Source: Nitrosopumilus sp. LS_AOA (lineage in GTDB: Archaea; Thermoproteota; Nitrososphaeria; Nitrososphaerales; Nitrosopumilaceae). From it: a DNA stretch of 38,671 bases. The notes beneath the pieces were generated by a model. The model was given only the letters and a program-made list of their open reading frames with translations. It did not search any database and had not been told where the DNA came from. The position numbers and the translations under genes were made by a program. This document shows, piece after piece, positions 1 through 38,671 of this stretch. Location: positions 1 to 38,671 of the forward strand of contig LFLC01000056.1 of the NCBI GenBank assembly GCA_001543015.1. Reading direction: 5' to 3'. Position 1 is the stretch's first letter. Every line of letters begins with the position of its first letter.

Positions 1-2
1 AA

Positions 3-500
3 GGATTCACAGCTAAACCTACACAAGAATTAGAATCACCACCTAAACCTAAAGTAGAAACATCACCTAAAGTAGAAACACAAGAGGAAGAGGTCACCCC
101 TGAACAATTATCACAGGTAAATGATTTAGAACATCAAATAGATGAACTAGAAAATGTATTATTTTCTCAATTAGATCCTATTTCAGAAGGAACAACTGAA
201 CAATTATCTAAAATTAAGGAATTAGAAAAAGAAATTAAAATACTTGAAACTGTTGATCTTGAACATGAAATAATACAAACTTTACAAAATCAAAATAAAA
301 AACTTGATAACATTGAGAATAAACCCCCAAGTTCAACAGCTAAGAAATCAACAGCTAAGAAATCAACAGCTAAGAAATCAACAGCTAAGAAATCAACAGC
401 TAAGAAATCAACAGCTAAGAAATCAACAGCTAAGAAATCAACAGCTAAGAAATCAACAGCTAAGAAATCAACAGCTAAGAAATCAACAGCTAAGAAATAA
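3..500 (+). CDS. Coiled-coil protein with STAKK-repeat tail (5' partial)
   Basis: The reading frame is open from base 3 and ends at TAA 498-500; the start lies beyond the contig edge. The visible 165 residues begin with a Pro/Lys/Glu-rich linker (about 1-40). A charged, leucine-spaced stretch follows (about 40-107, with segments such as LEHQIDELENVLF and IKELEKEIKIL) that should form coiled coil. The tail is eleven exact copies of Ser-Thr-Ala-Lys-Lys. Such lysine tails resemble histone H1 or AlgP/PhaF-type tails that bind DNA or polyphosphate; that role is inferred. The gene converges on the lysine-tailed gene at 533-1006 with a 32 nt gap. I do not recognise the family. A second open frame over the repeat (304-522, LRNQQ repeats) is a shadow, because only the frame described here has ordinary non-repetitive protein upstream. 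Confidence 0.8.
   Translation, partial: GFTAKPTQELESPPKPKVETSPKVETQEEEVTPEQLSQVNDLEHQIDELENVLFSQLDPISEGTTEQLSKIKELEKEIKILETVDLEHEIIQTLQNQNKKLDNIENKPPSSTAKKSTAKKSTAKKSTAKKSTAKKSTAKKSTAKKSTAKKSTAKKSTAKKSTAKK
333..497 (+). repeat. 15-bp tandem repeat, 11 perfect copies
   Basis: The unit tcaacagctaagaaa is repeated eleven times without a single substitution, in phase with the reading frame, and encodes STAKK each time. Identity at synonymous positions points to recent expansion by slippage or unequal exchange. Copy number may therefore vary between strains and could be mis-assembled from short reads. Confidence 0.97.
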
Positions 501-532
501 GAAATTTATTGATAATTTATAATCTTAGAGGC

Positions 533-1006
533 TTACATTTGTCCTGATTGCCATGCTTGATTAAATTTTTTGATAGCTTCTTGATATGCTGTAATTGAAT
601 CACTTCCTGATGTTTTGAGAAATTTATCCCATTGAGTATTGAATTGTTTTACTGAATCAATATTAGTTTCTTTGAATATATTTTCAATCATCTTTGTTTG
701 TTGTTTAATATACTCAGGACCAATTTCTTCCCATGTACTTTCCCAACTTGAACTAACTTTTTTTAATAATTCAGCATCTGATTCCATTGCTTTTTGGCAT
801 GCATCATGATATGTCATTAGAGTTTTGTTTGTAGCTTTTTGCCATTGTGTAAGCGATTCTTTCCATCCAGTTAATGCAGAATTGTATTCTTTCCATGCTT
901 TTTCAAATTCTGGTTTTTTTGATGATGATTTTGTTGATTTTTTAGGCTTAGATTTTGTTTTTTTGATGATTTTCTTTTTTACAATACCTTTTTTCTTAGC
1001 AGCCAT
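533..1006 (-). CDS. Lysine-tailed helical protein, phasin/PhaE-like
   Basis: This 157-residue protein has two parts. Residues 1-32 are a very basic, probably disordered tail with runs such as AAKKKGIVKKKIIKK and SKPKKSTKSSSKK. Residues 33-157 are predicted all-helical, rich in Trp, Gln and Lys, with no Cys pairs, signal peptide or membrane segment. The helical part looks like phasins or the PhaE subunit of class III polyhydroxyalkanoate synthase (repeated W-x-x-x-x patterns, amphipathic helices). PHA synthesis genes are known from Thaumarchaeota. I make this assignment from overall character, not from a diagnostic motif. The gene starts with ATG at 1006 and converges on the STAKK-repeat gene. 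An alternative is a nucleoid-associated protein unrelated to PHA. Confidence 0.6.
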   Translation of the reverse strand: MAAKKKGIVKKKIIKKTKSKPKKSTKSSSKKPEFEKAWKEYNSALTGWKESLTQWQKATNKTLMTYHDACQKAMESDAELLKKVSSSWESTWEEIGPEYIKQQTKMIENIFKETNIDSVKQFNTQWDKFLKTSGSDSITAYQEAIKKFNQAWQSGQM

Positions 1007-1078
1007 GTGGTTGATTAAAAATAGTAGATGTTAAAGCTTTCAACAATTCTAAAGTTTGAAAAATTTAATTAATTTTAA

Positions 1079-1234
1079 TTAAAATTCTGATGCTTTAGTA
1101 AACTTGGGAAAATGTTTTTCATTCTTATTTACGAATAATTCAAAATGTTTCTTACACAGATTTCTAGTTTCTCGAAAACTGATTTTCACTGTCTTTATAG
1201 ATTTTAACTTACATTCAGAAATACTGCATTGCAA
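1079..1234 (-). CDS. 51-aa zinc-finger-like microprotein
   Basis: A short open frame runs on the minus strand from TTG 1234 to TAA 1079. It encodes 51 residues with Cys3-x4-Cys8 near the N-terminus and Cys27-x2-His30 (segment RETRNLCKKHFE), enough to bind one zinc ion. It is lysine-rich. A TATA-like box (TTTATTAA on minus, 1257-1264) is centred about 26 nt before the TTG, the spacing for a leaderless archaeal mRNA, and this decided the start. In frame it is open upstream only to about 1264. The function is unknown; a small nucleic-acid-binding protein is the natural guess. It could be chance, but the paired ligands and the well-placed promoter argue for a real gene. Confidence 0.55.
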   Translation of the reverse strand: MQCSISECKLKSIKTVKISFRETRNLCKKHFELFVNKNEKHFPKFTKASEF

Positions 1235-1256
1235 TATGACAAATAGCCCATATTTG

Positions 1257-1264
1257 TTAATAAA
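1257..1264 (-). promoter_or_regulatory. TATA-like box for the 51-aa microprotein
   Basis: The minus strand reads TTTATTAA here, centred about 26 nt upstream of the TTG at 1234. This is the distance expected for an archaeal TATA box serving a leaderless transcript. Confidence 0.45.
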
Positions 1265-1324
1265 ACTTTGAAATTATGTAATTACCTCCTTTAGATTTTT
1301 ATCATTGCATCATGTCCGAAAAAT

Positions 1325-1534
1325 ATGGATGATGATGAAAAAGGAAAACAATTTTTAAAATTAATTGATGATCAAAATAATTATCAATGGAGTATTGTTG
1401 CTAAATTATCCGCCTTGATTGATTCAAAATGGAATTCTGTTGAATTAAAAACAGAGCTTGAATCTTTAGTTGAAAAACATTTCAAAATTACTAAAGAATT
1501 GAATAGTCTTGATGTTGATAGTAGTACTTTATAA
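1325..1534 (+). CDS. Small acidic helical protein, unknown function
   Basis: This 69-residue protein has an acidic start (MDDDEKGK) and a body of two or three amphipathic helices (VELKTELESLVEKHFKI and flanks). It has no Cys, signal or membrane segment. The start is ATG 1325; an ATG at 1312 is out of frame and quickly stopped. An AT-rich stretch at 1294-1303 (gatttttatc) could be its TATA box. The last six bases overlap the 3' end of the convergent heme o synthase gene. I do not recognise a family. Its ordinary amino-acid composition makes a real gene likely. Confidence 0.6.
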   Translation: MDDDEKGKQFLKLIDDQNNYQWSIVAKLSALIDSKWNSVELKTELESLVEKHFKITKELNSLDVDSSTL

Positions 1535-2458
1535 TCCTGAATCTACCATTAATGCAATAAATAATACTGCCAAATATGGGCTAGAAAATTTAAACAAAGT
1601 CCATGCTGCTTTTTCTACAGGTTTGAATATGACCCAAATTGATATTCCAATCATTAATGCTCCTGATGCAATTGCAGTCCATAGATATACATCACCAACC
1701 ATTTTTTCTCCTGTTTCTGTTAAAATGAAAAATGGAGCAATTGAAAATAATACCATTACAACAGTTGAGCCTGCAATAATCCTAGAAGATGTTTTTTCAG
1801 ATTGCACTACAGTTAACATTGGGACATTAACTTTTTTGTAATCTTCTTTGAAATGTAATGTTAATGCCCAAATGTGCATTGGAATCCATATAAACACCAG
1901 TCCTGCCATTGCAAGTCCCATAGTCCATAAATCTGTCATTGTAACAGCTACCCATCCAATCATTGGGGGTGAACCTCCACATATTCCTCCTAAAATTATA
2001 TTGGTTCTTGATCTTCGTTTTAATCCATAAGAGTAAACAAGAATATTGTTTACTAATCCAAATGCAATGAATGCTGTTGCCCATAAGCCTTGTTCTACAG
2101 TAGTAGTAAACGAAATTCCAAATGCTAACACTAATGAAATTGCTGCTAATACTAATCCAAAATTTCTTGCTTTAACTGCAGGAAAAATTCTTTTTGAAGG
2201 TATGGGTCTTCCCTTTGTTCTCTCCATTATTGCATCAATATCTCTATCATGATAATTTGTCAAAGTATTAGCTGCTGCAGAACCTGAAGCAACTGAAAAT
2301 AACATTAACATCCAAGTTATTGGAGAAATTTCAATATTGTAAATCTGAGCTGCTGTTAACGCTGCCCCAAAAGCAGTAAACACGAGTAAATACCAGATCT
2401 TTGGTTTTGTTAACTCATAATATACTGCAACTCGTGATTCTGATTTTTGTTTCTGCAA
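1529..2458 (-). CDS. ctaB: Protoheme IX farnesyltransferase (heme o synthase)
   Basis: UbiA-family integral membrane prenyltransferase, 309 residues, the usual length. It transfers a farnesyl group from farnesyl diphosphate to the heme b vinyl, making heme o for heme-copper terminal oxidases. The first Asp-rich motif is clear: NYHDRDIDAIMERTKGRP (about residues 68-85), with the N-x3-D-x3-D pattern and the ERTKGRP tail typical of CtaB/CyoE. YSYGLKRRSRTNIILGG and the GSPPMIGW loop are also CtaB-like. About eight or nine hydrophobic segments are visible. The gene starts with TTG, two nucleotides after the stop of the Lrp-type gene, so the two are probably co-transcribed. Its 3' end overlaps the convergent gene at 1325-1534 by six bases. 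Confidence 0.93.
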   Translation of the reverse strand: MQKQKSESRVAVYYELTKPKIWYLLVFTAFGAALTAAQIYNIEISPITWMLMLFSVASGSAAANTLTNYHDRDIDAIMERTKGRPIPSKRIFPAVKARNFGLVLAAISLVLAFGISFTTTVEQGLWATAFIAFGLVNNILVYSYGLKRRSRTNIILGGICGGSPPMIGWVAVTMTDLWTMGLAMAGLVFIWIPMHIWALTLHFKEDYKKVNVPMLTVVQSEKTSSRIIAGSTVVMVLFSIAPFFILTETGEKMVGDVYLWTAIASGALMIGISIWVIFKPVEKAAWTLFKFSSPYLAVLFIALMVDSGL

Positions 2459-2460
2459 TT

Positions 2461-2928
2461 CTAGTCGTTACCTTTTGATGGCATATATGGCATTGCTTTT
2501 GTTCGTGATTTCATCTCAATGAATGACTCTGAAGATTGAATTCCTTCAATCCTACCAATTTTTTCAGAAACCATTTTATGCATTTGATCTAATGATTTTG
2601 AATACATTGTTACCAAAATATCAAATCTACCTGTAACCTCTGCAATTTTTCTTACACCATTTATTTTAAATAATTCTTCAATAACATGATCGCGTTTTTT
2701 TGTATCCATGTTTATGCCAGTTAGAGCCTTAACATCGTATCCAAGCTCAGCATCATTTACATCAATTGTGAACCTCTCAATTAACTTCCTTTTGACTAAC
2801 CTCTTAATTCTAGAATATACTACTGATGAATTAACATCGATTTTTTTCGACAAACGTGGGACAGAAATTGATGCATCATTAGATAATTCTGATAAAATTT
2901 GTAAGTCCAAATCGTCTACTTTTACCAT
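2461..2928 (-). CDS. Lrp/AsnC family transcriptional regulator
   Basis: 155 residues, typical of a one-HTH, one-RAM-domain archaeal Lrp protein. The N-terminal winged HTH covers about 5-60 (LDLQILSELSNDASISVPRL, then VNSSVVYSRIKRLVKRKLI). The ligand/oligomerisation RAM domain covers about 68-145 (VRKIAEVTGRFDILVTMYS carries the G-x-x-D-I pattern). Family members bind short palindromes and often sense amino acids. It precedes heme o synthase with a two-base gap and has its own TATA box, so it may control this transcript and itself. The target and effector cannot be read from the sequence. Confidence 0.93.
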   Translation of the reverse strand: MVKVDDLDLQILSELSNDASISVPRLSKKIDVNSSVVYSRIKRLVKRKLIERFTIDVNDAELGYDVKALTGINMDTKKRDHVIEELFKINGVRKIAEVTGRFDILVTMYSKSLDQMHKMVSEKIGRIEGIQSSESFIEMKSRTKAMPYMPSKGND

Positions 2929-2964
2929 TTAAAACACCTGAGACGTTGTATATTTCTGGATCTT

Positions 2965-2973
2965 ATAAAGTTA
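2965..2973 (-). promoter_or_regulatory. TATA-like box for the lrp-ctaB transcript
   Basis: The minus strand contains CTTTATAAG about 37-45 nt upstream of the ATG at 2928. This fits an archaeal TATA box with a leader of roughly 10-15 nt. Confidence 0.5.
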
Positions 2974-2999
2974 TTATTGTAAAAATTGCAAAAAATAAT

Positions 3000-4076
3000 C
3001 TAAATCTTGCCTTTTTTGTATAACATTTCTGCTAATAACACTGCACCTTTTGCTGATCCCATTTTCTTATTGTGTGAAAATAATATGTATTTGAGTCCGT
3101 GATCAAACAGCTCTTCTTTTTCTACTCTCCCAATAGTTGTGGTCATTCCATCTCCAACTGACCTTTCCATTCTTGGTTGAGGTCTTGTTGGATCTTCATG
3201 AAATGCATAGTATTTTTCTGGAGCAGATGGTAATCCTTGTACAGATATTTCTTTATTGCATTGATCGTAAGTCTCTTTTGCTTTAGCAGGATCTATTTCT
3301 TTTGTAGTTTCAACAAAAACAGATTCAGTGTGTCCATCTATTACTGGAACTCTAGTACATGTACAACTAATTCTAATATCAGCATCTATAATTTTACCAT
3401 CTTGTAATTTCCCTAAAATTTTCCTTGTTTCTAATTTTACTTTTCCTTCCTCTTTTGGAATGTATGGGATAATATTGTCAGTAATTCCCATTGCAGATAC
3501 TCCTGATTTTCCCCCTCCTGAAATTGCTTGCATTGATGTCATCAAAACTTTTTTTGCACCATATTTTTCTAATAATGGTTTTAATGTTATTGCTAATCCT
3601 GTAGTAGTACAGTTAGGCAATGGTGCAACCCATCCTTTCCAATTTCTATTTTTCTTTTGAACTTCAAGTAATTCTATTTGCTCATCATTTATTCCTGGAA
3701 TCAGAATTGGTACATCATCTTCATATCTATAGGCTGAACTAGTAGAAATGACTGGCAGATCAGCTGCCATTTTAGTCTCAATATCTCTTGCAGCAATAGA
3801 TTCTACTGCTGAAAAAACTAAATCTAAATTAGATACATCAAGGTCGTCAACTTTTTTCACAGTCATTGATTTGATATAATCCGGAATTTCTCCACCTACA
3901 TCCCATGCAATAATTCCACTTGGATCTTTTATTGCATCTACATACTTTTTACCAGCAGATCGTTCAGAGGCTGCAATTTGAGTTACTTCAAACCATGGAT
4001 GATTATGTAAAGATATGACAAATTCTTGGCCTACTGCACCAGTAACTCCTATGATTGCAACTCTTTTTTTATCCAT
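3000..4076 (-). CDS. asd: Aspartate-semialdehyde dehydrogenase / malonyl-CoA reductase family
   Basis: NADP-dependent acyl-phosphate/acyl-CoA reductase of the archaeal Asd type, 358 residues. Visible features are the nucleotide loop GVTGAVG (10-16), the SAVES segment (89-93) and the catalytic Cys156 in PNCTTTG. As Asd it makes aspartate semialdehyde for Thr, Met and Lys. In Sulfolobales a close paralogue is malonyl-CoA reductase, and in ammonia-oxidising thaumarchaea an Asd-like protein has been proposed for malonyl-CoA reduction in the 3-hydroxypropionate/4-hydroxybutyrate cycle. I cannot separate the two roles from sequence. The frame stays open to 4100, but ATG 4076 is preferred: a TATA-like box (4100-4108) lies 28 nt upstream, and the nucleotide-binding strand starts right after this Met. 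Confidence 0.88.
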   Translation of the reverse strand: MDKKRVAIIGVTGAVGQEFVISLHNHPWFEVTQIAASERSAGKKYVDAIKDPSGIIAWDVGGEIPDYIKSMTVKKVDDLDVSNLDLVFSAVESIAARDIETKMAADLPVISTSSAYRYEDDVPILIPGINDEQIELLEVQKKNRNWKGWVAPLPNCTTTGLAITLKPLLEKYGAKKVLMTSMQAISGGGKSGVSAMGITDNIIPYIPKEEGKVKLETRKILGKLQDGKIIDADIRISCTCTRVPVIDGHTESVFVETTKEIDPAKAKETYDQCNKEISVQGLPSAPEKYYAFHEDPTRPQPRMERSVGDGMTTTIGRVEKEELFDHGLKYILFSHNKKMGSAKGAVLLAEMLYKKGKI

Positions 4077-4099
4077 AATTTGATAATTGATCGCCTTCA

Positions 4100-4108
4100 A
4101 TTAATAAT
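4100..4108 (-). promoter_or_regulatory. TATA-like box for the asd-type gene
   Basis: ATTATTAAT on the minus strand is centred 28 nt upstream of ATG 4076. It supports that start and a leaderless message. Confidence 0.45.
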
Positions 4109-4159
4109 CGTTTTCTGAATCACCACAACATACTAAATCCACCAATTCTACTTGGATCT

Positions 4160-5239
4160 GTGAAAATAAGGACAACTCGTGCTATTGAAACACATAATCC
4201 TGTTGTACATGGAGGTAGATTCTCTGTAAATAATCAAGATCCTGATATTTTGGATTTTAGCTCAAATGTTGGGCCTATTGGCATGCCAATCTCTGTTAAA
4301 TCAATATTGAAAAAAAGACTAATCCAAATGACAACTTATCCTGATTTACATTCCTCCACTTTGAGTTCTGGTCTCAAAAAATTTATCGGATTACCAAAAT
4401 CAAATTTAGTTGTTGGAAATGGAGCAATTGAAATCATCTACAATTTCTGTAGTGCATTTTTATCAAAAAAATCTGTTTTGATTCCTGTTCCAACTTTTGA
4501 AGAATATGAAACTGCAGCAAAACTTTCTAATTGCAAAATTTCTTTTTTTAAAACAATGAATTTATCTAAAAATCTAGATTCATTTATTTCCCAAATTCCA
4601 GTAAATGGCTGTATTTTTATTTGTAATCCAAATAACCCCACTGGAACTATTTTATCAAAAAAACAATTAATAAAAATTATTTCTTCTGCCAAACAAAAAT
4701 CTTGTATTGTATTTGTTGATGAATGTTTTATTGAATTAGTTCCACAATCAAATCAATCTGTAATAAATTTAATAAAAAATTATGATAATCTTTTTGTTTT
4801 AAGATCTCTTACTAAATCATTTGGTTTAGCTGGAATAAGAATTGGATATGCAGTAGCATCAAAACAATTCATAGATATTCTACAAAAACTAAAAATTCCA
4901 TGGAGTGTTAATGTTATTGCTCAAGAAGCTGGTATAATTGCAATTAAAAATAAATCACATCTTATTAAATCAAAATCTATTATTAAAAAAGAATTCAATT
5001 TTCTAAAAAATGAAATTTCTACTATGCCCGGTTTTGAATGTTATGATTCATCAACCAATTTCATTCTAATTAAAACAAAACAAGATTCTACAAAACTCCA
5101 AAAGAAATTATTGAAACACAAAATTTTGATTAGAGATTGCAAAAATTTTCGTGGTTTGAATAATCATTACATCCGAGTTGCAATTAAATCGCATAAAGAT
5201 AATCTTAAACTAGTTCATGCATTGAGGGCAATAATATGA
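4160..5239 (+). CDS. cobD: L-threonine-phosphate decarboxylase-like aminotransferase (CobD/CobC)
   Basis: Fold-type I PLP enzyme of the HisC/CobD family, 359 residues, GTG start. Cobalamin-type CobD decarboxylates threonine phosphate to (R)-1-amino-2-propanol phosphate, the linker to the nucleotide loop of B12. Family signatures seen are VVHGGR near the N-terminus (16-20), the LDFSSNVGP segment (31-39), CNPNNPTG (155-162), FVDECF (185-190) and the PLP lysine K219 in LTKSFGLAGIR. The HGG motif and the adjacent cobQ-cbiB-cobS-cobY genes favour CobD over HisC, which is present separately at 29936. It is the first gene of the operon and overlaps cobQ by ATGA. A TATA-like atactaaat lies at 4130-4138. 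Confidence 0.85.
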   Translation: MKIRTTRAIETHNPVVHGGRFSVNNQDPDILDFSSNVGPIGMPISVKSILKKRLIQMTTYPDLHSSTLSSGLKKFIGLPKSNLVVGNGAIEIIYNFCSAFLSKKSVLIPVPTFEEYETAAKLSNCKISFFKTMNLSKNLDSFISQIPVNGCIFICNPNNPTGTILSKKQLIKIISSAKQKSCIVFVDECFIELVPQSNQSVINLIKNYDNLFVLRSLTKSFGLAGIRIGYAVASKQFIDILQKLKIPWSVNVIAQEAGIIAIKNKSHLIKSKSIIKKEFNFLKNEISTMPGFECYDSSTNFILIKTKQDSTKLQKKLLKHKILIRDCKNFRGLNNHYIRVAIKSHKDNLKLVHALRAII

Positions 5240-6075
5240 AATCTTTAATGATTCAGGGAACTGCTTCTGGTGTAGGAAAGACTACATTAGTTGCAGCATT
5301 ATGTAGAATTTTTTCTGATAAAGGATACAACGTTGCACCATTCAAGTCTCAAAATATGTCTAATTTTGGTTATGCCACACCTAATTTTGAGATCTCCCGT
5401 GCTCAAGTAATTCAGGCAATTGCTGCTAGATGTAAAATTGAATCAGATCTCAATCCAATCATGCTTAAGCCGTTAGGGAATTACTATAGTACAGTCTATC
5501 TTAATGGCAAACGTTACAAGAAAATGCATGCTAAAGATTACTATTCTAATTTTGTAAATACTAAAGGTATCAAAGCTGCTACTGATTCTTTATTTAGATT
5601 ACAAAATAATTATGATTTAGTAATTTTAGAAGGAGCAGGGTCTCCAGCAGAAATCAATTTACAAAAATATGATATTGCAAATATGCGAATTGCTCAGAAA
5701 GCAAAGGCATCTGTTTTGTTAGTATCTGATATTGACAAAGGTGGATCTTTTGCAAGTCTTGCAGGGACTATGGCTCTAATTGAGAAAAAATATCAAAAAC
5801 TCATCAAGGGATTTGTATTAAATAAATTTCGTGGGGATATTGATGTGTTAAAACCAGGATTTAGAAAAATTAAACAACTTACAAAAATTCCTGTTTTAGG
5901 AACTATTCCAATGTTTAAGTTAAATCTACCAGAAGAGGATTCACTAAATGTAAAAGCTAAAGAAATTACTTGGACTAAAAATAATATTTCAAAAATTGAC
6001 AAAGAACTTGATAAACTAGCTAAAATTGTAAAAAATAATTTAGATATAAAAAAAATAGAGATGTTGATAAAATGA
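5236..6075 (+). CDS. cobQ: Cobyric acid synthase ATPase domain, amidotransferase domain absent
   Basis: 279 residues match only the N-terminal CbiA-type ATPase domain of CobQ/CbiP, which amidates adenosylcobyrinate a,c-diamide to cobyric acid. Visible features are the P-loop GTASGVGKTT (8-17), the CobQ-specific PFKSQNMSN (34-42), NPIMLKPLG, ILEGAGSPAEINL (near 133-145), VSDIDKGGSFASL and LPEEDSL (near 232-238). Ordinary CobQ is about 480-500 residues and continues into a GATase_3 domain. Here a lysine-rich helical tail follows and the frame stops; no Cys or His of an amidotransferase is present, and the next gene starts at once (ATGA overlap with cbiB). This is not a visible frameshift, since the downstream gene is intact CbiB. 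Ammonia may come from a separate subunit or from solution. Confidence 0.88.
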   Translation: MKSLMIQGTASGVGKTTLVAALCRIFSDKGYNVAPFKSQNMSNFGYATPNFEISRAQVIQAIAARCKIESDLNPIMLKPLGNYYSTVYLNGKRYKKMHAKDYYSNFVNTKGIKAATDSLFRLQNNYDLVILEGAGSPAEINLQKYDIANMRIAQKAKASVLLVSDIDKGGSFASLAGTMALIEKKYQKLIKGFVLNKFRGDIDVLKPGFRKIKQLTKIPVLGTIPMFKLNLPEEDSLNVKAKEITWTKNNISKIDKELDKLAKIVKNNLDIKKIEMLIK

Positions 6076-7043
6076 TTTTAGAATCTTTAGTGATAATTGG
6101 GTTTGCGTTAGGGTTAGATTTTACCTTTGGTGATCCTAAGAATAGATATCATCCTACTGCATGGATTGGTACAATAATCTCAAAATTAACTCCGCTAACA
6201 AAAAATGAAAATCCTTATCTTGAAAAACTTGGAGGCATTTTTTTAATTATTATACCTGTAGTAGTTGTAGTTACATTGCTTTTAATTTTAGATTCTGGAA
6301 TTTCATTCCTTACAACTGATTGGATTACTATAATTGTCACATCAATTGTAGGAATAATCTTACTCAAAAGCACTATTGCTATTCGAGGTATGGAACGTTA
6401 TGCTCTAGCCGTAATGACTTCTTTAGAGAATGAAAATTTGGATTCTGCACGAACTAATCTTTCAATGATTGTTAAGAGAAATACTTCGAATTTAGATAAA
6501 AATCACATTATTTCAGGCGTGCTTGAGAGTATCAGTGAAAATACAGTTGATGGTGTTACTGGACCTCTATTTTATTATGCCATTTTTGGTTTACCTGGAG
6601 CATTTGTGTATAGAATAATTAATACTGCAGATTCGATGATTGGTTACAAATCTAACATGTTCAAAAATATAGGTTGGTTTGCAGCAACTTGTGACACAAT
6701 TCTAAATTATATTCCATCAAGACTTACTGGATTAATTATGATAATTTCAGCTGCCATTTTACAAAATAATTGGAAAGAATCATACAAGATCATGATACGT
6801 GATGGTAAAAAAACTACTAGTCCAAATGCCGGTTATCCTATGGCTGCACTTGCAGGAGCTCTTGAAACAAAGTTTGAAAAACTTGAACATTATAGTTTAG
6901 GTGATGTCGAAACTACATTAACAAAAGAACATGTGTTATCGGCAATTACAATTATGAAATTGACTTCTATCCTTTTCTTTGGAATAGTAACTATTCCAAT
7001 AATTATTGCTTTATCATTTGTTGGATGGTGGATTCATGCTTAA
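6072..7043 (+). CDS. cbiB: Adenosylcobinamide-phosphate synthase CbiB
   Basis: Membrane enzyme of 323 residues that joins cobyric acid to aminopropanol (phosphate) to give adenosylcobinamide (phosphate). Family signatures are LDFTFGDPKNRYHPTAWIG (about 15-33, the canonical D-P-x-x-x-x-H-P-V/T-x-x-x-G start), SENTVDGVTGPLFYY (about 154-168) and RIINTADSMIGYK (about 181-193). TSPNAGYPMAALAGAL (about 251-266) also matches. Several hydrophobic helices are present. It overlaps cobQ by four bases and cobS by eight, so translation of the operon is coupled. Naming is confusing in the field: this is CbiB, called CobD in Pseudomonas, and is not the threonine-phosphate decarboxylase at 4160. Confidence 0.95.
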   Translation: MILESLVIIGFALGLDFTFGDPKNRYHPTAWIGTIISKLTPLTKNENPYLEKLGGIFLIIIPVVVVVTLLLILDSGISFLTTDWITIIVTSIVGIILLKSTIAIRGMERYALAVMTSLENENLDSARTNLSMIVKRNTSNLDKNHIISGVLESISENTVDGVTGPLFYYAIFGLPGAFVYRIINTADSMIGYKSNMFKNIGWFAATCDTILNYIPSRLTGLIMIISAAILQNNWKESYKIMIRDGKKTTSPNAGYPMAALAGALETKFEKLEHYSLGDVETTLTKEHVLSAITIMKLTSILFFGIVTIPIIIALSFVGWWIHA

Positions 7044-7761
7044 AGAAATTGGTGCTGTTTTTTCTTTTCTGACCATCTTCCCTTCATCAAATTCAACCTT
7101 GGAAAATATTGCAAAATACATGTATATTTTTCCTATAGTTGGAATTGTAATTGGACTTTTAATTGGTTCATTTGGTTTTGGATTATCATTCTTTTTAGAT
7201 CCTTTGTTAGTAAGTTTGTTAGTAGTTTCATCTATTGCAATAATTACTGGAATTCATCATGCAGATGGACTAGCAGATTTTGCTGATGGTCTTATGGTAA
7301 AGGGTAGCAAGGATAAAAAAATTAAAGCAATGAAAGATCTTTCAACTGGTTCTGCAGGAATTGTAGGACTTGTTTTGTATCTTGTAGGGCTAATTATCAC
7401 AATTTCTTTAATCAATGGATTTGATTTGTTTAAAGCAATTTTGATTAGTGAAATTTTAGCAAAATTCTCAATGGTATTGATGGCAAGTTTAGGAAATTCT
7501 GCATCTTTAGGCTCAAATTCACCTTTTGTAAAAATTATGAAAGATAAGAAAAAACTTGGTGCTGCATTTGTAATCATGTTAATTCCAGTAATTATAATTG
7601 GTGAAACCACTGGATTAGTAATGTTGGGTGTAACTGTTACTTTAACCCTATTTCTTTTAGCTCTGTCTACTCGCAGTTTTGGTGGTATTACCGGTGATGT
7701 CCTTGGTGCTACAAATGAACTTAGTAGATTAGCTTCTTTGATGGTGTTTGTTTCGATATGA
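7036..7761 (+). CDS. cobS: Adenosylcobinamide-GDP ribazoletransferase (cobalamin synthase)
   Basis: CobS joins adenosylcobinamide-GDP to alpha-ribazole (phosphate), the last assembly step of cobalamin, in the membrane. The protein is 241 residues from ATG 7036. The frame is open back to 7006, but the inner Met begins the conserved start (GAVSFLTIFP-like), overlaps the cbiB stop by eight bases and fits the family. The metal-binding motif HHADGLADFADGLMV (about 76-90) is canonical, and TRSFGGITGDVLGATNEL (about 213-230) is the second conserved block. Five or six hydrophobic helices are present. It overlaps cobY by ATGA. Confidence 0.95.
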   Translation: MLKEIGAVFSFLTIFPSSNSTLENIAKYMYIFPIVGIVIGLLIGSFGFGLSFFLDPLLVSLLVVSSIAIITGIHHADGLADFADGLMVKGSKDKKIKAMKDLSTGSAGIVGLVLYLVGLIITISLINGFDLFKAILISEILAKFSMVLMASLGNSASLGSNSPFVKIMKDKKKLGAAFVIMLIPVIIIGETTGLVMLGVTVTLTLFLLALSTRSFGGITGDVLGATNELSRLASLMVFVSI

Positions 7762-8342
7762 TTGGACTTGTAATGGCTGGTGGAAAAGGCACTCGTATGA
7801 ATTTGGATGATGAAAAATTATTACTTGAATACAAAAAACCTATAATTTTACAAGTAGTTGACTCATTAAAAAATTCCAATTGTTTTTCAAAAATTATTGC
7901 AATTACTAGTTCAAATTCCCCTAAAACAAAAAAATTACTTCAAGAAAATGATATTGAAATTTTTGATACTCCTGGAATTGGGTATGTTGAAGATCTAAAT
8001 TTAATTCTTAAAACAATAGATGATGATGTTTTAGTTACTTCGGGGGATTTACCATTATTGGATAAAGACATCATAAAAAAAATTGTGCATCATTACAATC
8101 CTCAAAAAATTTGGACCAGCGTTCTTGTAACTAGTAAATTTTTAACATCCGTTGGAATCAAGTCTGAATATTTTGTAAATTTTTTAAATCAAAAATGTCA
8201 TTATTCTGGTATTTCTTTAGTAAATTCTACTAAAATAACTTCACTTGAAAATTTAGATGAAAATTATTTTATAATTGATGATAAAAGAATAGCATTTAAT
8301 CTAAATACAAAACAAGATTACGATTTACTCAGCACTACCTAA
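7758..8342 (+). CDS. cobY: Adenosylcobinamide-phosphate guanylyltransferase CobY
   Basis: Archaeal non-orthologous replacement of bacterial CobU/CobP, 194 residues, the usual length. It uses GTP to activate adenosylcobinamide phosphate as the GDP derivative for CobS. The nucleotidyltransferase signature is MAGGKGTRM near the N-terminus (6-14), followed by EKLLLEYKKP (19-28). A DLPLL block (about 97-101) is the metal-binding region. The position directly after cobS, with a four-base overlap, confirms the role. The last 18 bases overlap the 3' end of the convergent S27e gene. Confidence 0.93.
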   Translation: MIGLVMAGGKGTRMNLDDEKLLLEYKKPIILQVVDSLKNSNCFSKIIAITSSNSPKTKKLLQENDIEIFDTPGIGYVEDLNLILKTIDDDVLVTSGDLPLLDKDIIKKIVHHYNPQKIWTSVLVTSKFLTSVGIKSEYFVNFLNQKCHYSGISLVNSTKITSLENLDENYFIIDDKRIAFNLNTKQDYDLLSTT

Positions 8343-8522
8343 GATTTTACCATTTATTTTGGCTTTAGAACCTGTTGGTTCAGAAATGGTATTTCCACAT
8401 GAATTACATGCAATTTGTGTTGATGCATGTGAATAAATTATTTGTAGTTCACCACATTCGTCACAGTTAACTTTCTGAAATTTGCTTGATGGCTTTGGAA
8501 TTTCAATATGATCTTTTTTCAT
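8325..8522 (-). CDS. rps27e: Small ribosomal subunit protein S27e
   Basis: Zinc-ribbon ribosomal protein of the archaeal/eukaryotic small subunit, 65 residues. The four zinc ligands are visible as C-D-E-C (C20, C23) and C-N-S-C (C39, C42), with the usual spacing, in the context VNCDECGELQIIYSHAST. The gene overlaps L44e by ATGA, the standard archaeal L44e-S27e pair. Its 3' end overlaps convergent cobY by 18 bases. Confidence 0.95.
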   Translation of the reverse strand: MKKDHIEIPKPSSKFQKVNCDECGELQIIYSHASTQIACNSCGNTISEPTGSKAKINGKILGSAE

Positions 8523-8800
8523 GCTGCTATCAACTCAAATTTCTTAATTCTAACGCCCTTTTTATTGTATTTCTTTTTACATACAGTACATGTCATTATA
8601 GGAGTAACTTTTTTTGTAACTTTTGCTGGTTTTGCTAATTTAGGGAATTTTTGTCCACCGTATCCACGTTTACGTTCAGCATGTCTACGCTCACCTATTG
8701 CAGAACCACGTCTTTTCCCAGCTTTGTAAATGGAGACCTTTTGTTGAGTATGTGTTTTACATTTTGCACAATACTTTCTCATCATCTTGGGAATGTTCAT
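8519..8800 (-). CDS. rpl44e: Large ribosomal subunit protein L44e
   Basis: 93-residue basic zinc protein of the 50S subunit, near the E site. Ligands are C11-A-K-C14 and C72-T-V-C75 (CAKCKTHT and CTVCKKK). The central GERRHAERKRGYGGQKFPK block is diagnostic for L44e/L42. The start is ATG 8800; internal Met at residues 6 and 7 is possible, since many homologues begin near MRKYC. It is the first gene of the pair with S27e and is divergent from adenine deaminase, with about 70 bases between them. Confidence 0.95.
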   Translation of the reverse strand: MNIPKMMRKYCAKCKTHTQQKVSIYKAGKRRGSAIGERRHAERKRGYGGQKFPKLAKPAKVTKKVTPIMTCTVCKKKYNKKGVRIKKFELIAA

Positions 8801-8870
8801 ATCAACAAAACCTTCTCATCCGTAATTTAAGCATTGAATCTATAATAGGTGCAAAACCCAATTCAAGGGC

Positions 8871-10634
8871 GTGACTTTAAGCCTAGCCAATTCAATTTAT
8901 TCTTTGAATTCTGTAGCAATGGGTGACAAAAAAGCCGATCTAGTTTTAAAAAATTGCAATTTATTATCTGTCTATACTCGAGAAATCATTCCAAAAATTC
9001 AGATTGCAATAATTAATGATAGAATTGCATACGTTGGTCCTGATGCAAATCATACGATTGGCCCAAAAACTAAAGTCATTGATGTAAAGAACAAATATGT
9101 CAGTCCTGGTTTTGCTGATCCTCATTTACATATTGATCAATTTGTATTACCTTCTGAATTTGCTAAAAAGGCACTTCTTTGCGGAGTTACTTCTCTTTTT
9201 TCAGATCCAATAGATGTTGTAAGTGTAGCAGGTAACAAAGGTTTTCAAGAATTTCTTAAACTTGGAGAAAATTTACCAATTAGAATTTTTCAAGTAGTTC
9301 CAGGAGGTCTTCCAGTTGATGCAAAATTTAGTAATAGTAAATCCCTTACACTGTCACAAGAAAAAATTGCAGTTAAACATCCACATGTTCTTGGTTTAGG
9401 TGAAGTTTTTTCTTGGACTAAAGTAACTCTTCGTGAGCCTAAAACAATGAAATCTATTTCATCAATGTTGGAGTGTGATTGTATAATTAATGGACATACT
9501 GCTGGCGCAAGTGAAAAAAAACTTAATGCCTATGTTTCATCAGGTATTCTCTCATGTCATGAGCCTATCAATTTTGATCAAGTGTTAGAACGATTACGTC
9601 TTGGAATGTGGATAATGATTAGAGAAGGTTCTATTCGACGTGATTTGAATGAAATAATTCCACGTGTTTTATCTCATGGAACGTATCTTAATCGCTTGAT
9701 GTTTTGTTCTGATGGTCTTGATCCATTAGATATCACAAAATTTGGTCACATTGATCACTGTATTAGAGAATCAATTAGATGTGGTTTAGAACCAATAGAT
9801 GCTATTACCATAGCATCAAAAAATAATTTTGATTATTATAATATGGGAAAAGATCTTGGTGGAATTGCACCTGGAAAATTAGCAGATATTCTTATTTTTG
9901 ATGATTTGAAATCATTTAAACCAACCAAAGTATTTGTTGGTGGAAAACTCGTAATCTCAAATGGACGTTTTGTAATATCTATAAAGAAAAAACCAATACC
10001 TTCTTGGATTAAAAAAACTGTTAAACTAAAAAATTTCTCAAAAAATGATTTTCTAATTAAATCAAAAAAGAAAAATGTAGTTGCAAATACAATCTATATG
10101 GAATCTGAAATTATTACCAAGATTGGTTCATTTGAACTTCAAACAAAAGATGGACATGTTTCTGCTTCTCCAAATTCTGATGTATGGAAAGTTGCTGCTT
10201 TTGATAGAATTCATGGAACAAATAGACACTCTATTGGTTTTCTTGAAAACTTTGGAGCAGATATAGGTGCATTTGCATCCACTTGGAGTTTTCATGAAAA
10301 TGATTTGATAGTTATTGGTTCTAGTGATTCTGATATGGCAATTGCAACAAACCATTTAATTAAAAATCAAGGTGGACTTGTCGTGGTAAAATCTGGAAAA
10401 ATTCTGGCTTCTTTACCTTTGATTTTTGCAGGAATTGTTTCAACTGATTCTTTTGAGAAGGTCTCTTCAAATTTTGAAAAAGTAAATAACGTAATTGTAG
10501 ATTCAGGATGTAAATTCTCTAGACCTCATTTGATTCCCTTATTCTTACCTTTTTTGGCTTTACCTTCTGTTAGAATTCTTTCAGGTGGCATTGTTGATGT
10601 GAAAAAACGATGTTACATTCCACCGATCAACTAA
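8871..10634 (+). CDS. ade: Adenine deaminase
   Basis: Amidohydrolase-superfamily enzyme, 587 residues, that converts adenine to hypoxanthine and ammonia in purine salvage. Metal-site and family motifs are GFADPHLHID (80-89, H85 and H87), GEVFSW (177-182), INGHTAG (206-212, H209), SCHEP (228-232, H230) and CSDG (279-282, D281). The C-terminal adenine-deaminase domain carries DRIHGTNRHSIGF, RPHLIPLFLPFLALPSVR and GGIVDV. The GTG start at 8871 gives a short N-terminal extension before the beta-sandwich. The ammonia released would be useful to an ammonia oxidiser, but this is only a remark. It is followed by the thermosome gene, which has its own promoter. Confidence 0.95.
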   Translation: MTLSLANSIYSLNSVAMGDKKADLVLKNCNLLSVYTREIIPKIQIAIINDRIAYVGPDANHTIGPKTKVIDVKNKYVSPGFADPHLHIDQFVLPSEFAKKALLCGVTSLFSDPIDVVSVAGNKGFQEFLKLGENLPIRIFQVVPGGLPVDAKFSNSKSLTLSQEKIAVKHPHVLGLGEVFSWTKVTLREPKTMKSISSMLECDCIINGHTAGASEKKLNAYVSSGILSCHEPINFDQVLERLRLGMWIMIREGSIRRDLNEIIPRVLSHGTYLNRLMFCSDGLDPLDITKFGHIDHCIRESIRCGLEPIDAITIASKNNFDYYNMGKDLGGIAPGKLADILIFDDLKSFKPTKVFVGGKLVISNGRFVISIKKKPIPSWIKKTVKLKNFSKNDFLIKSKKKNVVANTIYMESEIITKIGSFELQTKDGHVSASPNSDVWKVAAFDRIHGTNRHSIGFLENFGADIGAFASTWSFHENDLIVIGSSDSDMAIATNHLIKNQGGLVVVKSGKILASLPLIFAGIVSTDSFEKVSSNFEKVNNVIVDSGCKFSRPHLIPLFLPFLALPSVRILSGGIVDVKKRCYIPPIN

Positions 10635-10639
10635 GTAAT

Positions 10640-10648
10640 GTTAAAAAG
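10640..10648 (+). promoter_or_regulatory. TATA-like box for the thermosome gene
   Basis: The stretch gttaaaaag is centred about 35 nt upstream of ATG 10679, between the adenine deaminase stop and the thermosome start. The spacing allows a short leader. Confidence 0.4.
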
Positions 10649-10678
10649 GGGGATTCATGGAATGCAATCTGAATCTAG

Positions 10679-12301
10679 ATGGCATCAATTCAACAAGGAC
10701 CAAATGGACCTGTTTTAGTTCTCAAAGAGAGCGCATTACAGCAAAAAGGTAAGGATGCTCAACAAAATAATATTGCAGCCGCAAAATTAGTTGCTGATTT
10801 AGTTAAAAGTAGTCTTGGACCACGTGGTCTTGATAAAATGTTAGTTGATTCTTTAGGTGATGTTACTATAACAAATGATGGTGCAACAATTCTAAAAGAA
10901 ATTGATGTTCAACATCCTGCAGCAAAAATGATCGTTGAAATTTCTAAAACTGTAGATAATGAAGTCGGTGATGGTACAACCTCATCTGTTGTATTTGGTG
11001 GAACATTATTGGCAAGGGCAGAAGATCTTCTCAAAAAAGATGTTCATTCTTCAATTATTGTTGATGGCTTTCAAGCAGCTGCTGAAAAAACCCTTGAAAT
11101 TTATTCAGAATTATCAAAGAAAATCAAGCCTGATGATAGAGAATCACTTCTTAAAATTGCTAAAACTAGTATGCAATCAAAATTAATTTCTGAAGATAGT
11201 GGTATTTTATCAAAAATTGTAGTTGATGCAGTTTTAGGCATTGCAATAAAGAAAGGTGATGATTATACAGTTGATCTTGAAAACCTTAAAGTTGAAAAGA
11301 AAACTGGAGGTTCAATTCAAGATACACAAATCATTAAAGGAATTGTTTTAGATAAAGAAATTGTTCACAGTGGAATGCCTACAAAAATTGAAAATGCCAA
11401 AATTGCACTAGTAAATTCAGCATTAGAAATTGAAAAAACTGAAATGAGTGCAGAAATTAAAATTACTGATCCTACTCAAATGCAGATGTTCTTAGAAGAA
11501 GAAAATAGAATGCTAAAGACAATGGTTGATAAATTACATGATATAGGAACTAATGTTTTAATTTGTCAAAAAGGAATTGATGACATTTCACAACACTATC
11601 TTGCAAAACATGGAATTATGGCAGTACGTCGTGTAAAAGAAAGTGATATGATTAAACTTGCAAAAGCTACTGGTGGACGTGTAATTAGTAACTTGGATGA
11701 TTTAACTGAAAAAGATCTGGGTGCAGCAGATTTAGCTCAACAAAAGAAAGTTGAATCTGATAAATGGGTATTCATTGAAGGTTGTAAACATCCACAATCT
11801 GTTACAATGTTAATTCGTGGTGGTTCTCAAAGAGTAATTGATGAGGTTGATCGCTCTATTCATGACGCTTTAATGGTAGTAAAAGACGTAATTGAAAAAC
11901 CAGAAATAGTTGCAGGTGGTGGTGCCCCAGAAGCATTTGCAGCCTCACAACTAAAAGATTGGGCTGATAATTTTGATGGACGAGAACAACTTGCAATTAA
12001 AAAATATGCTGAAGCATTAGAAATTATTCCATTAACCATTGCAGAAAATGCAGGAATGGATCCAATTGATACAATGGCTACTCTAAGAGCAAAACAAAAT
12101 CAAGGTCTAAAATGGACTGGTATTGATGCTAGAAACACAAAGATTGCTGATATGTTAGCTATTGATGTTGTAGAACCAATTGTAGTCAAAGAACAAATTA
12201 TAAAATCTGCAACAGAAGCCGCATGTATGATTCTGAGAATCGATGATGTAATTGCTATATCTGGCGCCCCTGGTGGCGGTGGTATGCCCCCAATGGGATA
12301 G
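10679..12301 (+). CDS. ths: Thermosome subunit (group II chaperonin)
   Basis: Cytosolic ATP-driven folding chaperonin of the TCP-1/Cpn60 type, 540 residues. Equatorial-domain ATP motifs are [10 protein letters not shown] (46-55), NDGATILKE (66-74) and GDGTTSSVV (97-105). [11 protein letters not shown] (near 413) and the C-terminal GGGGMPPMG tail are standard. The apical domain (about 210-370) is complete. Archaeal genomes often have two or three paralogues (alpha, beta, gamma); only one is in this window, so I give no subunit letter. Confidence 0.97.
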
Positions 12302-12334
12302 TTAAAACTTAAGCATTCAAATTTTCATAAATTA

Positions 12335-13204
12335 TTGTTGTATAATCTTGGTGTAGATTTAGGTGGAACTAAAACAGAAGCTATTCTACTTGATGAACAT
12401 CAAAATGTAATAGATAGAAAAAGAATTCAAACACCACAATTTGATTATAGTGAAATTATTAATTCAATTTCATCTTTAGTTTTAGAAATTTCAAAAGACA
12501 TTGATGATTTTTCTTTAGGTGTTTGTACTCCTGGTGCAATTTCAAAACAAACTGGATTCATTAAAAATAGTAATACTCAATGTCTGATTGGAAAACCTTT
12601 CAAAGAAGATCTAGAAAAAAAATTAGGGAAAAAAATTTCTATAGAAAATGATGCTAATTGTTTTACAATGGCTGAATCATTAATGGGTGCTGCTAAAGAA
12701 TTTGGATTAGTTTTTGGGGTGATAATGGGAACTGGAATAGGTGGTGGAATTGTAATTGATGGAAAACTCCATTCTGGTAGAACTAACATTGGTGGTGAAT
12801 GGGGACATCATACTTTACATCGTAATGGAAATCCATGTTATTGTGGTAAAACTGGGTGTGTTGAGACCTATATCAGTGGCCCTTCGCTGGAAAAACAATG
12901 GTTGAAATTAACTGGAAAATCTCAAAATCTTCCTAAAATTCTTTCAAACATTAATGATGAGATGGGTAAAAAATGGAAATATGAATTTCTAGAAAATTTT
13001 GGATATGGCCTTGCTAATGTAATTGATATCTTAGATCCTGATGTGATAGTTCTTGGTGGAGGACTTTCAAATATTGATTTTTTGTATTCTGAAGGTAAAG
13101 AATCTGTATATGAAAAAGTTTTTTCAGATTTAGTTGAAACACCAATTATTAAAAACAAACTTGGTGATTCTGCAGGAGTATATGGTGCAGCACTTCTTAC
13201 ATAA
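12335..13204 (+). CDS. ROK-family sugar kinase
   Basis: 289 residues, TTG start at 12335 (or the adjacent TTG 12338). The ROK phosphate loop is DLGGTKTEA (8-16). The catalytic Asp lies in ENDANCF (about 108-114), the second phosphate motif is MGTGIGGGIVIDG (about 130-142), and the zinc/signature segment is GEWGHHTLHRNGNPCYCGKTGC (near 153-174). Members phosphorylate glucose, fructose, N-acetylglucosamine or N-acetylmannosamine; NagK and Mak are the closest in motif style. The substrate cannot be assigned. It follows the thermosome by 33 bases, and its 3' end abuts the convergent DUF2024 gene with no spacer. Confidence 0.9.
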   Translation: MLYNLGVDLGGTKTEAILLDEHQNVIDRKRIQTPQFDYSEIINSISSLVLEISKDIDDFSLGVCTPGAISKQTGFIKNSNTQCLIGKPFKEDLEKKLGKKISIENDANCFTMAESLMGAAKEFGLVFGVIMGTGIGGGIVIDGKLHSGRTNIGGEWGHHTLHRNGNPCYCGKTGCVETYISGPSLEKQWLKLTGKSQNLPKILSNINDEMGKKWKYEFLENFGYGLANVIDILDPDVIVLGGGLSNIDFLYSEGKESVYEKVFSDLVETPIIKNKLGDSAGVYGAALLT

Positions 13205-13465
13205 CTATTGAGGACATCCATCCATTTTTGAGATAAAATAACCATTAGTCATTATTTCAATCTCTACATCTTCTGAAACTGATTGCGTGTGGCAGAATTT
13301 ACATTCCTCTGTTGTAATTTTTGCAGAATCCTCATTGATAATTTTTAACCATTCTTTTGCAAAAGATATTGCTTTTTCTGTATTGTTGATATCCGTAATT
13401 ACATCAAAATGAATGGTATGTCCATCTTTTGCTTTAACATATGTATCAAATACATGAAAATTCAT
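13205..13465 (-). CDS. DUF2024 family protein
   Basis: 86-residue protein that I recognise as DUF2024 from the N-terminal HVFDTYVKAKDGHTIHFDV (4-22) and the ECKFCH segment (54-59). The function of the family is unknown. The Cys-x2-Cys-His could bind a metal or be redox active. ATG 13465 is supported by a TATA-like box on minus at 13489-13496 (AATAAATA), about 28 nt upstream, so it appears to have its own transcript, separate from guaA upstream on the same strand. Confidence 0.85.
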   Translation of the reverse strand: MNFHVFDTYVKAKDGHTIHFDVITDINNTEKAISFAKEWLKIINEDSAKITTEECKFCHTQSVSEDVEIEIMTNGYFISKMDGCPQ

Positions 13466-13488
13466 ACTATTAACAAAGTATTGAGAAT

Positions 13489-13496
13489 ATTTATTT
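13489..13496 (-). promoter_or_regulatory. TATA-like box for the DUF2024 gene
   Basis: AATAAATA on the minus strand is about 28 nt before ATG 13465, in the 73-base gap between the DUF2024 gene and guaA. Confidence 0.4.
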
Positions 13497-13538
13497 TTTA
13501 AAATTTAATGACAAATTATTTCAAATAACAATTCATTA

Positions 13539-15062
13539 CTATTGCGGTTCAATTGTAGCTGGAGGTTTACTTGAAATGGTGTAAGTTACCCATGTAACAT
13601 CCTCAATCTCATTTGTAATTCTATTACTCATTTTTTCTAATAACCCATGTGGTAATCTAGTCCAATCTGCAGTCATTGCATCAATTGAATCCACAACTCT
13701 TATCATGACTATATTTCCATATCTTCGCTCATCTCCAACTACGCCTACTGCTTTATCATCCCCTACAGCAGCATATGCTTGCCATACTTTACCATACAAA
13801 CCAGCCTCGATTAATTCTTCTTCAACAATTTTACTTGCTATTTTGGAAATTTGCAGTTTGGTTGGTGTGACTTCACCAATTATTCTGACTGCTAGACCTG
13901 GTCCTGGAAATGGATGTCTCATGAAAAGTTTTTCTGGAACTTTAAGAATTTCTGCAATTTTTCTTACTTCATCTTTGTAAAGCTCCCTTAATGGTTCTAA
14001 AATTTCCAAGTTTAACCAATCAGGTAATCCTCCAACATTATGATGTGATTTTATAACAGCTGCTGGACCCTTTGAAACTCCACTTTCAATAACATCTGGA
14101 TATAGAGTACCTTGAGCTAACCATTTGAAAGGCCCATTTTTTTCAGCAAATTCAGTAAAAACAGTAACAAATTCTTCACCTATGATCATTCTCTTCTTTT
14201 CTGGATCTTCTACCCCCTTGAGTTTTCCTAAAAATTTGTCAGACGCATCAACTAATGTAAAATTAACATCAAAATTATTTTTAAACATCTCTTCAACTTC
14301 TATTTCTTCATCTAATCTTAGCAAACCATTATTTACAAAAACACACTTGAGTCTATCTCCTATTGCTTTGTGAATAAGTAATGCTACAACAGTTGAATCA
14401 ATTCCTCCACTAACACCACATAGTACATTTCCTTCAATTTTTGAAATTTTTTCTACAGCTGTATCTATGAATCCCTCCATATTCCAATCTTGTTTTGCTT
14501 GACATACTTTTAATACAAAATTTTTTAGAATTTCAGTTCCTTGTTCTGTGTGAACTACTTCGGGATGAAATTGTATTCCATATACTGATTTCTCTTCTGA
14601 TGCAATTGCAGCAGCTTTTGCACCTTCTGTGTGTCCAATTATTTGAAATCCTGGTGGAATTTCTTCTGCTTCATCTCCATGACTCATCCAGGCTCGAATT
14701 GATTCCCCTACATCACTTAGAAGATCATTATCTCTATCAATTGTTAGTAAAGATGAGCCATATTCTTTATTTGCTCTTTTTACTTTACCACCGTATTTGT
14801 TTACAATTAATTGATGTCCATAACAAATTCCTAGTAATGGTAAATTCATCTCAAAAATTTTATCATCTGGAACTGGAGCATCTGAATTATAAACACTTGA
14901 CGGCCCTCCTGAAAAAATTATTCCTTTTGGATTTATTTTTTGTAATTCTTCAAAACTAATATCAAAAGGAACAAGTTCTGCATAAACAGAAAATTCCCTT
15001 ATTCTTCTACAAATTAAATGACTATACTGTGATCCAAAATCTAAAACTACGATTTTATCCAT
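13539..15062 (-). CDS. guaA: GMP synthase (glutamine-hydrolysing)
   Basis: Converts XMP to GMP with ATP and glutamine. It is one polypeptide of 507 residues from ATG 15062, with GATase (1 to about 185) and synthetase (about 200-507) domains fused. Many euryarchaea split these into two genes. Seen are DFGSQYSHLICRR (7-19), the nucleophile Cys in LGICYGHQL (about 76-84), the HPE of QFHPEV, the PP-loop GVSGGIDSTV (about 218-227), HPFPGPGLAVR and the C-terminal DWTRLPH and KPPATIEPQ. The frame extends to 15086, but the inner Met gives the normal N-terminus and a clean four-base gap after the upstream gene. The C-terminal E-W-E of bacterial GMPS is here IEPQ. It acts downstream of IMP dehydrogenase at 17341. 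Confidence 0.96.
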   Translation of the reverse strand: MDKIVVLDFGSQYSHLICRRIREFSVYAELVPFDISFEELQKINPKGIIFSGGPSSVYNSDAPVPDDKIFEMNLPLLGICYGHQLIVNKYGGKVKRANKEYGSSLLTIDRDNDLLSDVGESIRAWMSHGDEAEEIPPGFQIIGHTEGAKAAAIASEEKSVYGIQFHPEVVHTEQGTEILKNFVLKVCQAKQDWNMEGFIDTAVEKISKIEGNVLCGVSGGIDSTVVALLIHKAIGDRLKCVFVNNGLLRLDEEIEVEEMFKNNFDVNFTLVDASDKFLGKLKGVEDPEKKRMIIGEEFVTVFTEFAEKNGPFKWLAQGTLYPDVIESGVSKGPAAVIKSHHNVGGLPDWLNLEILEPLRELYKDEVRKIAEILKVPEKLFMRHPFPGPGLAVRIIGEVTPTKLQISKIASKIVEEELIEAGLYGKVWQAYAAVGDDKAVGVVGDERRYGNIVMIRVVDSIDAMTADWTRLPHGLLEKMSNRITNEIEDVTWVTYTISSKPPATIEPQ

Positions 15063-15066
15063 ACTA

Positions 15067-15639
15067 TCACTTGTTAATATTTTCAAGCATTCGGGTTAAT
15101 GACCATCCTGCTGTACTGATTAATTCATTGACTCTTTCTTTTTGTCTATAATTTTTAATAATTATCTCTCTAATGTCTGAACCATTTTTGTTAATAATAT
15201 AATCAATGATTGATTCTTTCTGAATTTTTCCGTTTTCAACTGCTGCAATATCTTTCTTTTTCATTTCACCAATTATTCTATCTATGAAAAATGATTTGAA
15301 TGGCGGTGTATCTGCACTGATTTCAATTTCATTATCTAAAACTATGGACACTTGTTCTGGAGTGATGTATGCATTTGCAATTATTTTACCGTCATTTCCT
15401 CTTTTAATTGGAATTGAACTCTCTTCAGATTTGTTAACAATTTCAGAATTTTTTTGTTTTTCTACTATTTTTGTTCCTAGTTGTGAAGCTTTTGTAAAAC
15501 TTGAATCTTTTAAGAACGAATCTACAACTATGACATTTTTTTCAAGCATTTCCATAGATTCTTGATGCCTATCAATTTGTTCAATCAAACTTTCCCTCAA
15601 AGCAACGATATCTTTTACTTGCTCCTCTGAGAATTTCAT
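15067..15639 (-). CDS. Hypothetical protein co-transcribed with guaA
   Basis: 190 residues; I do not recognise the family. Residues 1-45 are a charged helix likely to form coiled coil (LRESLIEQIDRHQESMEMLEK region), followed by a short linker (about 55-80). A mixed domain (about 80-185) holds ISADTPPFKSFFIDRIIGEMK and ends with EKERVNELISTAGWSLTRML-like helices. There is no Cys, signal or membrane segment. The gene ends four bases before guaA and has a TATA-like box on minus at 15661-15670, so the two probably form one transcript. A link to nucleotide metabolism is only guilt by association. Confidence 0.75.
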   Translation of the reverse strand: MKFSEEQVKDIVALRESLIEQIDRHQESMEMLEKNVIVVDSFLKDSSFTKASQLGTKIVEKQKNSEIVNKSEESSIPIKRGNDGKIIANAYITPEQVSIVLDNEIEISADTPPFKSFFIDRIIGEMKKKDIAAVENGKIQKESIIDYIINKNGSDIREIIIKNYRQKERVNELISTAGWSLTRMLENINK

Positions 15640-15660
15640 AATTTGATAAATGTATGATGT

Positions 15661-15670
15661 GTATTAAATG
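15661..15670 (-). promoter_or_regulatory. TATA-like box for the hypothetical-guaA transcript
   Basis: CATTTAATAC on the minus strand is about 27 nt before ATG 15639, inside the 35-base gap after the MptE-like gene. Confidence 0.4.
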
Positions 15671-15674
15671 CATT

Positions 15675-16409
15675 CTAGGTAATTATGTTATCCACATTTT
15701 TGTATGATATTTTTTTAAATCCTTTTATCGGCTTTGAAGTTGTAAATAATTCTGATTTTGTTATAGTTGATAGCCATTCTAAAAGTGATTCTCCTTTTTG
15801 TAATTTCATTAATTTAATTTTCCTTTCTGATTTTTTTGTATTTGAATACTTTCCAATTTTTTCTCCAAAATCCATTCCAAATAAAATAATTTTTTTTGCA
15901 CCAAAATGATTTGCTAAAAAAACTCCTCTATCCCCATCAGTGAATCCACCAAAATTTTGTATTTTATTAAAAGGATTTGACTGAGTTGTCCCAATACATT
16001 TTTTAAATTTTTTTACAAATTCTAATTTTTCTATATTATCTCCATGTGCATGTACAATGAAAATTGATTTTCTTCCAATTTTTTTAAGAGTATCTTCATC
16101 TCCATCCAAATCAGTAATTACAATATCTGGAATGATTCCATTCTCAACAAGAGGTTTCACTGAACTATCTGCTGCAATTTTTATTATTTTCTTAAAATTT
16201 TTCAATATTGGAATTGCAGTTGATAACGATGGACCTGAACCAATAACAAAAACTGTTTTATTTTTAACCAAACTGATAATTTTTTCATTAATATTTGATT
16301 TTTTTATAATAGAGTTTAAGATAACAGCTGATTCTTTATCTTTTTTTTCACTATAGTTGAATTCTTTAATAATATCTGAATACCTCTTTTTCCAACCTGA
16401 AATCATCAT
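15675..16409 (-). CDS. MptE-like 6-hydroxymethylpterin diphosphokinase (DUF115)
   Basis: Protein of 244 residues from ATG 16409. The DUF115/MptE family activates 6-hydroxymethyl-7,8-dihydropterin as its diphosphate, the archaeal replacement of bacterial FolK. Signatures are FVIGSGPSLS, KIAADSSVKPLVENGIIPDI, the acidic motif VITDLDGD, FIVHAHGDN, and GFTDGDRGVFLA, which carry the metal and nucleotide ligands of the family. The frame is open to a TTG at 16418, but tandem ATGs at 16409 and 16406 are better. It is divergent from dihydropteroate synthase, the next enzyme in the pathway, with only 34 bases between start codons, so the pair is functionally coherent. Confidence 0.85.
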   Translation of the reverse strand: MMISGWKKRYSDIIKEFNYSEKKDKESAVILNSIIKKSNINEKIISLVKNKTVFVIGSGPSLSTAIPILKNFKKIIKIAADSSVKPLVENGIIPDIVITDLDGDEDTLKKIGRKSIFIVHAHGDNIEKLEFVKKFKKCIGTTQSNPFNKIQNFGGFTDGDRGVFLANHFGAKKIILFGMDFGEKIGKYSNTKKSERKIKLMKLQKGESLLEWLSTITKSELFTTSKPIKGFKKISYKNVDNIIT

Positions 16410-16443
16410 ATCACTCAAATTGTATTAGTTTTTGATAAACCAT

Positions 16444-17295
16444 GTGTCCCGAATTGCAAATGTAGGTGTGGGGGGTAAAAACCCAGTACGAATTATGGGT
16501 ATTCTTAACACCAGTCCTGAATCATTTTATAAAAAATCTATTAGTACAACCAAAAATGACATTAAAAATTCTATAAAACAGATGGAAGACGATGGTGCCG
16601 ATTTTATTGATATTGGAGGAATGTCAACTGCCCCTTATTTGTCTACAATAGTATCAGAAAAAGTTGAAACAAGACGAATTCTTGATGCAATAAAAATAGC
16701 ACAAAATAATTCTAATTTACCAATTTCAATTGATACTTGTAGATCTAATGTCGCTAGAACTGTTTTAGAATGTGGGGTTGAAATTATCAATGATATTTCT
16801 GGATTAAAATTTGATAAAAAAATGAAAGATGTGATTTCTGAATTTACACCATCTCTAATTTTATGCGCATATAGTTCTAAAACAATTTCTGGAAATGATA
16901 TTATTTTAACTAAAAAACTTCTTAGAGAAAGCTTGAATATTGCTAAAAAATCTCATACCTCATCTGAAAAAATTGTATTAGATCCTGCAATTGGATTTTT
17001 TAGAAAAACTGGACAAGGTCCATTTTTTACAAAAATTAAATCAGATTGGGTTAAAAGAGATCTATCTATTATTAAAAATCTAAAATCAATTAAACAAAAG
17101 TATCCTATTTTGATCTCTGTTTCCAACAAATCATTTTTAGGAAATCTTTTAGGAAAAGAAAACACAACTGATCGATTATTTGGTTCGATTGCAGCTGAGA
17201 CAATTTCTGTAATTAACGGAGCAGATATTATTCGTACTCACAATGTTAGTGCCACTAAAGATGCAATTACTATTGCCTCAAAACTATCAAAATAA
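16444..17295 (+). CDS. folP: Dihydropteroate synthase
   Basis: TIM-barrel enzyme, 283 residues from GTG 16444, that condenses 6-hydroxymethylpterin diphosphate with p-aminobenzoate or, in archaeal tetrahydromethanopterin-like pathways, with an aminobenzoate derivative. Pterin-binding motifs are MGILNTSPESFY (the MG-I-L-N-x-T-P-x-S-F signature), the GADFIDIGGMST block (ordinarily D-x-GGESTRP, here GGMSTAP), SIDTCRSNVA, INDISGL and LDPAIGFF. The frame is open to a TTG at 16432, but the GTG gives the natural start (SRIANVGVGG). The GGMSTAP variant is seen in archaeal homologues, so the exact pterin substrate is open. It follows divergently from the MptE-like gene. Confidence 0.9.
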   Translation: MSRIANVGVGGKNPVRIMGILNTSPESFYKKSISTTKNDIKNSIKQMEDDGADFIDIGGMSTAPYLSTIVSEKVETRRILDAIKIAQNNSNLPISIDTCRSNVARTVLECGVEIINDISGLKFDKKMKDVISEFTPSLILCAYSSKTISGNDIILTKKLLRESLNIAKKSHTSSEKIVLDPAIGFFRKTGQGPFFTKIKSDWVKRDLSIIKNLKSIKQKYPILISVSNKSFLGNLLGKENTTDRLFGSIAAETISVINGADIIRTHNVSATKDAITIASKLSK

Positions 17296-17302
17296 CACAA
17301 AG

Positions 17303-17310
17303 GCTTATAA
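17303..17310 (+). promoter_or_regulatory. TATA-like box for guaB
   Basis: The stretch gcttataa is centred about 34 nt upstream of the TTG start of guaB, within the 45-base gap after folP. Confidence 0.45.
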
Positions 17311-17340
17311 TCAATCTTTGACCTTTTTAACAAGGTTTCA

Positions 17341-18771
17341 TTGGAATTTAAAGAAGGATTAACTTTTGACGACGTACTTCTTGTACCTAAATATTCAGAT
17401 ATCACAAGCAGAACTCAAACCAATCTGAGCACAAAATTATCTCGAAACATTTCACTAAACATTCCTTTTGTAAGTGCAAATATGGATACTGTAACTGAAT
17501 CTTCTATGGCTGTGGCCATGGCTCGTGCTGGTGGCATTGGAATCGTTCATAGATTTTTGACCATTAAAGAACAAGCACATGAGGTTCTCAAAGTGAAGCG
17601 TTCAGGTAGTATAATGATTGAAAATCCATACACTGTCTCTTTAGATAAATCAATTCAAGATGCTCAAGAATATGCTGAGGATAAAGAAATTTCTGGTTTA
17701 CTCGTTGTTGATTCTGATTCTAAATTAGTAGGAATTGTCACTGAACGTGATTTGTTATTTGCAGATTTATCTGGAAACATTTGTGATATAATGACTAAAG
17801 ATGTTATAACTGCAAAACCTGGAGTTACATTAGATGATGCAAAACAAATCTTACATCAACATAGAATTGAGAAATTACCAATAGTTGATGATTCTGGATT
17901 AATCAAAGGATTGATCACTAGTAAAGATATTACAAACAATACTGATTTTCCAAATGCCTCTAAAGATAAGAAGGGAAGACCATTAGTTGGAGCTGCAGTT
18001 GGTGTAAAGGGTGATTTTTTAGAACGAAGTGAGTCTCTTTTAGATGCAGGTGTAGATGTACTTGTTGTAGATATTGCACATGGGCATAGCGAAAATGCAA
18101 TTAGTACAATTAAAAATATTAAAAAAGCATTTCCTGATTGTGAATTAATTGCAGGAAATATTGCAACTGCTCAAGGTGCTGAGGATTTGATTAAAGCTGG
18201 AGTTGATGCAGTCAAAGTTGGAGTAGGATCTGGGTCCATTTGTATTACTAGAGTAATTACTGGTTCTGGTGTTCCTCAATTAACTGCAGTAATGGATTGT
18301 GCAAAAGTTGGTTTGGATCATGGAGTACCAATAATTTCTGATGGCGGTACAAGAACTTCTGGTGATGCTACAAAAGCATTAGCATCTGGAGCTTCATCTG
18401 TAATGGTTGGAAGTATGCTTGGAGGTACTGATGAATCACCTGGTACAGTTTTAACTAAAAATGGAAAACGCTTCAAAATTTATCGTGGAATGGCTTCACT
18501 TGGTGCTTCACTTGGTAGAAAATCAAAAGAAACAGGTTCATTTTCTTTTGATGATGATCTAAATGATTTTGTTGCAGAAGGAGTTGAAGCTATGGTTCCT
18601 TACAAAGGATCAGTGGTTGATATTTTAAAACAACTTACAGGTGGCGTTCGTTCCGGATTAAGTTATTGTGGTGCACATACTATCCCTCAAATGCAAGAAA
18701 ATGCAGAGTTTATCAAAATGTCAAGAGCTGGATTTGCAGAAAGTCAACCTCATGATGTTTCTTTAATGTAG
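17341..18771 (+). CDS. guaB: Inosine-5'-monophosphate dehydrogenase
   Basis: Oxidises IMP to XMP with NAD, the committed step to GMP; 476 residues, TTG start. The barrel begins [16 protein letters not shown] (6-21). A CBS-domain pair is inserted at about 95-200 (ENPYTVSLD through [16 protein letters not shown]) and may sense nucleotides. The catalytic loop is [11 protein letters not shown] (about 297-307), whose Cys forms the covalent XMP adduct. [19 protein letters not shown] (about 337-355), the YRGMASLGA segment and the [13 protein letters not shown]-terminal block are standard. With guaA on the other strand it supplies GMP. Confidence 0.97.
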
Positions 18772-18800
18772 AAATCTCTTCATCAAAATCTAAAATTAGA

Positions 18801-18920
18801 TTATACGCCACTGTTAAGAATTGTATCCACTTCTATTCTATGCGTTTTACAATATAGTCCTGAATCCTTACATTCTTGACATTTTAGATATTTGTAATAG
18901 TCAATCATTTGAATGCTCAT
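18801..18920 (-). CDS. 39-aa zinc-finger microprotein
   Basis: From ATG 18920 this frame encodes 39 residues with Cys14-x2-Cys17-x6-Cys24-x2-His27 (LKCQECKDSGLYCKTHRIE), a complete set of ligands for one zinc. The frame is open to 18995, but the upstream part is low-complexity. A TATA-like box on minus (TACATAT, 18942-18948) is about 25 nt before ATG 18920 and supports the short form. An internal Met at residue 5 is an alternative start. The function is unknown. It lies alone in a roughly 350-base gap between guaB and the next plus-strand gene. Confidence 0.6.
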   Translation of the reverse strand: MSIQMIDYYKYLKCQECKDSGLYCKTHRIEVDTILNSGV

Positions 18921-18941
18921 ACAGCTTTTCCTAATTTTTTG

Positions 18942-18948
18942 ATATGTA
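18942..18948 (-). promoter_or_regulatory. TATA-like box for the 39-aa zinc microprotein
   Basis: TACATAT on the minus strand is centred about 25 nt upstream of ATG 18920, matching the leaderless spacing seen at other genes here. Confidence 0.4.
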
Positions 18949-19118
18949 TTACTGTGTGTGTTTTTTTTGATTAAACAGAGTATGAACTTCATCATTTTTT
19001 AATTTAATAATTGATTCTCACATATCTCTACATAACTAAATATGGCCAATTTTATCGATAATTTTTATTCATAACATCTTTCGCTAATTTTTTAAGAAGC
19101 ATCTAGAATCGTTGAACT

Positions 19119-19589
19119 GTGTTAGCAAAAAGAACCATTATTGGAGTAGTTGTTGGAAGTATAATTATTGCACTTGGCGGTTATTCTTTGATTATACATA
19201 TCGGACCTACTGTAGATATGGATGAATATTTTCTTGTGGTAGTTGGTGATTCTATTCCCTTAACAATTCCTGCACCTGCAGATGCACCACAATCATTGAT
19301 AATTACAGGTAATGCTTTTGATCTAAAACTTCAAAGTCCAGGTGATGGATTAAAAATACCAAATACTTCATACAAAAATGAATTGAAATTAGAATGGGCA
19401 CATGTTGAATCTGGAACTACAAAAATACTAATTCAAAACACTGGTGATTCTGATTTAGAAATTACTGCAGTAACAAAACAAACTCCAAACCCATTTGGAT
19501 TTACATTTGATGTGATGGTACTAATCACTGGAATAATCATTATTGGTATGAGTATGGGATTTACCATGAGAAAACCAAAGGGATTTTAA
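19119..19589 (+). CDS. Two-TM protein with extracytoplasmic domain, unknown function
   Basis: 156 residues, GTG start. A hydrophobic helix at about 7-28 (IIGVVVGSIIIALGGYSLII) is followed by a domain of about 100 residues that is predicted mostly beta and placed outside the membrane. A second helix lies at about 130-148 (FDVMVLITGIIIIGMSMGF), with a basic tail RKPKGF. The layout is N-in, C-in. The beta domain (VVVGDSIPLTIPAPADAPQ and IQNTGDSDLEITAV) looks like a cupredoxin- or immunoglobulin-like sandwich but lacks obvious metal ligands. I do not recognise the family. It overlaps the 3' end of pheA by four bases, convergently. Confidence 0.8.
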   Translation: MLAKRTIIGVVVGSIIIALGGYSLIIHIGPTVDMDEYFLVVVGDSIPLTIPAPADAPQSLIITGNAFDLKLQSPGDGLKIPNTSYKNELKLEWAHVESGTTKILIQNTGDSDLEITAVTKQTPNPFGFTFDVMVLITGIIIIGMSMGFTMRKPKGF

Positions 19590-20401
19590 CTTAATTTTAC
19601 TGAAGGGTACGAACCTAAAATTTTCATGAATATTGATTCCTGCTTAATTTTTTTCAACATTTCAATAATTTTAGAATTATTTTTATGTCCTTCAAAATCT
19701 ACATAGAAATTATATTCCCATGTGTTTGCTTTAGTTGGTCTTGATTCAATTTTTGTAAGATTAACATTATTTTTATGGAAATTTTCTATAATTCGATATA
19801 GTGAACCTGGTTCATGTTTTATAGAAAGAATTATCGAAGTTTTGTCATTTCCTGTTTCAGGAGATTCTTTTTTAGATAATATCAAAAATCTTGTATAATT
19901 ATTGAGGTTATTTGCAATATTCTCAGCAATGATAGGCATATTGTAAAGTGATGATGCTGTTTTACTTGCGATACTTGCACAATTTTGCTTGTTTAATTCT
20001 TTTACAATTTTCACACTACCTGCAGTATCGTATGCAGGAATTGCTTTCATTTTTTGTTTTTCAATAAATTTTCTACATTGACCCAAAGCTTGTGGATGGG
20101 AATAAACTGTATCAACATTTTCTAAATTACCAATCCCAATTAAACAATGTTCAATTTTATGATAAATTTCCCCTGTTGCATTTAGAGTTGTTGAATAAAG
20201 TAAATCATAACTTTCTCCAACACTTCCTTCTAATGAATTCTCTACAGGTAAAATTGCATATTCTGTTTTATTACTAGATGTATTTTCTAAAACTTCAGCA
20301 AATGTTCCATGTGCAATCGTTTCAATTTCCTCGTTGAAAAATAATTTTGCTGCAGCCTCACTATATGCTCCTCGTTCACCTTGGAACGAAATTTTTATCA
20401 T
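19586..20401 (-). CDS. pheA: Prephenate dehydratase
   Basis: 271 residues, a stand-alone dehydratase without chorismate mutase. It turns prephenate into phenylpyruvate for phenylalanine. The N-terminal PDT domain shows SFQGERGAYSEAAA (4-17), LPVENSLEGSVGESYDLL and the catalytic T-R-F of NYTRFLIL (near 170). The C-terminal ACT domain (about 188-265) shows HEPGSLYRIIENFHKNNVNLTKIESRP, with the GxL and ESRP motifs that bind regulatory phenylalanine, so feedback inhibition is expected. It follows csl4 by three bases and is probably co-transcribed with it. Confidence 0.95.
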   Translation of the reverse strand: MIKISFQGERGAYSEAAAKLFFNEEIETIAHGTFAEVLENTSSNKTEYAILPVENSLEGSVGESYDLLYSTTLNATGEIYHKIEHCLIGIGNLENVDTVYSHPQALGQCRKFIEKQKMKAIPAYDTAGSVKIVKELNKQNCASIASKTASSLYNMPIIAENIANNLNNYTRFLILSKKESPETGNDKTSIILSIKHEPGSLYRIIENFHKNNVNLTKIESRPTKANTWEYNFYVDFEGHKNNSKIIEMLKKIKQESIFMKILGSYPSVKLS

Positions 20402-20404
20402 ATT

Positions 20405-20956
20405 TTATTCTCTTAAACTTACAAAATCAAGTTTGCCAAAGTTTTTAGAAAGTTTTCTTTCATCAATCCATGAACAATCTGTACACTTTATTGCATCACG
20501 CATTGAGACAACTCTTCCGCCGCATTTTCTACATTTAGTATGTAAAATCCCTAATTCTGGTTCATTAATTGCTGCATGAATAGTCCCATTAATGTGGCTT
20601 ATAATTTTCAAAGTTACAATATCGTTAACTAGTGCTACATTTCTTATTCTTAAATTCCGTGTTCCGCATACACACTCCACTTTTGAAGTAGTAGGTTTGC
20701 CGTTAATGTAATCAATTGACACTGCAATCATAGATGACATTACTGCTGCAACATTTCCAACAATTACATCACCTGCTTTAGGAATGGATAGAAGTTTTGG
20801 ATGATTCACGCTGGCTACCCGTGTTGTCTTATTCATGTCTATTTCTCCAATTGTTGATGCTCTGACCATATCTCCATCATCAAATGTATTGTGTCCAGCC
20901 TCATATTCTTCAATAGATGCTATTTTTTCACCTGGAAATGTAGAATTTTCAGACAT
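20405..20956 (-). CDS. csl4: Exosome RNA-binding subunit Csl4
   Basis: 183-residue cap subunit of the archaeal RNA exosome, which recruits substrates and partners such as DnaG to the Rrp41/Rrp42 ring. The order is an N-terminal domain with PGEKIASIEEYEAGHNTFDD (8-27), a central S1 RNA-binding domain (about 60-140, KAGDVIVGNVAAVMSSMIAV), and a C-terminal zinc ribbon with C143-x2-C146 and C157-x2-C160 (CRKCGG and CTDC, approximate numbering). An AT-rich TATA-like stretch lies on minus near 20978-20986, about 26 nt upstream. It is in an operon with pheA. Confidence 0.94.
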   Translation of the reverse strand: MSENSTFPGEKIASIEEYEAGHNTFDDGDMVRASTIGEIDMNKTTRVASVNHPKLLSIPKAGDVIVGNVAAVMSSMIAVSIDYINGKPTTSKVECVCGTRNLRIRNVALVNDIVTLKIISHINGTIHAAINEPELGILHTKCRKCGGRVVSMRDAIKCTDCSWIDERKLSKNFGKLDFVSLRE

Positions 20957-21014
20957 GCTGAGATTTTTGCTTTTATGATTATAATTGTTTGTGGTCTGTA
21001 AAATCTTGGCAAAT

Positions 21015-21022
21015 CATATATC
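21015..21022 (+). promoter_or_regulatory. TATA-like box for the MDR reductase gene
   Basis: The stretch catatatc is centred about 26 nt upstream of ATG 21044, the leaderless spacing. Confidence 0.5.
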
Positions 21023-21043
21023 TCTAAAAATCTAAAAAAAATC

Positions 21044-22120
21044 ATGAAAGCTCTAGTATATGATGAATATACTATTGATGATGATTTTTCTAAAATTTTA
21101 AAAATTAAAGAAATTCCTCAACCAGAACCAAAATCAAATGAAGTAATTTTCAAAGTAAAAGCTGCTGCACTCAATTATGATGATATTTGGGGAATGAGAG
21201 GAAAACCTCTAGCAATTCCATTACCTCATATTTCTGGAACTGATGCAGCAGGTGAAGTAATTGCAATTGGAAATGATGTTAAAAATTTCAAAATAGGTGA
21301 TAGGGTGGTCTCTCATGGAAATATGTCATGTAGAGTTTGTAAAGCATGTACTGATGGACGAGAATATGATTGCAGAAAAAGAAGTATTTGGGGATTTGAA
21401 ACAGGTCCTTTATGGGGTGGATATTGTGAATTTACCCATCTTCCAGAAGTAAATGTTGTAAAAATTCCTGAGAATGTATCTTATGATCAAGCAGCTGCTG
21501 CATCAATGACATTATTGACATCATGGCATATGTTAATTGGTAGAGCAAAAATTCAACCTGGACAAATTGTATTGATAATGGGTGGTAGTTCTGGAGTTGG
21601 AAATTATGGAATTCAAATTGCAAAACTTTTTGGATGCACAGTTATTTCAACTGCTAGTCCAGACAAATTAGATAAATTATTGGAACTAGGTGCTGACTAT
21701 GTTGTAAATCATAGAAAAGATGATTGGCACAAAGAAGTCAGATCCATTGCAAAAAAAATACCAAAATCTTTAGGAGATGTACCTGGAGTAGATGTGATTT
21801 TTGAACACATTGGTGGCACTCATTGGAATAAAGAACTGACTTTACTAAATTATGGGGGAACTATTGTTACTACTGGTGCCACTACAGGTTATGATGCAAA
21901 GACTGACTTGAGACAAATTTTTTTCAAAGGAATCAATATTTTAGGCTCAACTCAAGGGACTAGGGCTGAATTAGAACAAGGTCTTTACTGGATGTCTCAA
22001 GGTAAAATTAAATCTGTTATTGATTCAGTTTATTCATTAGAACAAGCAGCTGAAGCTCACACAAAAATGCTAAAAGGTAAAGGACTATTTGGAAAAATCT
22101 TAATGAAACCGGAATTGTGA
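21044..22120 (+). CDS. MDR-superfamily reductase, crotonyl/acryloyl-CoA reductase-like
   Basis: Medium-chain dehydrogenase, 358 residues. The Rossmann motif is GGSSGVGNYGIQIAK (180-194). A structural zinc lobe has Cys96, Cys99, Cys102 and Cys110. The catalytic-zinc Cys of alcohol dehydrogenases is missing; the position reads LNYDDIWG (43-50), as in zinc-independent enoyl reductases. IWGFET (115-120), VDVIFEHIGG and ILGSTQGT resemble crotonyl-CoA carboxylase/reductase and acryloyl-CoA reductase. An alcohol dehydrogenase label would therefore mislead. In a thaumarchaeon with the 3-hydroxypropionate/4-hydroxybutyrate cycle, acryloyl-CoA to propionyl-CoA is the attractive reaction; that is inference. 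It is followed immediately by a TPR gene on the same strand. Confidence 0.8.
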   Translation: MKALVYDEYTIDDDFSKILKIKEIPQPEPKSNEVIFKVKAAALNYDDIWGMRGKPLAIPLPHISGTDAAGEVIAIGNDVKNFKIGDRVVSHGNMSCRVCKACTDGREYDCRKRSIWGFETGPLWGGYCEFTHLPEVNVVKIPENVSYDQAAAASMTLLTSWHMLIGRAKIQPGQIVLIMGGSSGVGNYGIQIAKLFGCTVISTASPDKLDKLLELGADYVVNHRKDDWHKEVRSIAKKIPKSLGDVPGVDVIFEHIGGTHWNKELTLLNYGGTIVTTGATTGYDAKTDLRQIFFKGINILGSTQGTRAELEQGLYWMSQGKIKSVIDSVYSLEQAAEAHTKMLKGKGLFGKILMKPEL

Positions 22121-22126
22121 TTGAAA

Positions 22127-22726
22127 ATGACAAATCCTAAAACAAATTCAATTTTAGATGAAGGAAATAGATTATTTCTAAAAGGAAAACTACAAGAAGC
22201 AATTTCTTATTATGATAAAATTCTAAATGAAAATCCTGATAATATTAGCTCCTTAAACAATAAAGGATATGCTCTAAGTAAACTCAAAGATTATGAAAAT
22301 GCTATGAAATGCTATGATACTGCCTTACAGATATCCCCAGATGATCTTTCTGTACAAATTAACAAAATATCCTCTCTTCGTAAACAAGGACATTTTACTA
22401 CCGCTTTATCATTATGTGATAAAATTCTAAAAATTAATCCAAAATACAATATTGTCTTGTATCATAAAGAACGAATTTTATTTTCTATGGAAAAATTTGA
22501 TGATTCTATTTTATGTTGTAATAGCATATTGAGTGAGTATCCAAATAATGGCGATGTATTGTTTGATAAATCTTGTAATCTTGTAATGCTTTCAAATATT
22601 GATGAGGCACTAAATTTATTGGAGAATGCTATTTCTCAAGGACTTCAATTCAAAGCTAAAGCAAAAAAATCAAAACTATTTGAAAAATTATCAAATAACT
22701 CTAGATTTCAAAAATTAATTTTGTAA
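22127..22726 (+). CDS. TPR-repeat protein
   Basis: 199 residues from ATG 22127 (a TTG two codons earlier is possible). It contains about four tetratricopeptide repeats, seen as periodic A-I-S-Y-Y-D-K-I-L-N-E-N-P and A-M-K-C-Y-D-T-A-L-Q-I-S-P patterns with NKGYALSKLKDYENA between them. A shorter C-terminal helix pair follows. TPR proteins are protein-interaction scaffolds; the partner is unknown. No signal or membrane segment is visible. It follows the MDR gene by six bases and may share its transcript, and its stop directly abuts that of convergent dph2. Confidence 0.88.
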   Translation: MTNPKTNSILDEGNRLFLKGKLQEAISYYDKILNENPDNISSLNNKGYALSKLKDYENAMKCYDTALQISPDDLSVQINKISSLRKQGHFTTALSLCDKILKINPKYNIVLYHKERILFSMEKFDDSILCCNSILSEYPNNGDVLFDKSCNLVMLSNIDEALNLLENAISQGLQFKAKAKKSKLFEKLSNNSRFQKLIL

Positions 22727-23722
22727 TTATAACCAGTGTGGAATTTCTAAATAACCTTCAATACTTTCATTTCGTAAAATTTTAAGAAGCGCATTTGCTT
22801 GAGGTGTAGATAATACTGGTTTATCAAATTGATTATCTGTAGAAATTCTTGGGCATGCTACTTGGATAAATGCATCAATTCCTTTTAGATTTTTTAATCT
22901 TTCATTTGTAATATCTGTCAATGCAAATAATTGAACTTCTTTTCCTTCCTTTTCTAATTCTTTTTTAATTTTTAAGGCAAATACTTTTGATAGTTGTCCT
23001 TCTTTTAATCCCACAATTACACCAAAAGACTTTGCTTCTGCTGCTTTGTAAATTGCAAGAGTAGCTTTCTTTTTTAATTTTTGAGCAAATTCTGTAACTT
23101 CTCTTATTTCGTTAAAGTATGGATCTAAAATATAAGTTGGTAAATTAGTTGACAATGCAATTCCTGCTGCATGAAAATTACTTTGTCCTAAAAATACATA
23201 GGCATCAACTTCTTTTTTTAATGCTGTTGCAGGATAAAATTCACAACCAAACACTTGACCATCATTTAACTGTCCTTTCCCTTTTCCAATTTTTACTGTG
23301 ATATTATTTTCAGTTAAAATTTTTTTGACTTTATCAACTTGATGTAAATGTTGACTATCTGTAACAAGTGAAATTGTTTTTCCTTTTAATTCATCAACAC
23401 ATTTCCTTGCAACACTATCAAAATCAATATCATCATATGCATTAATTAAGATTAAATTTTCTTCATATACTTCTGTGTTTATTGTGTGTCCAATATTGAA
23501 TTGAATTCCTGCTCCAAGAACTTTTGAACCCAATGAATTCAAATCACAAGTTCCCCATGTTGTATCAGCTAGAACATATGCTGGAATATCAAATTTCTTT
23601 GTAATTTTTTTAGCTGTTTCTTGAACTTGAGGTAAAATTCCATCAGGACCATTTAATGACACTGAACCTGGATTTTTGTCTGTGATTTCTTTGAAAATCC
23701 TTTTCTCATCTATTACAATCAA
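22727..23722 (-). CDS. dph2: Diphthamide biosynthesis enzyme Dph2
   Basis: Radical-SAM-like 4Fe-4S enzyme, 331 residues, that transfers the 3-amino-3-carboxypropyl group of SAM to the conserved histidine of elongation factor 2, step one of diphthamide. The three cluster cysteines are present in DTTWGTCD (Cys59), FGCEFYPA (Cys near 163) and QVACPRIS (Cys near 286). The order of the three repeated Rossmann-like domains matches the archaeal homodimeric enzyme. It has a TTG start at 23722. It is transcribed alone, convergent with the TPR gene (no spacer) and divergent from tiaS. Confidence 0.94.
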   Translation of the reverse strand: MIVIDEKRIFKEITDKNPGSVSLNGPDGILPQVQETAKKITKKFDIPAYVLADTTWGTCDLNSLGSKVLGAGIQFNIGHTINTEVYEENLILINAYDDIDFDSVARKCVDELKGKTISLVTDSQHLHQVDKVKKILTENNITVKIGKGKGQLNDGQVFGCEFYPATALKKEVDAYVFLGQSNFHAAGIALSTNLPTYILDPYFNEIREVTEFAQKLKKKATLAIYKAAEAKSFGVIVGLKEGQLSKVFALKIKKELEKEGKEVQLFALTDITNERLKNLKGIDAFIQVACPRISTDNQFDKPVLSTPQANALLKILRNESIEGYLEIPHWL

Positions 23723-23805
23723 TTTAGCTTGAGATTATTTTTTAATAATTTAAATCAACTGAACTGTACAACAACTAAAAATGTCTGGAATGGTTTAAAC
23801 AAATC

Positions 23806-25134
23806 ATGGAAAATGAGACTGTTCTCAATATTGGATTTGATGATACTGATTCCCCAAAAGGAATGTGTACGACATTTTTAGCCTACAAAATTGTGGATTT
23901 ACTTCAAAAACAAAAAACAGAATTTCTAGATTTTCCTAGACTTATTAGATTTAATCCAAATATTCCCTGGAAAACTAGAGGAAATGGTGCAGTCTCAATT
24001 AAAATCAAGACTAGAAATCCTTCAAAGATAAAAAAGCAAATAAAAAATCTTGTTTCAAAATATTCGGATATTGAAAATGGAGCAAATCCGGGCTTGGTAT
24101 TTTTTCAAAGTGATTCTATTCCTTCTGAGTTCGTTGATTTTAGTAATTTGGCTTTGTGGCAATTAATTAATAGAAATAGTGCAAAAAAATTTGCTGAAAA
24201 AAATAACCTCGAATTTTTTTATCAAGGTAATGGTCAGGGACTTGTAGGTGCAATTGGTGCTATTGGATATGATTTTCAAGATCATACATTAGAGCTTTTG
24301 AGTTATCGTAAAAAACAAAAATTTGGGAAAGAAAGAAAAATCTCAACTCAAAGTGTAAAAAATATGCAGGAAAAAACTTTTCCAAATACGTATAATAGTT
24401 TTGATACAAAGAAAGGACGAGTTTTAATTACACCTCATGGGCCTGATCCAGTTTTTTATGGAGTACGTGGAGAAAATGTAGATTCACTAGTTTATGCCAC
24501 AAAGATTTTGAAAAGTGATGAAAAATTAGATGGGTACATGATCTTCAAATCTAATCAAGGAACAGGTGATCATTTGAAAAATGAATTAGATTCTAAAACT
24601 ATGAAACCTTATGCTTCAGGAAAAATTACTGGAATTGTTTCGAATGTTCCAAAAATTGTTAAAGGCGGACATGTTTTTTTCAAGATTAATTCAAACAATC
24701 ATGAATTTTGGTGTGCTGTTTACAAACCAACCGGAATCTCAACTGTTGCATCACATTTGATAAAGGGTGACAAAATTCATGTAGGTGGTGGAGTTAGGAA
24801 AGCCTCAAAAAATTTTCCTAGAATTATTAATCTGGAATTTATTAAAATTATTAATCTTGAAAAGAATAATTCTATAACTAATCCACTTTGTAAAAAATGC
24901 AATAAGAAAATGAAATCTAAAGGTCAAAATCAAGGATTTCAGTGTATTCGTTGTGGTAAAAAAGCTACAAAAAAGACAAGTATCGAAATACCGAGAAAAA
25001 TAAAAAAACAACTGTACCTTCCAAAAATATCTGCTCATAGACATCTTTCAAGGCCTTTACAGAGGATTGGGATCATCAATAAATCTACAAAATTTGATAA
25101 ATCTCTTTCCTGGTTTTGTGTTTATAGAAATTAA
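23806..25134 (+). CDS. tiaS: tRNA(Ile2) 2-agmatinylcytidine synthetase TiaS
   Basis: Archaeal enzyme that uses ATP and agmatine to convert C34 of the CAU anticodon of tRNA-Ile2 to agmatidine, so that it reads AUA and not AUG. 442 residues, near the usual 420-450. Seen are the N-terminal GFDDTDSPKGMCTTFLA (10-26), RGNGAVSI, a central block with TPHGPDPVFYGVRGE, an OB-fold region (about 265-345, ITGIVSNVPKIVKGGHVFF), and a C-terminal zinc ribbon CKKCNKK with CIRCGKK. It must reject initiator and elongator tRNA-Met, which share the CAU anticodon. Its stop lies one base from the 3' end of an initiator tRNA gene on the opposite strand. Confidence 0.96.
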   Translation: MENETVLNIGFDDTDSPKGMCTTFLAYKIVDLLQKQKTEFLDFPRLIRFNPNIPWKTRGNGAVSIKIKTRNPSKIKKQIKNLVSKYSDIENGANPGLVFFQSDSIPSEFVDFSNLALWQLINRNSAKKFAEKNNLEFFYQGNGQGLVGAIGAIGYDFQDHTLELLSYRKKQKFGKERKISTQSVKNMQEKTFPNTYNSFDTKKGRVLITPHGPDPVFYGVRGENVDSLVYATKILKSDEKLDGYMIFKSNQGTGDHLKNELDSKTMKPYASGKITGIVSNVPKIVKGGHVFFKINSNNHEFWCAVYKPTGISTVASHLIKGDKIHVGGGVRKASKNFPRIINLEFIKIINLEKNNSITNPLCKKCNKKMKSKGQNQGFQCIRCGKKATKKTSIEIPRKIKKQLYLPKISAHRHLSRPLQRIGIINKSTKFDKSLSWFCVYRN

Positions 25135-25135
25135 G

Positions 25136-25210
25136 TAGCGAGGAGTAGATTTGAACTACTGATTTGTGGGTTATGAGCCCGCCGGGATGACCTTACTTCC
25201 CCACCTCGCT
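25136..25210 (-). tRNA. Initiator tRNA-Met (CAU)
   Basis: On the minus strand a cloverleaf forms: acceptor stem AGCGAGG/CCTCGCT (7 bp), D stem GGGA/TCCC, anticodon stem GCGGG/CCCAC around loop CTCATAA, T stem AGTAG/CTACT with loop TTCAAAT, and discriminator A. The anticodon is CAU. Archaeal initiator features are present: an A1-U72 pair and three G-C pairs (GGG/CCC) at the bottom of the anticodon stem. Position 28-42 is a C-A mismatch. No intron is present and CCA is not encoded. The first-base A1 and GGG/CCC pattern argue against tRNA-Ile2 or elongator Met. Confidence 0.93.
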
Positions 25211-25232
25211 GATTCATAAATCACGATTTGCC

Positions 25233-25240
25233 GTATATAC
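25233..25240 (-). promoter_or_regulatory. TATA box of the tRNA gene
   Basis: The self-complementary gtatatac is centred about 26 nt upstream of the first tRNA base (25210), inside the 82-base gap to the next plus-strand gene. It is a classic archaeal tRNA promoter arrangement, with transcription starting at or near +1 of the tRNA. Confidence 0.65.
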
Positions 25241-25292
25241 GCTTTATCAAATTTTCAAAGTAATTAATAGGATTTGAAATGATCCATCTTTC

Positions 25293-26393
25293 GTGGATAA
25301 AAAAATTCAAATTATTCAAATTATTGGAATTATTGGAGCTATTATATTTTCAATATTTGTTTTAACATCACCAAATGATCCAATTCCATTACCTGAACCT
25401 ACATCAATTTCTAAAAGTGCTTCTGTAATAATTATAGCAGAAAACCTTGACAAACCTCGCGGTATTGCTATTTTTGATGATAGAGTTTTTGTTACAGAAA
25501 AAGATGGATTGATACGAGTTATTCAAAATGACATTTTATTGGATTCTCCTTTAGCTACATTTCGTTCTGTTAATGTGTTTGATGGTGGTCTTTTAGGAAT
25601 TACACTTCATCCAGAATTTTCTACAAATCATTTTCTCTACGTATTTCTGACTTATGAAGAAGATGGAAATCTGTGGAACAAAATTCTAAAAATTGAAGAA
25701 TCAGAAAATAAACTAAAAAATGTTGAAATAATATTTGATAAAATCCCTGCCTCTTCTTTTACAAATGGTGGTTTTATAAAATTTGGACCTGATGAAAAAT
25801 TGTATGTGGGAACTGGAACAGTTTCTGACTCATCTCATTTGCCACAAGATCTAAATTCGCTAGCTGGAAAAATTTTAAGATTAAATGATGATGGTTCAAT
25901 TCCTGATGATAATCCATTTTCAAATTCCCCAGTTTATTCATTGGGTCATAGACATCCACAAGGAATGACTTGGGATGATGATGGAAATTTGTATGTTGCA
26001 GAATTTGGTCCTGAAAAAAATGATGAAATTAATCTAATATTGCCCGGTAAAAATTATGGTTGGCCTGAAGAGCAGTGCTCAGGTGATGAAACTTTTGAAA
26101 ATGCTATTTTATGTTATGATCCAAGCATAGAACCTGGTGGAATTTTATTTTACACAGGAGATAAACTTGATTTTGAACATCCATTCATTTTAGCATCAAT
26201 GAGGACTGCAAATCTTTACCAGTTGGATTTTGATGAAGGCCTTAGTTCTCAAAAATCTATTCTTAGTGGTATTGGTCGTGTTCGTGATGTGGTACAAGGT
26301 TCTGATGGGAGTCTTTATGTGATTACCTCAAATACAGATGGAAAAGGTTTTCCAGATAGAACCGATGATAAACTATTGAGGATATTAAAATAA
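25293..26393 (+). CDS. PQQ-type glucose/sorbosone dehydrogenase-like protein, membrane-anchored
   Basis: 366 residues, GTG start. A hydrophobic N-terminal helix (about 6-25, IQIIGIIGAIIFSIFVL) should anchor the protein or act as a signal, placing the rest outside. The body is a six-bladed beta-propeller of the GSDH/soluble aldose dehydrogenase type: LDKPRGIAIFDDRVFVTEKDG, GGLLGITLHPEF, KFGPDEKLYVGTG, SLAGKILRLNDDGSIPDDNPF, SLGHRHPQGM and AEFGPEKNDEINL. The family oxidises sugars with PQQ and calcium, or is catalytically undefined. PQQ genes are not in this window. It ends directly before hmgA (TAA-ATG with no gap), so they may share a transcript, though the roles do not match. Confidence 0.88.
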   Translation: MDKKIQIIQIIGIIGAIIFSIFVLTSPNDPIPLPEPTSISKSASVIIIAENLDKPRGIAIFDDRVFVTEKDGLIRVIQNDILLDSPLATFRSVNVFDGGLLGITLHPEFSTNHFLYVFLTYEEDGNLWNKILKIEESENKLKNVEIIFDKIPASSFTNGGFIKFGPDEKLYVGTGTVSDSSHLPQDLNSLAGKILRLNDDGSIPDDNPFSNSPVYSLGHRHPQGMTWDDDGNLYVAEFGPEKNDEINLILPGKNYGWPEEQCSGDETFENAILCYDPSIEPGGILFYTGDKLDFEHPFILASMRTANLYQLDFDEGLSSQKSILSGIGRVRDVVQGSDGSLYVITSNTDGKGFPDRTDDKLLRILK

Positions 26394-27650
26394 ATGCCTG
26401 ATTCTTCGATTTCAAAGTTTTTTGAAAAATCAAGAAAAGAAAGATTAGATATTGTTGCTAATTTTGCAAATCTTTCAAGTGAAGATTTGGACGTCTTACA
26501 AAATAACAATGGAGGAATTTCATATGACAAAGCAGATAAAATGGTGGAAAATGCAATTGGAACTTTTTCACTTCCTTTAGGGATTGCAACTAATTTCAAA
26601 ATCAATGGTAAAGACTATGTTATTCCAATGGTAATTGAAGAACCATCAGTGATTGCTGCAGCATCAAAGGGTGCAAAAATTGCACGAATTAAAGGTGGAT
26701 TTGAAGTTACTGCTGATGAATCTTACAGTATTGGCCAAATACAAATTTTGGATGTTGATATTCCTTTAGCAATTCAAAAAATTGATGACTCATTAAATGA
26801 AATTTTGATATTAGCTAATTCCAAAAGTAATACTTTATCAAAAATGAATAAAGGTGCAAAAGAAATTTCTTGTAAAGTTATTGATACACCATCTGGTAAA
26901 ATGCTAATTGCTGAACTCTTAATTGATGTTGGAGATGCAATGGGTGCAAATATAACAAATACCATGTGTGAGGCAGTGTCACCATTAATTGAAAAAATTA
27001 CTGGTGGAAAAACATTACTTCGAATATTATCTAACTATTCTACTCGAAGAATTGTAAAGGCTAAAGCAATTTTTGAAAAAGAAGCAGTTGGGGGAGAAAA
27101 AGTAGTTGATAATATTATTTTGGCATTTGAATTTGCAGACAATGATGTGTATAGAGCAGTAACTCATAACAAAGGAATTATGAACGGTATCATAGCTGTT
27201 GCAAATGCAGTTGGTCAAGATAGTCGGGCAATTGATGCTGCTGCAAACGCATATGCTGCAAAATCTGGTTCATATCGTTCTCTTAGTAAGTGGAGTAAGG
27301 ATGATGATGGGAATTTAGTTGGTATTTTGGAAATTCCTCTCTCTGTTGGGATAGTTGGTGGTATTGTAAATGTACATCCTGTAGCCAAAGTATGCACAAA
27401 AATTCTTGGTGCTTTATCTACACAAGAACTTGCATGTATCCTGACTGCTACTGGATTGGCTCAAAATTTTAGTGCAATTAGAGCACTCTCCACTGAAGGA
27501 ATTCAAAAAGGACACATGCGTCTTCATGCAAGAAATTTAGCATCTGCTGCAGGGGCTACACCTGAACAGATAGATGAAATTGTTAAAAAAATGATTGAGG
27601 AAAAGATGATTTCACTTGACAAGGCTAAAGAATTACTTGAGCAAATTTAA
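26394..27650 (+). CDS. hmgA: Hydroxymethylglutaryl-CoA reductase, class II type
   Basis: Reduces HMG-CoA to mevalonate for archaeal isoprenoid lipids; 418 residues, soluble, no membrane anchor. The sequence is of the class II (Pseudomonas mevalonii, Archaeoglobus) type: ENAIGTFSLPLGIATNFKIN (51-70), VIPMVIEEPSVIAAAS, DVGDAMGANITNTMCEAV (about 178-195), THNKGIMNGI, VGIVGGIVNVHP and GLAQNFSAIRALSTEGIQKGHM (near 370-390), which contains the catalytic H of GHM. A C-terminal helical segment follows (about 395-418). Most archaea have class I enzymes, so the class II assignment matters. ATG 26394 abuts the stop of the preceding gene. Confidence 0.93.
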   Translation: MPDSSISKFFEKSRKERLDIVANFANLSSEDLDVLQNNNGGISYDKADKMVENAIGTFSLPLGIATNFKINGKDYVIPMVIEEPSVIAAASKGAKIARIKGGFEVTADESYSIGQIQILDVDIPLAIQKIDDSLNEILILANSKSNTLSKMNKGAKEISCKVIDTPSGKMLIAELLIDVGDAMGANITNTMCEAVSPLIEKITGGKTLLRILSNYSTRRIVKAKAIFEKEAVGGEKVVDNIILAFEFADNDVYRAVTHNKGIMNGIIAVANAVGQDSRAIDAAANAYAAKSGSYRSLSKWSKDDDGNLVGILEIPLSVGIVGGIVNVHPVAKVCTKILGALSTQELACILTATGLAQNFSAIRALSTEGIQKGHMRLHARNLASAAGATPEQIDEIVKKMIEEKMISLDKAKELLEQI

Positions 27651-27656
27651 CCATGC

Positions 27657-27666
27657 TATTATATAA
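27657..27666 (+). promoter_or_regulatory. TATA box of the histidine operon
   Basis: The stretch attatataac is centred about 29 nt upstream of ATG 27691 of hisG, in the 40-base gap after hmgA. It fits a leaderless first gene and defines the start of the nine-gene operon. Confidence 0.6.
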
Positions 27667-27690
27667 CTAAAAAGTGCAAAAAAATTGAAA

Positions 27691-28668
27691 ATGTCTGAAG
27701 TAAAATTTGCAATTCCTAAAGGAAGTTTAGAGGATGCAACTTTCAAATTATTAGAAAAATCATGGACTAAAGTAACTCGTAAGAGTAGAACATATCGAGT
27801 TTATCTTGATGATCCAAGTATTGTAGTCAAAATGCTTCGACCTCAAGAGATACCAACTATGGTTGCAGAAGGATTGTATGATGTAGGTATTACTGGAAAA
27901 GATTGGGTTGGTGAAACAAATTCTGATGTTGAATCAATTCTTGATTTAGAATATGGTAAAATTAGATTGGTGATTGCATTTCCTGATAAATATAGTTACA
28001 AGAATCTTGATGAAATGGTTGCAGACTATGCTAAAAAGAAAAAAACACTTCGTATATCTTCAGAATATCTTACAACTGCCTCAAAATTTCTAAAACAATT
28101 AAAGTCATACAAAAAATATTATGGTAACAAAGATCCGTTAATTGTAACTCCATGGGTTAGATTGGGTAATAACAAAAGTGTACAAATTCATCTATCATTT
28201 GGTGCTACTGAGGCAAAACCTCCTGAGGATGTAGATGCAATAATGGATGTTACTGAAACTGGTACTACTCTAAAACAAAACAAACTCAAAATTGTTGATG
28301 AAGTACTTACCTCTACTGCCCACTTGATTGTAAACAAAAAATCATTAAAGGATCCAAAAAAACGTGAAAAAATCTTTGATATTGTAACTCTAATGAAAGG
28401 TGCAGTTATTGGAAGAAAATATTTACACATTTATCTAAATGTTGAGGAGAAAAATCTAAAGAAACTTCTATCTCAGATGCCTTCTTTGAAAAGACCAACA
28501 ATTAGTCCGTTAAGTGAAGAAGGGTGGTTTGGAGTAAATACAGTCATAAAAAAAGAAGAATTTTACAAACTTATCCCTAAACTAAGAAAAATTGCTCAAG
28601 GTCTTGTAGTTCATGAACCAAGACAAATTCTGGAACTTGAGGAGATTAAACGTGACGAAGAAAATTGA
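27691..28668 (+). CDS. hisG: ATP phosphoribosyltransferase (long form)
   Basis: First enzyme of histidine synthesis, 325 residues from ATG 27691 (a TTG two codons upstream is less likely). The long form carries a C-terminal regulatory ACT-like domain (about 225-320), so it needs no HisZ and is expected to be histidine-inhibited. Seen are AIPKGSLEDATFKLL (6-20), RPQEIPTMVAEGLYDVGITG (50-69) and MDVTETGTTLKQNKLKIVDEV (near 188-208), the PRPP-binding region. The stop overlaps the hisD start as TGATG. Confidence 0.95.
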   Translation: MSEVKFAIPKGSLEDATFKLLEKSWTKVTRKSRTYRVYLDDPSIVVKMLRPQEIPTMVAEGLYDVGITGKDWVGETNSDVESILDLEYGKIRLVIAFPDKYSYKNLDEMVADYAKKKKTLRISSEYLTTASKFLKQLKSYKKYYGNKDPLIVTPWVRLGNNKSVQIHLSFGATEAKPPEDVDAIMDVTETGTTLKQNKLKIVDEVLTSTAHLIVNKKSLKDPKKREKIFDIVTLMKGAVIGRKYLHIYLNVEEKNLKKLLSQMPSLKRPTISPLSEEGWFGVNTVIKKEEFYKLIPKLRKIAQGLVVHEPRQILELEEIKRDEEN

Positions 28669-29939
28669 TGAAGATAATCAAAGTAACTAATATTGAAAAA
28701 TTTGCCATCAAAACTCTTCCAAAACAGCCTCAAAAAAACAGAATTATTGTTGAATCTATTCTAAAAGATGTCAAGAAAAATGGAGATGCAGCAGTTAGAA
28801 AATATGAGAAAAAATTTAGCGGTGTAAAAATCACAACACTGCGTGTATCAAAAGCTGAAATAAAAAATGCATACTCTAAAGTTTCAAAAATTGAACTTGA
28901 TTCTTTACGTTTAGCAAAGATACGATTAGAAAAAACTGAATCTGCAATAAAATCACTATTAAAAAATACAACAATTACACATGATGGAATTAAAATCTCT
29001 AAAAAATTTATTCCAATTCAAAGTGTTGGATGTTATGTTCCAGGTGGATTAGCAAAATATCCAAGCTCTGTAATTATGTCTGTAGTACCAGCTAAAGTTG
29101 CAGGTGTAGCAAGAATTGTTGTTGTATCTCCACCAAATACTGATGGAACAATTGATCCACTAACTATTGTCGCTGCAAATCTTTGTGGTGCAAATGAAAT
29201 CTACAAAACAGGTGGTGTACAATCTATTGCTGCACTATCTAATGGAACAAAATCAATTCTTAAAGTAGATAAAATTGTAGGTCCTGGTGGTGCATTTGTT
29301 ACAACTGCAAAATATTTGACAAGTAATGAAACTAGCATTGATATGCTTGCAGGTCCTACTGAACTAGGAATAATTGCAGACAATTCAATGAATCCACAAC
29401 TAATCGCATTAGATCTAATCTCTCAGGCAGAACACAGTAATGATACATTTTGTTATTTGATTACAACATCACAAAAACTTGCAAATTCTGTAAATAATAT
29501 AATTTCAGAATTAATCCCAAAAATCAAAAGATCTACATTTGTAAAATCTAGTCTAAAAAATAATGGATTTATTGCAATTTGTAAAACAAATTCTGATATG
29601 ATAAAACTTGCAAATACATTGGCACCTGAACACTTACAGATAATGACCAAAAACCCTGCATTACTATCTTCTAAAATTAATACTGCTGGTCTGATTTTAC
29701 TTGGAGAAAATACCCCATCTTCTGTAAGTGACTACCTTTTAGGCTCAAATCACATTCTTCCTACTAATGGATTTGGAAAAATTCGTGGCTCATTATCTGT
29801 TTTGGACTTTCTCAAGATAAACACACAGGCAACTTGTTTAAAATCATCCTTGTCTAAAATCTCAAAATATCTTGATGTTTTAACAACATCTGAAGGATTG
29901 CCAAATCACTTTGAAGCAATTAGAGGTAGATTAAAATGA
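28668..29939 (+). CDS. hisD: Histidinol dehydrogenase
   Basis: Zinc- and NAD-dependent four-electron oxidoreductase that makes histidine from histidinol, 423 residues from ATG 28668, which shares one base with the hisG stop. Family motifs are GCYVPGGLAKYPSSVIM (about 118-134), IYKTGGVQSIAALSNGT, KIVGPGGAFVTTAK, DMLAGPTELGIIAD, DLISQAEHSNDT (catalytic and zinc His/Gln), APEHLQIM (second His pair) and the C-terminal EGLPNHFEAIRGR. It overlaps hisC by ATGA. Confidence 0.96.
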   Translation: MKIIKVTNIEKFAIKTLPKQPQKNRIIVESILKDVKKNGDAAVRKYEKKFSGVKITTLRVSKAEIKNAYSKVSKIELDSLRLAKIRLEKTESAIKSLLKNTTITHDGIKISKKFIPIQSVGCYVPGGLAKYPSSVIMSVVPAKVAGVARIVVVSPPNTDGTIDPLTIVAANLCGANEIYKTGGVQSIAALSNGTKSILKVDKIVGPGGAFVTTAKYLTSNETSIDMLAGPTELGIIADNSMNPQLIALDLISQAEHSNDTFCYLITTSQKLANSVNNIISELIPKIKRSTFVKSSLKNNGFIAICKTNSDMIKLANTLAPEHLQIMTKNPALLSSKINTAGLILLGENTPSSVSDYLLGSNHILPTNGFGKIRGSLSVLDFLKINTQATCLKSSLSKISKYLDVLTTSEGLPNHFEAIRGRLK

Positions 29940-31006
29940 AAAAAAATTGGTTTGATGAAAAAATAAAAAAATTTTCATTAATTGGTGGTTACATAAAACC
30001 TGAATTAATTCCAGATTCAGTAAAACTTGATTCAAATGAAAATTATGTAATCTCTAAACAATTTCAAAACGATATCATTTCATCTGCAAAAAAAAATTCT
30101 GATGTGCGAGAATATCCATTAGGTAGAATTGATAGTTTAATTAAAATGATATCTAAATTTACCAAAGTTTCTACTTCTATGATTGGTGTGGGAAATGGTT
30201 CTGATCAAATTCTTGATTTGATATTATCTAATTTTGCCTCAAAACAAACCAAAGTATTAACATCTAATCCAACTTTTGGATTCTTTGAAGAGAGATGTAA
30301 ATTATATTCAATACCACTAATTGCAATTCCATTTTCAGATGATATGAAATTAAATATCAAAGATTTTGTAGTACAATCAAAAAATGCTGATATTTTATAT
30401 CTTGATTCTCCAAATAATCCTACAGGATTCCAATTTTCAAAAACTGAATTACAGAAATTAATTAAATCATTTAATGGACTTGTGATAATTGATGAGGCTT
30501 ATGGTGAATTTAGTGAATATTCTCTTGCAAGTATGGTAAAAAATCAAAGTAATCTGATTGTTGTACAAACATTATCAAAATCATTTGGTTTAGCTGGACT
30601 TCGATTGGGATATTTTATTGCAAATAAAAAATTCACTGATGCATTTATGAACATTTTACAATATCCCTATCCTCTAAGTACTATTACTATTGAATCTGGA
30701 ATTCTAGCTTTAGAAAAATTTGATATAATGAAAAAGGTAGTAAATGATATCAAGATTGAAAGAAAAAGAATTATTGAAACATTACAAAAATATGATTCTT
30801 TCCAAGTCTTTGATTCTAAGGCTAATTTTGTGCTATTTGATGCCCATGGTTCCTATAAACGAGTTTATTCTGCACTTGTAGAACAAGGAATTTCAATTAG
30901 AAAATTAGGAAAAATTGGAAATCATAAAGGATGTCTTAGGGTAACTATTGGTACTAAAGAAATGAATTCCAAATTTTTACTAGCAATTCGTGATTTATTG
31001 GGATGA
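29936..31006 (+). CDS. hisC: Histidinol-phosphate aminotransferase
   Basis: Fold-type I PLP enzyme, 356 residues, transferring the amino group of glutamate to imidazole-acetol phosphate. Signatures are KLDSNENYV (about 31-39), VGNGSDQILDLI, DSPNNPTGFQFS, VIIDEAYGEF and the PLP lysine in LSKSFGLAGLRLGYF (near 214-228). Its position between hisD and the HAD gene, with four-base overlaps on both sides, fixes the role, whereas the related enzyme at 4160 belongs to cobalamin synthesis. Confidence 0.95.
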   Translation: MKKNWFDEKIKKFSLIGGYIKPELIPDSVKLDSNENYVISKQFQNDIISSAKKNSDVREYPLGRIDSLIKMISKFTKVSTSMIGVGNGSDQILDLILSNFASKQTKVLTSNPTFGFFEERCKLYSIPLIAIPFSDDMKLNIKDFVVQSKNADILYLDSPNNPTGFQFSKTELQKLIKSFNGLVIIDEAYGEFSEYSLASMVKNQSNLIVVQTLSKSFGLAGLRLGYFIANKKFTDAFMNILQYPYPLSTITIESGILALEKFDIMKKVVNDIKIERKRIIETLQKYDSFQVFDSKANFVLFDAHGSYKRVYSALVEQGISIRKLGKIGNHKGCLRVTIGTKEMNSKFLLAIRDLLG

Positions 31007-31977
31007 CTCTAATAAAAAAATCTGAAGGAATCTATCTTGATGATTCATGTATTGATATCCTTGATGGTATTGATACTATAATTTTTGATTGTGATGGTGT
31101 TTTAATTGATATTACAAAATCATATGATTTGGCAATAATTAAAACAACTCAATATGTTTTAGATAATTTTTCAAAAATCAATGATTCAATCAATGTTGAT
31201 TTTAAAATAATTGATGGTTTCAAATCAACAGGTGGATTTAATGATGAAGTTGATTTAACATATGCTGCAATTTTATCTTTAACTGCTGCAAAAAAATTAG
31301 AAAAAGATCCTACCGAATTTATTTTTGATGTGATAAAAAATTCTGATTCTAATGGTGTTGAAACTGTAGAAAAATATTTGGAAAGTCAAACTGATATTTC
31401 TGAAATCAAAAATCAATTATCCTATCCTGGAACACATCATGACAATCCTCTTTATCAAATTTTTGATCAAATTTTTTATGGACCTGAATTGTATAAAAAA
31501 TTATTTGATAAAGATTCAAAGTTCTCTGAACCTGGATTAATTGAACAAGACGATGTGATATTGAATAATTCTCTACTTGAATTATTAGAAAAAAAATTTA
31601 ATTCAAAAATTGCAATGGTTACTGGTCGGGGAAAAGAATCAGTTAATTATTCTTTAAAAGAAATGTTGGGAAAATTTGATTTAAAAAATTCAGTATTTTT
31701 AGAAGATGAATCTAGAGATCTTGCAAAACCTAATCCTCAACCATTACTAAATTCCATTAATGGAATGAATGGTAAATCTACATTGTATGTTGGAGATTCA
31801 ATGGAGGACTTTATCATGGCAAAAAGAGTAACTGAGATTGGTAATAAAACTACATTTTGTGGAATTATTGGCACTAGTAAAAATCCACAAGAAAAACTAG
31901 AATTATTTGAGAAAAATGAGGCTGTTTTAGTATTGGATTCAATTCACTTACTTCCAAAGGTATTAAATTTAGAATAA
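31003..31977 (+). CDS. HAD-family phosphatase, candidate histidinol-phosphatase
   Basis: 324-residue HAD hydrolase with the four catalytic motifs: I, DCDGVLID (29-36, nucleophile D29 and D31); II, MVTGRGKES (near 205); III, the lysine of LAKPNPQP (near 243); IV, YVGDSMEDF (near 263). A long insert of about 110 residues between motifs I and II forms an alpha-helical cap. The gene sits between hisC and hisB, overlapping hisC by four bases, exactly where the missing histidinol-phosphate phosphatase step belongs. HAD proteins near his genes in some archaea and cyanobacteria form a subfamily of this sort. No PHP- or HisB-type phosphatase is in the operon. The substrate is inference. Confidence 0.85.
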   Translation: MTLIKKSEGIYLDDSCIDILDGIDTIIFDCDGVLIDITKSYDLAIIKTTQYVLDNFSKINDSINVDFKIIDGFKSTGGFNDEVDLTYAAILSLTAAKKLEKDPTEFIFDVIKNSDSNGVETVEKYLESQTDISEIKNQLSYPGTHHDNPLYQIFDQIFYGPELYKKLFDKDSKFSEPGLIEQDDVILNNSLLELLEKKFNSKIAMVTGRGKESVNYSLKEMLGKFDLKNSVFLEDESRDLAKPNPQPLLNSINGMNGKSTLYVGDSMEDFIMAKRVTEIGNKTTFCGIIGTSKNPQEKLELFEKNEAVLVLDSIHLLPKVLNLE

Positions 31978-32003
31978 AGTAATTGAGATTACCTGTGAGA
32001 AAT

Positions 32004-32591
32004 ATGGCACAACGAAAAACATCAATTAAACGAAGTACAAAAGAAACAAGCATACAAGTTTCTGTCAATATAGATGGAACAGGAAAAACAAGCATCAAAA
32101 CAGGAATTAGTTTTCTTGATCACTTGATTGTATCATTTGGTAAACACAGTATGATGGATCTCAAAGTTGTTGCAAAATCAAATGACGGAATTGAGCACCA
32201 CCTAATTGAGGATACTGCAATTACAATTGGACAAGCAGTTGATAAGGCACTTGGTATGAGAAGTGGAATTACAAGATTTAGCTATGCATCAGTACCAATG
32301 GATGAATCACTAGCTGAGGTTTCAATTGATTTAGTGAAACGTCCATTTTGGAAATCAACTTTGTTAATTAAACGTAATAAGATTGAAGATATCTCTAAAG
32401 AAGATTTAGAACACTTTTTCCAATCATTATTACAAAATCTGAATAGCTGTATTCACCTTACTGTAAAGTATGGAGATAATGATCACCACAAAGTAGAGGC
32501 TGCCATAAAGTCACTTGCTGTTGCATTTAGAAACGCATCTAAAATGGATAAAAAACAAAAAGGCATTCCTAGTACAAAAGGATCAATGTAA
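32004..32591 (+). CDS. hisB: Imidazoleglycerol-phosphate dehydratase
   Basis: Manganese-dependent dehydratase, 195 residues from ATG 32004. Earlier TTG (31983) and GTG (31995) codons in frame would add a few residues without family support. The two metal-binding histidine clusters are [10 protein letters not shown] and [13 protein letters not shown], each with the expected H-H-x-x-[18 protein letters not shown] and [11 protein letters not shown] are also typical. There is no phosphatase fusion as in E. coli HisB, which leaves the phosphatase role to another gene. The stop and the hisH start share a base (TAATG). Confidence 0.94.
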
Positions 32592-33196
32592 TGGTTAAAG
32601 TAGCAATCTTTGACTATGGTGCTGGAAATATTTTTAGTTTGAAAAATTCTCTTGAAAAAGTAGGGGCTACAGTTGACATCATAACTAATTTTGATAAACC
32701 AAATGAATATTCTGGTTTATTACTTCCAGGTGTGGGTAATTTTGATCCTGCAATGAATAGTATTAGGGATTTTTCAAAAATTCAATTTATAGATTATGTT
32801 GGTAATGTACCTGTACTTGGAATTTGTCTTGGAATGGAAATGTTTTTTGAAAAAAGTGAAGAAGGAAAAGAGAAAGGTTTGGGTATACTGGATGGTGAGG
32901 TGATTATTCTCCCAAATTCTATGAAAGTTCCTCATATGGGGTGGAATAATTTAGAGATAAAAAAACCTGGAATACTTTTAGAAGGAATTGAGAATGATTC
33001 TTGGGTTTATTTTGTTCATTCGTATAGAGTTAAACCAAATTCAAATGATATTATCACTGCAGAGTCTGATTATGGAATTAAAGTTCCTGCAGTTGTAGAG
33101 CAAGACAATTTTTTTGGAACTCAGTTTCATCCAGAAAAATCTAGCTCTGTTGGTAAAATAATGATAAAAAATTTCCTTGATGTGTGCAAAAAATGA
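32591..33196 (+). CDS. hisH: Imidazole glycerol phosphate synthase, glutaminase subunit
   Basis: Class I glutamine amidotransferase, 201 residues, that feeds ammonia to HisF. The nucleophile Cys is in VLGICLGMEMFF (about 75-86), the oxyanion PGVGNF block is present, and the catalytic His-x-Glu is in GTQFHPEKSS (near 177-186). It overlaps hisB by one base and hisA by four. Its presence next to hisF shows that this organism does use dedicated amidotransferases, which makes the absence of one in CobQ more striking. Confidence 0.95.
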   Translation: MVKVAIFDYGAGNIFSLKNSLEKVGATVDIITNFDKPNEYSGLLLPGVGNFDPAMNSIRDFSKIQFIDYVGNVPVLGICLGMEMFFEKSEEGKEKGLGILDGEVIILPNSMKVPHMGWNNLEIKKPGILLEGIENDSWVYFVHSYRVKPNSNDIITAESDYGIKVPAVVEQDNFFGTQFHPEKSSSVGKIMIKNFLDVCKK

Positions 33197-33900
33197 AAGT
33201 AATTCCTGCAATAGATCTAATGGGTGGACAAGTAGTTCGACTTTACAAAGGTGATCCTAAACAGAAAACTGTATACAGTGATGATCCAATTGAGGTTGCA
33301 AAAAAATGGGAAGCAAATGGAGCTGATATGTTACATATTGTAGATTTAGATGCAACTTTGGGAATAGGTTCTAATCTTGAAATAATTAAAAAAATCTTAG
33401 CAGAAATTTCAATTCCTGTTGAGGTTGCAGGTGGATTACGAGATGAATCATTAATTTCTGATGTGATTAAAATTTCAGATAGAATTGTACTTGGAACTTT
33501 GGCCTTTAAAAATAAAGAATTATTAAAAAAATTATTATTGTCTTTTGGTCCTGAAAAAATTGTTATTTCAGTTGATCATATGGATGGTGAAATAGTAATT
33601 CATGGATGGCAAGACAAAACTGGAATTAAAGTCATTGATTCAATCAAAGAATTCTTAGAAATTGGATTCACTGAATTTTTACTAACTAATGTTAATAGAG
33701 ATGGGACTATGGAGGGTCCTGATTTGGAATATTTAGAACAAGCCTGTAATTTGGAGAATACACATGTGATTGCAAGTGGAGGAATATCAAATGTTAATGA
33801 TGTTAAAGATGTTAAAGAAAAAAATGCATTTGGAGTTATTTTGGGGAAGGCCCTATATGAAAATAAAATTTCAATAGAGGAGACAAAGAAAATAGCATGA
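33193..33900 (+). CDS. hisA: ProFAR isomerase HisA
   Basis: TIM-barrel isomerase, 235 residues from ATG 33193. The frame has a GTG nine bases earlier (33184), but [12 protein letters not shown] is the canonical start and overlaps the hisH stop as ATGA. The catalytic Asp is in IPAIDL (about 4-9) and the second in [14 protein letters not shown]. The VEVAGGLRD and VIASGGISN phosphate loops are present. It overlaps hisF by ATGA. Confidence 0.95.
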
Positions 33901-34700
33901 CACTAACAAAACGAATTATTCCTTGCCTTGATGTAAAAAATGGCCGAGTTGTAAAGGGATTACATTTTGAATCAATAAAAGATGCAGGTGATCCTGTAGA
34001 ACTTGCTGAAAAATATAGTAATGAGGGAGCAGACGAATTGATATTTTTAGATATTACAGCATCTGATGAACAACGAAAGACAATCAAAGATTTGGTAAGA
34101 AAAATTGCATCCGTAATTGATATTCCTTTTACTGTTGGTGGTGGTGTGAAATCAATAGAGGATGCAAGAAATATTTTACTTAATGGTGCAGATAAAGTCG
34201 GAATTAACACTGGTGCTATAAAAAATCCTACAGTAATTACTGAATTAATGGAATTATTTGGAAGACAATGTATTGTTGTTGCAATTGATGCTAAAAGAAA
34301 TTATAAAATTAAAGAAAATGTAACAATTTTTTCAGAAAACGAGAAAAAATTCTGGTTTGAGGTTTTCATTTTTGGTGGAAAAAAAGAAACTGGACTTGAT
34401 GTAATAGAATGGGCAAAAAAAGCTGAAAAACTTGGAGCTGGCGAAATTCTTCTTACTAGTATTGATAAAGATGGCACAAAAGATGGATATGATATTTTAC
34501 TGACTAAGAAAATCGTTGATTCATTATCTATTCCAGTTATTGCTTCAGGTGGTTGTGGGAAACCTGAAGATATGGTAGATGTGTTTCAAAAATCAAATGT
34601 TGATGCTGCATTAGCTGCATCGATTTTTCACTATGATACTCATGGTGTAATTGGGGTTAAGAAATTCCTTAAAGACAAAGAAATCCCTGTAAGATTATAA
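33897..34700 (+). CDS. hisF: Imidazole glycerol phosphate synthase, cyclase subunit
   Basis: TIM-barrel cyclase, 267 residues, slightly longer than the usual 250-255 owing to a loop near 140-160. It pairs with HisH to form IGP and AICAR. Seen are [17 protein letters not shown] (5-21, catalytic D12), [44 protein letters not shown] (second catalytic Asp near 190) and [11 protein letters not shown]. It overlaps hisA by four bases and is 23 bases before hisI. Confidence 0.96.
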
Positions 34701-34723
34701 TAGCTTAAATTCAATTTATACTC

Positions 34724-35053
34724 ATGCAGAAATCAATTGATGATATAGATTTTGAAAAAAGCGGTGGACTAATTCCAATAATAGTTCAAGATGCAAATAC
34801 AAAAGATGTACTTACTCTTGCATATTCTAATAAAGAATCCCTTGAATTAACAAAAAAGTCTGGAAATTCTTGGTTTTGGAGTCGTTCAAGAAATAAACTT
34901 TGGATGAAAGGTGAGGAATCAGGTAATATTCAAAAAGTAAAAGAAATTCTAGTTGATTGTGATTCTGATGCAATTATTTATCTTGTTGAACCATCAGGTC
35001 CTGCATGTCACACTGGTGAGAAAGTTTGTTTTCATAATAATTTAGAAAAATAG
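34724..35053 (+). CDS. hisI: Phosphoribosyl-AMP cyclohydrolase
   Basis: Zinc metallohydrolase, 109 residues, single-domain HisI without fused HisE. Seen are TLAYSNKESLELT, SWFWSRSRNKLWMKGEESGN (the normal motif is GETSGN) and the metal-site DCDSDAIIYLV followed by GPACHTGEKVCF. It is the last histidine gene here. The HisE pyrophosphohydrolase that should act before HisI is not in the operon and must be elsewhere in the genome if the pathway is complete. A short gap of 23 bases separates it from hisF, unlike the overlaps within the rest of the operon. Confidence 0.95.
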   Translation: MQKSIDDIDFEKSGGLIPIIVQDANTKDVLTLAYSNKESLELTKKSGNSWFWSRSRNKLWMKGEESGNIQKVKEILVDCDSDAIIYLVEPSGPACHTGEKVCFHNNLEK

Positions 35054-35055
35054 AT

Positions 35056-35625
35056 TTAACAAACTATACTAACATCTGTTCCTGGAAGTATCTTTTCATT
35101 AATTTCAAAATATAAATTTGAATAGTCTGTTCCTCTAAAAATCATCATCCATTCTCCTTGCAAATCATCCATAGAACAAATTCCACGTTTGGAATTAATT
35201 TGAGGGGTGAAGTATGTGTTTGATGCAGATTTGTCTTCTCCATCAAATGGAATTGTAAGATAGACTTTATGATGAGTTGCATTTAGTGGTCTATAAATTG
35301 CAATTTGTCCCTTTTCTTTTTCTTCAATTCCGCCCATTCTTATGAAGATACTTTCGCCAATAGCATATTCACTTCGATCAACTTGAAACGGTCCTGATGT
35401 TATCCATTCTCTTTCTAATGGAGTATATTCAGATTCATCTACGATTTTTTTTATCTCATCTAATTTTTCTTGAATCTCTGGAATTTCAACTGGTCGAATT
35501 TCTTTGTCAAATACATCTTCTACTTCTATAACATCTGATTCTTGATTAAATGTCAAAACAATCCCTAACACCATTACAATAACTGCAATTCCACCAATAA
35601 TTCCAATTATAGAACCATTCTTCAT
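35056..35625 (-). CDS. Membrane-anchored extracytoplasmic protein, unknown function
   Basis: 189 residues from ATG 35625; a TTG at 35643 would add six residues. The N-terminus carries one hydrophobic helix (about 5-25, IIGIIGGIAVIVMVLGIVL). A Glu-rich linker (about 30-62) follows, and then a domain of about 120 residues that is predicted beta-rich (SGPFQVDRSEYAIGESIFIRMGGI, KVYLTIPFDGEDK, EWMMIFRG), ending in Cys. It is a typical thaumarchaeal surface protein with a single N-terminal anchor. I do not recognise the family. Its 3' end is two bases from hisI, convergent. Confidence 0.8.
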   Translation of the reverse strand: MKNGSIIGIIGGIAVIVMVLGIVLTFNQESDVIEVEDVFDKEIRPVEIPEIQEKLDEIKKIVDESEYTPLEREWITSGPFQVDRSEYAIGESIFIRMGGIEEKEKGQIAIYRPLNATHHKVYLTIPFDGEDKSASNTYFTPQINSKRGICSMDDLQGEWMMIFRGTDYSNLYFEINEKILPGTDVSIVC

Positions 35626-35767
35626 AGAGATAATTTTTATCAAAATCTCTAAAAACCTTCCTCATAATTTATAATTCTAAGAAATTTATTTTTTTTACCT
35701 CTTTTTTCTAAAATCCTACTATTCCCCTTATGATTACTATGATTCATTATATTTTTGATCCTTAAAA

Positions 35768-35782
35768 TTAAGTAATACTTAA
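35768..35782. promoter_or_regulatory. 15-bp perfect palindrome upstream of thrC, candidate operator
   Basis: ttaagtaatacttaa is a perfect 7+1+7 palindrome about 42-56 nt before the thrC start. It lies just upstream of a TATA-like ttttttat (35796-35803). Palindromes of this size and position are typical of archaeal Lrp/AsnC-type sites. It is AT-rich, so chance is not excluded. Confidence 0.4.
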
Positions 35783-35823
35783 CTTGATATTAGGATTTTT
35801 TATCTATATTCTCAAAGGAAATA

Positions 35824-37044
35824 TTGATCTTGGCTAGAACATCATTACAATGCAGAGAATGTAAAAAAAAATATGATACTGCTTTCAAGTATGTTTGCGA
35901 TGAGTGTTTTGGACCACTAGATGTAAAGTATGATTTTCCAACAATTACAAAAGACACATTTTCTAATCGTGAGCATACCTATTGGAGATATTTTGAATTA
36001 CTACCAATAGAGAATAAATCAAACATTGTAAGTATTGGCGCTGGCATGACTCCTCTAATTAAAGCAGATTCACTTGGAAAAAAATTAGGACTAAACAATC
36101 TTTACATCAAAAATGATTCTGTAAATCCAACATTTTCATTCAAAGACAGACCAGCTGGTGTTGCAATATCAAAAGCTAAAGAATTTGGATTAAAATCTGT
36201 TGGTTGTGCATCTACTGGTAATTTAGCATCAGCTACTGCAGCACATGCAGCAAAAGCTGGATTGCCATGTCATGTATTTGCACCAAGTAATATTGAGATG
36301 GCAAAAATTACACAAGCATTGGCATATGGTGCAAATTATATCGCAGTAGATGGAACATATGATGATGCAAATAGAATAGCTGCACAAATTGGTGATAGTA
36401 AAGGAATTGGTATAGTAAATATTAACATGCGCTCACATTATGTAGAAGGTTCTAAAACATTTTCATTTGAAGTTGCAGAACAATTAGACTGGCAAGTACC
36501 TGATCAATTAATAGTTCCAGTAGGAAGTGGTGCAATGCTTAATGCAATATGTAAAGGTTTTGAAGAACTACAAGAAGTATCATTACTTGATGATGTTTCA
36601 AACATGCACATGATTGCAGCACAACCACATGGATGTGCACCTATAGTTGATGCATTTAAGAAAAATTCTAAAGAGGTAATTCCAGTTGAAAATCCTGACA
36701 CTGTTGCAAAGAGTCTTGCAATTGGTGATCCTGGTGATGGCAGATATGTACTAAAACGACTAGCACAATACAACGGATTTGCAGAAGAATGTAACAATAA
36801 AGAAATACTAGATGCAATTATTTTATTAGCAAAGACTGAAGGAATTTTTACAGAACCAGCAGGTGGAGTTTCTATTTCTGTATTACAAAAAATGGTTGAA
36901 CAAGGAAAGATTGATAAAAATGATAGAGTCGTATGTTATGTTACTGGAAATGGTCTTAAAGCAACTGAATCTATCATGGAAGTATTACAAAAACCCAAAG
37001 TGATGAAAGCAGATATTGCAGAAATTTCGGCGGTAGTAAATTAA
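35824..37044 (+). CDS. thrC: Threonine synthase
   Basis: PLP enzyme that turns O-phosphohomoserine into threonine, 406 residues, TTG start at 35824 (a second TTG at 35830 is possible). An N-terminal zinc ribbon holds Cys10, Cys13, Cys25 and Cys28 (CRECKKKY and CDECFGPLDV). The PLP lysine is in NPTFSFKDRPAGVA (about 99-112), with the CASTGNLASATAAHAA block (about 128-143) and SGAMLNAICKGF. The C-terminal YVTGNGLKATE is typical. It ends one base before the MoaD-E1 gene, so the pair is a tight operon. Its product shares the homoserine branch with methionine synthesis. Confidence 0.95.
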   Translation: MILARTSLQCRECKKKYDTAFKYVCDECFGPLDVKYDFPTITKDTFSNREHTYWRYFELLPIENKSNIVSIGAGMTPLIKADSLGKKLGLNNLYIKNDSVNPTFSFKDRPAGVAISKAKEFGLKSVGCASTGNLASATAAHAAKAGLPCHVFAPSNIEMAKITQALAYGANYIAVDGTYDDANRIAAQIGDSKGIGIVNINMRSHYVEGSKTFSFEVAEQLDWQVPDQLIVPVGSGAMLNAICKGFEELQEVSLLDDVSNMHMIAAQPHGCAPIVDAFKKNSKEVIPVENPDTVAKSLAIGDPGDGRYVLKRLAQYNGFAEECNNKEILDAIILLAKTEGIFTEPAGGVSISVLQKMVEQGKIDKNDRVVCYVTGNGLKATESIMEVLQKPKVMKADIAEISAVVN

Positions 37045-37045
37045 A

Positions 37046-38377
37046 ATGGCAAATATTACATTTACAATTCCATCAGTTCTTAATTCAGGAGGTGGCGAAA
37101 AGAAAATAGAAATTTTATCTAATTCATTACAAGATACATTTGCAAAAGTCTCTGAAATAATGGGTGATGACTTTAAGCGTAGAGTGCTAGAATCTGATGG
37201 AACTCCTCGCTCTTTGATTAATATTTACATTAATGGAAAAAATGCAAAATTCTCAAATGGTATGGAAGCTGTTCTAAAGGATGGTGATGATGTATACATT
37301 TTACCTGCAGTAGCTGGAGGCTCTAAAGAATTATCAAAAAAAGACTTGGATAAATTCTCTCGTCAAATCATGCTTGAGGAGATTGGTTATAACGGTCAAT
37401 TAAAATTAAAAAATTCTAAAGTTTGTGTTGTTGGTACTGGTGGATTAGGTCATCCAATCATTTCAAGACTTACTGCAATGGGAATTGGAACTTTGAGAAT
37501 TGTTGATAGAGATGTAATTGAATTATCTAATTTACATAGACAAATAATGTTTGATGAAGATGATGTTGGTCAAGTAAAAGTAGAGGTTGCTGCAAAGAAA
37601 TTAAAAAAACTAAATCCTGATTGTAACATTGAAGCATTAGCAGTATCTGTAAATGATTATACAGCACTTGAAGTAATTGAGGGATGTGATGTTGTAATTG
37701 ATGCACTTGATAGTGTTAATGCTAGATATGCATTAAACAAAGCATGTGTTAAATTAAATATTCCATTTGTAACAGGTGCTGCAGTTGGAGTTTCAGGACA
37801 AGTCTTTACTGTTTTACCAAAAGAATCTGCATGTTACTTTTGCATGTTTCCTGATTTAGATGAGGATACAATGCCAACATGTAGTATTGAAGGTGTACAC
37901 CCATCAATACTTTCTATAGTTGGAGGAATTGAAGTTGCAGAAGCTGTAAAAATAATTATTGGAAAAAAACCAAGTCTTTCAGAAAAGATTTTACATATTG
38001 ATTTGGAGAATCTTGATTTTAATAATACTAGAACATTTAGAGCTGATGAATGTCCAATTTGTGGTACAGGAAAACTTGAAATTGTTAAAAAAGAAGAATT
38101 AATTTTAGAAGAATTGTGTGGAAGAAATAGGGGAAAGAGAACTTTTTCAATTACTCCAACTGATACATTTGATCTTGATGTGAATGTTGTAACTAGTATT
38201 GCAAAAGAAAAAGGATTTCTTGTAGATAATCAAGGAGACTTGGGATTGTCTATGAGAACTGATGAATTGTCTGTAAGTTTTATGAAGCGGGGTTCAGCTG
38301 TTGTAGTTGGACCAAAAGATGAGACTGAGGCAATTTCATTATACAAAACTCTCTTAGGACAAGAGATTAAAATATAA
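37046..38377 (+). CDS. MoaD/ThiS-like ubiquitin-fold domain fused to E1-like ThiF/MoeB enzyme
   Basis: 443 residues in three parts. Residues 1-92 are a beta-grasp domain of the MoaD type, with internal GG at 91-92 (ILPAVAGG). After only three residues, an E1-like adenylyltransferase follows (about 96-345): FSRQIMLEEIGYNGQLKL, P-loop-like GTGGLG (130-135), DRDVIELSNLHRQ, zinc ligands C263-x2-C266 and C336-x2-C339, and candidate catalytic Cys279 in MPTCS. The C-terminus (about 354-443, from LCGRN) is an accessory domain known from other ThiF-type proteins. The E1 would adenylate a carrier C-terminus; here the fused GG is not free, so release needs cleavage, or the domain acts in cis. It follows thrC by one base, suggesting sulfur transfer in methionine or cysteine synthesis. 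Alternatives are molybdopterin, thiamine or tRNA thiolation. Confidence 0.9.
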   Translation: MANITFTIPSVLNSGGGEKKIEILSNSLQDTFAKVSEIMGDDFKRRVLESDGTPRSLINIYINGKNAKFSNGMEAVLKDGDDVYILPAVAGGSKELSKKDLDKFSRQIMLEEIGYNGQLKLKNSKVCVVGTGGLGHPIISRLTAMGIGTLRIVDRDVIELSNLHRQIMFDEDDVGQVKVEVAAKKLKKLNPDCNIEALAVSVNDYTALEVIEGCDVVIDALDSVNARYALNKACVKLNIPFVTGAAVGVSGQVFTVLPKESACYFCMFPDLDEDTMPTCSIEGVHPSILSIVGGIEVAEAVKIIIGKKPSLSEKILHIDLENLDFNNTRTFRADECPICGTGKLEIVKKEELILEELCGRNRGKRTFSITPTDTFDLDVNVVTSIAKEKGFLVDNQGDLGLSMRTDELSVSFMKRGSAVVVGPKDETEAISLYKTLLGQEIKI

Positions 38378-38659
38378 TTTAGCCTGTAATTATTACATGA
38401 TTCTTATTCCGATTTGAACTTCCTTCCTACTTCTAGAAAAGTGTTTATGTTTTTGAAGTGTTCTTGTTTGAAGAATTCTCTTTACTCTTACTGTTGTGCG
38501 GATACGGCTTTAATACTTCACTAATGGAGTTGATTTGGGAGAGAGAAAGAACCATGTTCAAGAAATCGGATAGACATTCCGACAGAGACTTAATCAAAGG
38601 GATATCGTGTTCTGTCAAAATGTCCAGCAATTTTTTTTTTTTACTTCTATTTCTTGTTT
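38378..38659. other. Terminal non-coding stretch of uncertain origin
   Basis: The last 280 bases hold no gene that I can support. From about 38440 the base composition shifts (35-40% G+C against roughly 30% in neighbouring spacers), and frames on both strands are open for about 60 codons with no recognisable protein. A T-run of twelve (38631-38642) follows. The nearby adapter end makes a chimeric or read-error tail possible. Confidence 0.5.
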
Positions 38660-38671
38660 AGATCGGAAGAG
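38660..38671 (+). other. Illumina TruSeq adapter remnant
   Basis: The contig ends in agatcggaagag, an exact 12-base match to the start of the common Illumina TruSeq adapter. It is a sequencing artefact and not genomic DNA. Confidence 0.9.

Follow-up and report, generated by a model that had tools for sequence, protein, structure and literature searches.

The two genes that close an archaeal contig, a threonine synthase paralogue followed by a fusion of a sulfur-carrier domain with an E1-like activator, probably constitute a thiocarboxylate-dependent homocysteine synthase built around an enzyme of the threonine-synthase family, a reading to which we assign a probability of roughly 0.6. The window, that is, the whole stretch of 38,671 nucleotides that was analysed, is one complete contig (C9) from a genome of 1.93 Mb. 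Its end falls just past the fusion gene, an open reading frame with an ATG start and orthologues of up to 88% identity (Table 1). This gene and the upstream thrC1 are presumably co-transcribed. The last bases of the contig (38660-38671) read AGATCGGAAGAG, the start of an Illumina adapter, and are, to judge from those letters, an untrimmed assembly artefact.

Table 1. Features of the thrC1-fusion locus, in window coordinates
Feature	Position	Strand	Evidence
Carrier-E1 fusion gene, 443 aa (CysO-like beta-grasp + E1/ThiF + C-terminal domain)	37046..38377	+	ORF and translation; Pfam ThiS and ThiF; orthologues
CysO/MoaD-like sulfur carrier domain, residues 1-92	37046..37321	+	phmmer to CysO 3dwg and 4n6e; ThiS 2.9e-7
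Internal Gly91-Gly92, expected cleavage and thiocarboxylation site	37316..37321	+	Invariant in 52/52 distinct fusions; split relatives stop there
Linker, residues 93-103	37322..37354	+	Length (10-48 residues) and sequence vary across orthologues
E1/ThiF adenylyltransferase domain, residues 104-337	37355..38056	+	PF00899; invariant Arg165, Asp219, Asp222, Cys263/266/336/339
Cys279	37880..37882	+	Aligned with Cys of NCRTAG in E. coli ThiF (1zfn/1zud); invariant in 52/52
C-terminal domain, residues 346-443	38081..38374	+	No Pfam match; conserved in orthologues; PRK12475 profile covers 102-438
ThrC1, divergent threonine-synthase paralogue (fold type II PLP enzyme), proposed sulfur-accepting synthase	35824..37044	+	PALP match; changed invariant positions; separate clade
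One-base gap, thrC1 stop to fusion ATG	37045..37045	.	Sequence

The carrier-E1 fusion and its internal Gly-Gly

The fusion had been predicted to contain a MoaD-like domain ending in Gly-Gly at residues 91-92 and, three residues further on, an E1/ThiF domain, with a single base separating the gene from thrC. All of this was borne out: residues 1-92 of the translation end in LPAVAGG and are followed by SKELSKKDLDKFSRQ, similarity to MoeB and ThiF begins at residue 95-96, and thrC ends at 37044. The first domain, a beta-grasp of about 90 residues with the CysO/ThiS similarity of thiocarboxylate sulfur carriers, is matched by phmmer from end to end, from residue 3 or 4 to residue 92, to CysO of M. 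tuberculosis (3dwg) and to a ThiS/MoaD protein from an actinobacterium (4n6e), and the Pfam ThiS match (PF02597), which is above the cut-off, spans residues 49-92. The ThiF match has an E-value of 9.1e-75 in one search and of 1.3e-75 in another, and alignment of 52 orthologues and of ThiF locates the ATP site, Arg finger, catalytic Asp, Zn-binding CxxC pairs and sulfur-transfer Cys; Cys279, by its alignment with the NCRTAG motif of E. coli ThiF, we take to be the last of these. The best E1 profile matches include UbaA, which activates SAMP. The C-terminal domain is the E1-associated 'TBP-like' domain described in PMC2948915. A second E1-like protein (252 aa) is encoded elsewhere in the genome, on a 5.5-kb contig (L002, G000:C15); its neighbours are a weak match to Prok-E2_E and a protein with DUF6527, a gene group that resembles bacterial ubiquitin-like operons and is possibly mobile or foreign.

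Two roles had been offered for the fused domain, a carrier that must be cut or a guide for a separate carrier, and the evidence supports the first. In the fused gene the Gly-Gly is internal. Leu86-Val89 (LPAV), Gly91 and Gly92 are invariant in 52 of 52 distinct fused orthologues, and the loss of Gly-Gly in homologues that had been named as refuting the idea did not occur; the spacing, unlike the pair itself, is not conserved, the linker from the Gly-Gly to the E1 core ranging from 10 to 48 residues. Split relatives, one in the same family (L061) and three in family f8 (L062, L064, L065), have carriers with a free C-terminus exactly at the Gly-Gly, the E1 frame of the f8 loci beginning across or directly after the carrier stop, while a tail of several residues follows the Gly-Gly in L058, L059 and the unfused carrier of G047 (L133). 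It is because the Gly-Gly is invariant despite the varying linker, and because split relatives end at it or carry a short tail, that sequence comparison supports a real carrier in need of cleavage. In genus g17 (L057-L059) the linker past the Gly-Gly is hypervariable, one genome having 48 residues with a long serine/asparagine run (L057), whereas in two others the carrier frame stops and the E1 has a frame of its own; a single genus thus alternates between fusion and fission. An unfused CysO-like carrier from Thermoleophilia (L120:4707-4985) has genes for E1-rhodanese, cysteine synthase and JAMM as its neighbours; it ends in GGAPA and, as its sequence reads, is another whose tail must be trimmed.

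A fused carrier with an internal Gly-Gly followed by Ser is likewise found in MoaX, the MoaD-MoaE fusion of M. tuberculosis, where cleavage past the second Gly (Gly82-Ser83) is required for function (PMC4326299); the partner there is the acceptor subunit MoaE, not an activating E1, and the pathway is another. That the fused domain is instead a vestige or guide, never a carrier, is very improbable: the chemistry, in which an internal Gly-Gly needs a cut before adenylation, would suit such a role, as would the different function proposed by Iyer et al. (PMC1779556) for bacterial Ubl-ThiF fusions beside a stand-alone ThiS, but LPAV and Gly-Gly have stayed fixed while the linker drifts, split relatives are free carriers, and there is no stand-alone ThiS-family carrier in the genome to guide. 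A genome-wide PF02597 search found no stand-alone ThiS-family protein, the matches being the fusion and one domain fused to Cgi121. This other ThiS-family domain (L003:1486-2256, G000:C21) is joined to KEOPS Cgi121 and has an internal HGG, a type of fusion known since PMC2948915.

The suggested check was for a JAMM protease and a MetY-type enzyme beside the fusion gene; the protease is present in the genome but at other loci, and by the PF01053 search (E<=1e-20) MetY/MetB is absent from the genome altogether. Both Prok-JAB proteins (n=2; L005, 140 aa, 4.5e-19, and L006) are encoded away from the fusion. The Mec-like L005 carries the JAMM motif HSHPNSEAYPSSTD and has homologues in 90 of the 91 fusion genomes; this type was not recovered in G004, G026 and G029, where carriers already end in Gly-Gly. 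A JAMM protease may be what cuts the fusion. As a dedicated operon partner it was rejected, its conserved neighbour being a cupredoxin gene and the protease persisting after the fusion is lost. Across the order the Mec-like gene repeatedly adjoins one for a cupredoxin-like membrane protein, near a protoheme farnesyltransferase-like gene (L087, L151-L154, L156).

The neighbouring threonine synthase paralogue

The upstream gene had been called threonine synthase, a name that stands as annotation by similarity (PALP family by Pfam; the NCBIfam threonine synthase model PRK08197 scores 317 bits, its cut-off being 303) but not as an identity. The genome has five PALP-family genes: ThrC1, a second ThrC (L079), threonine ammonia-lyase, TrpB and a divergent CysK-like protein. 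There are 109 positions at which four solved threonine synthases do not vary and ThrC1 sequences are uniform (>90%). ThrC1 has a different residue at 36 of them, and at 25 of these 36 L079 retains the threonine-synthase residue. The active-site motifs NPTGSFKDRGM, STGNTSAS, NSVNPxRxEGQKT and PVGNAGN read NPTFSFKDRPA, STGNLASA, VNINMRSHYVEGSKT and PVGSGAM in ThrC1, so that the conserved active-site motifs of threonine synthase are altered while the PLP lysine is kept. In a tree of 32 sequences ThrC1 forms its own clade (support 100/99), which includes G047 and the actinobacterium Nonomuraea, and L079 groups with the solved threonine synthases (94/92). By these comparisons ThrC1 is a divergent paralogue, not an ordinary threonine synthase, and L079 is the canonical ThrC.

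ThrC1 lies directly 5' of the carrier gene at every locus examined, including the split loci of G047 and Nonomuraea. In Nonomuraea the gene immediately after that of ThrC1 encodes a carrier with AVAGG at its end, and a Mec-CysO-CysM locus is present separately; the two are therefore distinct systems, and the occurrence of the ThrC1-carrier pair without fusion in both genomes makes it wider than the fusion. From its sequence and setting, ThrC1 is likely the sulfur-accepting enzyme, a role for the neighbour that the original prediction overlooked. Its broader link to thiocarboxylate-dependent sulfur amino-acid synthesis is supported by the invariant Gly-Gly, by split homologues that end there and by the Mec-like JAMM, and also by the G020 operon described below.

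A plain threonine synthase next to a carrier-E1 serving molybdopterin, in the manner of MoaD-MoeB, would accord with the NCBIfam naming of ThrC1 and with the MoaD-MoeB label given to the fusion in a 2024 survey (PMC11237513). Such an arrangement hardly fits the presence of a second ThrC with canonical motifs, or the genomes that lack ThrC1 and retain a lower-scoring ThrC-family match consistent with that second ThrC; the carrier, moreover, is CysO-like, and no moa genes were recognised among the ORFs of the window. We regard it as highly unlikely.

Distribution and the source of homocysteine

Of 150 genomes in the class, 91 encode the fusion in one ORF, so the arrangement is not one of chance. 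ThrC1 was found in 101 of the 150, PF01053 (MetY, cystathionine gamma-synthase and kin) in 32, and both in only one (G026), an exclusion count that is inflated by shared ancestry and partly one of phylogeny across the class. Of 49 genomes without ThrC1, 31 have PF01053 and 18 have neither, these being 14 Nitrosopumilaceae and four MAGs at <=85% completeness; outside family f1, PF01053 is present in 31 of 35 genomes lacking ThrC1, the other four being <=85% complete. Few contrasts are both clear and independent (in families f4, f8 and f12). They are f4, with PF01053 and without ThrC1, inside an otherwise ThrC1-bearing order; G020 against its f8 relatives; and G047.

The genome analysed here has a MetH-type domain, no MetE that could be found and no PF01053 member at E<=1e-20, and the archaeal HcyBio family is absent from all 150 genomes. 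Homocysteine is thus used, yet without a known forming enzyme among those searched for (PF01053, HcyBio). Mutual exclusion of ThrC1 and PF01053, absence of HcyBio and presence of MetH together point to homocysteine as the product. MetE was set aside as a marker, since it does not discriminate in a genome that uses MetH without it.

The most telling contrast among the genomes is G020, which lacks ThrC1. Here a fusion of carrier, E1 and rhodanese with an internal VAGG shares an operon (L130:6774-9921) with a JAMM protease and with an enzyme of the cystathionine-gamma-synthase family, which scores 497 bits for PRK08574 (cut-off 477). In a ThrC1-less relative, a carrier-E1 device of similar build is thus linked with an enzyme family that forms homocysteine. 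Apart from the carrier-E1-rhodanese fusion, the gene set and layout are much like those of Wolinella.

The 14 Nitrosopumilaceae genomes without the fusion, mostly of 1.2-1.5 Mb (G031, G068, G071, G077, G083, G089, G097, G104, G118, G125, G129, G147, G148, G149), have lost ThrC1 in every case and also lack PF01053; they keep MetH and retain ThrC-family matches at the lower score expected of ThrC2. They are predicted to need external methionine or homocysteine. Co-loss of thrC1 and the fusion was counted as weak evidence of function, because the genes are adjacent and a single deletion takes both.

These 14 genomes also bear on the view that the fusion works as a general-purpose Ubl/E1, in tRNA thiolation or in protein conjugation of the SAMP/Urm1 kind, with thrC an incidental neighbour. 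Archaeal Ubl systems perform both tasks (PMC2948915), the E1 of the fusion may serve the Cgi121-fused ThiS-family domain, and the UbaA match is in keeping with this; essential tRNA thiolation would hardly be dispensable in 14 near-complete genomes, however, and the thrC1-carrier pair is conserved across the class and in an actinobacterium, with both genes lost jointly. Such a general role is improbable.

The main rival concerns the product. With the same machinery, ThrC1 could make cysteine, the carrier thiocarboxylate carrying out beta-replacement on O-phosphoserine as in Mycobacterium CysM with CysO. CysO and a CysO-like protein are the nearest sequence matches of the carrier domain, and cysteate synthase, a ThrC homologue in Methanosarcina, provides a precedent for beta-replacement with a sulfur nucleophile. 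L081, the sole CysK-like protein that the genome encodes, is divergent, scoring under all cysteine synthase cut-offs. On the other side, the distribution of ThrC1 complements that of PF01053, a family in which the biosynthetic enzymes yield homocysteine or cystathionine, MetH is kept with no other homocysteine source found while L081 is a candidate cysteine synthase, and ThrC1 derives from a family that binds O-phosphohomoserine. Cysteine as the product is therefore unlikely, though less so than the other alternatives. L081:1057-2595 (G000:C62) encodes 513 aa, about 140 of them C-terminal residues without assignment, and is the only other candidate cysteine synthase found.

The homocysteine-synthase reading has its own difficulties: the NCBIfam label of ThrC1 is threonine synthase; JAMM lies outside the operon and is retained in fusion-less genomes, so it is no dedicated partner; G026 has ThrC1 and PF01053 together; and the 14 genomes with neither system would have to import methionine or homocysteine.

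A proposed pathway and its relatives

In the proposed pathway a protease, most likely the Mec-like JAMM, would cut past Gly92 to release a carrier ending in Gly-Gly, whose terminal Gly would be adenylated by the E1 domain and converted, via Cys279, to a thiocarboxylate. ThrC1 would then use this thiocarboxylate, in place of water, as the nucleophile on O-phosphohomoserine, attacking the PLP-bound vinylglycine intermediate derived from it, to give carrier-bound homocysteine; hydrolysis, possibly by the same JAMM, would free homocysteine for conversion to methionine by MetH or MetE. What the sequences themselves show is the domain anatomy, the conserved Gly-Gly, the paralogy of ThrC1, its constant linkage to the carrier and the lack of the known homocysteine-forming enzymes searched for; from these the cleavage, the thiocarboxylate, the substrate and the product are deduced.

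Two known systems resemble this scheme. In Wolinella succinogenes the carrier HcyS, whose tail must be removed, the E1 HcyF and a JAMM protease feed the PLP enzyme MetY for homocysteine. The scheme proposed here likewise has carrier, E1 and JAMM supply a PLP enzyme for homocysteine, but with a ThrC paralogue (fold type II) rather than MetY (fold type I), the genome having no PF01053 enzyme; carrier and E1 are one protein, and JAMM, though in the genome, is not adjacent to the fusion. With CysO/CysM/Mec of Mycobacterium the locus shares a carrier ending in AVAGG, an adjoining fold type II PLP gene and a Mec-like JAMM in the genome; it differs in its fused E1, in the proposed product, homocysteine, and in its partner, which is of the ThrC family and not of CysM type. 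The CysM reaction, the analogue, is a beta-replacement, and gamma-replacement to homocysteine is not known for any threonine-synthase-fold enzyme.

The fusion itself is not new. That beta-grasp/E1 fusions had been noted in surveys is correct: Makarova and Koonin (2010; PMC2948915) describe a 'Ubl-E1-TBP' fusion of the same protein family in Thaumarchaeota, and the 2024 survey (PMC11237513), in which 61 of the 98 assemblies from Thaumarchaeota had MoaD-MoeB fusions, lists them for Rokubacteria and NC10 as well. When contigs of 84,980 species of bacteria and archaea were searched for bacterial fusions with a GC-rich DNA pattern, 3 loci were found, L120 among them, and 0 fusions; the Rokubacteria and NC10 fusions were not seen. 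Within the open-licence literature covered, neither the threonine-synthase neighbour nor a sulfur amino-acid role is mentioned in the accessible parts of PMC2948915 or PMC11237513, and novelty appears to lie in function, not in the fusion. The odds are about even that a threonine-synthase-fold enzyme here makes homocysteine directly from O-phosphohomoserine and a protein thiocarboxylate, which would be a new activity, the main route in ammonia-oxidising archaea and, in an older split form, common to actinobacteria.

With the present reading, a fusion on record since 2010 becomes open to direct test. In sea and soil, few cells are as abundant as ammonia-oxidising archaea. If the reading is true, it would fill their homocysteine gap, methionine synthase being present with none of the forming enzymes searched for, correct a widespread 'threonine synthase' annotation, add a reaction type to the PLP enzymes, and predict which reduced lineages depend on outside methionine or homocysteine.
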